Positions 1-64,000 of a stretch of 64,000 nt of DNA are shown one piece after another; position 1 is the first letter of the stretch; the number at the start of each line of letters is the position of its first letter. The notes under the pieces are model-generated. The model saw only the letters and a list, made by a program, of their open reading frames with translations. It was not told where the DNA came from and did no database searches. A program made the position numbers and the translations under genes. This DNA is from an uncultured Nesterenkonia sp. (GTDB taxonomy: Bacteria; Actinomycetota; Actinomycetes; Actinomycetales; Micrococcaceae): contig CANLUC010000005.1 in the NCBI GenBank assembly GCA_947494195.1, forward strand, positions 124,001-188,000, written 5' to 3'.

Positions 1-54
1 GTCGCCAGGTCGGGTGCCGGGGGCGGTGCGGGTCGAGGTCTGGGATTCAGTCAT
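1..54 (-). CDS. N-terminal fragment of a further gene of the ABC importer operon (cut by window edge)
   Basis: An ATG at 54 opens a reading frame running off the left end; only 18 residues are visible (MTESQTSTRTAPGTRPGD), polar and Thr/Pro rich, with no recognisable domain. It lies 13 bases after the stop of the DppC-type permease on the same strand. In such operons an ATP-binding subunit normally follows, and this second importer set otherwise lacks one, so an ATPase is the natural expectation. That is inference from position only. Confidence 0.5.
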   Translation of the reverse strand, partial: MTESQTSTRTAPGTRPGD

Positions 55-67
55 GAGATCCAGCCCT

Positions 68-1009
68 TCACTTCTTGGATTTGGGATCAAGGGCGTCGCG
101 CACGGCGTCGCCCATGGTCATGAACGCAAAAACTGTGAGCCCGACGAAGATCACCGGGAACAGCAGCAGGTGCGGTGCGGTCTGCAGGTACGGCTGTGCG
201 TCGGAGAGCTGCAGGCCCCAGGAGATTGCCGGCAGCTGCAGGCCGACGCCGAGGAAGGTCAGCGTGGCCTCTGCACCGATGATGATGCCGGTGAACACTG
301 TGGCGTAGCCGATGACCGGGCCCAGCGAGTTCGGCAGGATGTGTCGACGCATGATGGTGATCGGACCGGCACCGAGTGCGCGGGCGGCCATCACGAACTC
401 GGAGTTCACCACGGAGATGACCGAACCGCGCATCAGGCGCGTCATGGTCGGCCACATGAACAGGATCAGCACGAAGGCGACCTCACGGACACCACGCGAC
501 TGCAGCACATTGAGGAACACCAGAGCGCCCAGGATGTAGGGCACCGCGAAAACCATGTCGGTGATGCGGGAGAGCAGTGCATCCACCCAGCCGCCGAAGT
601 ACCCGGCCACGAGCCCGACGACCACGGAGATGATGAAGGTGCCGATGGCCACGATGAAGCCCACCGCGATCGAGTTTCGTGCGCCGTGGATGACCCGGCT
701 GTAGTAGTCACAGCCCTGGACATCGGTGCCGAACCAGAACTCCCCCGAAGGATCCTGCCGGCTTCGGGCGAGCAGACACTCCCGTGGATCGGTGTTGGTG
801 AACAGCGACGGGAAGACCGCCATGGTCAGGAAGATCAGCAGCAGCACGGCCGAGATGATGAACCAGGGGTTCCGTCGCAGCGAGCGCCAGGCGTCGGCCA
901 GCAGGCTGGCCTCTTCGGCCTTCTTCGTCTTCTCCGGCTTCTTGCCCTGAGTCTCGAGCTGCGAGTCGATCGGTTCCGTGCGCGCTTCAGGTCTGTGTAT
1001 CTCACTCAT
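68..1009 (-). CDS. DppC/OppC-type ABC transporter permease (set 2)
   Basis: Inner-membrane permease of a peptide/nickel-type importer, 313 residues. A hydrophilic N-terminus (residues 1-45) precedes a first membrane segment at about 48-68, then the family segment FGTDVQGCDYYSRV with the Gly-Thr-Asp motif, then the core permease domain. The cytoplasmic EAA loop that contacts the ATPase is visible at about 207-228 (AARALGAGPITIMRRHILPN). I start at the ATG at 1009, which overlaps the upstream permease stop by 8 bases; an upstream in-frame start would overlap more. It pairs with the DppB-type permease just upstream. The substrate is not evident. Confidence 0.9.
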   Translation of the reverse strand: MSEIHRPEARTEPIDSQLETQGKKPEKTKKAEEASLLADAWRSLRRNPWFIISAVLLLIFLTMAVFPSLFTNTDPRECLLARSRQDPSGEFWFGTDVQGCDYYSRVIHGARNSIAVGFIVAIGTFIISVVVGLVAGYFGGWVDALLSRITDMVFAVPYILGALVFLNVLQSRGVREVAFVLILFMWPTMTRLMRGSVISVVNSEFVMAARALGAGPITIMRRHILPNSLGPVIGYATVFTGIIIGAEATLTFLGVGLQLPAISWGLQLSDAQPYLQTAPHLLLFPVIFVGLTVFAFMTMGDAVRDALDPKSKK

Positions 1010-1928
1010 AACGGATCCTTGGGTCGAGAAGGCCATAGAGAAGATCAACGATCAGGTTGATCACCACGAAGAAGATGACGAAGAGGGTCACGATGCCGAC
1101 GACGACCGTGCCCTCCTGCCCCTGGATGGAGGCGAACACCTGCTGCCCGAGGCCCGGGAGGTTGAAGATCGTCTCCACGATGATCGAGCCGCCGAGCATG
1201 CTGGCGAGGTCGGCGCCGATGAAGGTGACCGCCGGGATCAGCGAGTTGCGCAGGCCGTGCCGTCCGATCACTCGGGTGCGCTTCATGCCCTTGGCGGTCG
1301 CCGTGCGCACGTAGTCAGACTTCAGCGAGTCCAGCAGCTCACCGCGCACCAGGCGGGCGAGGATGCCTGTGGAGACCGAGGCCATGGTCAGCGCGGGGAG
1401 GATGTAGCTCATCAGACCGTCGTTGGCCCCCGCGATGGGGAAAAGCCCCAGGTTCAGTCCGAAGACCAGCTGGAGCACGAATCCGATCACCAGTGTGGGC
1501 AGCGCGACCATGGTCACGGTGGCGACCTGGACGAAGCGGTCGAAGAATCGATCACGGTAGAGCGCCGCGAGGATGCCGGCGACGATGCCCATGATCGACT
1601 GGATGACGAAGGTCACCAGGGCGAGCGTGGCGGTGACGGGCAGACGCTGGGTGATCAGGTCGTTGACGGGGCGACCGTTGAAGGTGCTGCCGAAATCCAG
1701 GGCCGTGAAAACACCCCAGATGTACTTGAAGTACTGGATGAAGAAGGGGTCATCCAGGTTGTACTGCTCGCGCAGCGTCTCTCTGACGGCGTCGCTCATC
1801 GGCCGATCACCGGCGAGAGCCCGGATCGGGTCCCCTGGCATGGCGAAGACCAGCGCGTAGACGATCAACGTGGAGATCAGGATGACCGGAACGAATTGGA
1901 GCAGACGCCGAATGATATAGCGGGTCAT
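1002..1928 (-). CDS. DppB/OppB-type ABC transporter permease (set 2)
   Basis: Permease partner of the DppC-type protein, 308 residues, the normal length for DppB. The N-terminus is the family's typical opening (MTRYIIRRLLQFVPVILIST), a membrane anchor starting about residue 9, followed by the periplasmic segment with MPGDPI. The EAA loop is at about 205-235 (VRTATAKGMKRTRVIGRHGL). The C-terminus DPRIRYE is also characteristic. It lies about 200 bases downstream of the set 2 solute-binding protein, with a strong hairpin between them, so its expression is probably lower than that of the binding protein. Confidence 0.92.
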   Translation of the reverse strand: MTRYIIRRLLQFVPVILISTLIVYALVFAMPGDPIRALAGDRPMSDAVRETLREQYNLDDPFFIQYFKYIWGVFTALDFGSTFNGRPVNDLITQRLPVTATLALVTFVIQSIMGIVAGILAALYRDRFFDRFVQVATVTMVALPTLVIGFVLQLVFGLNLGLFPIAGANDGLMSYILPALTMASVSTGILARLVRGELLDSLKSDYVRTATAKGMKRTRVIGRHGLRNSLIPAVTFIGADLASMLGGSIIVETIFNLPGLGQQVFASIQGQEGTVVVGIVTLFVIFFVVINLIVDLLYGLLDPRIRYE

Positions 1929-2072
1929 TGCTGTCCTTGTGGGTACGGGCGGGGGCGCGGGTGCGCTTGGCGACCGGTTCGACGGAGAGGTCTTCTCCTA
2001 TGCCGAGGTCGACGCCGCGATCAATGATAGGCACTTCGGCCGATTCTGCTGAATCGACCCAGGTCAACATGG

Positions 2073-2115
2073 CAAGGGCGCGGCCTACACGGTGTCCGCG
2101 TAGGCCGCGCCCTTG
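2073..2115 (-). terminator. Hairpin after the set 2 solute-binding-protein gene
   Basis: Perfect 16-bp inverted repeat (arms 2073-2088 and 2100-2115, 11-base loop), 13 bases beyond the binding-protein stop codon. There is no clear T-run, so it may be a partial terminator or an mRNA-stabilising 3' structure that lets some transcription continue into the permease genes. Confidence 0.7.
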
Positions 2116-2127
2116 TCAGGAAGATGC

Positions 2128-3762
2128 TTACTCTTCGGTGACCACTACGTCCTCAAGGTGGGTGTAGGTAGCCTGGTCCATGAAGATCGAATCTCCATCG
2201 ACACGGTCGCTGTGCACCACGAGGTAGTTGGTGAACCACATCGGGATCACCGGCATGTCCTCAAGCAGGATCGCCTCTGCCTCGGTGTAGAGCTCCGCTG
2301 CGGTGTCCGGATCAGTCTCGCCGTTGGCCTCGGTGATCAGATCGTCGAACTCCTCATTGGAGTAGCCCGCGTAGTTCGAGGAGGCACCGGTGGCGTAGAT
2401 GGGCTCCATCGCGTACTGCGCGCTGGGGTAGGAGAGGCTCCAGCCCAGGCGGTACGGACCGGTGATCTCCTTCTCGTCATGCAGAGCGAGGTACTGGGCG
2501 AAGTCCAGTGACTCAAAGGTCACGTTCTCGATGCCCAGGTTCTGCTGCCACTGGTTGGAGACTGCCTCCACCCATTCCTCATGACCTGCACCGGAGTTGA
2601 AGTAGATGGTCAGGTCCGTGGGACCGCCAGCTTCCTCGTAGAGCTCGGCTGCTGCCTCGGGATCGAAGTCGCAGAACTCGCAGTTGCCCTCGCCTGCGTC
2701 GGAGAGAGCCGGCGGGATGATGTTCGCCGCGGGAGTCTGCGCGCCGTCGAAGATCGCATCGATGATCGCCTGGCGATCGATGGCCATAGAGAGTGCGTGG
2801 CGCACGTCCACGTCCTGGAACTCCTCCTGGTAGAGCGGGAGCCCCATGTAGGTGAAGGATGAGGTGTCGAAGTCGACGTAGTTCTCACCGAAATCTGACT
2901 CCACGGTGGCACGGCGGTTCGGCGGTGCCGCATCGAGAATGTCAAGGTTGCCGGCCTGCACATCCAGGTAGGCAGTGTCGATGTCGGTGTACATCTTCCA
3001 TTCGATCCGCTCCGGAAGACCCGGATCCTCACCGGCCCAGTCCTCGAAGCGGTTGACGGCGATCTGCACGTCGTGCTCCCACTCGCCGTCCATCATGTAC
3101 CGACCATTGCCGACCGGGGCCTGCTCGAAGGCGTCGATGTCCTCGTACGCCACCGATGGCATCGGGTAGAAGGCGGTGTAGGTCAGCATGTCGGGCAGCG
3201 GGGAGAAGGGCTCGGTGAGCTCGATCTCGAGGGTGTAGTCGTCCACTGCGCGGACGCCCTCCATCTCCTCAGCATCTCCGTCGACGACTTCCTGGTAGCC
3301 CACGAAGTTGTCGAAGAAGTTGGCGCTCTGCTGAGCGTTGTCCGGATCAATGACCCAGTTATAGGTGTCCACGAAGGTCTGAGCGGTGATCTCTTCACCG
3401 TCGTGGAAGGTCCAGTCCTCGCCCAGGGTGAAGGTCCAGGTCTGGTTGTCCTCGGTGTCCCAGGATTCTGCGACGCCGGGCATCGGCTCGTTGGTCTCGA
3501 GATCAGTCTGAACCAGTCCGGTGAACAGGGAGTCCAGGACCCAGGATCCGCAGACCTCGGTCGAGTTGCCCGGCACCAGGAACTGGGGCTCGCAATTGTA
3601 TGCGGAGACGGTTCCGCCGCCTTCGACGCCCTGCGCGGCTTCGCCGTTGTCGCCGCCATTGTCATCGCCGCCGCCGCAGGCCGACAGCACCAGGGCCGCC
3701 GCCGCGGTCACGGCGACCGCACCCGTCGCACGACGGCGACGGGAAGTGTTTTGCACGTGCAT
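2128..3762 (-). CDS. Extracellular solute-binding protein family 5, lipoprotein (set 2)
   Basis: Binding protein of a peptide/nickel-type ABC importer (SBP_bac_5 family), 544 residues, of usual length. A lipoprotein signal is clear: basic N-terminus, hydrophobic stretch and lipobox LVLSAC with Cys29 as the lipidation site, followed by a Gly/Asp linker. The mature protein is strongly acidic, which fits an extracellular protein of a salt-tolerant organism. Family segments include TWTFTLGEDWTFHDGEEITA and DVRHALSMAIDRQAI. Its gene opens the second importer set. The ligand cannot be read from sequence. Confidence 0.92.
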   Translation of the reverse strand: MHVQNTSRRRRATGAVAVTAAAALVLSACGGGDDNGGDNGEAAQGVEGGGTVSAYNCEPQFLVPGNSTEVCGSWVLDSLFTGLVQTDLETNEPMPGVAESWDTEDNQTWTFTLGEDWTFHDGEEITAQTFVDTYNWVIDPDNAQQSANFFDNFVGYQEVVDGDAEEMEGVRAVDDYTLEIELTEPFSPLPDMLTYTAFYPMPSVAYEDIDAFEQAPVGNGRYMMDGEWEHDVQIAVNRFEDWAGEDPGLPERIEWKMYTDIDTAYLDVQAGNLDILDAAPPNRRATVESDFGENYVDFDTSSFTYMGLPLYQEEFQDVDVRHALSMAIDRQAIIDAIFDGAQTPAANIIPPALSDAGEGNCEFCDFDPEAAAELYEEAGGPTDLTIYFNSGAGHEEWVEAVSNQWQQNLGIENVTFESLDFAQYLALHDEKEITGPYRLGWSLSYPSAQYAMEPIYATGASSNYAGYSNEEFDDLITEANGETDPDTAAELYTEAEAILLEDMPVIPMWFTNYLVVHSDRVDGDSIFMDQATYTHLEDVVVTEE

Positions 3763-3848
3763 ATTCGATTACTCCTCGAGAAGATGCGAGCTTTGTGGGC
3801 ACATCGGTGACTCGCACATGAGTGTTGCGCACGTCACCTGTGCCCAAG

Positions 3849-3854
3849 AGTTTA
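3849..3854 (-). promoter_or_regulatory. Possible -10 element for the set 2 solute-binding protein
   Basis: The minus strand reads TAAACT here, about 87 bases upstream of the start codon at 3762. No good -35 hexamer sits 16-18 bases further upstream, so this is a weak call. It would imply that set 2 has its own promoter in addition to any readthrough from the ATPase gene. Confidence 0.3.
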
Positions 3855-3941
3855 GCAGTGCGAGTTTTCAGCTATGTTTCAGCTTCTGTCCATGCAAACG
3901 TGATTCTTCTGCTAGGCCTCCGGCTGGGCGATCCCCGATTT

Positions 3942-5636
3942 TCACTGTGGGACGCTCAGCAATCGTTGCCGTTCCGCGCGACGACGGGCCTGCGTCGCGG
4001 GATCCGGGACCGGTGCGGCAGCCAGCAATCGCTGCGTGTACGGCTGGCGCGCATGGCGTAACACTTCATCGGTCGACCCCTGCTCCACCGTTCGCCCGTT
4101 CTGCATGACCAGCACCTTATGGGCGAGCGAGTCCACCACGGCCAGGTCATGGCTCACGAAGAGGCACGCGAAGCCGTACTGCTGCTGGAGCTCGGAGAAG
4201 AGCTCCAGCACCGCAGCCTGCACCGAGACGTCCAACGCGGAGGTGGGCTCATCGGCGATCAGCAGGGTGGGATCCAACGTCAGAGCACGGGCAATGCTGA
4301 TGCGCTGCCGCTGTCCTCCCGAGAGCTCGTGCGGGTAGCGGTTGAGCACGCTCTCGGGCAGCCGGACGGCCTCGAGCAGCTCGCGCGCCCGTGCATTCCT
4401 TGAGTTCTTGTCCCCCACTTTGTGCACCACCATGGGCTCGGTGATGATGTCACCGATCGGGAAGCGCGGGTCGAGCGAGGCGGCCGGGTCCTGGAAGACC
4501 ACGCCGATCTCGCGCTTGAGCGCCTTCTTCTGCTTCGCCGGGAGTTCTGGCATATTTTCTCCGCGGACGAGGAGCTCCCCCTCCGCGACGTCGAGCAGAC
4601 CCAGCACCGCCTTGGCCACGGTGGACTTTCCAGAGCCTGACTCCCCCACCAGACCCATGATCTCGCCGGGCTGCACTGTGAAGTTCAGATCGTGCACGAC
4701 GCGGGTGGACCTGCGGCGGAAGGAGTACTCCAGGGCGACATCCTTGGCTTGAAGGGCGGGCGCCACAGAATCGTGGGTGGGTTCGCCCGCGCTTCGGGAA
4801 GGTTCGGACACGCTCACCCTCGGTGAGCCCAGCGAGGCGTCTCCTGCCTCCCGCAGCAGCGGCATCGCCGCGAGAAGCCGCCGGGTGTAGGGGTGCTCGG
4901 GGTGACCCAGGATCTTGGCCACAGGCCCTGTCTCCACGACCTCACCGTTGAGCATCACGACGACCCGGTCGGCCATGTCTGCCACCACGCCCATGTTGTG
5001 CGTGATCAGCAGGATGCCGGTGTTGAGCTCATCCTTCAGCTCGCGCAGCAGATCCAGGATCTCCGCCTGCACCGTGACATCCAGCGCCGTGGTGGGCTCG
5101 TCGGCGATGATCACCTTGGGACCGCAGGCAATGGCCATGGCGATCACGATGCGCTGGCGCTGTCCTCCCGAGAACTGGTGCGGGTACTGCCGGATCCGCG
5201 TTCGAGCCTCCGGGATGCCCACGCGTTCCAGCAGCTCGATCGACTTCTCCAGCGCGGCCCGGCCGAAGGCGATGTCGTGGACCTGCAGAGCCTCGATGAG
5301 CTGGTCCGAGACGCGCAGCACAGGGTTGAGCGCCGTCATAGGCTCCTGGAAGACCATGCTGATCTCTGCGCCGCGCAGCTTCCTTCGCTCCGCAGTGGAC
5401 ATGTTCAACACGCTTCGGCCCTGGAGCAGCACCTCTCCCTGCACGGTCGCGTTCTCGGGCAGCAGGCCCATCGCCGTCGAGGAGGTCACGGATTTGCCGG
5501 ACCCGGACTCGCCGACCACAGCGACCACCTCCCCGGGCATGACGTCGAAGGACACGCCTTTCACGGCGTCGACCTCGCCGAATTCGGTGGCGAAGGTGAC
5601 GCGGATGTCCTGGTAGCTCAGCACTGGTTCGGACAT
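3942..5636 (-). CDS. Peptide-type ABC transporter ATP-binding protein with two fused ATPase domains
   Basis: A DppD-DppF fusion of 564 residues that energises importer set 1. Domain 1 (about 1-265) carries Walker A GESGSGKSVTSS, signature FSGGQRQRI and Walker B IIADEPTTALD. A polar linker (about 270-300) follows. Domain 2 (about 300-564) carries GESGSGKSTVAK, LSGGQRQRIS and LIADEPTSALD. Both sites look competent. I start at the ATG at 5636 (MSEPVLSYQD), which overlaps the upstream permease stop as TGATG; the longer frame adds a low-complexity Arg-rich leader that shadows the permease tail. It may also serve the set 2 permeases. Confidence 0.94.
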   Translation of the reverse strand: MSEPVLSYQDIRVTFATEFGEVDAVKGVSFDVMPGEVVAVVGESGSGKSVTSSTAMGLLPENATVQGEVLLQGRSVLNMSTAERRKLRGAEISMVFQEPMTALNPVLRVSDQLIEALQVHDIAFGRAALEKSIELLERVGIPEARTRIRQYPHQFSGGQRQRIVIAMAIACGPKVIIADEPTTALDVTVQAEILDLLRELKDELNTGILLITHNMGVVADMADRVVVMLNGEVVETGPVAKILGHPEHPYTRRLLAAMPLLREAGDASLGSPRVSVSEPSRSAGEPTHDSVAPALQAKDVALEYSFRRRSTRVVHDLNFTVQPGEIMGLVGESGSGKSTVAKAVLGLLDVAEGELLVRGENMPELPAKQKKALKREIGVVFQDPAASLDPRFPIGDIITEPMVVHKVGDKNSRNARARELLEAVRLPESVLNRYPHELSGGQRQRISIARALTLDPTLLIADEPTSALDVSVQAAVLELFSELQQQYGFACLFVSHDLAVVDSLAHKVLVMQNGRTVEQGSTDEVLRHARQPYTQRLLAAAPVPDPATQARRRAERQRLLSVPQ

Positions 5637-6802
5637 CAGGAGTCCCTCTTTTCTTCGGTCGGGCCGTGCCCGAGGTCTGGTCCGCGATCGGTCATCCCGG
5701 CGGGCATCTGTTGCTGGCTCGGGCCTCCGGAGAGCTCGGTGACCGGTCGGTTCGCGCGCTCCTCGGCGGTGGTCTTGCCCAGCAGGCCGAAGGCGGTCCG
5801 CCACCCCGGGCGGCTCGCTCCCGTGCGCTTCTGTCGCGGATCGATGGCATCACGGAGTCCATCGCCGATGAAGTTCACGCTGAGCGCGATGGCGATGATG
5901 AAGAGCCCGGGGAACCAGAAGAGCCAGGGCCGGGTGGTGAACGCGTTCTGGTTGTTCTGGATCAGCGCGCCCAGCGAGGTCTCCGGGGGCTGCACGCCGA
6001 ATCCGAGGTAGGACAGTGTGGTCTCCAGCAGGATCGCAGCAGCAATGGCGAAGGTCGCGTTGACCACGATCACCCCGATGCTGTTGGGCAGCATGTGCTT
6101 GAGGATGATCCGCGCGGGGTGTGCCCCCATCGCCACAGCGGCGGAGACGTACTCCTTCTCGCGAAGCGAGAGGATCTCTGCGCGCACCAGGCGCGCGGTC
6201 CCAGTCCAGGTGGCCAGGCCCAGGGCGAGCGCCAGGGTGAGCGTGCCTCCGGGAAGGTTTTGCGCGTAGGCACCGAACACCGCCGCGAGGGCCAGCAGCG
6301 GAACCACGATCACCACATCGGTGATGCGCATCAACACGGCCTCGATCCAGCCGCGGAAGTACCCGGCAAGCGCTCCGACCAGCACCCCGAGGAACGTGGA
6401 CGCGAACGCCACGCCGAGGGCGACCAGCAGCGACTGCTGGGTGCCGCGCATGACCATGGCGAAATAGTCCCGGCCGATGCTGTCCTGACCGAAGGGGTGC
6501 TCGCCGAGCAGCCCTTCGTTGAACATGGTGGGCCGACCTCCGTCCACGGTGATCCCGGTGTCGGAGAAGCTCTTCGACCACCACCCGGTGCCCTGGCCGG
6601 AGAAGCCGATGGAGGTGATCGAGAGCAGGACGACGAAGATCAGCACGATCATGGAGATGAGTGCCGGCTTGTGCGCGAGGAACCTCCGGCGGACCAGCTG
6701 GCCCTGGGAGTAAGACCGATGCTCGCTCGCGAGCTTCTCATCCTCTGCCTCGGCCACGCTGCGCGCGTCGGAGTTCGAGCTGCTGGGTGTCTGGTGGCTC
6801 AT
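5636..6802 (-). CDS. DppC/OppC-type ABC transporter permease (set 1)
   Basis: Permease of importer set 1, 388 residues. A hydrophilic N-terminus of about 45 residues precedes the first membrane segment (LISMIVLIFVVLLSITSIGF). The family motif FGQDSIGRDYFAMV follows, then the core domain with the EAA loop (AAVAMGAHPARIILKHMLPN). After the usual end near DAIDPRQKR there is an extra tail of about 60 polar residues, longer than most DppC proteins. Its start overlaps the preceding permease stop by four bases, so the two are probably translationally coupled. Confidence 0.92.
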   Translation of the reverse strand: MSHQTPSSSNSDARSVAEAEDEKLASEHRSYSQGQLVRRRFLAHKPALISMIVLIFVVLLSITSIGFSGQGTGWWSKSFSDTGITVDGGRPTMFNEGLLGEHPFGQDSIGRDYFAMVMRGTQQSLLVALGVAFASTFLGVLVGALAGYFRGWIEAVLMRITDVVIVVPLLALAAVFGAYAQNLPGGTLTLALALGLATWTGTARLVRAEILSLREKEYVSAAVAMGAHPARIILKHMLPNSIGVIVVNATFAIAAAILLETTLSYLGFGVQPPETSLGALIQNNQNAFTTRPWLFWFPGLFIIAIALSVNFIGDGLRDAIDPRQKRTGASRPGWRTAFGLLGKTTAEERANRPVTELSGGPSQQQMPAGMTDRGPDLGHGPTEEKRDS

Positions 6803-8322
6803 ACTCTAATCCTCGGGTCCAGGACCGCGTACATGAGGTCCGCAATCAGATTGAACAGCACCGCGGCGGCGCCGGTGATGAGGGTGAAGGCCATGACGGG
6901 AGCGGGGTCGGCGTTCCCGAGGCCCGTCACGAACATGTCCCCCATGCCCGTCCAGCCGAAGACCTGTTCGACGACGACGGACCCACCGATCAGCCCGGCG
7001 AAGTCGAAGGCCACGATGGTCGTCACCGGGATCATCGAATTGCGGAAGGCATGCTTGAAGATGACCGTGCGCTCGTTGACCCCCTTGGCCCGGGCCGTGC
7101 GGATGTAGTCCTGGTTCACGGCTTCAAGCATGGAGCTGCGGGTATAGCGGGTGTAGGTGGCCACTGAGACCAGCATCAGGATCGTGGTGGGCAGCAGCAG
7201 CTGGGTGCCCTGATCGAGGGAGACCTGCCAGAAGTCCCCGCTGAAGTTCGGCGAGGAGGAGCCGATGGTCGCGATCGGACGTGGCTTGAGCCCGAGGAAG
7301 CCCGGCCAGGCGCGCATGAAGTGGTCCAGCAGCACCAGCACCGAGTACAGCACCGCCGTGAGCACGCTGACCGCTACGGCCTGCCCCTTGGCGTGTCCGC
7401 CGAACGTGCGCCCGACGATCACCGCCACCGCGATGGCGACGAGAAACAGTCCCACGATGCTCAGCCAACCCCCAGGGGGCTCGATCAGGAGCCAGAAGGT
7501 CGCGTAATAGGAGACCAGCCCGAGCCCGACCACGATCAGCGCGCAGTAGAGCACCCGACGATTCTTCAGCCCGGAGAGCAGGGCGGTGAGCCCGAAGGCC
7601 AGGGCGATGCCGATCGCAGTGATGACTGCGGGGCCCAGCTGAGGTTCCCGCGCATAGTTCAGCGCTTCCAGCACCGGCATGGCGACCAGCACGAAGCAGA
7701 ACATGGCTGCTCCTGTCAGCAGGCGACGTCGCGCGGAGCCGCCCACGATCAATGGGACCAGGATCGCGGCGATACCCGCCACGATGAGGATCTGCGTCCA
7801 GCTGAACTGCGGTTCACGCAGCCAGTTGTTGTACGTGATCCCCATCCAGTCCTTGGCGAGGACTGCGGCCCAGAAGACGGGCAGGGAGAAGAAGAGGAAC
7901 ACGATGAAGGACACGGCGTAGTCCAACGAGGAATACTGCCGGATCGCCGTGACGATGCCGGTGAGGATGCCGATGATGATGGAGAGGAGCGTGGCCAGGA
8001 AGACGAGGCGCAGCGTTGAGGAGGCGGAGGTGGCCACCATGGCACCGACGTCTTGACCGTTGATGTTCGTGCCCAGGTCACAGGAGCCGACGGCGCAGCC
8101 CAGGACGCCGGAGAGCCAGATCCAGTAGCGGGAGTACCAGGGCTCGTCCAGATTCATGAACTCGATGCGCTGCTGAATCAGGAAATCGGCGTTCTCCGCG
8201 TTGGACTCACGCAGCTCCAGCAGAGGGTCACCGGAGTTGATCACCAGGACGTAGACCAGCAGAGACGCGCCGAAGAGGACGAGGACTGCGCTGAGCAGTC
8301 GTTTCAGAACATAGCTGTACAC
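6799..8322 (-). CDS. Enlarged DppB/OppB-type ABC transporter permease (set 1)
   Basis: Permease of importer set 1, 507 residues against about 310 for a standard DppB. The ends are canonical: N-terminus VYSYVLKRLLSAVLVLFGAS, EAA loop (RTARAKGVNERTVIFKHAFR) and C-terminus DPRIRV. Between the second core segment and the EAA region lies about 200 extra residues with several added hydrophobic segments (for example IAAILVPLIVGG and GIALAFGLTALL). I start at the GTG at 8322, which has GGAAGG about 10 bases upstream; the longer ATG frame would run through the strong hairpin at 8361-8403. Confidence 0.88.
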   Translation of the reverse strand: MYSYVLKRLLSAVLVLFGASLLVYVLVINSGDPLLELRESNAENADFLIQQRIEFMNLDEPWYSRYWIWLSGVLGCAVGSCDLGTNINGQDVGAMVATSASSTLRLVFLATLLSIIIGILTGIVTAIRQYSSLDYAVSFIVFLFFSLPVFWAAVLAKDWMGITYNNWLREPQFSWTQILIVAGIAAILVPLIVGGSARRRLLTGAAMFCFVLVAMPVLEALNYAREPQLGPAVITAIGIALAFGLTALLSGLKNRRVLYCALIVVGLGLVSYYATFWLLIEPPGGWLSIVGLFLVAIAVAVIVGRTFGGHAKGQAVAVSVLTAVLYSVLVLLDHFMRAWPGFLGLKPRPIATIGSSSPNFSGDFWQVSLDQGTQLLLPTTILMLVSVATYTRYTRSSMLEAVNQDYIRTARAKGVNERTVIFKHAFRNSMIPVTTIVAFDFAGLIGGSVVVEQVFGWTGMGDMFVTGLGNADPAPVMAFTLITGAAAVLFNLIADLMYAVLDPRIRV

Positions 8323-8360
8323 GGGGTGGTTGTACCTTCCACGAGCTGTGGGGGAAGCAC

Positions 8361-8403
8361 CGGTGGGGCTTGATCCGGAGTTCTTCCGGATCAAACCCCA
8401 CCG
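8361..8403 (-). terminator. Hairpin after the set 1 solute-binding-protein gene
   Basis: Inverted repeat with 19-base arms (8361-8379 and 8385-8403) and a 5-base loop. The single non-Watson-Crick position is a G-U wobble in minus-strand RNA, so the structure is more stable in the minus transcript. It lies between the binding-protein stop (8467) and the permease start (8322), in the same position as the hairpin in set 2. No strong U-tract follows, so partial readthrough is likely. Confidence 0.72.
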
Positions 8404-8466
8404 GCGTCGTCGGTGGTCCTGCTCAGCCGAGGTGCTCAGCTGGAGTGGACCGCTGTCCTGCCGAGG

Positions 8467-10296
8467 TCACTCCGCGCGCTGCCACTGTTCGGCGTTCCAC
8501 ACGATCTGATCCTGCGAGGCGGTGTCGCGGACATTGCTGATCGTGATGTCCGAGCCGGAGAGCTGCGGGTGCACGTAGAGCGGGATGCCGAACAGATCGC
8601 CCCAGAGCTCCTGCTCGATGCCGACGATGAGCTCCTGCTGCTCCTGCTCGTCCTCGGTGGTGGCGAGCTGGTTGAACAGGTCATCGACGGTCTCGTTGGA
8701 ATACCCGCCGTAGTTCTGCGGACGATCCGTGGCATAGATGTTCTGGCCGGAGACGACCTGGCCCGAACCTGCCCAGGCGAAGAGCGCGACCTCATAGTCG
8801 CCGGTCTCCAGCGCGCCTCCCGGAGCGAAGAAGTCTTCGCTGCCGGCGTCGGTGATCTCGAAGCCTGCCTCGTCACAGGAGGCCTTGATCTCAGCGACCG
8901 TGTCGGTGCGCCGCGGATTCGGTCCCGAGTAGCCGATGCGCACCTCGGTGCCGACGGCGTCCTCGGCCTCGAGGATCTCGCGGGCTCCCTCGACATCGAC
9001 CTCGTCGTAGGTGCCGTCGTAGCTCTCAGCGACGATGTCCTCGTAGTCGTCCTCGAAGCTCAGCGATTCACGAGCGTTGAGCACCGTGGCTTCGGGGTTG
9101 ACCGGCTCGATCAGGTTGGACACGATCTGTTGACGGGGAACGCACATCGCAAAGGCCTCACGCATCTCCAGGCTGTCGGAGAAGGCGCCGTCGTTGAAGT
9201 TGAAGTCCAGGTGCTCCCACGTGGCGGCCTCGCCCTCATGCAGCACGACCTGATCCTGGAGCCGCTCCAGCTGACCTCGGGTGTCGACCGTGGCCTGGGG
9301 AAGAGCGACGTTGAGATCGCCGTTCTCCAGAGCCTGGACGTGCTGGCCGTCGTTGACGAATCGATAGACGAGCCGCTCGGTGCCGGGACCGGTGCCCCAG
9401 TACTCCTCGTTGGCACTGACCGTCAGGGACTCCCCGGCCTGCCAGTTGTCGATCTTGTAGGGGCCCGTCACGGGCATGAGCTCTTCTTCGGGAAGCGTCC
9501 CGGGATCGGTGAACCAGCCCTCGTTCCAGAATTCGGCCGCCGGCTCCAGCGCCTCGGTGTCGGCGTCCCGGATGGCCGTGACCAGCTCACTGAGTTCCAT
9601 ATCGCTCTGCTCGGCGACCACGTGGGCCGGCAGCGCGTTGTTCACCATGATCTCCCAGTCCGCGTAGGGCTCGGTGTACTCGATGGTGAAGGTCTTGCCC
9701 TCGGGGTCACCCTGCGGGCCCTCGGGCACGCGCTCACCGTAGGTCTGCGAGATTCCGTTGAACAGCGGCTCAGCGTCGGAGTTGGTGAGCTCGGCGTTCT
9801 GGTAGGCCCAGTCGAGCACGTAGTCGGCCACGGTCACCGGGGTGCCGTCCGACCAGGTCACGTCCTCACCGATGGTGTATTCCACGGTGAAAGGATCTTC
9901 GCTGGTGACCTCATAGGAGCCGAAGTCCTCATTGCGGTACCAGACGTTGTCCGTGCCCCAATAGCCGAATCCCTCGAGTACCCGGTTGACCACGACCGAG
10001 TTATAGGTGCTGTAGCTCTCCGGAGTGAATCCGTTGTAGCTGATGAACTCCGTCTCACCGAGGGAGACCGAGATCTCATCGTCCTTGGTCTCCAGGTCGG
10101 TGTCCGCCTTGCCGGTGTCTTCCGGCTCGGTGGTGAACTGCTGGCCCTCGGCCATGCCGGCATCACCGCTGGACGCACCGTTCGTCGTCTCTTCGCCGTC
10201 GGCGTCGTCATTGCCGCCGTCGGGCGTGCATCCGGAGAGCACGAGTGCGCCGGTGGCCAGAATGGCCGTCGCCGCAGAGAGTTTCCTGAGCTTCAC
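8467..10296 (-). CDS. Extracellular solute-binding protein family 5, lipoprotein (set 1)
   Basis: SBP_bac_5 family lipoprotein of 609 residues. The signal sequence ends in lipobox LVLSGC with Cys23, followed by an Asp/Gly/Glu-rich linker of about 50 residues. Typical segments include EYTIGEDVTWSDGTPVT and the C-terminal GEQELWGDLFGIPLY-like region ending QIVWNAEQW. The mature protein is very acidic. It is the first gene of the set 1 operon (binding protein, DppB-like, DppC-like, ATPase). It is clearly diverged from the set 2 binding protein, so the two systems probably take different ligands. Confidence 0.92.
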   Translation of the reverse strand: MKLRKLSAATAILATGALVLSGCTPDGGNDDADGEETTNGASSGDAGMAEGQQFTTEPEDTGKADTDLETKDDEISVSLGETEFISYNGFTPESYSTYNSVVVNRVLEGFGYWGTDNVWYRNEDFGSYEVTSEDPFTVEYTIGEDVTWSDGTPVTVADYVLDWAYQNAELTNSDAEPLFNGISQTYGERVPEGPQGDPEGKTFTIEYTEPYADWEIMVNNALPAHVVAEQSDMELSELVTAIRDADTEALEPAAEFWNEGWFTDPGTLPEEELMPVTGPYKIDNWQAGESLTVSANEEYWGTGPGTERLVYRFVNDGQHVQALENGDLNVALPQATVDTRGQLERLQDQVVLHEGEAATWEHLDFNFNDGAFSDSLEMREAFAMCVPRQQIVSNLIEPVNPEATVLNARESLSFEDDYEDIVAESYDGTYDEVDVEGAREILEAEDAVGTEVRIGYSGPNPRRTDTVAEIKASCDEAGFEITDAGSEDFFAPGGALETGDYEVALFAWAGSGQVVSGQNIYATDRPQNYGGYSNETVDDLFNQLATTEDEQEQQELIVGIEQELWGDLFGIPLYVHPQLSGSDITISNVRDTASQDQIVWNAEQWQRAE

Positions 10297-10750
10297 TGTT
10301 GGTCCTCATTTCTTGATGCGAAATGACCGACTGGTCGTCGCGCACCCAACCCCCGGGAACGTGACCGACCTAACATCGGTTCAATGTGCGAACCAGACTA
10401 CGGCCGCCGCGGTCCCCGGGCTCAGCATTTTTTCAGCCGAACCCAACCAGTTTGCTCAAACAACTACTTCTACGGTCAGCTGCAAAGACGCCCTGACTCA
10501 TGAAGGGCGACACGGCGGACACATTCCAGAAACACTCCCTCGCACTCGGGGCAGCCAAAGAACTGCCGCGGAAATTCAAGCAGAATCTCCGCGGCAGCCA
10601 CTCCCCGGCCAGATGTCCGTCACTTCTGTGACCTGTCCCACTTTTTTAGTTGAAACACACAAGTAACTTGGGGGCTAGACGAAAGTTACTACCGCGTACA
10701 GCCAGACAATTTTGAATAAGTCAGAATGTTACGCACCGTGGAGCCGCACC
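10297..10750. other. Gene-free stretch upstream of the set 1 binding protein
   Basis: 454 bases between the set 1 binding-protein start and the BrkB-family stop. It must hold the promoter and ribosome site of the importer operon (minus strand), though I could not pick a convincing -35/-10 pair. It also holds a perfect 10-bp inverted repeat at 10563-10597 and a weak 6-bp one at 10489-10509. No open frame shows family features or a good start signal. Confidence 0.6.
10563..10597 (-). terminator. Inverted repeat downstream of the BrkB-family gene
   Basis: Perfect 10-bp arms (10563-10572 and 10588-10597) around a 15-base loop, followed on the minus strand by a short T-rich stretch (TTCTTT). It lies about 150 bases after the BrkB-family stop, so it is a plausible but not certain terminator. 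Confidence 0.4.
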
Positions 10751-12046
10751 TCAGCGCCGCCAGGAGGCTTCTGGGTCCGAGGTCTCCCCCTTGGTCACGC
10801 GCAGCGCCTGACCCTGCGCCACCAGTTCCTCGTACTTCTTCGACTTCTTCTCCGCGGTGCTCATATCGCGCGGGGGCAGCATGATGGTGCGCTCGGCTTC
10901 GATCCCGCTCTGCAGCTGACGCCCCCGCTCGAGCTCGGAGTCGAACTCCGCTCCGAGCAGGACCACGAGGTTCATGATGTAGATCCAGATCAGGAAGATG
11001 ATCACGCCGGCCAGCGCGCCGTACGTGGCCTGGTAGCTCCCGAAGTTCGTGATGTAGAACGCCACGCCGGCGGTCGCGAGGACCATCACCACGATTGCTA
11101 CAAGGGCGCCCGCTGAGACCCAGCGGAAGCCAGGCTGCCGCAGATTCGGGGTGGCGTAGTAGAGCAGCGCGATGCTGATCGCGATGACCAGCAGGAGCAC
11201 CGGATACTTCGCCCAGTTGAAGATGGTCAGCGCGGTGCTGCCAAGCCCCACGGTGTTCCCCAGAGACTCAGCGACCGGGCCGGAGACCACGAGCAGCACC
11301 GCCGAGACGGCGACGAGAACGAGCAGGGCTGCAGTGATCACGTAGAAGAGCGGGCGCAGCTTCAGGATCGAGCGGCCCTCCTCCACCTCGTAGACGCGAT
11401 TCATGGCCCGCGAGAAAGCATTGACAAAGTTCGATGCCGTCCACAGGGCCGTCAAAATGCCGAGGATGAGTCCCAGGCCGGCGCCCTGCACACTGGTGAT
11501 CTGCACGATGATCGGACGGACCTGATCCATGGTGTCGGATTCGACCAGGCCGGCAGCGGTTTCCAGCAGAAAGTCTCGGGTGGTGTCACCCTGGCCGATG
11601 AACGACATCATGGACACCAGCGCGATGAGCGCGGGAAACACCGAGAGCACCGTGTAATAGGTCAGGCCAGCGGCGAGATCCGTGCAGCCGTCGCGACCAA
11701 ACTCCGCGAAGGTGCGCTTGATGCTGTACTTCCAGGTGGTTCCGGTGAGCTTGGTGGGTGACTTGAGCTTCCGACGCCTGATCTTCCGTCCCGCTCCCGA
11801 CTGCTCCATTGCCTGCCCGGACTCCGCATAGTCCTCGCGCTGCCGGTTCTTGACCATATAGGGCTGATCGGCGGCCGCCCAGATCGTGCCCACCTGCAGC
11901 TGATCTGTGTAGGTGGCCGAAGAGGTGGGCGCTCCATGGTCCTCGATCGGATGACGGCGCTCCCGGTGCGCCCGCAGGGCGCCCTCGACGCGGTCGCGCT
12001 GATCGGGACTGGATGCGGGACCCTGCGGGTCCGAGTGAGTGCTCAT
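10751..12046 (-). CDS. YihY/virulence factor BrkB family membrane protein
   Basis: Integral membrane protein of 431 residues. About 100 hydrophilic residues come first, then the conserved family block FGRDGCTDLAAGLTYYTVLS and about six membrane segments, with family segments such as LGILTALWTASNFVNAFSRA and the last helix VIIFLIWIYIMNLVVLLGAE. The C-terminal 60 residues are charged and cytoplasmic. The family is not an RNase (an old misannotation); its transport role is unsettled. The ATG at 12046 lies six bases after a TAGTTT hexamer, suggesting a leaderless mRNA. Confidence 0.9.
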   Translation of the reverse strand: MSTHSDPQGPASSPDQRDRVEGALRAHRERRHPIEDHGAPTSSATYTDQLQVGTIWAAADQPYMVKNRQREDYAESGQAMEQSGAGRKIRRRKLKSPTKLTGTTWKYSIKRTFAEFGRDGCTDLAAGLTYYTVLSVFPALIALVSMMSFIGQGDTTRDFLLETAAGLVESDTMDQVRPIIVQITSVQGAGLGLILGILTALWTASNFVNAFSRAMNRVYEVEEGRSILKLRPLFYVITAALLVLVAVSAVLLVVSGPVAESLGNTVGLGSTALTIFNWAKYPVLLLVIAISIALLYYATPNLRQPGFRWVSAGALVAIVVMVLATAGVAFYITNFGSYQATYGALAGVIIFLIWIYIMNLVVLLGAEFDSELERGRQLQSGIEAERTIMLPPRDMSTAEKKSKKYEELVAQGQALRVTKGETSDPEASWRR

Positions 12047-12052
12047 GGTCTC

Positions 12053-12058
12053 AAACTA
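12053..12058 (-). promoter_or_regulatory. -10 element of a probable leaderless brkB-family transcript
   Basis: The minus strand reads TAGTTT, then six bases, then the ATG at 12046. A start of transcription about seven bases after the hexamer would fall on the A of ATG. No ribosome site lies between. Confidence 0.5.
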
Positions 12059-12088
12059 TCGGGATGTCAGCACAAGACCAACTGGTGG

Positions 12089-12445
12089 TCAGCTCCTGTC
12101 TGAGCTGCGCCGGGTCAGGCTCAGCTCATCGATATGAGTGATCTCCGCGGGCAGCGCGTTGTTCAGGTAGCCGGCCCGGGCGATGGCCATGGATCCCACG
12201 GCGGAGGTCAGCAGCTGGGCGATGATCGCGATGACCGCCTTGAGCAGGTTCAGCCCGCTGAAATCCATCAGCAGCGCGCCCAGCACGATGGAGGCGACCC
12301 CGAGTCCCGCGGAGGTTCCCACCGCGGAGGCGCGCAGGTAGAGGTCGGGCAGTTTGAACAGCCCGATGGCCGAGACGATGATCGTGCCGATGCCCAGGAA
12401 GATGAAGAGCAGGCCAAGAGCCTGCACGATGTCGATGAGTTCCAT
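12089..12445 (-). CDS. mrpG: Mrp antiporter subunit G (MnhG/PhaG family)
   Basis: Small membrane subunit of the multi-subunit Na+(or K+)/H+ antiporter, 118 residues with three hydrophobic segments (about 5-25, 40-60 and 65-85). The MnhG pattern is visible: FLGIGTIIVSAIGLFKLPD, then YLRASAVGTSAGLGVASIVL. The start is the ATG at 12445 (MELIDIVQAL), overlapping the mrpF stop as TGATG. It is the last gene of the operon. The C-terminus carries about 20 polar residues beyond the core. Confidence 0.93.
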   Translation of the reverse strand: MELIDIVQALGLLFIFLGIGTIIVSAIGLFKLPDLYLRASAVGTSAGLGVASIVLGALLMDFSGLNLLKAVIAIIAQLLTSAVGSMAIARAGYLNNALPAEITHIDELSLTRRSSDRS

Positions 12446-12711
12446 CAGCGACGGCCTCCTGATCCGAGTCGTGCCATCGACAGGGCCGCCATGAAGCCCA
12501 GCAGCGTGGCGATGAGGATGATGTCGAACAGCGCTTCGATGCCGGTGCGCAGTCCGATCAGTGCCACGAACCCGATGGTGGCGAAGAAGATCAGATCCGC
12601 GGCCACCGCGCGGTCCATGGTCCGTGGTCCCAGCAGCCCTCGGACAGAGGCGATGATCATACCGATGGCCAGCAGGAACAGGGCGACCTCGAGGGTCCAT
12701 TCGGAGATCAT
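12445..12711 (-). CDS. mrpF: Mrp antiporter subunit F (MnhF/PhaF family)
   Basis: 88-residue membrane protein with three helices and the MnhF signature GLLGPRTMDRAVAADLIFF, where the Arg and Asp around the second helix are typical. Family length is 80-95 residues, so it is complete. It overlaps mrpE by four bases (ATGA) and mrpG by one base, which points to tight translational coupling. The assembled Mrp complex exports Na+ in exchange for protons and supports growth at high pH and high salt. Confidence 0.94.
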   Translation of the reverse strand: MISEWTLEVALFLLAIGMIIASVRGLLGPRTMDRAVAADLIFFATIGFVALIGLRTGIEALFDIILIATLLGFMAALSMARLGSGGRR

Positions 12712-13163
12712 GAGCGCTCACCGGCCTCGGTGGGCGGATGCTGAGCCGCCCCCGGCGCGAAGGGCGGAGCAGCCTCGTCGAGCGGACGGACCACCGGCCG
12801 CTCGGTGGGCCGTGTCAGGTCTCCGGGCTCCCGTCGCATCGCGTTCAGCAGCCGGTCCTCCATCTCCTGGATATCGGCGACCAGCTGGGCGCGCGACTCC
12901 ACGAACATGCCGTGCACGTAGAGGATCCCATGCTCACGCGAGATGGTGATGGTCAGCGTGCCGGGGGTGAGTGTGATCAGCGAGGAGATCAGCGTCCACT
13001 CACTGTCGGTCCGCGAGGCCGCCGGCACTGCGACGATCGCGGGACGCATCTTCATGCGGCGACGCGGACGCAGCACGTCGGCGGTGACCGCCAGGTTGGC
13101 CAGCAGGAACTCCTTGGCGTACCACAGCAGGAATCCGATGATCCGGAAGGGCCAGCTCATCAT
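12708..13163 (-). CDS. mrpE: Mrp antiporter subunit E (MnhE family)
   Basis: 151-residue protein with the MnhE pattern: N-terminal membrane segment (FRIIGFLLWYAKEFLLANLA), then LITLTPGTLTITISREHGIL, then YVHGMFVESRAQLVADIQEM. The C-terminal 40 residues are polar and Pro/Arg rich. It overlaps mrpD and mrpF by four bases each. MrpE is needed for assembly or stability of the complex in the systems studied. Confidence 0.93.
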   Translation of the reverse strand: MMSWPFRIIGFLLWYAKEFLLANLAVTADVLRPRRRMKMRPAIVAVPAASRTDSEWTLISSLITLTPGTLTITISREHGILYVHGMFVESRAQLVADIQEMEDRLLNAMRREPGDLTRPTERPVVRPLDEAAPPFAPGAAQHPPTEAGERS

Positions 13164-14764
13164 GCTCCGTTCACCGCCCTCACATAGTCCATCGGATTGA
13201 GCAGGTTCTCGGCCGCTGTGGCGGACCAGCCCATCAGCAGCTCAGCCCCCAGTCCGAAGAACAGCGTGATGCAGGCCAGCAGGATTCCCGGCATGATCAG
13301 CTTCAGCGGAACCTTCACCGCCTGCTTCCCCGCGAGCACCGCTGAGGTCGTCGCCGTCGGGGGTCCCACCGTCAGCGTGGGCGTCTCCGCCTGGGCCTCC
13401 ACGCGCAGATAGCGCTTGCCGTGCATGCGCTGCTGGTAGGTCAGGGCACGCTCCTGCAGGTCATCGGGCTCCGCGCCCATGAACACCCCGGTCCAGATCT
13501 TCAGCATGGAGAGCAGCGTGAAGATCGAGACCACCACGGCGACCGCCGCCACCGCATAGTGGGACTCGGCGAGGGTGGCCTGGATGATGGCGAACTTCGC
13601 CACGAAGCCGGAGAAGGGCGGCAGTCCGGCGAGCGAGAGCGCGGCGACCATGAAGGTCACCGCGATCAGCGGCTCACGCTTGAGCATGCCGCCGAGCTTG
13701 TCGATCTCGCCGGTGCCGTAGGTCTCCTCGATGGCGCCGGTGGAGAGGAACAGCGAGGCCTTCACGATCATATGGTGCAGCAGATAGAAGATCGCCGCGG
13801 TGAGTCCGAGCATCGTGAAGAGCCCGACCCCGATCAGGATGTAGCCGATCTGGCTGATCATGTGGAACACCAGGATGGACCGCGTGGTCTTCTCCCCCAC
13901 CGCGCCGAGCACACCGACGACCATGGTCACCGAGGTGATCACCAGCGCCACCCAGAGGAAACGCTCGTCGCCGTCGAAGAGCAGCGAGTAGATGCGGTAG
14001 ATCGCGTAGATCGCGACCTTGGTGTGGATCCCGGAGAACAGGGCGGTGACCGCGGGCGAGGTCATCGGGTAGGTGCGGGTGAGCCACCCATGCACCGGCA
14101 CCACGGCCGCCTTGATCGAGATGGCGGTGAGCACCACACCACCGGCCAGGGCGACCGCGGGGTCCTCCTTGGCCGCACCGTGGAGCTCGGCCAGGTTCAC
14201 TGTGCCGGCGGTGGCGTAGACCAGGGCGATGCCCACCAGCAGCAGGGTCGACGCCATGAGATTCACCGAGACATAGATCCTCGCGCCGTGGGCGCCGAGC
14301 TTGGCACCCATCATCGCGAGCAGCCCGTAGGAGGGCAGCAGCATGACCTCGATGAAGACGAAGAGGTTGAAGATGTCACCGGTCATCAGTGCCCCGGAGA
14401 CACCGGCCATGAGGATCAGCACGAAGGGGTGGAAGAACCGGGCGCGTGCCTCATGGGTGGCCATCGCGAAGAGCACGCTGGCGATGGCGAGGACTGTCAT
14501 CACCATCAGGACCAGCGCGGAGAGCGAGTCCACCACGAACGGGATGGCGATTCCCTGATCCCACAGGCCGACCTGGTGGGCCAGGATCGTGCCGTCGCTG
14601 GTGATGACCACCAGCGCGATGGCGAAGCCGAACATGCCCAGCAGCGTGCCCAGGCTGAGCACATGCCGGATCAGGCGCTTCTTGCGCACGGCGACGCCGA
14701 GCGCGCCGAGCAGCAGCGGGACGGCCACCAGCAGGGGCAGCAGGGCCGGGAGCGTCTGGCTCAT
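13160..14764 (-). CDS. mrpD: Mrp antiporter subunit D (NuoN/NuoL-like)
   Basis: 534-residue polytopic protein homologous to the proton-pumping subunits of complex I. Conserved functional residues are visible: the glutamate in the FVFIEVMLLPSYGLLAMMG helix, and lysines and histidines in SIKAAVVPVHGWLTRTYPMT and FSGIHTKVAIYAIYRIYSL. Fourteen or so membrane helices are expected. A hydrophilic insert near residues 435-470 precedes the last helix. It sits between mrpC and mrpE with four-base overlaps on both sides. Confidence 0.95.
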   Translation of the reverse strand: MSQTLPALLPLLVAVPLLLGALGVAVRKKRLIRHVLSLGTLLGMFGFAIALVVITSDGTILAHQVGLWDQGIAIPFVVDSLSALVLMVMTVLAIASVLFAMATHEARARFFHPFVLILMAGVSGALMTGDIFNLFVFIEVMLLPSYGLLAMMGAKLGAHGARIYVSVNLMASTLLLVGIALVYATAGTVNLAELHGAAKEDPAVALAGGVVLTAISIKAAVVPVHGWLTRTYPMTSPAVTALFSGIHTKVAIYAIYRIYSLLFDGDERFLWVALVITSVTMVVGVLGAVGEKTTRSILVFHMISQIGYILIGVGLFTMLGLTAAIFYLLHHMIVKASLFLSTGAIEETYGTGEIDKLGGMLKREPLIAVTFMVAALSLAGLPPFSGFVAKFAIIQATLAESHYAVAAVAVVVSIFTLLSMLKIWTGVFMGAEPDDLQERALTYQQRMHGKRYLRVEAQAETPTLTVGPPTATTSAVLAGKQAVKVPLKLIMPGILLACITLFFGLGAELLMGWSATAAENLLNPMDYVRAVNGA

Positions 14765-15306
14765 CGGGTCTCCCCCTCCCTGGTCTGGGCAGCCTCTGGG
14801 GCTTCTGCGTCTGGTGTTTCTGCACTGGGGGCGGCCGCCTCGGAGTTCTCGACCCCTGAGGCCTTCTCCGGCCAGGGATCACCGGTCTCGTCCTCTCCGT
14901 GGTCCACCACGATGTCACCGGACTCTGTGGTCAGACCGTAGTAGCCGGCGTCGTTGGTGTCTCCGCGGTCAGCCGCGAGCAGCCGCGCCGGAGAGGCCTC
15001 CACGTCCTCGGTGTCGTCGTCGGTGGTGGTGGTGATGGCCAGGGTGACCATGAACATGGAGATCGAGAAGGCGATCACGATGGCGGTGAGCACGAAGGCC
15101 TGCGGCAGCGGGTCCGCCTGCTCCCCCGCCTCGCCGAAGCCGATGTAGGAGAGTCCGCGGAAGGCGGTGTTGCCGGCGGCGAAGAGCATCAGGTTCGCGG
15201 CATGGCTGATCAGCACGAATCCGAGCACGATTCGGATCATCCCGCGCTGCATGAAGAGGTAGACGGCCGCGGCGGTGAGCAGTCCGACGGCGATGGCGAT
15301 GCTCAT
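14761..15306 (-). CDS. mrpC: Mrp antiporter subunit C (NuoK-like) with a long acidic tail
   Basis: The first 110 residues are the three-helix MnhC/NuoK domain, including RIVLGFVLISHAANLMLFAA and LPQAFVLTAIVIAFSISMFM with its conserved glutamine. The remaining 70 residues are a Glu/Asp/Ala-rich, presumably cytoplasmic tail; most MrpC proteins are about 115 residues, so this tail is unusual in length, though tails of this kind occur in actinobacteria. Overlaps of four bases on each side place it firmly in the operon. Confidence 0.94.
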   Translation of the reverse strand: MSIAIAVGLLTAAAVYLFMQRGMIRIVLGFVLISHAANLMLFAAGNTAFRGLSYIGFGEAGEQADPLPQAFVLTAIVIAFSISMFMVTLAITTTTDDDTEDVEASPARLLAADRGDTNDAGYYGLTTESGDIVVDHGEDETGDPWPEKASGVENSEAAAPSAETPDAEAPEAAQTREGETR

Positions 15307-18287
15307 CGGTCGTTCACCCCCCTCGGCTCGATGTCTGCGTGGATCCCCGGCGCAGCCTCACCCGACTGCACTTCGAAGGGCAGATCCCCGGGGTCCGCGT
15401 GATATCCGGCCGGGACCTTCAGCGTGGAGAGCTCCGCCTCACTGGTGCCGTGGGCGCGACGGTGGGCCTGGAGCAGCTCCGCCGGGTAGCGCTGGGCCTG
15501 GCCCAATCGGTCCAGGGCCACGAGGACCGCGCCGATGACCGCCAGGTAGATGCCGACGTCGAAGATCAGCGCCGTGGTCAGTGAGAACCCGGCGTCGGAG
15601 CCCCACGGCAGCGGCAGCCCCTCGGCGATGACCACCGGGCGCAGGAAGGACCCCTCGAGGTAGCCGGTCAGTCCGATGACGGCGCCGGTGACCACACCGC
15701 CGACGATGACCAGTGCGTAGTCGAAGCGCAGCTTCACCGCGGAGTCCGTGGGTGCCACGAGGTAGCGCAGCGCGAAGAATCCACCGGCGACCAGGGCGGC
15801 GATGAATCCGCCGCCGGAGTCATAGTGCCCGCGCAGCAGCAGCACCAGCGAGAGCAGCACGATGAACGGCGCCATCCAGTTGAAGACGCTGCGCATGGCG
15901 GTGGTGTTGTCTCCCGCATGGTCCAGCGGGGTGCCGGTCCACTGGCGTGAGGCAGGCGGCTCGTTGTCCGAGGTGGAGAAGGCGGAGTTCAGCAGCGCAA
16001 GGATCGCGAATCCGGCCACGCCCAGCACCGTGAGCTCGCCGAAGGTGTCCAGCGCGCGGAAGTCCACCAGGATCGAGTTCACCACGTTGATCGCACCGGT
16101 GGTCTCGTAGGTGTTCTCCAGGTACCACTGCGCAGCCGGTGACTGTCCGCGTCGACCGGTCAGCGCGAAGGTGGCCCCGAAGGCCATCACGCCGAAGCCC
16201 AGCGCCACCGCGACGGCGAGGAACTGACGCCGGCGCGTGATCTTGTGGAAGCGCTTCGGAAGCTTGCGCAGCACCAGGACCAGCACCACCACGGTGAGGA
16301 TCTCCACGAGCAGCTGGGTCATGCCGACGTCCACCGCGCCCAGGGCGAAGAACCAGGCGGCGACGACGAACCCCGCACCGCCGGTGAGCACGACGGCGGC
16401 CGCCCGGTTCTGCGCGATGACGGTGCCTGCAAGGAAGCACACCAGCAGGGTGATCAGGATCCAGTCGGTGGTGCGGGTATGGCCCGGATCGAACTCCCCG
16501 ACCTCGGGCGCGACCACCAGCCCGGCGACGAAGAGGCCGGCGAGCAGGATGCCCGGAGCCGCGAGGTGCAGACCATGCATGTCCGAGCGTGTGATGTCCC
16601 CGACGCGGCGGCCGAGGTTGATCGCGCCGGACCGCAGGCCCTCAACGACCTCCACCCCAGTGAAGGGAAGCAGCGTGCGGGGAATGAGATTGTCCAGTCG
16701 CGCGCGCATCAGCACCGCGAGCAGGCCGCCGCCGATGATCACCGCGGAGAGCAGAAGCTCCACCGTGAAGCCCTGCCAGAGCAGGAAGTGCGCCTCGTAG
16801 CTCTCGGTGTGAGCCGCCCCGGCAGCCTCGGTGACGAGTCCGTCGAAGACGAAGGGAACGAATCCCAGCAGCAGCCCCGCGGCGGCGGGGATCAGTGCGG
16901 GGAGGTAGAAGCTGGCTGGTGCTTCATGGGTCTCGGCGGGGTCGATCATCTCATGCGCCTCGTCCTTGGCGCCGGCTCCGGTGTAGCGGGTGAAGGCGCC
17001 CAGCACGATGCGCCCGCAGTAGGCGAAGGTGCCGATGGCCGCGAGCACCGCGAGCAGGGTCAGCGTCCAGGTGAGCGGGGCCGGCATCTCTGCGGAGAGG
17101 AAGCCGGTGAGCAGGTGTTCCTTGGAGACGAAGCCCAGCAGCGGGGGGACTCCGGCCATGGAGAGCGAGGAGATCAGCGTGATCACCAGCGAGATGCGCA
17201 TGGTCCGGCTCAGTCCGTGCAGCCGGCGGATGTCGCGGGAATGAGCCTCGTGCTCGATGATGCCCACCATCATGAACAGCGCGGACTTGAACAAGGCGTG
17301 AGCGATCACGTGGATGGTCGCCGCGACCAGCGCGGTGGGTGTGCCGATCCCGATGACCGCGACCAGGAAGCCCAGCTGAGACACGGTGGAGTACGCCATG
17401 ATCTCTTTGATGTCGTGACGCTGGAGCGCGAAGAGGGCGCCCATCAGCGCGGTGGTCAGACCGGCGCTGATCAGCAGCACCTGCCAGAGCGTGGAGTCTG
17501 CGAACACCGGAGAGAAGCGCAGGAGCAGGTAGATCCCTGCCTTGACCATCGCGGCGGCATGCAGATACGCGGAGACCGGCGCGGGTGCGACCATGGCGTC
17601 GGGGAGCCAGAGGTGGAAGGGGAACTGTGCGGACTTGGTGAACGCGGCGAAGGCGATGAGCACCGCGACCACGGAGGTGAAGGTCGCGTTGTCCTGCCAG
17701 GCGCTGTGCGTCAGCGCCTCGGAGATCCGGGTGGTTCCGGTCTCCACGATGATCAGCAGCACCGCGCTGAGCAGGCCCAGTCCGCCCGCGGCGGTGATCA
17801 GCAGCGTGCGCTGGGCCGGTGCGGGCGCCTTGTCCCCGGATCTGTTGATCAGGAAGAAGGAGCACAGCGTGGTGAACTCCCAGAAGACGAAGAGCAGGAT
17901 CAGATCATCTGCCAGCACCATCCCGCTCATCGCGAAGACGAAGAGCAGCATCCACAGGTAGTAGTCCGAGGTCTTCTTCTGCACCGAGAAGTAGCGGGCC
18001 GAATATGCCATCACCAGGGCGCCGATGAAGATCACTAGCAGCAGAAACACCATGGCGAGCCCGTCGAGGCGGAAGCTCAGACCGACGTCGATGGTCGGAA
18101 TCCAGGGCAGGTGCTCCTGGATCACGCCGCCGTCCAACAGGGTGGGCAGCCACGGCAGTGCTGAGACGCCGATCCCGGTGAGCGCCACCGCCGCGAAGAA
18201 CCCGGTGTCCCGGCCGAGCGCGCGGTGCACCAGCACGGCGATCGGCACCAGGGCCAGAGTCAGCAGGAGCAGCACCGTGAGCGTCAT
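15303..18287 (-). CDS. mrpA: Mrp antiporter subunit A with fused MnhB domain
   Basis: 994-residue polytopic protein, first gene of the operon. Residues 1 to about 500 are the NuoL-like antiporter core: conserved elements include LFVFWEFTTLCSFFLI, KSAQFPFHLWLPDAMVAPAP and ATIHVIAHALFKSALFMMVG. The following part contains the MrpA-specific helices (VDVGMTQLLVEILTVVVLVL). The last 150 residues match MnhB (GHYDSGGGFIAALVAGGFFA), so separate mrpB is absent because it is fused here. The upstream ribosome site is weak. The operon order A(B)-C-D-E-F-G is complete, so a functional antiporter is expected. Confidence 0.95.
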   Translation of the reverse strand: MTLTVLLLLTLALVPIAVLVHRALGRDTGFFAAVALTGIGVSALPWLPTLLDGGVIQEHLPWIPTIDVGLSFRLDGLAMVFLLLVIFIGALVMAYSARYFSVQKKTSDYYLWMLLFVFAMSGMVLADDLILLFVFWEFTTLCSFFLINRSGDKAPAPAQRTLLITAAGGLGLLSAVLLIIVETGTTRISEALTHSAWQDNATFTSVVAVLIAFAAFTKSAQFPFHLWLPDAMVAPAPVSAYLHAAAMVKAGIYLLLRFSPVFADSTLWQVLLISAGLTTALMGALFALQRHDIKEIMAYSTVSQLGFLVAVIGIGTPTALVAATIHVIAHALFKSALFMMVGIIEHEAHSRDIRRLHGLSRTMRISLVITLISSLSMAGVPPLLGFVSKEHLLTGFLSAEMPAPLTWTLTLLAVLAAIGTFAYCGRIVLGAFTRYTGAGAKDEAHEMIDPAETHEAPASFYLPALIPAAAGLLLGFVPFVFDGLVTEAAGAAHTESYEAHFLLWQGFTVELLLSAVIIGGGLLAVLMRARLDNLIPRTLLPFTGVEVVEGLRSGAINLGRRVGDITRSDMHGLHLAAPGILLAGLFVAGLVVAPEVGEFDPGHTRTTDWILITLLVCFLAGTVIAQNRAAAVVLTGGAGFVVAAWFFALGAVDVGMTQLLVEILTVVVLVLVLRKLPKRFHKITRRRQFLAVAVALGFGVMAFGATFALTGRRGQSPAAQWYLENTYETTGAINVVNSILVDFRALDTFGELTVLGVAGFAILALLNSAFSTSDNEPPASRQWTGTPLDHAGDNTTAMRSVFNWMAPFIVLLSLVLLLRGHYDSGGGFIAALVAGGFFALRYLVAPTDSAVKLRFDYALVIVGGVVTGAVIGLTGYLEGSFLRPVVIAEGLPLPWGSDAGFSLTTALIFDVGIYLAVIGAVLVALDRLGQAQRYPAELLQAHRRAHGTSEAELSTLKVPAGYHADPGDLPFEVQSGEAAPGIHADIEPRGVNDR

Positions 18288-18507
18288 GGTCGGGCCACCG
18301 TCGGCGCACCTAAGCGCATGAAAGGCCTTCGCGAATGCATGGTGCCTCCAGTCGGTGCGGATATGACGGCGCGGTGAAGCTCATCGCCGACCAGACTTCC
18401 CGGCACACCAGTGATCCACTATATCCATCGAGTCGATCTCCCAGCAATCGCGTCTGCATCGTGGACGGCTGTCCCCGCGCCGGAACATCTCATGTGAAAC
18501 CTGAAAA

Positions 18508-19314
18508 CTACTGCTCCTCCACGACCCCACAGGCCACTCGAGCACCAGCATCGCCGCTGGTCAGTGACTCCTGATCGGGGCCGTAGCCGTTGTACCGGAC
18601 CGGCACATTGGCGTGGTTGTCGGGCGCCGCGTGGACGATCACCGAGGCGCCGTCGGCGGAGACCAGGTCCTCGGCGAGAACTGCGTCACTGACCAGACTC
18701 AGCCAGCCGGTGCCGTCCTCGTTGACCAGAAGATTGGGGAGGTCCCCGGCATGGTCGGGGTGCTCGACAGGTGCCGGCTCCTGGAGAGGATCATCCTCGG
18801 AGAGGTCATCGAGGTCAGGCTCGGTGGACTCCTCGGGGGCCTCCTCGCCCTCGACCACACCGGCATCCGTCTCGACATCTCCGACCAGATGCCCGCCGGA
18901 GGACTCAAAGTCTCCCACCACGCCTGCTTCGGAGGTGGACTGCGGCTCACAGACGCCGTTCTCATGGATCGTGATGCCACGGAACCCGGCCTGAAGATCA
19001 TGGACCTCCGCCTCGATCAGCACGCCGTTCTCGACCTCCGTGAAGCTCACGGTGCCGATGCCGTTCTGCGCCATGTCCGTCATCTCCGCCGTGGCGAAGG
19101 GCTCTTCGGCGGCACCGGGCTCGCCGTCGTCCTCACCGGTCTCGTCCTCCGCCTGCTCGGCGTCCGCTTCGACCTGGGCGGCGCCGTCGTCGTTCTGCGC
19201 GGCGGGCTCAGACTCGGCGGAGTCTCCGCATCCGCTCAGCGCGAGAGCTGCGACCAGGGCGATCCCGGTCCAGGGCAGCACGGACGAGGAGGAACTGACA
19301 CGTGGAATGCTCAT
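18508..19314 (-). CDS. SodC-like (Cu-Zn superoxide dismutase family) lipoprotein lacking a copper ligand
   Basis: 268-residue secreted lipoprotein (lipobox ALSGC, Cys29). The SOD fold is recognisable: FRGITIHENGVCEP, SSGGHLVGDV, EHPDHAGDLPN, SVIVHAAPDN and a C-terminal GDAGARVACGVVEEQ, with the two disulfide cysteines. In the family the first segment reads HxH and supplies two copper ligands; here it is TIH, so the first copper histidine is replaced by Thr. The bridging GGH, the HAGD zinc pair and the later copper His remain. A 40-residue Glu/Asp-rich insertion sits where one zinc His normally lies. Enzymatic activity is therefore doubtful. Confidence 0.82.
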   Translation of the reverse strand: MSIPRVSSSSSVLPWTGIALVAALALSGCGDSAESEPAAQNDDGAAQVEADAEQAEDETGEDDGEPGAAEEPFATAEMTDMAQNGIGTVSFTEVENGVLIEAEVHDLQAGFRGITIHENGVCEPQSTSEAGVVGDFESSGGHLVGDVETDAGVVEGEEAPEESTEPDLDDLSEDDPLQEPAPVEHPDHAGDLPNLLVNEDGTGWLSLVSDAVLAEDLVSADGASVIVHAAPDNHANVPVRYNGYGPDQESLTSGDAGARVACGVVEEQ

Positions 19315-19322
19315 GACCGCAC

Positions 19323-19328
19323 AGCTTA
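19323..19328 (-). promoter_or_regulatory. -10 element of the SodC-like gene, near-leaderless
   Basis: The minus strand reads TAAGCT, then eight bases, then the ATG at 19314. A usual 6-7 base spacing to the transcription start leaves at most one or two untranslated bases. Confidence 0.42.
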
Positions 19329-19417
19329 CCGGCAGGTCTGATCCCCCACGAGTCGGTGTCCAGCGGATCTCGATCGGTGCGGTCGGTGGCCGGCGCGGCT
19401 GCTCTCGAGCCACCCGC

Positions 19418-20356
19418 TCAGGCGTGGGTGTGGGTCTCGCTGGCGGCGATGCCGCGGGTCTCCAGCTGGAAGGTCGAATGCTCCACGGAGAGATCGAAAT
19501 GCTCGGCCACACAGGACTTGAGCCGGCGCAGCGTCTCGGGAGCGCAGCCGTCCTTGAAGCACTCGTCATCGACCACCACATGGGCGGAGATGACCGGCAG
19601 TCCGGTGGCCACCATCGAGGCATGAAGATCGTGGACCTCGTGGACGTGGTCCTGGGCGAGCATGTGCGTCCGCACCTGCTCCAGGTCGAGTCCGCGCGGG
19701 GTGAACTCCAGCAGCACCCGGGCGCTCTCGCGCAGCAGCAGCGCCGCGCGCGGCACGATCAGTGCGGCGATGGCGAGCGCGGCGACCGCGTCGGCCTGCT
19801 GCCATCCGGTGGTCCAGATGACGACGGCGGCGACCATGACTCCCAGCGACCCCAGGGCGTCGGCGGCGACCTCCAAGAACGCCGCGCGCATGTTCAGATT
19901 CGCGCGCCGTCCGCCGGAGAGCACGAGCAGCGAGGCGATGTTGCCCAGCAGTCCGACCGCGCCGAAGAGCAGCAGCTCCTGGTGCAGGACGGTGGGCGGG
20001 GAGCTCAGCCGCGCGATGCCCTCCACCGCCGCATAGATCCCGATGCTCAACAGCAGGGCGGCCTGGATCAGGCCGGCGAGGATCTCCATGCGGCGGAAGC
20101 CCCATGTGCGCTGTGCAGTGGCAGCACGGAACATCAGGGACGCCGCGATGAGCGCGACCAGCAGGCCGATGCTGTCAGTGAGGGAGTGCACGGCGTCGGT
20201 CAGCAGGGCAAGCGACCCGGTCAGCCAGGCGCCGGTGGCCTGGGCCAGCACGATGCCCACGGTGATCGCGCAGGCAATGGCCAGCCGGCGCCGGTGTGAG
20301 CCTCCGGCATCTGCGGGCGCGGCAGATGAGCCTCCATGGTCATGAGAATGCATCAT
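19418..20356 (-). CDS. Cation diffusion facilitator (CzcD-type metal efflux)
   Basis: 312-residue metal/proton antiporter. A short His-rich N-terminus (MMHSHDHGG) precedes six membrane helices. TM2 carries the metal-site motif LLTDAVHSLTDSIGLLVALI; TM5 reads FLEVAADALGSLGVMVAAVV, where the first site residue is not His but Asp is kept, a variant seen in CzcD-like proteins of actinobacteria. The C-terminal cytoplasmic domain (about 205-312) ends in ETHTHA. The start is the ATG at 20356 with AGGAG eight bases upstream. Zinc or a similar divalent ion is the likely substrate. Confidence 0.92.
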   Translation of the reverse strand: MMHSHDHGGSSAAPADAGGSHRRRLAIACAITVGIVLAQATGAWLTGSLALLTDAVHSLTDSIGLLVALIAASLMFRAATAQRTWGFRRMEILAGLIQAALLLSIGIYAAVEGIARLSSPPTVLHQELLLFGAVGLLGNIASLLVLSGGRRANLNMRAAFLEVAADALGSLGVMVAAVVIWTTGWQQADAVAALAIAALIVPRAALLLRESARVLLEFTPRGLDLEQVRTHMLAQDHVHEVHDLHASMVATGLPVISAHVVVDDECFKDGCAPETLRRLKSCVAEHFDLSVEHSTFQLETRGIAASETHTHA

Positions 20357-20426
20357 GTGTCCATTCTCCTGCGCCGGGCGCCGATCTCCTAAGCTGCGAG
20401 TCGAAATGAGTTGCGTTCTCATCAGC

Positions 20427-20453
20427 TTGCCCTCGACGGCCTCTTGCTACAGT
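20427..20453 (+). promoter_or_regulatory. Promoter of the amidohydrolase gene, probably leaderless
   Basis: TACAGT at 20448-20453 lies six bases before the ATG at 20460. A TTGCCC at 20427-20432 could be the -35 element, although the spacer is only 15 bases. The spacing puts the transcription start on the start codon. Confidence 0.45.
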
Positions 20454-20459
20454 TCAGAT

Positions 20460-21617
20460 ATGGTTGCTCAAAGAAACTATGTAATCGTCAATGCGCAGAT
20501 CGTGCCCATCTCGGCAGCACCCTTCACCGGTTCTCTGGTGATCACCCAGGGGCGCATCGCAGAGCTCGGAGCCTCTGTGGAACACCCGCCAGGCCATGAG
20601 GTCATCGATGCGGAGGGCGGATGGGTTCTGCCTGGCCTCGTGGACGCCCATGTGCATCTGGGCGTCCACGAGGAGGGCGAAGGCTGGGCGGGGGCCGATG
20701 TCAATGAGACCACCGATCCGGTCACGGCCGCCGCCCGCGCTCTCGATGCGATCAACCCGGCTGACATCGGGTTCGCCGACGCCCGCGCGGCAGGCATCAC
20801 GGCAGTCAACGTCAATCCGGGGTCGGCCAACCCGATCGGGGGTCTGGCAGTGGCGATCAAGACCCAGGGCCGGATCGTGGACGAGATGATCCTGCGCTCG
20901 CCCTCCGGCCTCAAGGCGGCCCTGGGAGAGAACCCGAAACGGATCTACGGCGAGCGCAAACAGACGCCGAACACGCGCCTGGGCGTCGCGATGACCATTC
21001 GGAAGGCCTTCACCGAAGCGCGGCAGTGGCAGGCAAAGGATCCCGCCGAGCGACCGGCCGATCTCGTCTCCGAGGCCCTCGCCATGGTCCTGAAGCGCGA
21101 GATCCCCTGGCGCCAGCACTGCCACCGCGCCGACGACATCGCCACCGCGCTCCGCATAGCCGACGAATTCGGCTACGACCTGGTCCTGGACCACGGGACG
21201 GAGGCCTATAAGATCGCCGATCTGATCGCCGAGCGGAACATCCCGGTGCTCTACGGGCCGATGATCGTCTCTCGGTCCAAGGTCGAGGTCCGGGATCGCA
21301 GCCCCAAGGCCCCAGGAATCCTCAGCCGGGCCGGGGTCCGCGTCTCGATCATCACCGACCACCCGGTGGTGCCCATCGAGTTCCTGATCCACCAGGCGGC
21401 GCTTGCAGTCCGGGAGGGCATGGACCCGACGGAGGCGCTGAAGGCGGTGACCCTGAACCCGGCAGAGGTCCTCGGGGTCTCGGACCGCATCGGCTCGCTG
21501 GAGCCGGGGAAGGATGCAGACCTCGCGCTCTGGTCCGGGGACCCGTTGGACACCCGCAACCGAGTGCTGCGCACCTGGATCGACGGGGAACAGGTCTACG
21601 CCCACGCGGAGGACTAG
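20460..21617 (+). CDS. Amidohydrolase of the imidazolonepropionase/HutI-like group
   Basis: 385-residue cytoplasmic metal-dependent hydrolase. The N-terminal beta-sandwich (YVIVNAQIVPISAAPFTGSL) leads into the metal-binding strand GLVDAHVHLGVHEEG (HxH). Further metal-site residues appear in IPWRQHCHRADDIATAL and the aspartate in SIITDHPVVPIEF. The C-terminal segment EPGKDADLALWSGDPLD is the family's typical closing strand. The substrate is unknown; close relatives are annotated only as amidohydrolases. It stands alone and is divergent from the CDF gene. No His-degradation genes are nearby, so HutI is not supported. Confidence 0.9.
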   Translation: MVAQRNYVIVNAQIVPISAAPFTGSLVITQGRIAELGASVEHPPGHEVIDAEGGWVLPGLVDAHVHLGVHEEGEGWAGADVNETTDPVTAAARALDAINPADIGFADARAAGITAVNVNPGSANPIGGLAVAIKTQGRIVDEMILRSPSGLKAALGENPKRIYGERKQTPNTRLGVAMTIRKAFTEARQWQAKDPAERPADLVSEALAMVLKREIPWRQHCHRADDIATALRIADEFGYDLVLDHGTEAYKIADLIAERNIPVLYGPMIVSRSKVEVRDRSPKAPGILSRAGVRVSIITDHPVVPIEFLIHQAALAVREGMDPTEALKAVTLNPAEVLGVSDRIGSLEPGKDADLALWSGDPLDTRNRVLRTWIDGEQVYAHAED

Positions 21618-21698
21618 ACGGAAGACCCCTGGCGGACGCGACACGCTCTCGGGGATCCTGCCCTGGTGGGGTCAGCTTCCAGGTGTTTGACTGGGCGC

Positions 21699-22040
21699 AT
21701 GACCGAACCACTCTCTGCACCAGATCCCGAACAGCCCCTCTCCCCCTCAGGCTGCACCGTGGGAACCCATGCGAGCATCGTCGGGGAGGTCCAGGGGGTG
21801 TCCTTCCGTGCGGCGGCGAAGACCGAGGCTGACGACCTGGGGCTCATCGGCTGGGTGCGCAACACCGAGTCCGGCGGCGTCGAGCTCCTCGTCGGAGGCG
21901 CGGGTCCAGCCGTGGATTCGTTGCTGCGCTGGGCCGAGGACGGCCCCGAATCAGCCCAGGTCAGCGAGGTCACTCAGCGGGAGGCCAGCGCAGAGGAGCT
22001 TGGCTCACTGCCGCGCAGCGGCTTCGAGATCCGCCGCTGA
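21699..22040 (+). CDS. Acylphosphatase
   Basis: 113-residue protein with one acylphosphatase domain, hydrolysing carboxyl-phosphate bonds of small acyl phosphates. The signature VGEVQGVSFRAAAKTEA contains the phosphate-binding loop and catalytic Arg; GLIGWVRNTESGGVELLVGG contains the catalytic Asn. About 25 extra N-terminal residues (Pro/Ser rich) precede the core, whose standard length is about 90. The start is the ATG at 21699. It lies 80 bases after the amidohydrolase and upstream of the ectD promoter. Confidence 0.93.
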   Translation: MTEPLSAPDPEQPLSPSGCTVGTHASIVGEVQGVSFRAAAKTEADDLGLIGWVRNTESGGVELLVGGAGPAVDSLLRWAEDGPESAQVSEVTQREASAEELGSLPRSGFEIRR

Positions 22041-22053
22041 TCCACCCTTCCCC

Positions 22054-22081
22054 TTGCCAAGCGGCACAGTCCTGCTACGGT
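22054..22081 (+). promoter_or_regulatory. Promoter of ectD
   Basis: TTGCCA (22054-22059), a 16-base spacer, then TACGGT (22076-22081). This is a good match to a housekeeping sigma promoter and begins just past the acylphosphatase stop. It implies a leader of about 130 bases before the ectD start. Confidence 0.6.
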
Positions 22082-22217
22082 CGAAGGACAGCTTTCAAGG
22101 GCCCTCATCTCATGACCGGCGTTCCGATGCGGAGCGCCGGACCGGGCCGCGAAGCGATGAATGAAGAACCATACGAAACCAGCTGCACGACGAAAGAAAC
22201 GCACGAAAGGTCTGCAT

Positions 22218-23156
22218 TTGACGACTATCACCGAGAACGCACGCACCCGGCACGACACGGCCCCCCACGACGCGGTGGACCGCTACCCCACCCGCGGTGA
22301 GACCGGCCCCGCGGTGCTCACCCGCGAAGACCCCGTGGTCCACGGCACCGAGCAGGACGGTCCGCTGGACGGCGGACAGCTGCGCTCCTTCGAGGACAAG
22401 GGCTACCTGACCATCGATCAGCTCATCAGCGGCGATGAGCTGGAGCTGTTCAAGAACGAGCTCAAGCGCCTCGCCGAGGATCCAGAGGTCAAGAAGGACC
22501 ACCGCACCATCGTGGAGGCCAAGTCCGACGAGGTGCGCTCCGTCTTCGACATCCACCGGACCAACGAGATCTTCGCCAAGATCGCCAATGATCCGCGTGT
22601 GGTCGAGCGCGCCCGCCAGATCCTGGGCTCCGATGTCTACATCCACCAGAGCCGGATCAACTACAAGCCCAGCTTCACCGGCAAGGACTTCACCTGGCAC
22701 TCCGACTTCGAGACCTGGCACGCCGAGGACGGCATGCCCGGGCCGCGCGCGGTGTCGATCTCGATCTCGCTGACCGACAACTACTCCTTCAACGGCCCGC
22801 TGATGATCATGCCCGGCTCGCACAAGCACTACATCAGTGCCGTGGGGGCCACCCCGGATGACAACCACGAGCAGTCCCTGGTGATGCAGGGCGCCGGCGT
22901 GCCGGACAAGGCCACGCTGACCGAGTTCGCCGACCGCTTCGGCATCGACGTCCTGGAAGGACCCGCAGGCGGTGCCATCATGTTCGACAGCAACTGCATG
23001 CACGCCTCCAACGGGAATGTGACCCCCTACTCACGTTCCAACGTCTTCATCGTCTACAACTCGGTGGAGAACCTCACGGAGGAGGAGCCCTTCGCGGCCT
23101 CCAAACCCCGTCCGGAGCACCTGGGCAGCCGAGACTTCACTCCCGCCGGGAGCTGA
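22218..23156 (+). CDS. ectD: Ectoine 5-hydroxylase
   Basis: Non-haem Fe(II)/2-oxoglutarate dioxygenase that turns ectoine into 5-hydroxyectoine, a compatible solute against salt and heat stress. The EctD signature FTWHSDFETWHAEDGMPGPR is intact; the iron triad is His161, Asp163 and His262 (in SNCMHASN), and the 2-oxoglutarate Arg is in TPYSRSNVF. Length 312 is normal. I choose the TTG at 22218 (TTG-ACG-ACT, seven bases after GAAAGG), because the upstream ATG at 22161 adds a basic leader foreign to the family and lacks a clear ribosome site. No ectABC lies in the window, so its substrate must come from elsewhere. Confidence 0.93.
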   Translation: MTTITENARTRHDTAPHDAVDRYPTRGETGPAVLTREDPVVHGTEQDGPLDGGQLRSFEDKGYLTIDQLISGDELELFKNELKRLAEDPEVKKDHRTIVEAKSDEVRSVFDIHRTNEIFAKIANDPRVVERARQILGSDVYIHQSRINYKPSFTGKDFTWHSDFETWHAEDGMPGPRAVSISISLTDNYSFNGPLMIMPGSHKHYISAVGATPDDNHEQSLVMQGAGVPDKATLTEFADRFGIDVLEGPAGGAIMFDSNCMHASNGNVTPYSRSNVFIVYNSVENLTEEEPFAASKPRPEHLGSRDFTPAGS

Positions 23157-23183
23157 TCCGGTCCCTGCCTGAGCAACGGCCCT

Positions 23184-23223
23184 GCGAAAACGGCCCTGGG
23201 TTCTGACCCAGGGCCGTTTTCGC
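23184..23223. terminator. Terminator of ectD
   Basis: Perfect 18-bp stem (23184-23201 and 23206-23223) with a four-base loop. An A-run on the left arm and a T-run on the right arm make it work in either direction. It lies 28 bases after the ectD stop. Confidence 0.85.
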
Positions 23224-23249
23224 GTCCTGCGCCCCCTTCAGGCAGCCGA

Positions 23250-23321
23250 TGTCGCATCGCTATGCCATGTCCCATGGCTTTGGACGGAAATAGCAATGGG
23301 ACATGGCAGGAGGATGCGACA
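23250..23321. repeat. Large two-part inverted repeat
   Basis: Outer arms of 9 bp (23250-23258 and 23313-23321) and inner arms of 13 bp (23263-23275 and 23296-23308) are separated by matched four-base internal loops, with a 20-base terminal loop. It lies between the ectD terminator and the end of the S9 peptidase gene, where a terminator for the peptidase could be expected, but there is no T-run. Confidence 0.75.
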
Positions 23322-23325
23322 GTTC

Positions 23326-23400
23326 GAGTCAGCGGGCCCGAGTTAGCGAACCCCGAGTCAGCGAACCCTGGGTCAGCGGGCCTCGGGGTCAGCGGAGCCG
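23326..23400. repeat. Tandem array of a degenerate 15-bp unit
   Basis: Five copies starting at 23328, 23342, 23357, 23372 and 23388, each with core GTCAGCG (once GTTAGCG) followed by a variable GC-rich half. The array runs into the 3' end of the S9 peptidase gene, so the last residues of that protein (around SADPEAR) are encoded by repeat sequence. Confidence 0.7.
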
Positions 23401-25481
23401 GTCATCGAGAGTCCGAGCTCTGGGGGAAGCTCGCTGGGTTCGCCGAGCACATGCTCGGAGAGGAAGCCGGAGACCACCTGGTACCAGAGCTTCGCGTGCT
23501 GGGGCTTGAGCACCCAGTGATTCTCCGAGGGGAAATAGAGGAAACGGTGGGGGCTGCGTCCTTCGGCATCGGCGGGCAGACCTGAGTTCGCCAGCAGCTC
23601 GTACCAGAGCCGCAGCCCCTCCCCGATCGGCACCCGGTAGTCCTTGTCTCCGTGGATGACCAGCATCGGCGTGACGATCTTGCCCACGTGATGATGCGGA
23701 GAGTGTTCGGCCGCCATCGTCTCGTCGAGCTCGTGGCGCCAGTACGACGCCATGTCCGTGGTAGGACCGAACTGGTCCAGCGCCCAGAGGGACGCATGCG
23801 TGACGATCGCGGAGAACCGATCGGTCTGTCCGGCGATCCAGTTCGCCATGTACCCGCCGAAGGATCCACCCATCGCCGCGGTCCGGGTGGCGTCGATGTC
23901 TTCGCGAGCCTCGGTGACGTCGGTGATCGCCATGAGGTCGGTGAAGGGGTGCCCGCCCCAGGAGTTCCAGCCGCGCTGGACGAAGCCCTGCCCATAACCC
24001 GTGGACAGCGCAGGGTCCGGCAGCAGCACCGCGTAGCCCTGTTCGACCATCAGCCAGGGATTCCACCGCCAGGTCCAGGCGTTCCATGAGTTCAGCGGGC
24101 CGCCGTGGATCCACAGCAGCAGCGGGGCAGGCTGATGCACGGAGGCTTCGGCGGGAAGCGCGAGCCAGGCCCGCACGGGGACCCCATCGGTCCCGGTGCT
24201 GTGCACCTCGGTGAGCCGGCCGGGCAGCTCGGGGCGCGGAGCGGGGTTCTGCAGGCGCCTGGTCTCCCCGCTGTTCAGGTCGATGGACACCACCTCTTCC
24301 GGGTGGGCATAGCTGGAGCGCACCCCGTAGGCGACCCCGCCCTGAGGAGCGGGGAGGACCGCGGAGTAGGTGGCGTCCTCGGTGGTCACCTGGCGCACGG
24401 CCCCGGTGTGCACCGAGACCTCGAAGACCGGGCCCCGTCCGCCCTGATCCGCCAGGGCGAGCACCCCCGAGCCGTCCGGAAGCCAGCCGGCAGGGGTCAG
24501 CCACAGATCAGCGTCCCCGCCGAGCCGCTTCAGGTCGCCCGTCTGCAGGTCCAGCAGGTGCAGCTGGGGCTGCGGCGCCTGCTCAGGGGTCGGCTGGGCC
24601 GAGCGCACGACGGCGGCGCTGCCGGAATCCGGGCTGATCGGTCCGGCGCTGAAGGTATAACCCGGCTCGTCTGCGATGATCCGGTGTTCGCCGGTGGCGA
24701 TGTCCACCAGGGCCAGGGCGCTGCGCTGCGAGGCGCGCGCCTCAGGGATCGTGATGCTGATGAGGGCGGCCCTCCCGTCCGGGCTCAGCTGCACCTCGCC
24801 GTCGAACCGGGAGCTCAGGCCCGCGGTGAGATGACGCAGGCGCGCCTGCGGCGAATCAGTGGTGCCTGCTGCGCCGTCGTCGTCGGCCGTGTTCTGCGGA
24901 GTTGAAGCCGGGGACTCCAGGGCGAAGAGGCTCGGGCGTGCGGGACCGAGGTCGTGATCCCAGAAGCGGACCGGGTAGCCGGTGTGCAGAATCGCGTCCA
25001 CGGCGGCGTCCTTGCGCCCCTCGTGCAGCCGGCGCTGTTGTTCCTCGGTGTCGGCTCCGGGAAGGAGCGGGGCGCTGACCAGGGTCACCTCTGCGTTCTC
25101 GGCAGCGTGGGCGCGGGTCACCCCGCCCGCGCGGCGCAGCACCTCCACGGCTTCGCCGCCGGCTGCCGGGAGCACGAAGAGCGCCGGGTCCTTGTCCTGC
25201 GAGTCGGCGCCTGGCCGAGCCGAGGTGAAATAGAGGTCCCCCGAGGCGCTGAAGGCGGGTGACCCCTCCCCCTGCGCACTGCGCGTCAGGCGCCGGGCAG
25301 GTGCGGCACCGGTGGGGTCGATCTCCCAGAGTGCACCGGCATAGCCGTCCCCGGCAGGATTGACCTCGGAGACCGTGGTGACCAGACGCGTTCTGTCCGG
25401 GCTGAGCGTCAGACCGCTGAGCCGGGGATGCCTGATGTAGTGGTCCAGGTCGGAGAACAGGTGCTCGCTGTGCTGTGTCAT
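23373..25481 (-). CDS. S9 family peptidase (prolyl oligopeptidase/acylaminoacyl peptidase type)
   Basis: 702-residue serine peptidase without a signal sequence. Residues 1 to about 430 form the beta-propeller (for example GYTFSAGPISPDSGSAAVVR). The alpha/beta-hydrolase domain follows, with LLWIHGGPLNSW (oxyanion region), nucleophile Ser near 538 in AAMGGSFGGYMANW, Asp near 610 in HGDKDYRVPIGEG and His near 654 in FPSENHWVLKPQ, so the triad is complete. It probably trims peptides in the cytoplasm. It is divergent from the TagI-like gene. A TAGAAC hexamer six bases before the ATG hints at leaderless transcription. Confidence 0.92.
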   Translation of the reverse strand: MTQHSEHLFSDLDHYIRHPRLSGLTLSPDRTRLVTTVSEVNPAGDGYAGALWEIDPTGAAPARRLTRSAQGEGSPAFSASGDLYFTSARPGADSQDKDPALFVLPAAGGEAVEVLRRAGGVTRAHAAENAEVTLVSAPLLPGADTEEQQRRLHEGRKDAAVDAILHTGYPVRFWDHDLGPARPSLFALESPASTPQNTADDDGAAGTTDSPQARLRHLTAGLSSRFDGEVQLSPDGRAALISITIPEARASQRSALALVDIATGEHRIIADEPGYTFSAGPISPDSGSAAVVRSAQPTPEQAPQPQLHLLDLQTGDLKRLGGDADLWLTPAGWLPDGSGVLALADQGGRGPVFEVSVHTGAVRQVTTEDATYSAVLPAPQGGVAYGVRSSYAHPEEVVSIDLNSGETRRLQNPAPRPELPGRLTEVHSTGTDGVPVRAWLALPAEASVHQPAPLLLWIHGGPLNSWNAWTWRWNPWLMVEQGYAVLLPDPALSTGYGQGFVQRGWNSWGGHPFTDLMAITDVTEAREDIDATRTAAMGGSFGGYMANWIAGQTDRFSAIVTHASLWALDQFGPTTDMASYWRHELDETMAAEHSPHHHVGKIVTPMLVIHGDKDYRVPIGEGLRLWYELLANSGLPADAEGRSPHRFLYFPSENHWVLKPQHAKLWYQVVSGFLSEHVLGEPSELPPELGLSMTGSADPEAR

Positions 25482-25514
25482 GCCCTTGTTCTACCAGCAA
25501 TCCGCATCGCCTGG

Positions 25515-25527
25515 TTGCATATTACAA
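25515..25527. promoter_or_regulatory. Short dyad in the S9 peptidase/tagI divergent region
   Basis: A near-perfect palindrome with TTG and CAA ends around an AT-rich centre, extended by GGTT and AACC flanks. It stands out in GC-rich surroundings and lies 34 bases upstream of the S9 start and 36 bases upstream of the TagI-like start, so it could be a repressor site for either gene. No cognate regulator is visible. Confidence 0.35.
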
Positions 25528-25550
25528 CTAACCGTGTGGCGGGTCGGCGG

Positions 25551-25556
25551 TAGCCT
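25551..25556 (+). promoter_or_regulatory. -10 element of a probable leaderless tagI-like transcript
   Basis: TAGCCT is followed by six bases and then the GTG start at 25563, with no ribosome site between them. Confidence 0.48.
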
Positions 25557-25562
25557 GATGGC

Positions 25563-26204
25563 GTGACTGTGAAACCTGAGGACGCCGCTTCCGCACCGAC
25601 TCCCGGACTGGTGATCGGCGACGACGGTCTACCGCGCACGGCATGGGCGCTGGGCAGCAAGATGATGTGCCGGTACTACGACACCGAGTGGGGGCTGCCG
25701 ATCCGCGAGGAGCGCGGGCTCTTCGAACGACTGAGCCTGGAGGGCTTCCAGTCCGGCCTGTCCTGGTCGACGATCCTGAGCAAGCGGGAGAACTTCCGGG
25801 CAGCCTTCGCCGGCTTCGACCCGGAGCTCGTCGCGGAGTTCACCGAGGACGATGTCCAGCGCCTGCTCAACGACGCCGGCATCATCAGGCACCGCGGAAA
25901 GATCACCGCGACCATCAACAATGCTCAGGCGACGCTGGCCCTGCGAGCCGATGGTGGACTCTCGGAGCTGATCTGGTCCTTCAAACCGGCGGAGACCCCG
26001 GTCCCGCAGAGCCTGGAGGAGGTGCCCACACGGTCGCCGGAGTCTGCGGCTCTGGCGAAGCACCTGAAAGCCGAGGGGTTCCGCTTCGTGGGCCCCACCA
26101 CGGCCTTCGCCCTCATGGAGGCCATCGGCATGGTGGACACCCATGTCGTGGGTTCGCACCGTCGTGGCAGTTCAGGAGTGTTCTTCACCAACCAGCCCAG
26201 CTGA
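25563..26204 (+). CDS. DNA-3-methyladenine glycosylase I-like protein without the zinc site
   Basis: 213-residue base-excision repair glycosylase of the Tag family. Recognisable blocks are RYYDTEWGLPIREERGLFER, SLEGFQSGLSWSTILSKREN (with the conserved catalytic Glu), GIIRHRGKI, and FRFVGPTTAFALMEAIGMVD. In E. coli Tag a zinc ion is held by two Cys and two His; here the expected YHD is YYD and the end reads THVVGSHRRG without the Cys, so the zinc snap is missing. This looks like a recognised actinobacterial subfamily. It starts at GTG 25563. Confidence 0.88.
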   Translation: MTVKPEDAASAPTPGLVIGDDGLPRTAWALGSKMMCRYYDTEWGLPIREERGLFERLSLEGFQSGLSWSTILSKRENFRAAFAGFDPELVAEFTEDDVQRLLNDAGIIRHRGKITATINNAQATLALRADGGLSELIWSFKPAETPVPQSLEEVPTRSPESAALAKHLKAEGFRFVGPTTAFALMEAIGMVDTHVVGSHRRGSSGVFFTNQPS

Positions 26205-26260
26205 ACCGAGGCGACCGGCTCAGCGGCAGAGGCGACTGCCGGTGGGCCGGTGAGCCCGAC

Positions 26261-26566
26261 TCAGCGGGGCCGCTGCAGCTCGATCACTCGGTCCATGTCA
26301 TCGTCCGGCGCCAGACGGTTGCGATCGATCTGCCCGCAGGCAGTGCAGCGGTGCAGGAGCAGGAACCCCTTCTTCCCGGTGTGATCCACCCCCACCGGCT
26401 CCATGGGTGCGCCACAGTCCGCGTCTCGATCCCCCGGGGTGATGTCTACATGCCTGGAGTACAGGCAGCGCGGGCAGTGGTTGCGATAGCTGCCGCCGAG
26501 CTGCTTGGGGATCGGGTGCCCGCAGTGGATGCAGTCGAAGCCGGTGTTCTCGGCCTTCCTGCTCAT
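26261..26566 (-). CDS. RNHCP domain protein (small zinc-ribbon-like)
   Basis: 101-residue protein with four CxxC-type pairs or cysteine motifs: DCIHCGHPIP, RNHCPRCLYSRHVD (the RNHCP block), DADCGAP and HRCTACGQIDRNR. These could hold two zinc ions. The family's function is unknown; a nucleic-acid-binding role is a guess from the zinc ribbons. Its start overlaps the stop of the TrmH-family gene by four bases (ATGA), so the two are coupled, which hints at an RNA-related job. Confidence 0.9.
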   Translation of the reverse strand: MSRKAENTGFDCIHCGHPIPKQLGGSYRNHCPRCLYSRHVDITPGDRDADCGAPMEPVGVDHTGKKGFLLLHRCTACGQIDRNRLAPDDDMDRVIELQRPR

Positions 26567-27618
26567 GCCTCGGTGCTGCTCGGATCAGCCTCAGGCACGG
26601 CGACGACAGGAGTCTCGGCAGACGCTGCGTCGTGGGCAGCGGCGTCGGTGGCCGTGGCGGGGGCCGAAACGACTGCAGGGTTCACGGAGTCCTGGTGCTG
26701 GGCCATGGCCGTGGAGTACATGCAGACCGTGGCGGCGGTGGCCACATTGAGCGACTCGGCCGCACCGAAGAGCGGGATCGACACTCGCTGGTCGGCGAGC
26801 TCGCGCTCGGCGTGGGTCAGGCCGTGCGCCTCGTGGCCCAGGAGCCAGAGCGTGGGAGCCGCCGGGCGCTCGACGTCGGAGAGCGAGGTCTCCCCGCGTC
26901 CGTCTGCGGCGAGCACCTGGAATCCGCGGGCCCGGGCGGCGTCGACCAGATCCGCGGCCTCGATGCCAGTGAACAGCGGCAGGTGGAAGTGGGACCCTGC
27001 GGCGGCCCTGACCACCTTCGGGCTCCAGGGGTCCACCGTGCCGGGGCTCAGGATGATGGCACCAGCCCCTGCGGCATCGGCGGTGCGGATGATCGTGCCG
27101 GCGTTGCCTGGATCCTGCAGGCGCAGCATGGAGGCGATCAGCGCCGGAGCCTCACGCTGTGAGAGCTGCTCCAGGAGCGCATCCAGAGCTTCGAGCTTCG
27201 AGACTCTGCCCGGGATGCGGCAGACCGCGAGCATGCCCTGCGAGGTCTCGGCATCCCCCATCACGCGCAGCACCTCAGGAGTGGCCTCACGCAGGAAGAT
27301 CCTGGCCTGCGACGGGAGCTTGATCTCAGGGTTGAAGAGCACCCCGCGCACCCGATCCAGCAGCGCCAGAACATCGGGATGCTTCTCCAGCGCCACGGGA
27401 TCGAAGAAGAGGGCGTCCAGCGCCGGGAAGGGCTGCTCGCCCAGCTCCTGCTCCCACTGGCGCAGCCAGACCGTCAGCGCTTCACGCACCGGCTGAGGCC
27501 CCTCGGCCAGGAAGAGTCCCTGTTTGGACCGCTGGGAACGGCTCGCGAGACCCGCCACGCGGCGGACGCGGTCGGACCGGGGGTTGTCGACGAGCTCGGG
27601 ATCGACGGGCTGAGACAT
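26563..27618 (-). CDS. SpoU/TrmH-family RNA 2'-O-methyltransferase
   Basis: 351-residue SAM-dependent knotted methyltransferase. The N-terminal part (about 30-150) is the RNA substrate-binding domain (RVAGLASRSQRSKQGLFLAE). The SPOUT domain has motif 1 around GNAGTIIRTADAAGAGAIIL, motif 2 LWLLGHEAHGL and motif 3 IPLFGAAESLNVATAATVC. The C-terminus carries about 50 Ala-rich residues beyond the fold. The start is the ATG at 27618 with AGGAGA nine bases upstream. Target nucleotide (rRNA or tRNA) cannot be told. Confidence 0.92.
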   Translation of the reverse strand: MSQPVDPELVDNPRSDRVRRVAGLASRSQRSKQGLFLAEGPQPVREALTVWLRQWEQELGEQPFPALDALFFDPVALEKHPDVLALLDRVRGVLFNPEIKLPSQARIFLREATPEVLRVMGDAETSQGMLAVCRIPGRVSKLEALDALLEQLSQREAPALIASMLRLQDPGNAGTIIRTADAAGAGAIILSPGTVDPWSPKVVRAAAGSHFHLPLFTGIEAADLVDAARARGFQVLAADGRGETSLSDVERPAAPTLWLLGHEAHGLTHAERELADQRVSIPLFGAAESLNVATAATVCMYSTAMAQHQDSVNPAVVSAPATATDAAAHDAASAETPVVAVPEADPSSTEA

Positions 27619-27698
27619 GTCTCTATCTTCTCCTACTGCGCGGGGGTTGCGGGGCGGGACCAAGGTGGATCGTCACCTGAGAACCGCCGAGGCACGAA

Positions 27699-27733
27699 GA
27701 AGGCGCCGTCCCCCGACAGGAGACGGCGCCTTC
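27699..27733 (-). terminator. Terminator of the infC-rpmI-rplT operon
   Basis: Perfect 12-bp GC-rich stem (27699-27710 and 27722-27733), 11-base loop, T-rich bases following on the minus strand. It lies 16 bases after the rplT stop. Confidence 0.85.
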
Positions 27734-27748
27734 TCACGAAGTGCCGGT

Positions 27749-28129
27749 TCAGACTCGAGCGGCGTTGACATCCTGCGGGAGCGCCTTGCGGGCGGTCTCG
27801 ACCAGGACGCCGAAGGACTTCGCGTCGTAGACGGCGAGCTCGGCGAGCATACGACGATCAACCTCGACACCAGCGGCCTTCAGGCCCTGGATGAAGCGGT
27901 TGTACGTCATGCCGTGGGAGCGGGCAGCAGCATTGATGCGCTGGATCCACAGACGACGGAAGTCGCCCTTGCGCTTCTTGCGATGCTGGTAGTTATAGAC
28001 GTACGAGTGCAGCAGCTGCTCTTTGGCCTTGCGGTAAAGGCGTGAGCGCTGTCCGCGGTAGCCGGAGGCCCTGTCGAGGACCTTGCGGCGCTTCTTGTGG
28101 CCATTGACGGCCCTTTTCACACGTGCCAC
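27749..28129 (-). CDS. rplT: 50S ribosomal protein L20
   Basis: 126 residues, the normal length. The N-terminal basic extension [19 protein letters not shown] and the globular part [20 protein letters not shown] are typical. L20 binds 23S rRNA early in assembly and in several bacteria represses its own operon. It is the last gene of infC-rpmI-rplT, 50 bases after rpmI, with a strong terminator behind it. Confidence 0.98.
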
Positions 28130-28179
28130 GTGATATCTCCTTGAGTCTTTAAGTCTTCGGTGATGAATGTGCTGGAGGC

Positions 28180-28374
28180 TCAGATGCCCAGCATCCGCTT
28201 GATGCGCTTCTCGTCGGACTTGGTGACCATGCGGTCACCGGCCAGACGGCGCGTCAGGCGTGAAGACTTGTGCTCCAGGTAGTGGCGACGGTTGGCCTGC
28301 TGGCGCTTGAGCTTGCCAGAACCGGTCAGCTTGAACCGCTTCTTGGCCCCGCTGTGGGTCTTCATCTTCGGCAT
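28180..28374 (-). CDS. rpmI: 50S ribosomal protein L35
   Basis: 64 residues from [18 protein letters not shown] to KRIKRMLGI, a complete L35. The start is the ATG at 28374 with AGGAG a few bases upstream; the longer frame upstream is leader sequence, not protein. The gene is preceded by a 261-base leader holding its own putative promoter and a perfect hairpin. Confidence 0.97.
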
Positions 28375-28484
28375 GGTGCCGTTCTCCTTATGTCGTTCGG
28401 ACCTGCAACGCCTGTGCTCTGCCAAGGACGGGTCGGGTCCGTCCATGGCCGCGGCGGCGCAGAGGTGGGTCCTCGTGGCGCGGC

Positions 28485-28505
28485 AGGTGCTGCCTGGCAG
28501 CACCT
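28485..28505 (-). promoter_or_regulatory. Perfect hairpin in the rpmI leader
   Basis: A 21-base palindrome with 10-bp arms and a single central base, between the putative internal promoter (28529-28557) and rpmI. It could be an attenuator or a binding site for L20 or another product of the operon; the mechanism is inference. There is no T-run, so it is not a plain terminator. Confidence 0.45.
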
Positions 28506-28528
28506 GGAAGTCCACGCGTGGGACCCCT

Positions 28529-28557
28529 TTTATAGTGGCGGAGACGACGACGTCGAA
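28529..28557 (-). promoter_or_regulatory. Putative internal promoter for rpmI-rplT
   Basis: On the minus strand TTCGAC (28557-28552), a 17-base spacer and TATAAA (28534-28529). The AT-rich -10 stands out in GC-rich sequence. It would let L35 and L20 be made independently of IF3, with a leader of about 145 bases. Confidence 0.5.
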
Positions 28558-28635
28558 ACGCCGAGTCACACACCAGCGCACCAGTCTACGTCATGAGACC
28601 GGTGCGCAGGTTCACCGCAATGTGTGAAGCCCTGG

Positions 28636-29346
28636 TTAGAGGTTCTTCAGCTCGTCCGGCAGGTAATCGGCCATGGAGTTCGAGAGCGGCGCAGCGTCCT
28701 TCTTCTCCGTGGGGAGTCGCTCGGCGTTCTTCCGGGCACGACGGTCGTTCTTCGGCGTCGACTGCTCAACCTCGGCCTCTTCTGCGGCCGGCTCCTGGTT
28801 CTTGGCCTGGTTCTTCGCCGCAGCTTTGGCTTCCGCCTTGGTCTTCAGCGGACCGACGACCATCACCATGTGGCGGCCGTCCTGGCGCGGGGAAGACTCC
28901 ACGGCACCCAGGTCGGCGACGTCCTGCGAGAAGCGCTGAAGGAGGCGAACACCCATCTCCGGGCGCTGCTGCTCGCGACCGCGGAACTGGATCATCGCCT
29001 TGACCTTGTCGCCTGCTTCGAGGAAGCGGCGAGCGTGTCCGACCTTGGTGTTGTAGTCGTGGTCATCGATCTTGAGCCGGAAGCGGACCTCCTTGAGCAC
29101 CGTGGTGCTCTGGTTCTTCCGGGACTCGCGGGCCTTGACGGCAGCCTCGTACTTGTACTTGCCGAAATCCATCAGCTTGCAGACGGGAGGTTTGGCCTGC
29201 GGCGCGACCTCAACCAGATCCAGATCAGACTCCGTGGCGAGCCGGAGGGCGTCTTCGATACGAACAACTCCCACCTGCTCCCCCTGGGGGCCGACGAGGC
29301 GGACTTCTGGTACGCGGATGCGTTCGTTGATGCGTGGTTCGCTGAT
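28636..29346 (-). CDS. infC: Translation initiation factor IF-3, probable ATC start
   Basis: 236 residues if begun at ATC 29346. IF3 binds the 30S subunit and checks the start codon. The N-domain begins [20 protein letters not shown] and continues to [15 protein letters not shown]; the C-domain includes [20 protein letters not shown]. The C-terminus has an extra Ala/Lys/Glu-rich tail. From the upstream in-frame TAG to the GTG at 29274 there is no ATG, GTG or TTG, and starting at that GTG would delete the conserved N-terminal 24 residues. The ATC has AGGAG eight bases upstream. E. coli infC likewise uses a rare start (ATT). Confidence 0.93.
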
Positions 29347-29443
29347 CTGTCTAGCTCCTGTGTATGAGGAATTCGGTGAATGGGGAGTCTTCGGCGGATG
29401 CGCTGTGCGGACTCGAATGAGCCCCTACTGACGCCCCTGTGCG

Positions 29444-29473
29444 CGTTTAGCGCGGCCGAAGAGACTGTGACAA
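29444..29473 (-). promoter_or_regulatory. Putative promoter of infC
   Basis: On the minus strand TTGTCA (29473-29468), an 18-base spacer and TAAACG (29449-29444). It gives a leader of about 90 bases before the ATC start and lies in the divergent gap with the DUF1844 gene. Confidence 0.45.
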
Positions 29474-29483
29474 GCTTACCAGC

Positions 29484-29942
29484 ATGCAGAGTGAGCAGAG
29501 TAACCGCGCCGACGGCGCAGAGAACGGTCATGGCCACGATAAGGGCCAGGCCCACGACCACGGCGCCGAGCGCGGCTCGGGCCACGGTTCCGAGTCCTCC
29601 ATGGCTCAGGCGGTCAACCAGCAGTCGCGCGACATTGCTGAGGTTCCCGCCGTGGAGCTGATCAACACCGTCGCCGTGCACCTGATGAGCGCCGCCGCGG
29701 TGAAGCTCGGTCTGGCTGATGATCCCCAGGCGGAGGAGCTCAAGGATCTCGATGAAGCCCGCAAACTGATCACCTCCCTGGCCGGGTTGATCACGGCAGC
29801 CGCCCCTGAGGTGGGCTCGACCCACGCCGCACCGCTGCGCGACGGTCTGCGCTCGCTCCAGCTGGCCTTCCGCGAAGAGTCTTCCGTCCCGGACGCCCCG
29901 GGCAAAGGCCCCGGCGAGAAGTGGACCGGCCCGGTCAACTGA
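29484..29942 (+). CDS. DUF1844 family protein
   Basis: 152 residues. The first 40 are His/Gly/Glu-rich and low complexity. The DUF1844 core follows: DIAEVPAVELINTVAVHLMS, AAAVKLGL and DLDEARKLITSLAGLITAA. No enzyme motif or membrane segment is certain. The gene commonly sits divergent from infC in actinobacteria, as here. Function unknown. Confidence 0.9.
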   Translation: MQSEQSNRADGAENGHGHDKGQAHDHGAERGSGHGSESSMAQAVNQQSRDIAEVPAVELINTVAVHLMSAAAVKLGLADDPQAEELKDLDEARKLITSLAGLITAAAPEVGSTHAAPLRDGLRSLQLAFREESSVPDAPGKGPGEKWTGPVN

Positions 29943-29945
29943 TAC

Positions 29946-30398
29946 TCAGTCCTGCGGATCTGCTTCGCTGAGCCAGACCTGCGTGGGGCGGATGAACAGC
30001 AGCACCAGCGCGACGGCGGCGGGCAGCAAGAATGCGAGGCCGACCGCGGGGAGTCCGCCGGAGAAGAAGCTGAAGGACAGCACCACGATCAGCAGCTCGA
30101 CGACCATGGAGGGAGTCCGCGCGCCCTGCGCCCCGAGGAAGATCCTGAAGCCGAGCAGCACCAGGACGAGTCCGAAGAGGACGTAGAGCACCACCAGCGC
30201 GATGGCTCCGGCGGCGTCGAGCACCTGGGCCTGCGAGGTCAGTGCACTGGCCACGGCGTTGAACGCCAGCGCCATCCCCTGGATGAAGAGGATCAGAAAC
30301 AGCACCCAGACGGCCACCGGTCGCGGTCGGGCCTGCGTGAAGCGTCGTGGCGGACGCGGGGCATTGAAATCCGGGGTGACGGAGTCTTCGGGGGCCAT
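29946..30398 (-). CDS. Small four-helix membrane protein, unknown function
   Basis: 150 residues from the ATG at 30398 (MAPEDSVTPDFNAPRPPRRF), which has GGAG just upstream. A 25-residue Pro/Arg-rich N-terminus is followed by four hydrophobic segments (VAVWVLFLILFIQGMALAFN; AGAIALVVLYVLFGLVLVLL; SMVVELLIVVLSFSFFSGGL; VGLAFLLPAAVALVLLFIRP). The C-terminus is short and acidic. Convergent with the DUF1844 gene, with only three bases between the stops. I recognise no family. Confidence 0.8.
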   Translation of the reverse strand: MAPEDSVTPDFNAPRPPRRFTQARPRPVAVWVLFLILFIQGMALAFNAVASALTSQAQVLDAAGAIALVVLYVLFGLVLVLLGFRIFLGAQGARTPSMVVELLIVVLSFSFFSGGLPAVGLAFLLPAAVALVLLFIRPTQVWLSEADPQD

Positions 30399-30485
30399 CT
30401 CTCCATTGAACCACCCGGCACGGGGTTCACCCCCGGAACAGCCACCCGGCCGCTGACCTGGTGCAACGTTTGGAACGAAACAGCA

Positions 30486-30501
30486 TGTGACAAAGTACAC
30501 A
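30486..30501. promoter_or_regulatory. CRP-like binding site upstream of whiB1
   Basis: TGTGA-N6-ACACA matches the CRP-family consensus TGTGA-N6-TCACA at nine of ten positions. In Mycobacterium tuberculosis the CRP homologue Rv3676 binds upstream of whiB1, so this placement is meaningful. It is about 295 bases before the start codon, far unless the promoter is also distant. Confidence 0.5.
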
Positions 30502-30761
30502 CTGTTTCGCAGTCATTTCGGCAGTGCGAAGTCTTGTTTGCCAGGCGTTAACATGCCAGCCTTGAGTCCGTACTTATTCGGGATGGCAGAATACCTCGCC
30601 CGAGGTCTGGAAATGCACCGCCGTCCAGGCACCACGGTCATTCGCCTGTGGAACATTCTGCCCCCTGGACGCGGAGGTGACTCCCGAAGCAACACCGAGG
30701 ACCGCCACAGATCGAGGCTTGGTCGAGGAAGCTCCGCGCAATGCCCTAAGACCCGAACAGC

Positions 30762-30778
30762 GGCGCCCACGAGGCGCC
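30762..30778 (+). promoter_or_regulatory. Small hairpin next to the whiB1 ribosome site
   Basis: Two GGCGCC hexamers (30762-30767 and 30773-30778) around a five-base loop, ending three bases before AGGAG (30781-30785). The structure could influence ribosome access. Confidence 0.35.
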
Positions 30779-30795
30779 CTAGGAGTAGTGATCCC

Positions 30796-31044
30796 ATGGA
30801 TTGGCGCAGCCGAGCAGCCTGCCTGGACAAGGACCCCGAACTTTTCTTCCCCGTGGGCAACACCGGACCGGCTCTGCTTCAGATCGAAGAGGCCAAGAGC
30901 GTCTGCCGCCGGTGCCCCGTGATGGACACCTGCCTGCAGTGGGCACTGGAGACCGGACAGGACTCCGGCGTCTGGGGCGGCATGAGCGAGGACGAGCGCC
31001 GCGCGCTCAAGCGCCGGGCCGCTCGCGCCCGCCGCGCCTCCTGA
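30796..31044 (+). CDS. whiB1: WhiB-family iron-sulfur transcription factor, WhiB1-like
   Basis: 82 residues. The four iron-sulfur ligands are Cys9, Cys37, Cys40 and Cys46 (SVCRRCPVMDTC). The motif DSGVWGGMSEDERRALKRRA, with the conserved GVWGG turn and basic DNA-binding tail, and the opening MDWRSRAACLDKDPELFFPV are near-identical to WhiB1 of mycobacteria, an essential nitric-oxide-sensitive regulator that binds sigma factor. The start ATG at 30796 has AGGAG upstream. It converges on the PdtaS-type kinase, an arrangement also present in Mycobacterium (Rv3219/Rv3220c). Confidence 0.95.
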   Translation: MDWRSRAACLDKDPELFFPVGNTGPALLQIEEAKSVCRRCPVMDTCLQWALETGQDSGVWGGMSEDERRALKRRAARARRAS

Positions 31045-31055
31045 GCTCCTTCGCC

Positions 31056-32642
31056 TCACCCACCAGACTTCGCTGACGCGGTGAGGATCGGAGCACGGAG
31101 CTTGACCCGTGTGCCGGTCCTCGCCGCGTTTTTCATGCCCGGCTCCTCGGTCGAGGCGGTCTCCCATTCGATGGAGCCGGAGAGCTCACCGCGGACCAGG
31201 GTGCGCACGATCTGCAGTCCCAGGCCAGGCTCCCATTCCTGCTCGGGCAGCCCCACGCCGTCGTCGGTGAGATCCAGCTCGAGCCGCTGACGTCCCGCGG
31301 CGTCGGCAGCTCGGTGCACCGTCATCGCGACGTTGAGCTCACGGCGCTGCGGATCCGGGCCGAACCCATGCTCCACCGCATTGGCCACGATCTCCGTGAT
31401 CACCAGCGCCAGCGGGGTCACCATGTCCGGGGGAAGCTGACCGAAGCTTCCCACCAGCGACGTGACCACCTGGCGGTCCGACTGCGCCATCTCCGCGGCG
31501 AGACGCAGCTGTCGGCGCATCAGCTCATCGACGTCCACGCTCTCCTCCAGGCCCTTCGACAGCGAATCGTGGACCATGGCGATGGTCTCCACCCGGCGCA
31601 TGGCACGGCGCAGCCCCTCCCTGCCCTCCTGCGAATCCATCCGCCGCGACTGCATGCGCAGCAGCGCGGAGACGGTCTGCAGGTTGTTCTTCACCCGGTG
31701 GTGGATCTCCTTGATCGTCGCGTCCTTGCTCATCAGCTGCTTGTCGCGGCGGCGCAGCTCCGTCACATCGCGGCACAGCACCAGGGCCGCGTAGCGCTCC
31801 CCGTGAGCTTGTCGCGCCGCCTCGCTGCCGGCCGCATGATAGAGCGGGATCGAGCGCAGCGTCACCGCGGCACCATGTGCCTCCAGCTCCGCGCGCATCG
31901 CCCGCCGCCCGGTCAGCATCATCGGCTGAGACTCATCGACGACGACGCCGGTCGCGCGCTGAAGCTCCGAGCCGATCCCCGCCAGGGAGCGTCCTTCGAG
32001 GGTGTCCGAGACCCCCAGGCGCAGCAGCGCGGAGACGGCATTGGGCGAGGCGAAGGTGATCCGTCCCTCCTCGTCGAGGCGCAGCAGCCCGTCCCCGACC
32101 CGAGGCGCTCCCCCGTAGCCGGTGAACTCCTGGGTGGCGTCGGGCCAGCGGCCCTCGGCGGCCATGGACAGCAGGTCATCCGCGCAGCGCCGGTAGGTCA
32201 GCTCCAGCCGGGAGGGGCTGCGCATGGCGGCCACCGCGAAGTGCAGCGTGATGACCCCGACGGTGCGTCCGCGGTGCAGCAGCGGCAGCGCCTGGACCCG
32301 CATGCGCGCGGGTGAGGGCTGTCCCTGATCGGAGGAGTTCGTCTCCACCTGCGAGGTCCAGGCGCGTTCCACCATCGGCTTGAGGTCGGCGCGGATCCGG
32401 TCTCCGACCACGTCGCGGTGGATCAGCGTCTGGGTGGTCGAGGGCCGAGCTTGCGCCAGCGCGATGAAGGAACGCTCCTCGGCGGAGAGGAACCCTTCCT
32501 CCGTGTGCGGGAACCACAGCACCAGATCCGAGAACGCCAGATCAGAGAGCAGCTGCCAGTCCCCGACGAGGGCATGGAGCCACTCGACGTCGTCCTGGGT
32601 GAGATACCGATGACCGACGAGCGGATCCTGGAAGACGGCCAT
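31056..32642 (-). CDS. pdtaS: PdtaS-type sensor histidine kinase
   Basis: 528-residue soluble kinase. Residues 1 to about 150 are the GAF-like sensor, 170-290 a PAS domain (DGLLRLDEEGRITFASPNAV), and the HisKA_2 dimerisation region carries the phospho-acceptor in KEIHHRVKNNLQTVSALLRM. The ATPase domain has the N-box ALVITEIVANAVEHGF and G-boxes TDDGVGLPEQEWEPGLGLQI. No membrane segment is present. In mycobacteria PdtaS phosphorylates PdtaR, an ANTAR antiterminator; pdtaR is not in this window. The ATG at 32642 has GAGGAG upstream. Confidence 0.93.
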   Translation of the reverse strand: MAVFQDPLVGHRYLTQDDVEWLHALVGDWQLLSDLAFSDLVLWFPHTEEGFLSAEERSFIALAQARPSTTQTLIHRDVVGDRIRADLKPMVERAWTSQVETNSSDQGQPSPARMRVQALPLLHRGRTVGVITLHFAVAAMRSPSRLELTYRRCADDLLSMAAEGRWPDATQEFTGYGGAPRVGDGLLRLDEEGRITFASPNAVSALLRLGVSDTLEGRSLAGIGSELQRATGVVVDESQPMMLTGRRAMRAELEAHGAAVTLRSIPLYHAAGSEAARQAHGERYAALVLCRDVTELRRRDKQLMSKDATIKEIHHRVKNNLQTVSALLRMQSRRMDSQEGREGLRRAMRRVETIAMVHDSLSKGLEESVDVDELMRRQLRLAAEMAQSDRQVVTSLVGSFGQLPPDMVTPLALVITEIVANAVEHGFGPDPQRRELNVAMTVHRAADAAGRQRLELDLTDDGVGLPEQEWEPGLGLQIVRTLVRGELSGSIEWETASTEEPGMKNAARTGTRVKLRAPILTASAKSGG

Positions 32643-32744
32643 GTCTGTTCTCCTCGAGGGGTGATGGCGGGGAAGGAAAGCTGGAGATCACGGTGCGGAC
32701 CCACGGGCGGCCCTGGAGCCGACCACCGATCCGAAGCCGAGCAC

Positions 32745-35700
32745 TCAGGAGTCGATCAGGCCGCGCAGATGACGCAGGAGCACGGTCAGCGACGCGATGT
32801 TGTCATCGGCCAGGGCGTCCACCTCAGCGATGAGCCGCTCGGTCCGGGCGAGCTTCACCCCGTTGGCCTGCTTCCACTCCTCCAGTCGCTCCGTCGGGTC
32901 CTGCCCCGCGGAGGTCCCGCGCAGCACCGCCCCGGTGATCTCGGCCATGGCGCTGTAGAGCTCATCACGCTGGGCCCCGCGGGCCAGTGCCTGCCACTTG
33001 TCCTCACGCGGCTGGTTGGTGATCCGGTTGAGCAGCGAGTCCGCGCTGAATTCCGCATAGACGGCGTAGTACACCCCGGCGACCTCTCGAGAGTCGAGAT
33101 CGTGGGTGATGGAGAGCGAGGCGATGTCCAGCAGCGAGAAGGCCTCGAAGAGCTCCGAGACCCAGGTGGCAAGCTCCTCGGGCATGCCAGCCTGCATCGC
33201 CTCGCCCCGCCGCTCCTCCACGCGCCTGCTATCCTCACCGCGCAGGTAGCTGGTGAGGTCTCCGTAGAGCGGAGAGATGTGCTCGGCATAGGCCTCCACA
33301 TCTTCCCGCACGGAGGTGCCGCGGCTGACGTGGTTGATGAACCAGCGGACCGCCCGATCCAGCAGCCGGCGCATATCGCGGTAGGTGTTCGCCCAGGCAT
33401 CCCGGTCGAAGTTCACCGGAAGCTCACGCATGGCCTCGTCGAAGGCCTCCAGTGCGAACAGCTGACGCACTGCCACGAAGGAGCGGACCACCTGCTCCTC
33501 GGCCGCAAACGTCTCCTCGATCGCGCGGAAGACGAACGCCGCTCCGCCGACGTTGACCACGTCATTGGCCACCACATTGGCGATGATCTCGCGATGCAGC
33601 GGGTGCCGCGAGAACTCCTCAGAGAACCGCTCGCGCAGGGGCCCGGGGAAGTATTCTTCAAGGGTCAGGGTGAACCAGTCATCGTCGGGGACCGAGCTCT
33701 CCACCAGGGCTGCCTTGAGCTGGATCTTCGCGTAGGCGGCCAGCACGGCGAGTTCAGGCGAGGTCAGGATGCGCTGGCCGGCCGCGGCACGCTCGGCGAA
33801 GATCTCATCGCTGGGAAGCACCTCGATGCTGCGGTCAAGGTCCACCGTCTCTTCCAACCACGTGATGAGTCGCTGGAAGCTCGGGGACCACTCCCCCACC
33901 CGATGCCGATCGGTCATCAGCAGCACGTTCTGGTCCCGGTTCGTCTCCAGCACGTGGGCGGCGACGTCCTCGGTCATGGAGCCCAGCAGCTCGCTGCGCT
34001 CGTCCGCCTCAAGGTGGCCGGACTCCACGAGCTGGTCGATGAGGATCTTGATGTTGACCTCGTGGTCCGAGCAGTCCACCCCGGCCGAGTTGTCGATGGC
34101 GTCGCTGTTGAGCAGGGTCCCGGTCTGCGCGGCCTCGATACGACCGGCCTGGGTGAAGCCGAGGTTTCCGCCCTCTCCGACGACCCTGGCGCGCAGCTGG
34201 TTCCCATCCACGCGGATGGCGTTGTTCGCGCGGTCACCGACCTGGTCATGGGTCTCATAGGAGGCCTTCACGTAGGTGCCGATGCCGCCGTTGTAGAAGA
34301 GGTCCACCGGCGTCTGCAGCAGAGCCTTGATCAGCTCCGGAGGGGTGAGCTGATCCTGGTCTGCGGGGAGGTCGAACCGTCGGCGCATCTCCTCAGTGAT
34401 CTCGATGCTCTTGGCCGTCCGGGAGAAGACCCCGCCCCCGGCGGAGATCAGCTCCGAGTCGTATTCACCCCAACCGGAGCGCTGGGCGTGGAAGCGCCGC
34501 TGCCGTTCGGCGAAGCTGGCTGCAGCATCCGGGTTCGGGTCGATGAAGATGTGCAGGTGGTTGAACGCCGCGACCAGCTGGATGTGCTCGGAGAGCAGCA
34601 TCCCGTTGCCGAAGACGTCGCCACTCATGTCACCGATCCCCAGGACCGTGAAGTCTTCGTTCTGCGTGTCCACGCCGAGCTCCGAGAAGTGCGACTTCAC
34701 GGACTCCCAGGCGCCGCGCGCGGTGATGCCCATCTCTTTATGGTCATAGCCCACGGAACCGCCCGAAGCGAAGGCGTCGCCGAGCCAGTGCCCGTATTCC
34801 TTGCTGATCTCGTTCGCGGTGTCGGAGAAGGTGGCGGTGCCCTTGTCTGCGGCGACCACCAGGTAGGCGTCGTCGCCGTCGTGGCGAATGACCCGGTACG
34901 GGTGGGTGATCACCATCTGCCCGTCTCGTTCGCTCTGGTTGTCGGTGATGTCGAGCAGCGCCCGGATATAGATCTTGTAGGCGGCCCGGCCAGCCTCGAA
35001 CCAGGCCGAGCGGTCCGCCGCCGGGTCGGGAAGCTGCTTGGGGTAGAACCCGCCCTTGGCTCCGGAGGGAACGATCACAGCGTTCTTGGCCATCTGTGCC
35101 TTGACCAGGCCCAACACCTCGGTGCGGAAATCCTCGCGCCGGTCGGACCAGCGCAGGCCGCCTCGAGCGACTTTGGCGAAACGCAGGTGCACCCCTTCGA
35201 CGACAGGCGAGTAGACCCAGACCTCATGGGCCGGACGCGGCTTGGGTGCGGCGTCGATGGTGGCCGGAGTCAGCTTCAGCGAGAGCCAGTCGTGTCCCTG
35301 GTAGAGGTTCGTCCGCTGGGTGGAGTCGATCAGATTGAGCAGGGCGCTGAGCACGCGGTCCGCGTCCAGGGTGCGCACCTGCTCCAGCGCCTCGAGGACC
35401 TTCTCCCGAGCCGAGGAGCTGAGCTGCTCACGATCCCCGTCGAGGTCCGGGTCGAAGCGCGTCTCGAAGTACTCGACCAGCGCAGTGGCCATCTCGGGGT
35501 TCTGCAGCAGCGACTCCGCGACGAAGGTGTAGGAGTTGGTGCTGCCCAGCTGCCGGTAGTACTTGGCGTAGGCGCGCAGGACCGTGACGCTGCGGATGCT
35601 CAGACCCAGACGCAGCACGAGCTGGGAGAAGACGTCTGACTCGGCCTTGCCCATCAGCACCTGCTGATAGGCCTCCTGCAGCAGCGAGACGGTGTCCTTG

Positions 35701-37577
35701 GCTGTGACTCCCTCGGGGTAGAACAGTCCCAGGTCATAGAGGTGGAAGGTCGCCCCGTCCGGACAGTTGAGCGTGTAGGAACGCTCATCGAGGACCTCCA
35801 GCCCGAAGTCATCGATGACCGGGAGAGTGTCGGTGAGCGTCTTCTGCTCAGTGAGGTAGAGCTTCAGGCGCATGTCCGCCGTGCCGCCGTCGCGCGAGCT
35901 GTAGAAGCTCATCCGCGGCACCGCCTCGCCCTCCTGGGCCGCCTCCTCCAGAGCCTCGAACTGCGCGGCATCGGCGAGCGCATCCTGAACCTCGTAGAGC
36001 ACGCGGTAGTCATCGGGGAACGCATCGCTCCACCGTGCGGCGACGGCCTCGGCATGTCGGCTGGAGTAGCGCTCCTGAGCCTCCGCCGCGAGCCCTTCGG
36101 CCCAGGACCGCACGGCCCTGGTCAGCCGGTTCTCGAGCTCTTCCTGGGTCCCTGCGGGCTCCGCGGCGTCGTCGGCCAGGCGCAGCCGGAAGAAGACCCG
36201 GGCCAGAACGGACTCGGTGAGTCGCACGGTGAAGTCGATGGACTCGGCCCGCACGTAGTCGAGCAGCTCCTGCTCGATCCGGCGTCGCACGGCGGTGTTG
36301 TACCGATCCCTGGGGAGATAGACCAGGGCCGTCATGAACCGTCCGTAGTGGTCACGCCGCAGGAACAGCTTGACCCTGCGGCGCTCCTGGAGCTGCATGA
36401 TCTGCCAGGTCGCCTGCTCGATCTCGTCGATCTCCATCTGCAGCAGCTCATTGCGCGGATAGGTCTCCAGGATCTGCATCAGGTCATTGCCCGAGTGCGA
36501 GTCGGCGGCGAAGCCGGAGCGCTCGAGCAGCTCCTCCGCGCGGGAGCGCAGCAGCGGAATGTTGACGATGGACTGGCTGTAGGCGCGTTCACTGAAGAGT
36601 CCAATGAAGCGATGTTCGCCCTTGACCGTGCCGTCGACGTTGAAGGTCTTGACCGCCACGTAGTCCATATAGGTGCGGCGCCGCACGGTCGAGCGCGAGT
36701 TCGCCTTGGTCACGACCAGCGCGCGGCGCTGACCGGCGCGCTCGCGCCCCGCGGCGGAGAGTTCGGTGGAGCGCCGCGCGATCGGTTTGCCGTTCTTATC
36801 CGCGAGAACCCCGAGGCCCGTGCCGGTGACCGGATCCAGGTGCACGGAGCCGTCCGGATACTCGGCGAGCTCGTACTCGCGATAGCCCAGGAACAAGAAG
36901 TTTCCGGAGCCCATCCATTCCAGCAGATCCGCAGACTCCTCCGCCTCTGGGAGGTCCTCGGCCCCGCGCAGAGAACGCGCCGCCGTCTTCACCTGAGCCA
37001 CCATTCGGTCCTGATCACGGTGACTTGCCAGCACATCTGCCAGGACACTGCGCAGCCCGTCGATCAGTGCGTCTGCATCCTCCCCGGAGATCACCCGGTC
37101 GAGCTCGACGGTGATCCAGGACTCGATCTTGACCTGATGATCGTCGTTGAGCAGGGCCTTCAGGTTCGGCAGCGTCTGGGTGTCTCCCGAGGAGACTCCC
37201 CGGTGCTCGGCGGGCAGGGATTTCACGGCGGCCAGGTCTCCGGAGCCCGTGCTGCGGCTGCTCAGGAAGATCGGGTGGACCACCAGCGAGATGCTGTGCC
37301 CGTTCCTCGTCACCTCTGCGGTCACCGAGTCCACGAGGTACGGCATGTCATCGGTGACCACCTGGACCACGCTGCGGCCGCCCACGGCGCTCACCTGGAT
37401 GACGGGTGAGGAGTCCGTGCGGGACTGCGCGAGTGTCAGGTGCTCGCTGACCCTGCGCTCCTGATAGTCAGTGCTGACCAGCTGCAGGTCATCCTGCGCG
37501 ATGTGCGCATAGTAGGCATCGATCAAAGTCTCAAGGTCGGCGTCATTGCTGGTCCATAGAGTCTTCTCAGCGGGCAT
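32745..37577 (-). CDS. NAD-specific glutamate dehydrogenase, large (GDH2) type
   Basis: 1610-residue enzyme converting glutamate to 2-oxoglutarate and ammonium, of the 180-kDa class known from Streptomyces and mycobacteria. The catalytic core, at about 800-1250, contains ARGGLRWSDRREDFRTEVLG and VPSGAKGGFYPKQLPDP with the active-site lysines, plus GIGDMSGDVFGNGMLLS. The N-terminal 700 residues form the ACT-like regulatory region and the C-terminal 350 a helical domain. The start is the ATG at 37577 (MPAEKTLWTS). It is a single-gene unit. The family mostly works in glutamate catabolism and is regulated in some species by binding proteins. Confidence 0.95.
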   Translation of the reverse strand: MPAEKTLWTSNDADLETLIDAYYAHIAQDDLQLVSTDYQERRVSEHLTLAQSRTDSSPVIQVSAVGGRSVVQVVTDDMPYLVDSVTAEVTRNGHSISLVVHPIFLSSRSTGSGDLAAVKSLPAEHRGVSSGDTQTLPNLKALLNDDHQVKIESWITVELDRVISGEDADALIDGLRSVLADVLASHRDQDRMVAQVKTAARSLRGAEDLPEAEESADLLEWMGSGNFLFLGYREYELAEYPDGSVHLDPVTGTGLGVLADKNGKPIARRSTELSAAGRERAGQRRALVVTKANSRSTVRRRTYMDYVAVKTFNVDGTVKGEHRFIGLFSERAYSQSIVNIPLLRSRAEELLERSGFAADSHSGNDLMQILETYPRNELLQMEIDEIEQATWQIMQLQERRRVKLFLRRDHYGRFMTALVYLPRDRYNTAVRRRIEQELLDYVRAESIDFTVRLTESVLARVFFRLRLADDAAEPAGTQEELENRLTRAVRSWAEGLAAEAQERYSSRHAEAVAARWSDAFPDDYRVLYEVQDALADAAQFEALEEAAQEGEAVPRMSFYSSRDGGTADMRLKLYLTEQKTLTDTLPVIDDFGLEVLDERSYTLNCPDGATFHLYDLGLFYPEGVTAKDTVSLLQEAYQQVLMGKAESDVFSQLVLRLGLSIRSVTVLRAYAKYYRQLGSTNSYTFVAESLLQNPEMATALVEYFETRFDPDLDGDREQLSSSAREKVLEALEQVRTLDADRVLSALLNLIDSTQRTNLYQGHDWLSLKLTPATIDAAPKPRPAHEVWVYSPVVEGVHLRFAKVARGGLRWSDRREDFRTEVLGLVKAQMAKNAVIVPSGAKGGFYPKQLPDPAADRSAWFEAGRAAYKIYIRALLDITDNQSERDGQMVITHPYRVIRHDGDDAYLVVAADKGTATFSDTANEISKEYGHWLGDAFASGGSVGYDHKEMGITARGAWESVKSHFSELGVDTQNEDFTVLGIGDMSGDVFGNGMLLSEHIQLVAAFNHLHIFIDPNPDAAASFAERQRRFHAQRSGWGEYDSELISAGGGVFSRTAKSIEITEEMRRRFDLPADQDQLTPPELIKALLQTPVDLFYNGGIGTYVKASYETHDQVGDRANNAIRVDGNQLRARVVGEGGNLGFTQAGRIEAAQTGTLLNSDAIDNSAGVDCSDHEVNIKILIDQLVESGHLEADERSELLGSMTEDVAAHVLETNRDQNVLLMTDRHRVGEWSPSFQRLITWLEETVDLDRSIEVLPSDEIFAERAAAGQRILTSPELAVLAAYAKIQLKAALVESSVPDDDWFTLTLEEYFPGPLRERFSEEFSRHPLHREIIANVVANDVVNVGGAAFVFRAIEETFAAEEQVVRSFVAVRQLFALEAFDEAMRELPVNFDRDAWANTYRDMRRLLDRAVRWFINHVSRGTSVREDVEAYAEHISPLYGDLTSYLRGEDSRRVEERRGEAMQAGMPEELATWVSELFEAFSLLDIASLSITHDLDSREVAGVYYAVYAEFSADSLLNRITNQPREDKWQALARGAQRDELYSAMAEITGAVLRGTSAGQDPTERLEEWKQANGVKLARTERLIAEVDALADDNIASLTVLLRHLRGLIDS

Positions 37578-37662
37578 CTGTACTCTCACTCTTTCCTCGG
37601 ATTGCGAGTGCGCGCCGAGCTCCCCGTCGCCGAGGAGGCGCACGCTGCCTGTGTGATTCAGC

Positions 37663-39075
37663 CTACCTTCTGAGCCGACCGAGCAGACGCTTCGGCCGCT
37701 GCCCCAGATCCACCCCGGCAAGGTCCGCGATGCCCCGCCGCAGGGCCGATTCAGCGGCGGCCTCGGAGAGCATCTGCCCGGCCAGCAGAGCGGCGTCGCA
37801 GCCCGAGGCGTCCCAGGGCAGGAATGCCGCGATCTCGCGATCAGGACCCAGTCGCCGCCAGGCCTGACTGAGCTGATCCCGGGGAGAACGCCCGATCACC
37901 TCGCTGCGCACCTTGTTGATGATCACCTCAATCTCAGCCGCTGCTGTCTCGGGCAGGCTGAGCTGGAGATCCTCGATGGCTTTGACCAGCCGGGAGAAGC
38001 TGACCGCGTCGGCCGCGCCGACGGCGAGGATCCGGTCCGCCTGCCGCAGACAGGTCAGCGCGGCACCGTTGCGCTGCGGCGCGAGGGTGTCATAGCTGAG
38101 TTCCTCATCCTGTTCCACGCAGGCGGCGACGTCGACGATCACGTAGTCGTACCGGGTTCTGGCGAACTGGAGGACCGTCTGCAGGCTGCGCTCACGGATC
38201 TCCGGCCAGCGGGCCGCCCGAGGCAGGCCTGAGAGCAGGGCGAGTCGAGCGCCGCTGACCTGGACGGCGGAGGTGGCGGCCTGCAGCGCCTGCGTGTCGA
38301 GGCGCCCGAGATCCGCGGCCCGGCAGGCCTGCGCAAGCCCCGCGGTCTCTTCCAGGAGACCGAGCTGAGGCACGAGGGAGGCTGCCACGGTATCGGCATC
38401 GACGAGCAGGACCGCAGGGCCCTGCAGGGCGATCTCGGCGGCCAGGTTCACCGCGACGGTGCTGCGACCGGGGCTGCCAGGTGCTCCCCAGACCACGGTG
38501 ATGCCCTCGGTGCAGTGCACGGCTTCTCGGTCGCCCCAGGGCGGGGAGGCCGCCTCTGCGGCGCGTGCGGTGGGCGCACCCGGTGGCGCCGCGTCGACTA
38601 GCGGTTCCGTACCGTGATCTGGATCAGTCCATGTGCCCGGGTCGGCGGCAGACCCTGTGCCCTCCGGAGACGCGGTCCCCTCGGGCCGGTAGGCCGCATT
38701 CTCGGGATCCTCTGCGGAAGCAGCAGACCGGGCGGGCTCGCGGCCCTGCAGCGCCGCCGCGAGAGCCTCGGCGCCGACGTCGTCGTCGAAGCAGGTCAGC
38801 CCCAGGTTTCGAAGCCTGGCGCGCTCCTCCGCCACAGCGGAGATGGCGACCACCTGGCGTCCCCCCTCCTGCAGGTCCGCGAGCACGGTGGCCGTGAGCC
38901 GCTGTGTGCTGCCGATGACCAGAGCTGCGTCCGAGCGGCCGGTGCGACAGACGGCCACGAGCTCGGCGAGATCCGCACAGCGACGCTCGATCGTCACCGG
39001 GCCCTGGAGGCCCTCGACGGCGGCGATATGGTCGGCGCGCAGTGCTCCCGTGGTCACCACTGCCCACCGGTGCAT
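37663..39075 (-). CDS. CpaE/MinD-like P-loop protein with arginine in place of the Walker A lysine
   Basis: 470 residues. The N-terminal 105 look receiver-like (ALVIGSTQRLTATVLADLQE), as in CpaE; a Pro/Ala/Glu linker (about 110-190) follows; then the SIMIBI-type domain. Its P-loop reads VVWGAPGSPGRSTVAVNLA, where the deviant Walker A KGGxGK(S/T) has lost both lysines. Other elements remain: LLVDADTVAASL (switch region) and YDYVIVDVAACVEQD (Walker B). Its start is immediately before the end-to-start junction with the SAF gene (stop at 39076, start at 39075), so the two form one operon. Function unknown; scaffold or switch is inference. Confidence 0.85.
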   Translation of the reverse strand: MHRWAVVTTGALRADHIAAVEGLQGPVTIERRCADLAELVAVCRTGRSDAALVIGSTQRLTATVLADLQEGGRQVVAISAVAEERARLRNLGLTCFDDDVGAEALAAALQGREPARSAASAEDPENAAYRPEGTASPEGTGSAADPGTWTDPDHGTEPLVDAAPPGAPTARAAEAASPPWGDREAVHCTEGITVVWGAPGSPGRSTVAVNLAAEIALQGPAVLLVDADTVAASLVPQLGLLEETAGLAQACRAADLGRLDTQALQAATSAVQVSGARLALLSGLPRAARWPEIRERSLQTVLQFARTRYDYVIVDVAACVEQDEELSYDTLAPQRNGAALTCLRQADRILAVGAADAVSFSRLVKAIEDLQLSLPETAAAEIEVIINKVRSEVIGRSPRDQLSQAWRRLGPDREIAAFLPWDASGCDAALLAGQMLSEAAAESALRRGIADLAGVDLGQRPKRLLGRLRR

Positions 39076-39879
39076 CTAGCCCTCCTCGTCGGTGTCGGTC
39101 TCGGGAGATTCCGGTTCGGGCGACTGAGCTCCGGGGTCGGGCTCAGGCTCTGCCTCTGCCTCTGCCTCTGCCTCACCCGAGGTGGGCTCTCCGCCGGCCG
39201 GGACCACCGACAGTGCGGCCGCCGAGCTTCTCGCGGCGAGCAGCGCCGGCAGCTCCTCGGGATCCACGAGCAGCTCCACCGTGACGACCGCCTGGGCCCC
39301 AAACGTGTTGCTCGCCTCGGTCAGCGCGGCTACCTGGGCTCCGGCGGCGATGCGCTGGACCTCGACCTCCTGCTGCTGACCCACGGCTCCGGCGTCGGCC
39401 GCCCACACATCGACCATGCGCGCCGGCTCCACCCCGCGGGCAAGCGTGTGGTCGACCTCGACCGTCACGGCTTGCCTGCCCTGCGGGTCCTGGGGTCCGA
39501 CGGCACGCCGCGGGACGAGCTCACCCTCCTGCACGATGGTGATGATCTGCGACTCCGAGGGGAGCTGCTCGGAGGCCGAGAGGTAGGAGTCTTTGACCTC
39601 GTCGATCTGCACGTCCACCACGCGCAGGTCCTCCACACTCAGCTGGTCCCCGACCGTGAGCAGCCGGTCCGCAGCGTAGACCTGCGCGGTCCGGTTCTGC
39701 GCCGCGAGCAGCGCGATCACCCCGGAGACCGAGAGCGCAACGATGAGCAGCCCGACCAACAGCCGCGGATCCCGCCAGCTCGGCCGTCGAAGCCGTTCGG
39801 CCGCCGGGGCATCAGGACCCGGCCCATCGCTGCGCACCCTCGGACTCGAGCCTGTGCTCGACGAATATGGATTCGGCAT
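39076..39879 (-). CDS. SAF-domain membrane protein (CpaB/RcpC-like)
   Basis: 267 residues from the ATG at 39879 (GGGAGG upstream). A 45-residue polar N-terminus, a single membrane helix (LLVGLLIVALSVSGVIALLA), then a SAF domain (about 75-130: AADRLLTVGDQLSVEDLRVV) and a CpaB-like beta region. The C-terminus is a Glu/Ala/Pro-rich tail encoded partly by a 6-bp tandem repeat. CpaB proteins help secretin assembly in Tad pili, but no cpaF, secretin or pilin gene is nearby. Confidence 0.87.
   Translation of the reverse strand: MPNPYSSSTGSSPRVRSDGPGPDAPAAERLRRPSWRDPRLLVGLLIVALSVSGVIALLAAQNRTAQVYAADRLLTVGDQLSVEDLRVVDVQIDEVKDSYLSASEQLPSESQIITIVQEGELVPRRAVGPQDPQGRQAVTVEVDHTLARGVEPARMVDVWAADAGAVGQQQEVEVQRIAAGAQVAALTEASNTFGAQAVVTVELLVDPEELPALLAARSSAAALSVVPAGGEPTSGEAEAEAEAEPEPDPGAQSPEPESPETDTDEEG
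39148..39174. repeat. 6-bp microsatellite in the SAF-protein tail
   Basis: Four and a half copies of CTCTGC, encoding an Ala-Glu repeat. Length changes by whole units would keep the reading frame. Confidence 0.7.
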
Positions 39880-40157
39880 GAGGCCTCCCTGCACGTCGCC
39901 CTGCTCGTGTTTCGGCGGGGGTGAGCGCGCTTCCGGATGCCGCCGACGGGGGCGCACAGGCTCAGAATAATACAGCTCGCCCGGCATGGAACCGGTGAGC
40001 TGAAAAATGTGGAGAGCAGGCGCGATTCCGGGGTGGGAATACCGGCCAGAGACGTTGGCTGCTGTGGGATGATGGATGAAACACCATCAAACGTCACCAC
40101 CGAGTGCTGGACCTCCGGGTCCAGCGATCCACATGCTCATCATCACGGAGGATCACC

Positions 40158-40394
40158 ATGCGTCGTTTTTTGACCCTGCCGGATGTGGCAGAAGCACTCA
40201 ACATCTCGATGTCACAGACGCGCGCTCTCATCAAGACCGGTGACCTCGAAGGAATTCAGATCGGCGGACGCGGCCAGTGGCGCGTCGAAGAAGCGAAGCT
40301 CGACGAATACATCGAGCGGCAGTACGCCGCGCAGCGCGCCTCCCGCGCCTCGGACTCGAGCCACTCGACGTCCCCCACACCCTCGGGCACCTGA
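40158..40394 (+). CDS. Small excisionase/MerR-type helix-turn-helix protein
   Basis: 78 residues. The N-terminal 55 form a MerR/Xis-like winged HTH: FLTLPDVAEALNISMSQTRA, then IQIGGRGQWRVEEAKLDEYI. The tail is Ser/Thr/Pro rich. The ATG at 40158 has GGAGG upstream. There is no integrase or phage gene around it, so it is more likely a small transcription factor like BldC than an excisionase. It is divergent from the SAF/CpaE-like pair, which makes that pair its likeliest target (inference). Confidence 0.88.
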   Translation: MRRFLTLPDVAEALNISMSQTRALIKTGDLEGIQIGGRGQWRVEEAKLDEYIERQYAAQRASRASDSSHSTSPTPSGT

Positions 40395-40418
40395 CTCGCC
40401 CGGGCTCCGGCCCCTGAC

Positions 40419-40994
40419 TCACTCGGGCTCCGGCCCCTGCTCCTCGCTCTGCAGCCAACAGACCGAGTGCAGCGGCAGCGTACGCCGGGCAGCGGGAGAG
40501 GCTGCGGGGCCACGGTGCGGCTCGCCCACCGTGAACCCGGTGATGTCCAGGAAATCTCGACCCGCGCCGGAGATCAGTCCCTGGGCCAGCAGCCCTTCAC
40601 TGCCGTGCACCTGCACCACCGAGCGGTTGCGGCTCAGCCGTCGAATCGGCTCCATGATGCCCAGGCGACGACGAGTCGCACTGGCTTCCCCTCGAGCCGC
40701 CGATCGCTGCATTCCATCCACAGCACGCAGTGCCGACAGCGGCACCAGCACGCTGTGCCGGGTCACCGTCCCGGAGAGCCAGTCACTGCCTACGGCCCCG
40801 ACGCGCACCGACAGTCGCCGGTCCCCCGGCAGCACAAGACTCAGCTGCTGGCCCTGGTGGGCGCGGAGACGGTCGGCCAGCTCCAGCCGAGAGGACTCCA
40901 GGCGGGCGGCCTCCTCGACGGCGGCGTCGAACTCGGCCGTCTGGGCGGCGTCCAGCTGCGCTTGAAGATCAGCGAAAAGGGCGTCCCAGCGCAT
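40419..40994 (-). CDS. Conserved-looking protein of unknown function
   Basis: 191 residues from the ATG at 40994 (MRWDALFADLQAQLDAAQTA). The first 65 residues are helical and charged, likely coiled coil (FDAAVEEAARLESSRLELAD). A small beta-rich part follows (LSLVLPGDRRLSVRVGAVGS, VPLSALRAVDG), then an Arg-rich region. No signal peptide or membrane helix. It converges on the HTH gene and diverges from the LysM gene. I recognise no family. Confidence 0.8.
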   Translation of the reverse strand: MRWDALFADLQAQLDAAQTAEFDAAVEEAARLESSRLELADRLRAHQGQQLSLVLPGDRRLSVRVGAVGSDWLSGTVTRHSVLVPLSALRAVDGMQRSAARGEASATRRRLGIMEPIRRLSRNRSVVQVHGSEGLLAQGLISGAGRDFLDITGFTVGEPHRGPAASPAARRTLPLHSVCWLQSEEQGPEPE

Positions 40995-41058
40995 CACTGC
41001 CTCGTCTCCAGAACCGGCCGTCAGGTGCCCAGCGTACACACTCCGCGATTCATCCCTG

Positions 41059-41086
41059 TTGACGACCTCGGGCGACTGTGTACAAT
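41059..41086 (+). promoter_or_regulatory. Strong promoter of the LysM-protein gene
   Basis: TTGACG (41059-41064), 16-base spacer, TACAAT (41081-41086): nearly consensus and the best sigma-A-type promoter in the window. Transcription should begin near 41093, so the upstream in-frame GTG at 41078 cannot be the translation start. Confidence 0.75.
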
Positions 41087-41131
41087 TCATTGTTACCAAA
41101 CAACATCAAACGAGGCTCAAAGAATCTTCCG

Positions 41132-42034
41132 GTGAACGTTGTGTATCCACTTCCAGGACCATCAGCCGCTAGGTCGGTCCACCCGCCGGCCGTCGTCGAC
41201 CTGCTGTTGAGCGCGGCGATGATCGGCAGCGGTCCGGCACTCTGGGCCTGCGGAGACATCATCCTGCACAGCCGCCTCCCCTCAGCCCAGCCCTGGTCTT
41301 CCAGCGCAGAGAATCCCGCTGCGGCCCTGATGGAGCTGCTGACTACCTCGTGGTCCAGCCTGGGCAGGTCGGGGATGCACTCCGCGGAGGTGGCGCTCGG
41401 TCTGCTCGCCGTCAGCGCCGGACTGCTGATCTCGCTGATCTCGGTGCTGGCAGTGGGGGCATGCCTGTGCCAGGTTCTGGCCCGCCACCACGGAGCACAT
41501 CGAGTCGAGCGTGTCTTGGCAGGACTGACCCCGGAGTTTCTCCAGCGAGCTGCAACCCTCGCGCTGGGCGCGGGTCTCGCCCTGTCCTCCACTGCGGCGG
41601 GCGCCTGGGCGGATCCATCGAGTCACCCAGCGGATCCATCAAGTCCGACGGCAGGTCCTTCGACACACGCAGCACCCGCGATCGCGCTCACCGCCGGGGC
41701 CAGCGACACCTGTCTCGACCCGGCCCTCGGAAGAGAAGGACCCGCACTAGAGGAACGAGAGAAGGAGACACCGATGTCCGGACTCTTCACACCACGTCAG
41801 CGAGGATCGACGCCTGAGACGGCGCCCCCTCGAGATGCACGAGGCTCCGCGGAGGCGGTGCTCGTGCGGCCGGGCGACACGCTCTGGGACATCGCCGCAG
41901 AGCATCTGGGCTCGGGTGCCACTGATGGGGAGATCGCTGAGAGTTGGCCGCGCTGGTATGAGGCGAACCGACACACCATCGGCGATGATCCCGCGCTCAT
42001 TCAACCCGGCATGGTCCTGCTCCCGCCCACCTGA
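41132..42034 (+). CDS. LysM-domain membrane protein
   Basis: 300 residues from the GTG at 41132, the first reasonable start after the promoter (no strong ribosome site; GTG at 41141 is an alternative). Three hydrophobic stretches (VVDLLLSAAMIGSGPALWAC; ALGLLAVSAGLLISLISVLA; AATLALGAGLALSSTAAGAW) are followed by a Pro/Ser linker and a C-terminal LysM domain (AVLVRPGDTLWDIAAEHLGS to NPGMVLLPP-like end). The linker topology suggests the LysM faces the wall and binds peptidoglycan. It lies upstream of the Rv3235-family gene, as commonly in Micrococcales. Confidence 0.85.
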   Translation: MNVVYPLPGPSAARSVHPPAVVDLLLSAAMIGSGPALWACGDIILHSRLPSAQPWSSSAENPAAALMELLTTSWSSLGRSGMHSAEVALGLLAVSAGLLISLISVLAVGACLCQVLARHHGAHRVERVLAGLTPEFLQRAATLALGAGLALSSTAAGAWADPSSHPADPSSPTAGPSTHAAPAIALTAGASDTCLDPALGREGPALEEREKETPMSGLFTPRQRGSTPETAPPRDARGSAEAVLVRPGDTLWDIAAEHLGSGATDGEIAESWPRWYEANRHTIGDDPALIQPGMVLLPPT

Positions 42035-42145
42035 GCTCCAACAGCTGGCCCGTCACGCGATCCGTACCCGGGATCCGGGCACCGGGCTCGCCGACCCGGC
42101 CCGTCACTTCATGAACCCGCCATCCCGCCCACCCAGGAGAACCCC

Positions 42146-42847
42146 ATGTCCGCCAGCCCTGCAGGTCAACACGATTCGCCCACAACGTTCGAGACGCAGG
42201 AGGCGATCACCATGCTGAGGACGCTCCTCGACGCTGACCCGCTGCTGCGCGGTCAGACCACAGTCATCCCGGCGCCACGGCCCATGGGGCCCTGGGCGGC
42301 CGAGCCGTCCGACCACGACGGCGTCAGGTATCGACTACGACGTGAGGAGGAAGTCCCGGCCCTGCTCCGACGGCTCCGGGGCGATCCGCAGGGAGAACCT
42401 CGGACATCGAACCCCACCGAGCCGCCGACGGCGCTGGCCACCTTCCGAGAGGAGCGTCGACAGATCTGCGCCATCTCCAGGATCGTGTGCCAGGTGACCA
42501 GTGAGGTGCTTCTGGGGCTTCGACCCGCGACCCAGTTGAATCGCTGGTTGGACCTTGAGGTCCAGGCGAAGGTGCAGGAACGCGCTGCGGTGCTGGCGGA
42601 GGCGCGGTGCAGCCCTGCTCGCAACCGCACCCCTGCGTCTCCCCCTGAGCGAACCGGAGCTGATCGCGGCGCGACTGTCCCACGACCCCAGCCGCTGCGG
42701 TTCGGCACGGTCCGAGCACATCGCGCAGCCCGTGGCGCGTGGGAGGTCTCCGTGGTGTTCGGGGACGCGACACGCATCCGAGCCTGCGCCATGCGTCTGG
42801 AGGCGCACCGTCGTCGCTGGCGCGTGGTCGCCATGGAGCTCGGTTAA
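42146..42847 (+). CDS. Rv3235-family protein
   Basis: 233 residues. The conserved core is at about 100-155 (SRIVCQVTSEVLLGLRPATQ, LNRWLDLEVQAKVQERAAVL), with a C-terminal strand pair (RAARGAWEVSVVFGDATRIR, AMRLEAHRRRWRVVAMELG). Rv3235 sits a few genes from secA in mycobacteria and next to it here. Function unknown. A Met at residue 23 is an alternative start. It converges on secA with 39 bases between the stops. Confidence 0.86.
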   Translation: MSASPAGQHDSPTTFETQEAITMLRTLLDADPLLRGQTTVIPAPRPMGPWAAEPSDHDGVRYRLRREEEVPALLRRLRGDPQGEPRTSNPTEPPTALATFREERRQICAISRIVCQVTSEVLLGLRPATQLNRWLDLEVQAKVQERAAVLAEARCSPARNRTPASPPERTGADRGATVPRPQPLRFGTVRAHRAARGAWEVSVVFGDATRIRACAMRLEAHRRRWRVVAMELG

Positions 42848-42886
42848 GCTCACATGCCGACCGACACCCAGCCACCGCGGCGGAGA

Positions 42887-45499
42887 TCAGCCCTGGGTCG
42901 AGGTGGTGTCCTGCAGGCCTGGAACCCGAAGTCGCTTGCCCGCCGCGAACATGCGGCCGTCCTTGACGCCGGGAAGGTTCGGCGCCTTCGTCGCCGGTGC
43001 TGCTGCGGTGACCTCAGCACTGAAGAGCAGCCGGACCGAATCTTCCCGGACGCTGTCAGCCATGGTCTGGAAGAGCAGGAAACCTTCGCGCTGGTACTCC
43101 ACCAGCGGATCGCGCTGCGCCATCGAACGCAGACCGATGCCTGACTTGAGGTAGTCCATCTCGTAGAGATGCTCCTGCCACTTCTCGTCGATGACGGTCA
43201 GCAGCACACGGCGCTCGAGCTGGCGAATGGCCGCCTCGCCGATCTCCTGGGCCTTCTTCTCATAGGCGATCTTGGCGTCGGAGATGAGCTCACGCTTGAG
43301 CATCTTCACGCTGAGCTGATCGATCCCGCCGGCCTCCTCGACCAGGTCCTCGATGCTCAGTGACACCGGATACAGCGACTTCAGCTCTTCCCAGAGCGTC
43401 TCGAGGTCCCAGTCCTCGGAAGAGTTGGATGTGGTCTTCTCCTCGACCATGAGGGTCACGGCGTCCTCGATGAAGTGCTGGACCTTCTCGTGGACGTCAT
43501 CGCCCTCGAGGATGCGGCGGCGGTCCGAGTAGATCGCCTGGCGCTGACGGTTCATCACATCGTCGTACTTGAGGACGTTCTTGCGAGTCTCGGTGTTCTG
43601 CCCCTCGCGCTGCTGCTGGGCGTTGGCGATCGCCGAGGAGACGAACTTGTGCTCCACGGGGATCTCATCGTCCATCGCCTTGGAGTTCATGATGCGGGCC
43701 GCAGCCGCCTGGTTGAACAGGCGCATCAGGTCATCGGTGAGCGAGATGTAGAACCTGGATTCGCCAGGATCACCCTGGCGGCCGGAACGACCACGCAGCT
43801 GATTGTCGATGCGGCGCGACTGGTGGCGCTCGGTGCCGAGCACGTAGAGCCCGCCCAGCTCGCGGACCTGGTCGCCCTCAGCTTTGGTCTCGGCCTTGGC
43901 CTTGCCGAAGACCTCGTCCCACTTGGCCTCGTAGGCCTCGCCGTCCTCCACCGGGTCCAGGCCCAGCTTCTCCATCTCGCGGACCGCGTTGAACTCCGCG
44001 TTGCCGCCGAGCATGATGTCGGTGCCTCGACCGGCCATGTTGGTGGCCACGGTGACCGCGCCCTTGCGTCCCGCCTGGGCGACGATGGCCGCCTCGTGCT
44101 CGTGGTTCTTCGCGTTGAGCACCTCGTGGCGGATGCCTGCCTTGGCAAGCTTCTTGGAGAGGTACTCCGACTTCTCCACGGACTCGCTGCCCACGAGGAT
44201 GGGCTGGCCCTTCTCGTGGCGCTCGATGATGTCCTTGATGACCGCATCGAACTTCACGACCTCGTTCTTGTAGACGAGATCGTTGTGGTCGATGCGCTGC
44301 AGCGGCCGGTTCGAGGGGATCGGGACCACGCCGAGCTTGTACGTGGACATGAACTCCCCGGCCTCGGTCTCGGCCGTGCCGGTCATGCCGGAGATCTTCG
44401 CGTAGCTGCGGAAGTAGTTCTGCAGGGTGACCGTGGCCCGGGTCTGGCTCTCCGGCTTGATCCGGACCTGCTCCTTGGCCTCGATCGCCTGATGCAGGCC
44501 CTCGTTGTAGCGACGCCCCTTCAGGATGCGGCCGGTGTGCTCATCGACGATGTGCACCTCGCCCTGCGCGACCACATAGTCGGTGTCGCGCTTGAAGAGC
44601 TCCTTGGCCTTGATCGCATTGTTCAGATACTGGATCAGGGTGGTGTTCTGCGTCTCGTAGAGGTTCTCGATGCCGAGGTAGTCCTCGACCTTGTCGATCC
44701 CCGACTCGAGCACACCGATGGTGCGCTTCTTCTCGTCGACCTCGTAGTCCTCGTCGATGGTCAGCTTCTTCACGAGGGTCGCAAAGTCGGTGTACCAGCG
44801 GGAGATGTCACCGGAGGCCGCGCCGGAGATGATCAGCGGAGTGCGAGCCTCATCGATGAGGATCGAGTCGATCTCGTCGATGATGGCGTAGTGATGCTCG
44901 CGCTGCACCAGGTCATCCAGTGACTGGGCCATGTTGTCGCGCAGGAAGTCGAAGCCGAACTCGTTGTTCGTGCCGTAGGTGATGTCAGCGGCGTAGGCCT
45001 CGCGGCGCTCAGCGGGCGACATGTCATTGGTGATGATCCCGACGTCCAGGCCCAGGAAGCGGTGGACGCGGCCCATCAGCTCGGCCTGGTACTTGGCCAG
45101 GTAGTCATTGACCGTGACCACGTGGACACCCTTGCCGGTGAGCGCATTGAGATACGCCGGCGCGGTGGCGACCAGGGTCTTGCCCTCGCCGGTCCCCATC
45201 TCCGCGATGTCGCCGAGGTGCAGTGCCGCGCCGCCCATCAGCTGGACGTCGTAATGGCGCTGACCCAGGGTCCGGTCCGCGGCCTCGCGCACCGTGGCGA
45301 AGGCCTCCGGCAGCAGCGAGTTCAGCGTCTCGCCGTCGCGCAGCCGCTCCCGGAAACGTTCAGTCTCGGCGCGCAGCTCGGCGTCGCTGAGTTCCTTGAA
45401 CTCGTCCTCCAGGAGGTTGACCGCGTCCGCATAGGCGCGCAGAGTCCTGAGGACCTTCTTATCCCCGGTCTTGAGGATTCGTTCAAGCAGAGTGGGCAC
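42887..45499 (-). CDS. secA: Preprotein translocase ATPase SecA
   Basis: 870-residue motor of Sec export. Walker [20 protein letters not shown] (near 102), DEAD-type box [20 protein letters not shown] (near 203), SAT-like and motif VI ([20 protein letters not shown]) are all present. It lacks the C-terminal zinc-binding Cys motif, ending [12 protein letters not shown], as in other actinobacterial SecA1. Length and gene order (Rv3235-family protein, secA, hpf) match SecA1 rather than SecA2. A TAGACT -10-like hexamer at 45566-45571 lies about 65 bases upstream. Confidence 0.97.
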
Positions 45500-45594
45500 A
45501 GCCAGTTCTCCATCGGTGTCTACTGGTACGGCGGGGATTCACGTCGGACATGAAACGCCAGCAATAAGTCTACGCGCTCACCCCCACCCACACG

Positions 45595-45660
45595 TGAGCG
45601 GCGGATTCTCCGACCATATGGGGCGCATCTCCGCATGAGATGCCCCGAGAATCCGCCGCT
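45595..45660 (-). terminator. Large two-part hairpin after hpf
   Basis: Outer perfect 15-bp arms (45595-45609 and 45646-45660) enclose an inner 10-bp stem with a two-base bulge (45619-45630 and 45636-45645). It begins 27 bases beyond the hpf stop and upstream of secA, so it probably separates the two units. No T-run follows. Confidence 0.62.
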
Positions 45661-45687
45661 CAACGGTGGGGTGGGGTGGTGAACAGA

Positions 45688-46416
45688 TCAGACGGCGTCG
45701 GCGTAGTGCGCCGGTGCGCCGTTGTCGGCGTGGTAGTCGCGCTCCTCCACCACCGGGTCCTCAGCTCCGTCGGAGTGCTCGTCCAGCGAGATCACCCCGT
45801 AGGTCCATCCGCGGCGGCGATACACGGCCGAAGGCTGACCGGTCTCCGCGTCGACGAACAGGTAAAAGTCGTGGCCGACCAGCTCCATGGCGTCCACCGC
45901 GGCATCCACGCTGACCGGTCGCGCCGGGAACACCTTGCGCCGGATCTTGACCGTGGACTGGGACTCGGCCTCATCCTCGGTGGGCGGGACGTCATCGGCC
46001 TGCTCCGCGTCGAGGACCTGCTCGTAGAGCGGTCGGTCGGTGGCCGCCGGGGCGACGCTCGCCATCGCGGCGGCGACATCGACGGCTCCATTATGGGAAG
46101 CGTGCGCCCGCGACTTCTTCTTGTCCCGCGTGCGGCGCAGACGCTCGGTGAGCTTGTTGATGGCGATCTCGAAGGCGGCGAACTTGTCCCCCGCCTGCGC
46201 CTCAGAACGAATGACCTTGCCGCGTCCGATGACCGTCAGCTCAACGGTGATGCTGGTATCGGCTCGGCGGTGGGAGTTCTCGCTGGAAACCTTGATCTCA
46301 AGGCGGTGCCCCTTATCAGCGAGCTGCTCGATCTTTCCGAGCTTCTCTTCGACATGCTCCTTGAAAGTGGAGGGGATCGCGATATTTCGGCCAGTGTAGT
46401 TGACCTGCAGAGTCAT
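45688..46416 (-). CDS. hpf: Ribosome hibernation-promoting factor, long form
   Basis: 242 residues from the ATG at 46416 (GGAGG upstream). The N-terminal domain (1-105: VNYTGRNIAIPSTFKEHVEE; RRADTSITVELTVIGRGKVI) binds the 30S decoding region. A linker rich in Ala/Asp/Glu (about 110-175) follows, then the C-terminal dimerisation domain (VDAAVDAMELVGHDFYLFVD; YRRRGWTYGVISLDE). The long form alone can form 100S ribosome dimers in stationary phase. It lies between secA and comF. Confidence 0.95.
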   Translation of the reverse strand: MTLQVNYTGRNIAIPSTFKEHVEEKLGKIEQLADKGHRLEIKVSSENSHRRADTSITVELTVIGRGKVIRSEAQAGDKFAAFEIAINKLTERLRRTRDKKKSRAHASHNGAVDVAAAMASVAPAATDRPLYEQVLDAEQADDVPPTEDEAESQSTVKIRRKVFPARPVSVDAAVDAMELVGHDFYLFVDAETGQPSAVYRRRGWTYGVISLDEHSDGAEDPVVEERDYHADNGAPAHYADAV

Positions 46417-46544
46417 TCTGTCCTCCTCGTATCCGATGTCAGACGCAACGGTGACGGGAGTGCTGTTCCCCTCGCCGTCGCGATGGGACCGTATCGAAGT
46501 ACCCATACCTCAGACTAGATGCACGAAGCGATTCACGTCACCCT

Positions 46545-47435
46545 TTATGCGTCGGGCGAAGCGCTCACCAGCAGGAACTCGTCCTCAGCGCCGGGAGAGG
46601 GCGCTGCCGCAATCACGGCCGCGCCGTGGACCGTGGCACCCGCCGCCTCGAGCACCCGGTAGAGCTCCCCCAGGGTCGAGCCGCTGGTGAGCACGTCGTC
46701 GAGGAGCAGGACATCGGCGCCCCGAAGCACCCCTGCACCTCGCGCGGTGATCTCGAACGATCCGGCGAGAGAACGACGCCGGGCGCGGGCACCTCGGGAC
46801 TTCTGTCGGCCTCCGCGGGGGTTCAGCGAACGCAGTGACGCCTGCGTCGACTGCCGAAGCACCGCAGGGGCGTAGACGAGCTGCCGATGCCCAGGCAGGG
46901 CCCCGCCGCCGGGAGACGGCAGCGCGTGCCGCAGGAGCAGCTGCAGGGGATCGAATCCACGGCTGAGCCTGGATTTCAGCGAGGGCGGCGGCGTCACCAC
47001 TGTCCACCCAGCAGACTCCGCCCCCGGTGGCCCGTCCCCGGTCCGCTCGACCGCGAGGTCCAGCGAGCGCCGCAGTCCAGGGGCGAGATGACGGGCGAGC
47101 GTGATGGAGCCATGATCCTTGAAGGCCAGCAGAGCACGCGAGAGCAGACCCTCGTAATGGCCCGCAGCTGTGACGGGAAGAACCCGGACCTCCTCCCCGG
47201 AGAACAGCAGCGGCAGAGCCAGCGCCTGTTGTTCTGCGGGGAACGGGTGGCGGGTCAGCGCATGGAGGTCCTCAGAGCACTCCTGGCAGAACACTGTGTC
47301 CTCGGCACCACACCCGTGGCACCAGGTGGGGCTCAGCAGGCCCAGGGCGGCGCTGGTCGCCGAACGCGCTGACCGACCAGCGCGTGAGAACCAGGCTCGG
47401 TCCGCGGAGTGCGCAGGATCGACAGGGCCAAGCAT
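46545..47435 (-). CDS. ComF family phosphoribosyltransferase-like protein
   Basis: 296 residues. The N-terminal zinc finger has two Cys pairs (TWCHGCGAEDTVFCQECSED). The PRTase domain carries LSRGFDPLQLLLRHA and the PRPP loop VLLLDDVLTSGSTLGELYRV. Proteins of this family act in DNA uptake or nucleotide metabolism; competence is unproven in this group. The position between hpf and lpqB matches mycobacteria (Rv3242c). Confidence 0.92.
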   Translation of the reverse strand: MLGPVDPAHSADRAWFSRAGRSARSATSAALGLLSPTWCHGCGAEDTVFCQECSEDLHALTRHPFPAEQQALALPLLFSGEEVRVLPVTAAGHYEGLLSRALLAFKDHGSITLARHLAPGLRRSLDLAVERTGDGPPGAESAGWTVVTPPPSLKSRLSRGFDPLQLLLRHALPSPGGGALPGHRQLVYAPAVLRQSTQASLRSLNPRGGRQKSRGARARRRSLAGSFEITARGAGVLRGADVLLLDDVLTSGSTLGELYRVLEAAGATVHGAAVIAAAPSPGAEDEFLLVSASPDA

Positions 47436-47598
47436 GCATCCAGTGTGGGCGCGCCGTGACCTCCGAAGGGCCCAGACGCTGCCGCTGTGGAGAGCAGAAC
47501 GTGCCCTCGGCTGGGCACCGACCCTGGGGACAACTCACGGCCCGCGGAACGCCGCGCTCCTCCCGCCGCCTACGGACAGCCGCACACCGTGGCAGAGA

Positions 47599-49347
47599 TC
47601 AGCCGGGATACGCCAGGTCCCGGATCTCGATGTCCTCGTTCGCGACCCAGGCGTCACTGGCAAGGTTCTGGAAGGGCACATCCACCGTCTCGGCGAAGAT
47701 GATGTCCTGACCCTCGCCCACTGAGACGTTCAACAGTCCCAGCAGAGCGGGGTCCACCCGATTGGCGCCGGTGAGCGTCACCCACTCGGGGGTCATCGGC
47801 TCCTCCTCAGAGCTGGCCCAGACGTAGAGCGCGTCCGGTCCCCGCCACCGGACCTCCTCGAGCTCCACAGAGGTCTGCACGCGCATCGGCTGGCCGAGGC
47901 CCTGCGGGGCACCGGCGGCATCGCGGATGACACCCGCCACGTAGAGACCACGCTCGCCGTCGTCGTCCAGAATCATGGCCGCCCGCGCGCCATCCTGCGA
48001 GATGCGCAGTGAGGTGATGCTCCGGCTTGCCAGCCAGTCGGCGCTGACCTCGGCACGGCTGGGTTCCAGGGACTCGTCATAGGCCACGGCGTGGACCACC
48101 GCTTCACCCCCGGACTCCGAAGCGACCCAGGTCCAGCCGAAGTTGTCCATGGACGGCCGGGTGAGGTTCTCCTCCTCCAGCACCAGATCCGGCTCCCGGT
48201 TGGGGCGCAGGTGATACAGCTCCTCTGCGTCGCCGTCGAGGAAGGCGAAGACGTTGGCGACGTCATTGGGCACCGCCGGATCCTGCGGGTCGAGGTCCGA
48301 GATGTCCGCAAGGTTGGCGACGGACAGCAGCACCTGGTCATTCTGCCGTCGCAGTTCTCCGTTCAAGATCCCGACCTGGGTCGAACCCACCTCCGGCGAG
48401 GCATTGATGTCCAACCGGTCCTCCTCCGGGAGATCGGCCTCCACTGGAATCTCCAGCTCGCGCTGTTCCACCGTGAGCTCAACCTCCTCGACGCTGGAGA
48501 GAGACCCCAGCGCCAGGTCCAGCTGTTCCTGCATCAGCGCCCGTTCAGCGGGCTCCGCAGCCGTGATCCCCTCAGCGGCGAAGTCTACGGCCGCGATGCC
48601 TTCATCCACCGGCACCGAGGCGCGCTCGAGCTCGGCCCCGTCCGGGAACGCCGAGACCACGGCGGGCTCAAGGTAGGGCGCCGGTCCTTCGAGCAGTGCG
48701 GCGACGATCGCAGAGGAGAGTCCCGGCCGGTTGAGGAACCAGCGCTGATCCGGCACCGCATAGCGCAGCTGTGGATCGAAGTAGTACAGCGTGTGCGGCC
48801 GGAAGACCTGGTCCACCGTGCCGGCGAGCAGCATCGTCCCGTCCGGCGCATCGGTGATGCGCCACTGGCTCCCGACCTGCTCCAGCGTGAAGTCCAGGCT
48901 CTCCGTGGAGCGCTCTGGAAGACGGGTCCTGATGCCGCTGGAATCGATGATCGACTCCACCGACAGCTGGACATTTCGCGTGTTCTCACCGGAGAACTGG
49001 GTCGGAAAATCATCCTCGGTGTAGACGACAGTGCGCTCGTCAGGCCGCCACTCCCTGGCGGCCTCGGCTGTCATGAACTGCCGAGCCACCGCATAGTCAT
49101 CCTGCGGGCCGGCGCCGGCGCGGATGAATCCCTCGACGATCTCATCCGGGTCGGCATCGGGCGGCGGCGGCGCAGCCTGGGGTGCGTAGTTGAATCCGCG
49201 ATCGGCATCCGGAGCAGAAGTCCCCACCGGGCCGTCGGTGGGCAGCATCGGAGAGCACGCGCCGAGCATCAGCATCAGCGCTGTCATCAAAGCCAGCAGA
49301 CGGGCAGGGGCGGCGAGCGCCCGCTTGGAGGGACGACGACGGCTCAT
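47599..49347 (-). CDS. lpqB: Lipoprotein LpqB
   Basis: 582-residue lipoprotein (lipobox LMLGAC) that in mycobacteria interacts with MtrB and modulates MtrA signalling. It contains the GerMN domain (around residues 220-300: DGAELERASVPVDEGIAAVD) and the LpqB beta-propeller (MDNFGWTWVASESGGEAVVH; ITSLRISQDGARAAMILDDD). It overlaps the mtrB stop by four bases, so the three genes mtrA, mtrB and lpqB form one operon. Confidence 0.94.
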   Translation of the reverse strand: MSRRRPSKRALAAPARLLALMTALMLMLGACSPMLPTDGPVGTSAPDADRGFNYAPQAAPPPPDADPDEIVEGFIRAGAGPQDDYAVARQFMTAEAAREWRPDERTVVYTEDDFPTQFSGENTRNVQLSVESIIDSSGIRTRLPERSTESLDFTLEQVGSQWRITDAPDGTMLLAGTVDQVFRPHTLYYFDPQLRYAVPDQRWFLNRPGLSSAIVAALLEGPAPYLEPAVVSAFPDGAELERASVPVDEGIAAVDFAAEGITAAEPAERALMQEQLDLALGSLSSVEEVELTVEQRELEIPVEADLPEEDRLDINASPEVGSTQVGILNGELRRQNDQVLLSVANLADISDLDPQDPAVPNDVANVFAFLDGDAEELYHLRPNREPDLVLEEENLTRPSMDNFGWTWVASESGGEAVVHAVAYDESLEPSRAEVSADWLASRSITSLRISQDGARAAMILDDDGERGLYVAGVIRDAAGAPQGLGQPMRVQTSVELEEVRWRGPDALYVWASSEEEPMTPEWVTLTGANRVDPALLGLLNVSVGEGQDIIFAETVDVPFQNLASDAWVANEDIEIRDLAYPG

Positions 49348-51122
49348 GACTCCTCCTTGTGCTGGTAGAGCGCCTGCTCATTGATCCGGTCATGTTCGGG
49401 GTCGCCCGTCATGGTGGTCTGCGGAATGGCCTCGATGCGGTGCCGGTCGGAGGCGCGGTAGACCGGGGGAAGGGCCATGGGCGAGGCACGGTAGGGCACG
49501 CTCTGCCGCTTCGGGAGCACGAGTCGGAAACAGGATCCCTGGCCCTTCTGGCCCCAGGCGTCCAGGGCACCCTGGTGCAGACGCGTGTCTTCGGTGGCGA
49601 TGGACAGACCGAGCCCCGAGCCGCCGGTGGTGCGCGCTCGGGCGGGATCGGCGCGCCAGAATCGGTCGAACACATGCGCTACCTCGGAGGGGCTCATGCC
49701 GATGCCGTGGTCACGCACAGAGATGCCGACGGCGGTCGGGCTGGAGGCGATGATGAGATCCACGGGCCGGGCCTCGGCATGCTCGATGGCGTTGTTCACC
49801 AGGTTTCGCAGGATCCGGCTGATCCGCCGCGCATCCACCTCAGCCAGGAAGTTCTCCCCCTGGATCACCAGCCCCAGTGGCGTGTTCGAGCCCTCCGCCA
49901 GAGGTTTAGAACTCACCAGCACCTCGCGGGAGAGCGCCAGCAGGTCCACCTCCGCCGTGGCCAGTTCAGCGGCCCCGGCGTCGAAGCGCGACATCTCCAG
50001 CAGATCCGAGAGCAGCGCCTGGAACCGCTCGACCTGGTGATAGAGCAGCTCGGCGGAGCGCTGGTTGATGGGGTCGAAGTCCTCGCGTGATTCATGCAGC
50101 ACCTCAGCGGCCATCCGCACGGTGGTCAGCGGTGTTCGCAGCTCGTGGGAGACGTCGGAGACGAAGCGCTGCTGCATCTTGGAGAGGTTCGCCAGCCGGG
50201 TGATCTGCTCCTGCAGATTCGAGGCCATGCGGTTGAAGGAGAGCCCCAGTCGGGCGATCTCGTCCTCACCCCGCACGGCGAGACGCTGATCGAGCTGACC
50301 GTCGGCGATGCGCTCCGAGACCTCGGCGGCCTGCGAGACCGGGCGCACCACTGAACGCGCCACCCAGGCGGCGATGGCCATGTTGATCAGCAGGATCGCC
50401 ACCCCTGCGGCGAGCATGGTGCGGAAGACGAAGGAGACGTTCTCCTGGACCGGGGAGAAGTCGTAGACGAAGTAGAGCGCATAGGGATTGCCCTGCACAT
50501 CCACCCGGGTGCCGAAAGCCACCCCGGGGGCCACTCCGGCGCTCTCCTCGTCCTCGAGGGCCACCGCCTGCCAATACTGGCCCTCGCCCTCAGCGATGGA
50601 GCCACGCAGCTCTGGCGAGATCGCTTCGACAAGAGCGTCGCTGCTGGAGATGCCATCGACGTAGAGGTTCTCTCCGCTTTCCAGGGGCAGAAGCATGGTC
50701 TCGCGCTGGATGTCCGCGCCGCTCTCGCCGACATCCTGGAGGATGGCCCCGATGTCCTGCTGCGCCTCCGAACGGCTTCCGGTGTTCAGCGCGGAGATGT
50801 TGCTCCGCACCTCGTCGAGGCCAGTCGTGGCCTCACGCTCCGCCTGGTCAAAGCGCTCCTGGAAGAGACCAGAGGTGACCTGCTGCACCAGGAACGCCGC
50901 CACCGCGAGGGTGCTGATCATGGTCAGCAGACCTGTGAAGAAGACCGCGCGGATCAGCAGCGAACGGGACCAGATCCTCGGAAACTCCGTGACCCGACGC
51001 ACGCCGCGCATGAGTCTGCCCCGGTCGGGCCCCGATGCGTCAGATTCCGCACGCCCACCCGCTGCGCTGGTGCCGTCGCCGTCGGCCGCGGGGTCCTGGT
51101 CACCGGCCCCGGGTGACCTCAC
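49344..51122 (-). CDS. mtrB: Sensor histidine kinase MtrB
   Basis: 592 residues. Two membrane helices (about 55-78 and 265-285) flank an extracellular sensor domain; a HAMP domain follows; the phospho-acceptor His is near 322 in VSDVSHELRTPLTTVRMAAE. ATPase boxes NLVNNAIEHAEARPVDL, VRDHGIGM and GGSGLGLSIATED are intact. MtrB phosphorylates MtrA in control of cell-wall hydrolases and osmotic response. The start is GTG 51122 (RSPGAGDQDP); other starts downstream in the polar N-terminus are possible. It follows mtrA by 92 bases. Confidence 0.94.
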   Translation of the reverse strand: MRSPGAGDQDPAADGDGTSAAGGRAESDASGPDRGRLMRGVRRVTEFPRIWSRSLLIRAVFFTGLLTMISTLAVAAFLVQQVTSGLFQERFDQAEREATTGLDEVRSNISALNTGSRSEAQQDIGAILQDVGESGADIQRETMLLPLESGENLYVDGISSSDALVEAISPELRGSIAEGEGQYWQAVALEDEESAGVAPGVAFGTRVDVQGNPYALYFVYDFSPVQENVSFVFRTMLAAGVAILLINMAIAAWVARSVVRPVSQAAEVSERIADGQLDQRLAVRGEDEIARLGLSFNRMASNLQEQITRLANLSKMQQRFVSDVSHELRTPLTTVRMAAEVLHESREDFDPINQRSAELLYHQVERFQALLSDLLEMSRFDAGAAELATAEVDLLALSREVLVSSKPLAEGSNTPLGLVIQGENFLAEVDARRISRILRNLVNNAIEHAEARPVDLIIASSPTAVGISVRDHGIGMSPSEVAHVFDRFWRADPARARTTGGSGLGLSIATEDTRLHQGALDAWGQKGQGSCFRLVLPKRQSVPYRASPMALPPVYRASDRHRIEAIPQTTMTGDPEHDRINEQALYQHKEES

Positions 51123-51214
51123 CCGGTCACGGATGACCGGGATGCTGCCCGTCGAGGCCGCTGAAGCCCGAGAGGCGAGGTGATCTGTGGAGCTCTCCGA
51201 TTCAGGAGGAATGA

Positions 51215-51904
51215 CTACCCCTGCCCTCCGGCCTTATAACCGACGCCGCGCACCGTCTGCACGATATCGGGGTTCTCCGGATCCTTCTCGATCTTGGAAC
51301 GAAGCCGCTGGACGTGGACGTTGACCAGACGGGTATCCGCCTGATGGCGGTAGCCCCAGACCTCCTCGAGGAGCATCTCCCGATTCCACACCTGCCAGGG
51401 CTTCTTCGCCAGGGCGGTGAGCAGGTCGAACTCCAGCGGAGTCAGCGAGATGCGGTTCTCGCCCCGGCGCACCTCGTGGCCGGCGACGTCGATGCTGAGG
51501 TCACCGATGGACAGGGTCTCCCCCTCCGGACGGGCCACGTGATCGGCCGGACGCAGTCGAGCCCGCACGCGGGCGACCAACTCGGCAGGCTTGAAAGGCT
51601 TGGGCACGTAGTCGTCGGCCCCGGCTTCCAGTCCCCGGACGACGTCGGCGGTGTCGGATTTGGCGGTCAGCATGATCACCGGCGTGTCTGCCTCGTCCCG
51701 GATCTCGCGACACACCTCGATGCCGTCCTTGCCGGGCAGCATCAGGTCCAGCAGGACCACATCGGGCTTGGAGCTGTGGAAGGTCTCCAGGGCGTCGTCG
51801 CCGTTGAAGCAGAACGTCGGCTCGAATCCTTCGTTGCGCAGCACGATGCCGATCATCTCGGCCAACGCTTCGTCATCATCGACGACCAGGATCCTGGCTT
51901 TCAT
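51215..51904 (-). CDS. mtrA: Response regulator MtrA
   Basis: 229-residue OmpR-family regulator. Receiver: acidic pocket VVDDDEALAE, phospho-acceptor Asp53 in VVLLDLMLPGKDG and Lys near 102 in MLTAKSD. Winged helix: RISLTPLEFDLLTALAKKPW and RLVNVHVQRLRSKIEKDPEN. The start is ATG 51904 with GGAGAG upstream; the ATG at 51919 is an alternative. MtrA controls wall-remodelling and replication genes and is usually essential in this phylum. Confidence 0.95.
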   Translation of the reverse strand: MKARILVVDDDEALAEMIGIVLRNEGFEPTFCFNGDDALETFHSSKPDVVLLDLMLPGKDGIEVCREIRDEADTPVIMLTAKSDTADVVRGLEAGADDYVPKPFKPAELVARVRARLRPADHVARPEGETLSIGDLSIDVAGHEVRRGENRISLTPLEFDLLTALAKKPWQVWNREMLLEEVWGYRHQADTRLVNVHVQRLRSKIEKDPENPDIVQTVRGVGYKAGGQG

Positions 51905-52050
51905 CTGCTCTCCGTCCATTGAGGTCCTGCGGCACAGCGCCTCGCGCGCGCAGGTTGATGCACGTTTCCACGCTGCACCGCGTTCAGGATATATGAGAGC
52001 GGTAGGCTGGGCGCGGAGGGCACTCGCGCAGGCGCGCTTGAGGAGGGGCA

Positions 52051-53322
52051 ATGATCCGCACGGCGGCGACACACCGTGGTGTTCGGCGACAGTCGGGCAC
52101 CACTTCTTGGCCGACCGCCCCGGGCTCAGCGCTGGGGGGCTCCGGAAGCTCCTACGCCGTCCCGAGCATGCCCGCAGGACCGTCCACGACGGAGCCGTTG
52201 AGCCCGGGAAGCATCTTCCCGCTGCGCCGGATGGTCGCCGACGAGCTCTTCAGCGGTGCCGTGGCGGTGATCAGGCGCTCCCCGAGGGCAGTGCTCGGTG
52301 TCCCGTTCCTGGCTGGACTGCTGAACTTCGGCTTCACGCTCGCGCTGATGGTGGTGATGCCTTCGTCCTCCTTCATGCGCATGCTCACCGACCCCGCGGC
52401 ATTCGAGGATCCTGACCTCGCTCTGGGCATCGCCGCCGACGCCGCGTTCATCTGGCTCACACTGGCCAGCGGGGTGCTGACCTCGCTGGTGCTCGCGACG
52501 GCCGCGGCCTATATGGTCCTTCCGACGCTGCGTGCCGCCTATGGTCTGCGCACCTCGTTGGCGCAGACCATGCGACTTCGAGTGGGCAGGATCGGCCCCG
52601 TGGTGGTCAACCTGATCGTGCTCGGCCTGCTGCTGAGCGTCTTCGCGCTGCCGGTGATCGTCGTCGCCGTGCTGCTGCTGGTGATCACGTTGTTCATCGG
52701 CGCCGTCGTGGTCTTTCCGGCGCTCTTCCTCGCACTGTGCTGGGTCACGGCCGCGGTGATGTACTCCCCCGCAGCGGTGATCGTGGAACGGCTGGGTCCG
52801 CTGGCTGCGATCGCACGGTCCTGGCGCCTCAACCGCGGCCGCTGGTGGAGGAACATCGGGCTGGTGGCGCTGCTCTACGTGATCCTGGGCATCGTGTTCA
52901 CCATCGCCTCGGCCCCGCTGATGATCACCGTGGCCGCCGCCGACGTCCTGCAGGGTTCGGCGCTGCCGGCCGCCTCCGGCGAATGGGCCGGGTTCCTGGT
53001 CTTCGCGCTCACCGAGCTCTACGGCACCGTGGTGACCACGCTGTTCATCGGCGTCGTCGGAACCGTGGTCGCCCTGATGTACCTCAACGCCAGAATCCGG
53101 CAGGAGGCGCTGGACGTGACGCTGCTCGCGGCCGCGGAGACCACGCCGAGCGGGCGGGAGCGGCACCCGGAGGACCGGTTGGTCCCCGGTTCGTTCGAGC
53201 ACCTCCACCAATACTTCCAGCAGCCCGCCGCGCAGCAGCCCGCCGCGCAGCAGCCCAACACCCAGCACTCCGCCGGCCAGCACCCGCAGGGGGTGGATCA
53301 GCGTGCAGCCCGACCGCGATGA
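52051..53322 (+). CDS. Glycerophosphoryl diester phosphodiesterase membrane-domain-like protein
   Basis: 423-residue polytopic protein. The first 55 residues are Ser/Pro/Gly rich; then a membrane region of about six helices of the GDPD membrane-domain type, with paired Gly/Arg motifs (AVVVFPALFLALCWVTAAVM; VERLGPLAAIARSWRLNRGR, W-rich). The C-terminus has PAAQQ repeats. There is no phosphodiesterase catalytic domain, so the name describes the fold only. The ATG has AGGAGG upstream; a TAGGCT hexamer sits about 42 bases before it. It overlaps the DUF4129 gene by 20 bases. Confidence 0.85.
   Translation: MIRTAATHRGVRRQSGTTSWPTAPGSALGGSGSSYAVPSMPAGPSTTEPLSPGSIFPLRRMVADELFSGAVAVIRRSPRAVLGVPFLAGLLNFGFTLALMVVMPSSSFMRMLTDPAAFEDPDLALGIAADAAFIWLTLASGVLTSLVLATAAAYMVLPTLRAAYGLRTSLAQTMRLRVGRIGPVVVNLIVLGLLLSVFALPVIVVAVLLLVITLFIGAVVVFPALFLALCWVTAAVMYSPAAVIVERLGPLAAIARSWRLNRGRWWRNIGLVALLYVILGIVFTIASAPLMITVAAADVLQGSALPAASGEWAGFLVFALTELYGTVVTTLFIGVVGTVVALMYLNARIRQEALDVTLLAAAETTPSGRERHPEDRLVPGSFEHLHQYFQQPAAQQPAAQQPNTQHSAGQHPQGVDQRAARPR
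53218..53256 (+). repeat. 15-bp tandem repeat in the membrane-protein tail
   Basis: Two and a half copies of a 15-bp unit (53218-53232, 53233-53247, partial to 53256) encoding QQPAA, in frame. Confidence 0.65.
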
Positions 53323-53983
53323 GGCCAGGCGCCTGCTCGAGGAGGAGCTGCGCGACCCGCGCTATCAGCGCGACGCGACGGGCCCGCTGCGCGAGGCGGC
53401 GGATCGGTTCTTCGCGTGGTTGGACCAGATGCAGCTGAACCTGGGGCCGGTGGAGCTTCCGCTGGGCCCGATCCTGCTGCTGGGCCTGCTGCTGGCGGCC
53501 ATCATCCTCTGCGTCGTGCTGGTCCGCCCGCGGCTGCAGCGCGGTGCCGAGACCGAGGAGCTGGGCCTGAGCCCGGCGAGCGTCACTGCGGCGACGCTGC
53601 GTGCGCGGGCCGAGGCACACGCCGCCGTCGGCCGTTTCGACGAGGCCTGCCGCGAGCGCTTCCGCGCGATCATCCGGGCCGCTGAGGAACGGCAGGACCT
53701 CGCCGAACAAGCCGGACGCACCGCCACCGAGGCAGGCCAGGCTCTCGCGCAGGTTCACCCGGGCGACGCCTCCGCCGCGGTGCGCGCCGCAGAGCTGTTC
53801 AACTACTCCCGCTACGGCGGCCACTCGTTGCAGCGGGCCGACTACGACACGCTGCTCGCCTTCGACCAGCGCCTCGAACAGCCGCACGGTCCACGTCACG
53901 GGCCGCTCTCGGGCCAGCCCGATGAACAGCCCCTTGAGCAGCACGGCGACCAGCCCTATGACCAGCAGGCGGTGAGCCGATGA
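53303..53983 (+). CDS. DUF4129 domain protein
   Basis: 226 residues from the GTG at 53303. A helical N-terminus (EARRLLEEELRDPRYQRDAT), one membrane helix (GPILLLGLLLAAIILCVVLV), then the DUF4129 cytoplasmic region (AHAAVGRFDEACRERFRAII; NYSRYGGHSLQRADYDTLLA). DUF4129 proteins usually neighbour MoxR and DUF58 genes and transglutaminase-like proteins. It overlaps the genes on both sides. Confidence 0.89.
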   Translation: MQPDRDEARRLLEEELRDPRYQRDATGPLREAADRFFAWLDQMQLNLGPVELPLGPILLLGLLLAAIILCVVLVRPRLQRGAETEELGLSPASVTAATLRARAEAHAAVGRFDEACRERFRAIIRAAEERQDLAEQAGRTATEAGQALAQVHPGDASAAVRAAELFNYSRYGGHSLQRADYDTLLAFDQRLEQPHGPRHGPLSGQPDEQPLEQHGDQPYDQQAVSR

Positions 53984-55266
53984 CGACGGCGACGCTCGGG
54001 TCCGCGGTGCGCACAAGCTTCCAGCGCTGGCAGTTCTGGCTGCTCCTGCTGGTGCTCGGCCTGCTCTCTGTGCTGCTGGTCCAGGCCATGGCCGAGGAGG
54101 ATATGGACCGCTACGGCCTGGAGAACACCTCGCTGGACGGCTACGCCGCACTGGCGCAGGTCCTCGAGGACCAGGGCGTGAACCTGCACCCGGCCGCTTC
54201 AGCGCAGACCGCGGAGGAGCTCCTGCAGGAGCACCCCGAGGCTGCGCTGGTGGTCCTCTCCCGAGGAGACGTGCCGAACGAGCAATTCCTCGCGCAGCTG
54301 CGCGAAGTCTCGGACCGCCCGGTGGTGCTGCTGGATGAATCCGCGCAGCTGGTCAACGCCCTGTTTCTCGAGAGTGAGGTCAGCTACGCCGGGGCTCATG
54401 CAGGCGGCGGCCCGGTCGAGGACGCGACCCTGGCGGCCGGCGGACAGTGCTCCATTCCTGGCGCCGTCACCGCGCAGGACCTGCGCGCCCCGGGTGCCCT
54501 GTTCTACAGCGAGGACCCCGGATGTTTCACCGGTTTCGAGGACGGCTCGGGCCCGGCCCAGGCCCTCGTGGAGACTCCGGCGGGACTGCTCTTCGGCGCC
54601 CCGGAGGCGTTCAGCAATCACGACATCGCCCAGGCTGGCAACGCCGCACTGGCGCTCTCGCTGTTCGGCGAGCGCGAGGAGCTCATCTGGTACACCCCGA
54701 TGGGGCTGGACGCGATGGGCGCCGAGGAATGGGCCTCCCCCACCGATCTGCTCCCCGGCTGGGTGATTCCGCTGGCCTGGTGGCTCCTGCTTTGCGCCCT
54801 CGTGCTGATGCTCGTGATGGGGCGGCGGCCAGGCCCGGTGGTCGGTGAACCGCTGCCGGTCCGCGTCCCCGGGGCGGAGACCGCCGAAGGACGCGGACGC
54901 ATGTACCAGAGCGCCAACGCTGTCGAGGCCTCGGCGCAGACCCTGCGCAGCGCGCACCTGATCCGACTCGCCCGGCTGCTCCGTCTGGGCGCCGCTCCAG
55001 AGGAATCAAGCATCCTGGAGGCAGCCGCGCGGCAGGTGCATCGCGATCCCGCCGAGGTGTCCGCACTCGTCGCCCGGCGGCCCCGCAACAACGCCGAACT
55101 GGTGGGCTATGCCCAGGCGCTGGCCAGCCTGGAGCAGGAGACCGAGCATGCCGTGCTCACCGCGCACACCAGGGCCCGCGCCGCCCCCGCCCGGCCCGAA
55201 AACGCAGAAGCCACCCCGAAGACCCAGCCCGACTCTCAGCAAGGGAAGAACAGCAGCAATGACTGA
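53980..55266 (+). CDS. DUF4350 domain protein
   Basis: 428 residues. An N-terminal membrane helix (FWLLLLVLGLLSVLLVQAMA) is followed by an extracytoplasmic DUF4350 region (VLEDQGVNLHPAASAQTAEE; TPAGLLFGAPEAFSNHDIAQ), a second helix (GWVIPLAWWLLLCALVLMLV), and a cytoplasmic tail with an LRLGA/EAAARQV helix bundle. Function unknown; in actinobacteria it is found beside MoxR and DUF58. It overlaps moxR by eight bases. Confidence 0.88.
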   Translation: MTTATLGSAVRTSFQRWQFWLLLLVLGLLSVLLVQAMAEEDMDRYGLENTSLDGYAALAQVLEDQGVNLHPAASAQTAEELLQEHPEAALVVLSRGDVPNEQFLAQLREVSDRPVVLLDESAQLVNALFLESEVSYAGAHAGGGPVEDATLAAGGQCSIPGAVTAQDLRAPGALFYSEDPGCFTGFEDGSGPAQALVETPAGLLFGAPEAFSNHDIAQAGNAALALSLFGEREELIWYTPMGLDAMGAEEWASPTDLLPGWVIPLAWWLLLCALVLMLVMGRRPGPVVGEPLPVRVPGAETAEGRGRMYQSANAVEASAQTLRSAHLIRLARLLRLGAAPEESSILEAAARQVHRDPAEVSALVARRPRNNAELVGYAQALASLEQETEHAVLTAHTRARAAPARPENAEATPKTQPDSQQGKNSSND

Positions 55267-56263
55267 ACCGCTTAACGGCTCCCACCACATCCAGGAAACC
55301 CCCGTGCAGGAGCCGCATCAGCTCCGCGACAAGTTTCAGCAGGTCCGCGTCGAGGTGGCGAAGGCCGTGGTCGGTCAGGACACGGCGGTGACCAGTGTGC
55401 TGATCGGGCTGCTGGTGCGCGGCCATGTGCTGCTCGAGGGCGTCCCCGGCGTGGCCAAGACCCTGCTGGTCCGCGCGATCTCCGCCTCACTGAGCCTGGA
55501 CACCGCGCGAGTCCAGTTCACCCCGGATCTGATGCCCGGTGACGTCACCGGTTCCCTGGTCTATGACTCCACGACCGGAGACTTCAGCTTCCGCGAGGGC
55601 CCGGTGTTCACCAACCTGATGCTGGCCGATGAGATCAACCGCACGCCGCCGAAGACCCAGGCCTCGCTGCTCGAGGCTATGGAGGAGCGCCAGGTCTCGG
55701 TGGACGGGATCAGCCGCCCGCTGCCGGACCCCTTCCTGGTGGCCGCCACGCAGAACCCCGTCGAATACGAGGGCACCTACCCCCTGCCGGAGGCCCAGCT
55801 GGACCGCTTCCTGCTGAAGGTGCACCTGGACCTGCCCCAGCGCGGCGAGGAGATCGAGGTCATTCGCCGCCACGCCGCAGGCTTCAACCCCTCGGATCTC
55901 GCCGGTGCCGGAGTCACCCCCGTGGCTGGAGCCACCGATGTGATCGCGGCCCGCGCCCAGGTCAGCCAGGTCTCGATCGCGCCCGAGGTGCTCGCGTACA
56001 TCGTTGATCTCGCCCGAGCCACGCGAGAGACCCCGAGCTTCCAGCTGGGCGTCTCCCCGCGCGGCGCCACGGCCCTGATGAACGCCTCCCGCGCCTGGGC
56101 CTGGCTCTCCGGACGAGATTTCATCACCCCCGATGACATCAAGGCACTCGCCCCGGCCTGTCTGCGGCACCGCGTCGCGCTGCGCCCCGAGGCCGCGATG
56201 GACGGGGTCAGCATCGACGACGTGCTGCAGTCCATCCTGGCCACCGTCCCGGTTCCTCGCTGA
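55259..56263 (+). CDS. MoxR-family AAA+ ATPase
   Basis: 334 residues from the ATG at 55259. Walker A VLLEGVPGVAKTLLVRAISA, Walker B NLMLADEINRTPPKTQASLL, sensor I VAATQNPVEYEGTYPLPEAQ and the MoxR-specific LDRFLLKVHLDLP are all visible. MoxR ATPases are thought to be chaperones for partners carrying von Willebrand/DUF58 modules, which matches the next gene. It overlaps DUF4350 and lies nine bases before the DUF58 gene. Confidence 0.95.
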   Translation: MTEPLNGSHHIQETPVQEPHQLRDKFQQVRVEVAKAVVGQDTAVTSVLIGLLVRGHVLLEGVPGVAKTLLVRAISASLSLDTARVQFTPDLMPGDVTGSLVYDSTTGDFSFREGPVFTNLMLADEINRTPPKTQASLLEAMEERQVSVDGISRPLPDPFLVAATQNPVEYEGTYPLPEAQLDRFLLKVHLDLPQRGEEIEVIRRHAAGFNPSDLAGAGVTPVAGATDVIAARAQVSQVSIAPEVLAYIVDLARATRETPSFQLGVSPRGATALMNASRAWAWLSGRDFITPDDIKALAPACLRHRVALRPEAAMDGVSIDDVLQSILATVPVPR

Positions 56264-56272
56264 GGGGTCCCG

Positions 56273-57580
56273 ATGGTGCTGACCCGACGGTTCCTCTACG
56301 TGACGCTGGGACTCAGCGCCGTCGTCGTCGTGCTGCCCGAATGGGAGGCGCTGCTCGGCTGCGCGGTGCTGCTGGTGGTGCTCGCCGCACTCGACATGGC
56401 CCTGGCAGGTTCCCCGCGCAGCGTCAGCGTGGAGCGGCTGCCGAGCACACCCGTGCGGCTGGGACAGCCGACGACGGCGAACAGCGCGCTGCACCACCAC
56501 GGCTCGCGTCGGCTGCGCGGGCAGGTCAAGGACGGCTGGCAGCCCTCTGCCGGGGCACGCCGCCCGGTCACTGTTGTGGACCTGACCCCGGGTCGAACCC
56601 GACGGATCGAGACCGCGCTGCGCCCCTCGCGGCGCGGTGACCTGCACAGCGAGCACATCAGCCTGCGCTCCATCGGCCCGCTGGGTCTGGCCGGGCGTCA
56701 GGTGGTCCACCGGGTGCCGCACACCCTGCGCGTGCTGCCGCCGTTCCACTCGCGGAGGCACCTGCCCTCGAAGCTGCAGCGGCTGCGGGAGCTCGACGGC
56801 GCCACTGCGGTGCAGATCCGCGGGGCGGGGCACGAGTTCGATTCGCTGCGGGACTACGTGCGCGGCGATGATGTGCGTTCCATCGACTGGCGGGCCACCG
56901 CGCGCCGGCAGTCCTCACAGGGTCAGCATCTGGTGGTGCGGACCTGGCGTCCCGAGCGGGATCGGCGGGTGATCCTTGCCCTGGACTCCTCCCGCACCTC
57001 CGCGGTGCGGATCGAGGATGAGCCGCGGCTGGACTCGGGCATGGAGGCGGCGCTGCTGCTCGGTGCCCTGGCCTCCGGAGCCGGGGATCGGGTGGACTTC
57101 TTCGCCTTCGACCGCGGACTGAGCGGGCAGGCTCGGTCGGGGATGCGCGGTGACCTGCTGCACCGGATGGCCGACGCGATGTCGGCGGTCCAGCCGCAGC
57201 TGGTCGAGGCGGACTTCTCTCAGCTGCCGGCCCAGGTGCGCGCGATCACCGCCCAGCGCAGCCTGCTGGTGGTGCTGACCTCGCTGGACTCCGGGTCCTT
57301 GGAAGAAGGTCTGCTGCCGGTGCTGCCCGCTCTCGCGCAGCGGCATCTCGTGGTCCTGGCCGCGGTGCGCGACCCCGAACTTGATCGGCGCGCCCACGCG
57401 CGGGAGACCACCAGCGAGGTCTACCGGGCGGCGGCGGCGGAACGTGCGCTGATCGAGAAGGAGGCGCTGCGACGCCAGCTGAGCTCGCTCGGCGTGGAAG
57501 TCGTCGAGGCCACCCCGCACCAGCTGCCGCCCCAGCTCGCCGACACCTATATCCGGCTCAAGGCTGCCGGCCGGCTCTGA
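56273..57580 (+). CDS. DUF58 domain protein
   Basis: 435 residues. Two short N-terminal membrane segments; then the DUF58 signature (DSLRDYVRGDDVRSIDWRAT) and a vWA-like domain with a MIDAS-type start (VILALDSSRTSAVRIEDEPR). The C-terminal part (LGVEVVEATPHQLPPQLADT) closes the fold. It is the presumed client of MoxR in this five-gene envelope cluster and probably the last gene of it. Confidence 0.92.
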   Translation: MVLTRRFLYVTLGLSAVVVVLPEWEALLGCAVLLVVLAALDMALAGSPRSVSVERLPSTPVRLGQPTTANSALHHHGSRRLRGQVKDGWQPSAGARRPVTVVDLTPGRTRRIETALRPSRRGDLHSEHISLRSIGPLGLAGRQVVHRVPHTLRVLPPFHSRRHLPSKLQRLRELDGATAVQIRGAGHEFDSLRDYVRGDDVRSIDWRATARRQSSQGQHLVVRTWRPERDRRVILALDSSRTSAVRIEDEPRLDSGMEAALLLGALASGAGDRVDFFAFDRGLSGQARSGMRGDLLHRMADAMSAVQPQLVEADFSQLPAQVRAITAQRSLLVVLTSLDSGSLEEGLLPVLPALAQRHLVVLAAVRDPELDRRAHARETTSEVYRAAAAERALIEKEALRRQLSSLGVEVVEATPHQLPPQLADTYIRLKAAGRL

Positions 57581-57724
57581 TCTGTTCCATTCGACTCCGA
57601 ACTGTTTTATTCGGCTCTGAGCCCGTCCTGACCGGCGGGAATGCGCCGACCCCCTGCGTTGCTGAATACTGGGCACCAGCCTCGGCACGGCCGCCGGGCG
57701 CATCCTCGAACTGAAAGTCATCTC

Positions 57725-58870
57725 ATGAAGGTATTGGCAGCCATGTCCGGCGGAGTGGACTCCGCCGTGGCCGCAGCCCGCGCCGTCGAGGCCGGCCACG
57801 AGGTGGTCGGCGTACACCTGGCGCTGAGCCGCATGCCAGGCACACTCCGCACCGGCTCCCGCGGCTGCTGCACGATCGAGGACTCCTCCGACGCCTGGCG
57901 CGCATGCGAGAAGCTCGGCATCCCCTTCTATGTGTGGGACTTCTCGGAACGCTTCAAGGCCGACGTGGTCGATGACTTCATCAGCGAATACGCCGCCGGT
58001 CGAACCCCCAACCCCTGCATGCGCTGCAACGAGAAGATCAAGTTCGAGGCGCTGCTGGACAAGGCGATCGCGCTGGGCTTCGACGCCGTGGCCACCGGGC
58101 ATTACGCGAAGGTCTTCCGCGATGATGCGGGCAACCCCGAGCTGCACCGCGCCGCGACCTGGACCAAGGACCAGTCCTATGTCCTCGGCGTGCTGACCAC
58201 CGAGCAGCTGGAGCATTGCATGTTCCCGCTCGGTGAGACACCTTCGAAGGACCTGGTGCGCGCCGAAGCCGCCGAGCGCGGACTCTCCGTAGCGAAGAAG
58301 CCGGATTCCCATGACATCTGCTTCATCCCCGATGGCGACACCCGCGGCTGGCTCGCCGAGCAGATCGAGCTGCGCAACGGCCCCATCCTCGACGCCGAAG
58401 GCGAGCAGATCGGCGAGCACGAGGGGTCCGAGGCGTACACAGTGGGGCAGCGCCGCGGACTCAAGCTCGGACATCCCGCCCCGGACGGCAAGCCCCGGTT
58501 CGTGCTGGAGATCCGTCCGAAGGAGAACACCGTCGTCGCCGGTCCTCGCGAGCTGCTCGAGATTGACCGGCTCTCCGGCATCCGGCTCTCCTGGGCGGGT
58601 GCCCCGGTGGCGGAGGCCGCCACCGGTGAATGGTTCGACCTGGATCTGCAGATCCGCGCCCATGCCGATCCGGTCCCGGCCCGCGCCCGCGTCGAGGCGC
58701 AGGACCCGGAGACCGAGGACGGCGCCCCGCGGCTGATGGTCGAGCTGCAGGAGGCCCTCCAGGGAGTCGCACCCGGTCAGACGGCCGTGATGTACCAGGG
58801 CACCCGGGTGCTGGGACAGGCCACCATCGACACCGCCCGCTCGAAGAACTACCACCCGGTCCCCAGCTGA
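57725..58870 (+). CDS. mnmA: tRNA-uridine 2-sulfurtransferase MnmA
   Basis: 381 residues. The PP-loop [19 protein letters not shown] is at 7-25, the catalytic Cys pair is near 98 (NPCMRC) and 199 (DICFIPDG), and GHYAKVFR binds the substrate. It makes the 2-thio group of 2-thiouridine at tRNA position 34. A cysteine desulfurase encoded 3.5 kb downstream on the other strand is the obvious sulfur source. The start is ATG 57725, about 145 bases after the DUF58 stop. Confidence 0.96.
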
Positions 58871-58890
58871 ACCGACCCGTGCCCGGCAAG

Positions 58891-58896
58891 TAGGCT
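58891..58896 (+). promoter_or_regulatory. -10 element of a probable leaderless chorismate-mutase transcript
   Basis: TAGGCT is followed by six bases and then the ATG at 58903. The six bases GGAGGC also resemble a ribosome site for readthrough from mnmA. Confidence 0.4.
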
Positions 58897-58902
58897 GGAG
58901 GC

Positions 58903-59331
58903 ATGAGCACAGATCCCCGCGCCGGCGAGGCCGCAGCCTATGTAGAGCCCGAGATCCTCGACGAGCTGGTGTCCATGCGCGCCAGCATCGACAACATCGA
59001 CGCGACCCTGGTCTATCTGCTCGCGGAGCGTTTCAAGGCCACCCAGCGCGTGGGAGTGCTCAAGGCCAAGCATCGGCTCCCCGCGGCCGACCCCGCCCGG
59101 GAGAAGAAGCAGATCGAACGGCTCAAGCGGCTGTCCGACGACGCCCAGCTGGATCCGGAGTTCGCCGAGAAGTTCCTGAACTTCATCATCGAAGAGGTCA
59201 TCCGCCACCATCAGGCGATCTCGGCCTCTGCTGGCGCCACCAATGAGCACACCGCCGCCGACGGCACCGCCGACACGTCTGAGGCCGGGTCCGGCCCTGC
59301 AAGCCGCGCGGCGGAGACCGAGAACCGATGA
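58903..59331 (+). CDS. Stand-alone chorismate mutase, AroQ type
   Basis: 142 residues. The all-helical AroQ core is at 15-105: LDELVSMRASIDNIDATLVY (Arg26), LLAERFKATQRVGVLKAKHR (Arg43 and Lys54) and FLNFIIEEVIRHHQ. Chorismate is converted to prephenate for Phe and Tyr. The C-terminal 35 residues are a low-complexity tail. In this phylum the enzyme often needs DAHP synthase as partner for full activity. It overlaps the next gene by four bases (ATGA). Confidence 0.93.
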   Translation: MSTDPRAGEAAAYVEPEILDELVSMRASIDNIDATLVYLLAERFKATQRVGVLKAKHRLPAADPAREKKQIERLKRLSDDAQLDPEFAEKFLNFIIEEVIRHHQAISASAGATNEHTAADGTADTSEAGSGPASRAAETENR

Positions 59332-60431
59332 CCCTGCGTTCTGCCGCAGCCGGGGCCATGCCCGGCACCGATCTGATGCGCAGCGCCAGACTCCAGGCCG
59401 CCGAGCTGCCCGCACCGCACCTGCCGGGCCTGCCCGAGCTTCCCGACCGCGGCCTGCACTCGGGCCTGCTCGCCCGCAGCCTGGCTCAGCTCTCCGAGCT
59501 CTCCGTCGAGCTGACCTCCTACGGCTGGCGGCTGACTCAGCGTCCCGGCGCCGATGATCAGCGCATCCGAGGCTGGCTGCGCTCGGACGTGGACACGCTC
59601 GCTGATGTGCGCGGGCATCGTGCCGAGACCGGCGCAGACCCCGACGACGAGGGCCTGGCCCCTCCCCTGGTGCTCGAGCTGATGGGCCCGATCAGCCTCA
59701 TGGCGGGTCTCGCGCTGCCCTCCGGGGAGAAGACCCTCATCGATCACGGGGCGCGCCGCGATCTGGCCGCCGCGCTGGCAGGAGGGGCCGCAGAACATGT
59801 CGCCCATGTCAGGCGGGCCTGCGCGCCGTCGTCGTTGACCGTGATCATCACCGAACCCGACTACGCCCGCGCCCGAGGCGGGAAGATCCCCACGGTCAGC
59901 GGCTACCAGACCATCCGCTCGCTGGGCCGGGATGAGACCCGGGCGCATATCGGGCTGATGATCGAGGCGCTGAAAAGTTCGGGGGTGGAGGAGATCCTGC
60001 TGGACCTCGGCGGCATCGTGGAGCCCGAGCACCTCGAGGATTTCCGCGCCGGTCGCGGCCCCTCGGTGCATGGCTTCGGCGTGGACCTGCCCGTCATGAA
60101 GGCGGCAGGATGGGAACGCACCGCCGAGCTGGTCGAATCCGGGGCGACGGTGCTCGCCTCGACGCTCACCGGCGCGGAGACGGCCGCGGCCGCAAGCTCG
60201 GGACTGCCCCAGGTCAGCGAGCTGGCCCGGCGCGTGCACCAGCCGTGGCATCGGCTCGGGATGCCGCTGGAGGGGCTCGAGAACTTCCTGCTCGTGGGGT
60301 CCTCGGATCGCCATCGCGGGGAACCGACCAGGTCCCAGGTCGCCTCGCTGAGCGAACCCTCCGCCATGCGGGTGCTCACCCGCGTGCGGGACACCGCCGA
60401 GGCGCTGCGCGAGCAGATCCGCGAGGCCTGA
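59328..60431 (+). CDS. MetE-C-terminal-like (UROD/MetE fold) protein
   Basis: 367 residues. Segments fit the MetE-like TIM-barrel group: LVLELMGPISLMAGLALPSG, TVIITEPDYARARGGKIPTV and VDLPVMKAAGWERTAELVES. True cobalamin-independent methionine synthases bind zinc with one His and two Cys; this protein has a single Cys (RRACAPSS), away from the expected position, so the zinc site appears absent. Adjacent mnmA and often ligA occur with this gene in other actinobacteria. It is coupled to chorismate mutase, but the activity is unknown. Confidence 0.75.
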   Translation: MTLRSAAAGAMPGTDLMRSARLQAAELPAPHLPGLPELPDRGLHSGLLARSLAQLSELSVELTSYGWRLTQRPGADDQRIRGWLRSDVDTLADVRGHRAETGADPDDEGLAPPLVLELMGPISLMAGLALPSGEKTLIDHGARRDLAAALAGGAAEHVAHVRRACAPSSLTVIITEPDYARARGGKIPTVSGYQTIRSLGRDETRAHIGLMIEALKSSGVEEILLDLGGIVEPEHLEDFRAGRGPSVHGFGVDLPVMKAAGWERTAELVESGATVLASTLTGAETAAAASSGLPQVSELARRVHQPWHRLGMPLEGLENFLLVGSSDRHRGEPTRSQVASLSEPSAMRVLTRVRDTAEALREQIREA

Positions 60432-60453
60432 GCTTCTCCCTCGTTCCCATCGA

Positions 60454-60515
60454 TTGGGCGTAAATTGTCGAAATAGAGTCCTCGGGCGGGCGTCATTCCG
60501 ACGATTCTCGCCCAA
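60454..60515 (+). terminator. Two-part inverted repeat after the MetE-like gene
   Basis: A 7-bp outer stem (60454-60460 and 60509-60515), two-base internal loops and an 8-bp inner stem with one mismatch (60463-60470 and 60499-60506) around a 28-base loop. It begins 22 bases after the stop codon. Weak as an intrinsic terminator. Confidence 0.45.
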
Positions 60516-60546
60516 AGGATGCGTCTAACGCGGAGGAGACCTCGCC

Positions 60547-60972
60547 ATGGACCAGCGGCTGTCACTGGTAACCCTGGCAGTGCGGGACCTGCCGACCACC
60601 CGCGCCTTCTACATCGACGGCCTCGGATGGGAGCCCGCGGTGGAGGCGCCGGGAGTCCTGATGCTGCGCGCGGGCGAGCACCTGCTGCTCTCCTTCTGGG
60701 ATCGCCGCGAATTCGAAGCCGAGGTGGGACCGATCGGCTCCGGCATCGCGCCGCTGACCCTGGCGCACAACGTGGGATCCGCGGGGGAGGTCGATCAGGT
60801 CCTAGATCAGGCGCGTGCCGCCGGCGCGGAGGAGGTTCTCCCCGCCGAGCACCGCGAGTGGGGCGGCTACACCGGGTACTTCGCGGATCCCGATGGATTC
60901 CGCTGGGAGATCGCGTGGGCTCCGGGTGAGGTCAACGAGATCGTGCTGCCTCCGGCTCCCCAGGCGAGCTGA
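60547..60972 (+). CDS. VOC/glyoxalase-family protein
   Basis: 141 residues with two beta-alpha-beta-beta-beta modules: VTLAVRDLPTTRAFYIDGLG and GYTGYFADPDGFRWEIAWAP. The C-terminal Glu in WEIAW is a usual metal ligand, but no His aligns with the first position (LVTLAV rather than a VxHV/I start), so metal binding is uncertain. Substrate unknown. It stands alone between two inverted repeats. Confidence 0.88.
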   Translation: MDQRLSLVTLAVRDLPTTRAFYIDGLGWEPAVEAPGVLMLRAGEHLLLSFWDRREFEAEVGPIGSGIAPLTLAHNVGSAGEVDQVLDQARAAGAEEVLPAEHREWGGYTGYFADPDGFRWEIAWAPGEVNEIVLPPAPQAS

Positions 60973-61058
60973 CTGGGCCGCCCCCGAGGGCGCACTCCGC
61001 CATCTCGTGGTCCCGTCTCGCCCTCCCGCCTCTCTCCCTGGCCCCGTCTCCCATCCGT

Positions 61059-61117
61059 GGGGCGCGAACGGGCGGAATAACTCGGCGAGGCGCCCGCAGA
61101 GCGCCCGTTTTCGCCCC
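61059..61117. terminator. Inverted repeat between the VOC and cysteine-desulfurase genes
   Basis: Imperfect 16-base arms (61059-61074 and 61102-61117, two mismatches) around a 27-base loop, in the convergent gap. The right arm ends in a T-run, so it could end the plus-strand transcript. Confidence 0.45.
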
Positions 61118-61192
61118 AGGGATGTAGGAACAGGGATGCTGGGCCTGGGAAGCGGGACCCGGGACGCAGGAACCGGGAGAGCGGAGCTCGGG

Positions 61193-62419
61193 TCAGCGTC
61201 GTCCGGCGGCCATTCCCGCGGTGCGCGCCTGAGCGATGACCGCCGGCAGCGCCTCGGCGAGCGCCTCAACCTCGCGCTGAGTGGTGGTCCAGCCCAGGGT
61301 GAAGCGCTGCGCGCCACGGGCCTGCTCCTCGCTCAGCCCCATCGCCAGCAGCACATGCGAAGGACGCGGCACCCCCGCCGTGCAGGCGGAGCCAGTGGCG
61401 GTGTCGAATCCCGCCATATCCAGCATGAACAGCAGCGAATCGCCCTCCGCGGCATCCACGGTGATGTGCAGGTTGTTCGGCAGCCGCAGCTCCGGGTGCG
61501 TCCTGGGGTCCGGGCCGCGCAGGGTCACACCGTCGAGTCCGACGACGGCGGCCAGCAGCTGATCTCGCAGCTGCGCCAGACGCTGGGACTCCTCCAGCTG
61601 AGAAGCTACAAGCTCCTCGGCCACGGCGGCGAAGGCGCAGATTCCGGCCACGTCCAGGGTTCCCGAGCGGATATCGCGCTCCTGTCCGCCACCGTGCAGC
61701 ACGGGCGTCAGCAACACATCGCGGCGCACCAGCAGCGCACCGACTCCCACTGGGGCACCGATCTTATGACCGCTGATCGCCATGGTCGCGGCTCCCGACT
61801 CGCGGAAGCTCATCGGCGCGGCACCGGCAGGCACAGATCCGAGGGCCTGGACCGCATCGGTGTGCAGGGGCACGTCGAAACGGGCGCAGAGCTCCCCGAT
61901 CTGGGCCACCGGCTGGACGGCACCGGTCTCATTGTTGGCCCACATCACGGTCACCAGCGCCACCCGGGGTGCAGACTCAGCGAGCATCGCCTCCAGCTGG
62001 ACCAGGTCCACGATCCCCTCGGCGTCCACCGGGATGATCCCCAGCTCGGCCTCCTCGTGGGCTTCCAGCCACTCCGCAGTCTCGAGCACGGCATGGTGCT
62101 CGATCCCCGGCAGCAGCACCCGCGTCCGGGCCGGGTCCTGCCCGCGGCGCTGCCAGTAGAGGCCCTTGACCGCCAGGTTGTCCGCCTCGGTGCCGCCGGA
62201 GGTGAAGATCACCTCGGAGGCGTGGGCGCCGACCGCGCGTGCCAGCTGCTCGCGGGCCGAGTCGACCGCGAGCCGCGCACGCCGCCCGGATCCGTGCAGC
62301 GAGGAGGGGTTGGAGAGCGCCGGCATGACTTCGGTGAGCACGCGCATCGCGGTGGGCTTCACCGGGGTGGTGGCCGCGTGGTCGAAATAGGAGCTCAGGG
62401 CATGGTCTGCAGATGACAT
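61193..62419 (-). CDS. Cysteine desulfurase, NifS/IscS type
   Basis: 408 residues from the ATG at 62419 (MSSADHALSSYFDHAATTPV). PLP Lys near 218 in ISGHKIGAPVGVGALLV, active Cys near 343 in GSACTAGVPRPSHVLLAMGL, and the His pair in PGIEHHAVLE are all present. It removes sulfur from cysteine and passes it to acceptors such as MnmA. I prefer this start to the upstream GTG at 62428 because a TAGAAT -10 hexamer at 62430-62435 would place the transcript start within a few bases of the ATG. Confidence 0.94.
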   Translation of the reverse strand: MSSADHALSSYFDHAATTPVKPTAMRVLTEVMPALSNPSSLHGSGRRARLAVDSAREQLARAVGAHASEVIFTSGGTEADNLAVKGLYWQRRGQDPARTRVLLPGIEHHAVLETAEWLEAHEEAELGIIPVDAEGIVDLVQLEAMLAESAPRVALVTVMWANNETGAVQPVAQIGELCARFDVPLHTDAVQALGSVPAGAAPMSFRESGAATMAISGHKIGAPVGVGALLVRRDVLLTPVLHGGGQERDIRSGTLDVAGICAFAAVAEELVASQLEESQRLAQLRDQLLAAVVGLDGVTLRGPDPRTHPELRLPNNLHITVDAAEGDSLLFMLDMAGFDTATGSACTAGVPRPSHVLLAMGLSEEQARGAQRFTLGWTTTQREVEALAEALPAVIAQARTAGMAAGRR

Positions 62420-62429
62420 CGTGTCCACG

Positions 62430-62435
62430 ATTCTA
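62430..62435 (-). promoter_or_regulatory. -10 element of the cysteine desulfurase gene
   Basis: The minus strand reads TAGAAT, ten bases before the ATG at 62419, leaving a leader of about three bases. No convincing -35 element accompanies it. The divergent gap with the J-protein gene is only 43 bases. Confidence 0.45.
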
Positions 62436-62462
62436 CGCTTTTGGGGATATCGTGAATCCTCG

Positions 62463-63518
62463 ATGAGCAGTCACCCCACAGATCTCTACAGCGTCCTGGG
62501 CATCGGCCCCGACGCCGACGCGCAGGACGTTCGCGCGGCCTACCGCAAGCAGGCGCGACGTGCCCACCCGGATGCAGGCGGCACTGCCGAGAGGTTCCAC
62601 GAGGTGCAGTCCGCCTGGGAGGTGCTCGGCGACACGGAGGCCCGCGCGGCCTATGACCGCGCACTGCGCCGCCCCGCGCGTGGAGCCGACTCCGCCGACG
62701 ACGACGCAGACCAGGCCGAGGACGCACCCCACTACGGGCGCGGCTCCAGCTTCGGAGGCTTCAGGACCACTGCGTCGGGAAGCACCTCCCCCACGCGGAC
62801 CGGCTCCGAGTCCGCACGCACTCCATCGGGTGCGGCGCACCTCGCGCCGGTCTACATCCCTGATCTTTCGAGTCCCGAGCCGCTCTCGCTGCCGTTGACC
62901 AGCCAGCGCACCCACGGCGGCTTCGGCTCAGCTGGTCTCTTCGGGGGTGGCCGCGCGCTGCGCCGGGCCCAGCAGACCGCGGAGCTGCTGGAGAAGCACG
63001 TGCTCTCCGACCTGCCCACAGCACGGCTGTTCAACACGGTGGCGCTGCAGCCCTCCGGGCGCGATCGCCGGGGCCAGGCTCGGGCCCCGAAGGGACGAGC
63101 GGCGGAGCACGTGCTGGTCTGCGGCGACACGCTCGTCGTCGTCTCCTCGCTGGAGGTCCATGCCGCCACCGCCTCCTTCGACGGACGCTCCCTGCACGCG
63201 GCCGGCCGTTCGCTCCCCCTGCCGGACCTCACCGGGCAGTCCCGCGCGCTGCGCACCCTCCTGGAGGCGGCGATGCGCGAGACCGGTCGCGAGACCAGTC
63301 TGAACCTGGGCCAGCAGGTCGTGCTGTACGCCCCGGACCGCAGCATGCAGAGTCCGGTGGTGGAGGCCCGCGGCACGCCCTCCGACGGCGTGCGCACCCC
63401 GCTGGCTCCGGCACGCGCCTTCCGCAGCATCCGGGAGCAGCTCGCCGCCTCCGCGCAGGCCAACGTGATCGACCGGCACCTGCTCGCCGCGCTGCGCGCT
63501 CAGCTCCAGCACCCATAG
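62463..63518 (+). CDS. J-domain protein with a C-terminal domain of uncertain type
   Basis: 351 residues. The J domain (1-65) carries the HPD motif at 35-37 (KQARRAHPDAGG), needed to stimulate Hsp70. A Ser/Thr/Gly-rich linker follows to about 150. The last 170 residues form an alpha/beta domain (GRAAEHVLVCGDTLVVVSSL, then HAATASFDGRSLHAAGR), resembling the NERD nuclease fold but without its usual catalytic Glu-x-Lys. There is no zinc-finger or C-terminal DnaJ domain, so this is not DnaJ itself. Confidence 0.85.
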   Translation: MSSHPTDLYSVLGIGPDADAQDVRAAYRKQARRAHPDAGGTAERFHEVQSAWEVLGDTEARAAYDRALRRPARGADSADDDADQAEDAPHYGRGSSFGGFRTTASGSTSPTRTGSESARTPSGAAHLAPVYIPDLSSPEPLSLPLTSQRTHGGFGSAGLFGGGRALRRAQQTAELLEKHVLSDLPTARLFNTVALQPSGRDRRGQARAPKGRAAEHVLVCGDTLVVVSSLEVHAATASFDGRSLHAAGRSLPLPDLTGQSRALRTLLEAAMRETGRETSLNLGQQVVLYAPDRSMQSPVVEARGTPSDGVRTPLAPARAFRSIREQLAASAQANVIDRHLLAALRAQLQHP

Positions 63519-63559
63519 GGCTGAGCAGCGACCCCGGCAGGGACGAGGACTCCCGACGG

Positions 63560-63565
63560 TAGGAT
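63560..63565 (+). promoter_or_regulatory. -10 element of a probable leaderless trmL transcript
   Basis: TAGGAT is followed by seven bases and then a GTG at 63573. The ATG at 63564 lies inside the hexamer and would be upstream of the transcript. Confidence 0.45.
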
Positions 63566-63572
63566 GACCGGC

Positions 63573-64000
63573 GTGAAGACTCCGATTCGTCTGCTGGTCG
63601 ACCAGCCTGAGATCCCCGGCAACACCGGCAACCTGATCCGGCTGGCGGCGGTCACCGGGGTCGAGCTGCACCTCGCGGAGCCGCTGGGCTTCGACTTCGC
63701 CGACGCGAAGCTGCGCCGCGCCGGCCTGGATTACCACGACCTCGCCGTGCTGACGGTGCACCCGGACCTGGAGGCCGCCTACGCCGCCCTCTCCCCTGAG
63801 CGCATCTTCGCCTTCACCGGGGATGGGTCGGTCTCGCACACCTCCATCAGCTACCGGGCGGGCGATGTGCTGCTCTTTGGACGGGAGTCGACCGGGCTGG
63901 ATGACACGGTGAAGTCAGACCCACGCATCACCGAACGAGTGCGGATCCCCATGCTGGCCTCCCGCCGCTCGCTGAATCTGGCGAATTCGGTGTCCATCGC
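63573..64000 (+). CDS. trmL: tRNA (cytidine(34)-2'-O)-methyltransferase TrmL, truncated by the window end
   Basis: About 142 residues are visible; the family is about 155-160 long. SPOUT-fold motifs: LVDQPEIPGNTGNLIRLAAV, AEPLGFDFADAKLRRAGLDY, and LFGRESTGLDD, followed by RIPMLASRRSLNLANSVSIA, the SAM-binding knot. It methylates the wobble base of some tRNALeu. The GTG at 63573 is preferred because of the -10 element just before it; ATG 63564 is the alternative. The stop lies beyond the window. Confidence 0.93.
   Translation, partial: MKTPIRLLVDQPEIPGNTGNLIRLAAVTGVELHLAEPLGFDFADAKLRRAGLDYHDLAVLTVHPDLEAAYAALSPERIFAFTGDGSVSHTSISYRAGDVLLFGRESTGLDDTVKSDPRITERVRIPMLASRRSLNLANSVSI

Follow-up and report, generated by a model that had tools for sequence, protein, structure and literature searches.

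Based on the excerpts of PMC5472188, infC starts at ATT in Escherichia coli and at ATC in Streptomyces, IF3 autoregulates its own gene via this non-canonical codon, and most Streptomyces species have a wrongly annotated infC start. The same excerpts report that repression by IF3 of a GTC start, that of sigR, was shown in Streptomyces, and a section of PMC10158994 describes IF3 as excluding weak pairing at the third base of the codon. Non-canonical infC starts are also given in portions of two further papers, for Staphylococcus aureus (AUA, PMC13009471) and Listeria monocytogenes (ATT, PMC13068326), with ribosome profiling or stated experimental confirmation as the evidence. In S. aureus, reporters with AUU or AUA starts had approximately 10% of the expression of AUG in one medium, and one of them reached up to 30% in another (PMC13009471, in the part consulted).

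The infC gene of the uncultured Nesterenkonia sp. studied here is a conserved instance of this documented kind, as an actinobacterial ATC start of infC has already been published for Streptomyces (excerpts of PMC5472188), and the ATC start itself would be expected by specialists. The Streptomyces gene is like that of our bacterium in phylum, gene and codon, but belongs to a different order, and whereas those excerpts state ATC for Streptomyces, infC of the Micrococcaceae also uses ATT. E. coli infC (PMC5472188, in part) shares the non-canonical start and, provided that the regulation discussed below operates here, autoregulation by IF3, although its codon is ATT, not ATC. The S. aureus and Listeria genes, as described in the portions cited above, are non-canonical too, but have other codons and belong to another phylum. 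The E. coli K-12 record, as the preliminary description of this DNA had it, does have an ATT start for infC, which lies directly behind thrS, whereas the upstream neighbor here is a divergent DUF1844 gene. In locus L321 of our sample, which we take to be Streptomyces-like, the ATC is 5 codons before the RIN motif, compared with 4 codons in this Nesterenkonia.

The infC locus and its reading frame

The window, by which we mean the whole stretch of DNA analyzed (64,000 nucleotides of contig CANLUC010000005.1), contains the gene order infC-rpmI-rplT on the minus strand (Table 1). The latter two genes are presumably those named, as their identities were assigned by recall from their protein sequences. 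A profile search identified one IF3_N match genome-wide, and the infC product carries both IF3_N and IF3_C. The closest named relatives were Nesterenkonia, and the protein of N. sandarakina shared 93% in the best segment (among the best 80 of 564 confirmed relatives).

Table 1. Coordinates of infC, its neighbors and associated elements in the window.
Feature	Position	Strand	Remarks
infC CDS, read from ATC	28636..29346	-	236 codons plus TAA (28638-28636); Pfam IF3_N 111.0 bits, IF3_C 114.4 bits
ATC, probable start codon of infC	29344..29346	-	Column ATC/ATT in Micrococcaceae; onset of protein-like conservation in 30 Nesterenkonia-group loci
Putative Shine-Dalgarno AGGAG	29355..29359	-	8-nt spacer to ATC; invariant in 30/30 Nesterenkonia-group loci
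Internal GTG (Val25)	29272..29274	-	Start chosen by canonical-only ORF finding
In-frame TAG closing the infC frame upstream	29425..29427	-	Read from the sequence
Candidate -10 element TAAGCT (TANNNT type) of infC	29473..29478	-	Inside the block conserved in 30/30 loci; putative role, weak assignment
rpmI (ribosomal protein bL35), ATG start	28180..28374	-	Downstream of infC, same strand
rplT (ribosomal protein bL20), GTG start	27749..28129	-	Coordinates from ORF list
DUF1844 gene, divergent, upstream of infC	29484..29942	+	Pfam PF08899, 59.5 bits

Reading of the frame bore out the earlier claim that there is no ATG, GTG or TTG from the upstream TAG to the GTG at 29274, as neither the 26 codons between the TAG and the ATC nor the 24 codons from the ATC to the GTG include one, and this genome has no such codon that is able to start the full conserved IF3. 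The ATC at 29346 and the AGGAG eight bases upstream had also been placed correctly. The sequence at this site is CTAGACAG, and a second TAG (29353-29351), located between AGGAG and ATC, is out of frame. An ORF list limited to ATG, GTG and TTG begins the frame at 29274 and gives a product of 212 aa, versus 236 aa from the ATC, in agreement with the earlier statement that standard gene calling loses 24 residues.

Base shuffling indicated how often such a frame arises by chance: canonical codons were also absent from 53% of the shuffles when the 26 upstream codons were used and from 66% when the 24 downstream ones were. The absence of a canonical codon alone is therefore no proof, and the case rests on the relatives. 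Of the 2750 ATC, ATT or ATA sites on both strands of the window, 27 had an AGGAG 5-10 nt before them.

Conservation of the start in relatives

The comparison was based on 337 infC loci, a sample that is not exhaustive, all of which were anchored on the RIN motif with a profile. Of these, 145 were the best-scoring matches of searches in the bacterium's own genome, genus, family, order, class and phylum, 80 came from named relatives (the best 80 of 564 confirmed, mostly Micrococcaceae and one Curtobacterium), 100 were stretches hand-picked from listings, and 12 more came from one family search. Removal of two loci without upstream sequence (L169 and L216) and of duplicates, defined as identical over 180 nt around the anchor, left 313 distinct loci for counting.

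The preliminary description had proposed looking in the Micrococcaceae for a conserved ATC or ATT behind the ribosome site, and this was found in all 124 distinct loci of the family, the start column being ATC in 58 and ATT in 66, and never ATG, GTG or TTG. A conserved ATG elsewhere in the frame, which it had named as contrary evidence, was not seen in these relatives, in which canonical codons occurred only at scattered positions. By alignment column, ATC was also present in 63/63 further loci of the order and class. A Shine-Dalgarno-based start caller, whose choice was limited to near-cognate and canonical codons, deviated in two of the 63 (one ATA and one neighboring ATC). The spacer to the aligned AGGAGG was 7 in all 30 loci of the Nesterenkonia group and ranged from 5 to 7 in the 94 remaining Micrococcaceae loci, seven of which have a canonical codon within 12 codons of RIN. 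On a FastTree tree of infC DNA downstream of the start, comprising 185 of the 187 family, order and class rows (119 ATC and 66 ATT, no ATG), there were at least six switches between ATC and ATT.

In the phylum sample, the frame is closed by a stop in 149 of the 313 distinct loci, with no ATG, GTG or TTG from there to RIN. In another 131, canonical codons occur upstream of RIN only at a distance of more than 12 codons, and in 33 there is one within 12 codons, in many cases in the Shine-Dalgarno stretch or at the codon before RIN; the loci with an upstream canonical codon do not alone force a non-canonical start. As a control of the method, the starts of rpmI and rplT from the same loci were canonical in 325 of 327 motif matches (only motif-matched loci were counted).

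A close-up of the 30 distinct Nesterenkonia-group loci showed that AGGAG, its spacing and ATCAGCGA were unchanged in every one. Further upstream (codons -15 to -10 before RIN), only 17-43% of the loci had the commonest residue, and the Shine-Dalgarno columns right above the ATC had conservation at the DNA level (67-100% as codons or residues). From the ATC on, most positions were 100% identical as protein and many codons varied synonymously; the exceptions among the 29 codons profiled were one at 50%, one at 70% and three at 93%. This protein-level conservation and the IF3_N match agree with the earlier claim that the ATC opens the conserved IF3 N-terminus. The distance from the conserved upstream motif to the ATC was spread over all three frames (13, 11 and 6 of 30), and thus the stretch above the ATC does not behave as coding. 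In-frame stops were located six codons above the ATC in L007 and L008 and nine codons above it in L027 and L028, with no canonical codon between. A canonical codon able to start the full protein was likewise lacking in 16 of the 30 loci, and 14 had a canonical codon upstream in frame, scattered 11 to 175 codons above the ATC. Together, these sequence comparisons confirmed the observation of the ATC start and supported its interpretation: they back the position of the start, its ribosome-binding site and the lack of canonical codons at that position in the relatives examined, and infC of this bacterium very probably starts at the rare codon ATC.

Translation from the GTG at 29274, yielding a 212-aa IF3 without its first 24 residues, is in our judgment highly improbable. 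That GTG is the first canonical codon of the frame, with a G-rich run, GGGGGAGCAG, just upstream, but the GGAG of this run ends just 3 nt before it, and its column, which is canonical in 20/30 Nesterenkonia-group loci, is canonical in only 6/94 other Micrococcaceae and 9/63 order and class loci. A GTG start would reduce the IF3_N match from 111.0 to 75.9 bits, with model positions 1-19 of 70 lost, and the stretch preceding the GTG has strong protein conservation with synonymous-site variation. While a shorter solved IF3 chain (5me0_Z) aligns only from query residue 30, the chains 5lmn_X, 5me0_Y, 8jsg_A, 1tif_A and 6o6d_A align from query residue 4-6. Even less credible is a start at some other non-canonical codon further up, e.g., the ATT at 29418, for although the frame is open over the 26 codons above the ATC, the 30 Nesterenkonia-group loci show no conservation of that stretch, whose length among them is spread over all frames, and several of these loci have stops close above the ATC.

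The ATC at 29346 would be read by the initiator tRNA as formyl-methionine, with AUC pairing with the initiator anticodon CAU at bases one and two and being mismatched at the third. As IF3 is expected to destabilize 30S initiation complexes on codons such as AUC, infC mRNA would be poorly initiated when free IF3 is plentiful and better initiated when IF3 is scarce, producing a homeostatic loop in which the start codon itself would be the setting. Since IF3 represses such starts in other bacteria, the known feedback loop, including repression of infC by IF3, is most likely working here, by analogy with E. coli and Streptomyces. An ATC that is simply a weak constitutive start, setting IF3 at a low level with no feedback, appears rather unlikely to us. 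The S. aureus AUU and AUA reporter values cited above (PMC13009471, in part) make such a simple set-point possible; however, non-canonical starts are repressed by IF3 in both E. coli and Streptomyces (excerpts of PMC5472188), and many other mutations could likewise produce a low set-point, yet in at least six changes the codon has never left the ATC/ATT pair. We are fairly confident that infC starts at the ATC at 29346 and that this codon would set the known IF3 homeostatic loop.

Upstream region and second codon

Upstream of infC on the minus strand there is a GGTAAGCTTGTCACA block (29466-29480), whose pattern was matched in 30/30 Nesterenkonia-group loci. This block is possibly a promoter element, either for infC or for the DUF1844 gene on the other strand; a sigma-70 consensus scan of 29300-29600 gave no match. 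A conserved leader RNA structure was considered and rejected, as RNAalifold, given 29 Nesterenkonia-group sequences (all of the 30 but L020), predicted no pair in a stretch of 55 columns close to the candidate promoter. GC-rich inverted repeats were visible by eye in some rows of this stretch. The 150-nt leader stretch of the window folded slightly better than shuffles (z -1.67, with 11/200 shuffles as good), the infC start region folded no better than shuffles (z 0.15), and Rfam at gathering thresholds had no match in the window.

The second codon of infC was AGC in 184/187 family, order and class loci, the remaining three having codons that start with A, and the AGC share of the other Ser codons in infC was only 17%. 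We considered whether an A following the weak codon compensates for it (a fourth-nucleotide rule). In the same loci codon 2 was GCA in 170/172 motif matches for rplT and CCG in 118/126 for rpmI, and as these are nearly fixed too, the AGC of infC loses force and the rule is not claimed.

Other infC start codons in the phylum

Outside the class, the Shine-Dalgarno-based caller identified a Shine-Dalgarno-supported start in 109/126 distinct loci and none in 17/126; the 109 starts included ATC (41), ATA (40) and ATT (5). Among the loci outside the class with a called start, seventeen have GTC (14) or GTA (3) just before RIN, at the position homologous to the ATC (L128, L140, L143, L145, L226, L228, L233, L238, L239, L248, L252, L264, L272, L299, L306, L326 and L330). 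In these loci sequences like AGGAGGTGAT precede the GTC or GTA, the frame is closed by a stop two to six codons upstream, no canonical codon intervenes, and the first canonical codon is 1 to 50 codons past the R of RIN; two of them, in which it is 1 codon after the R, could in principle start there. All 17 formed one clade with a FastTree support of 99; the tree comprised 235 proteins, with family members thinned beforehand, and required one change. Three more GTA calls (L263, L294 and L314) were weak and were left out of the count. Based on these sequences, all 17/17 loci of this one actinobacterial clade apparently use GTC or GTA to start infC. A literature search of open-licence PMC papers for infC with a GTC start (GTC only) returned only the sigR paper.

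In five loci (L132, L241, L255, L262 and L290) a CTA or ATA is followed by a conserved GTG CCG GT and the N-terminus is extended. These loci also formed one clade (5/5, support 95), and their infC seems to begin at the conserved canonical GTG. No Shine-Dalgarno was seen by eye before this GTG, which is possibly a leaderless start. This clade counts against a universal ban on canonical infC starts. For the phylum, we consider it somewhat probable that the infC start has mostly been kept non-canonical while its codon drifted, and that one clade moved to GTC or GTA behind an extended Shine-Dalgarno.

For this genome and its family, these findings correct the N-terminus of an essential protein, and they offer a clean comparative case of selection on the weakness of a start codon. 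If the assignment of the GTC/GTA clade is true, IF3 would there autoregulate through a codon that is weak at both the first and third bases. The codon series in the phylum (ATC, ATT, ATA, apparently GTC or GTA, and in one clade seemingly GTG) could be used as a natural series to test how strict IF3 discrimination has to be.
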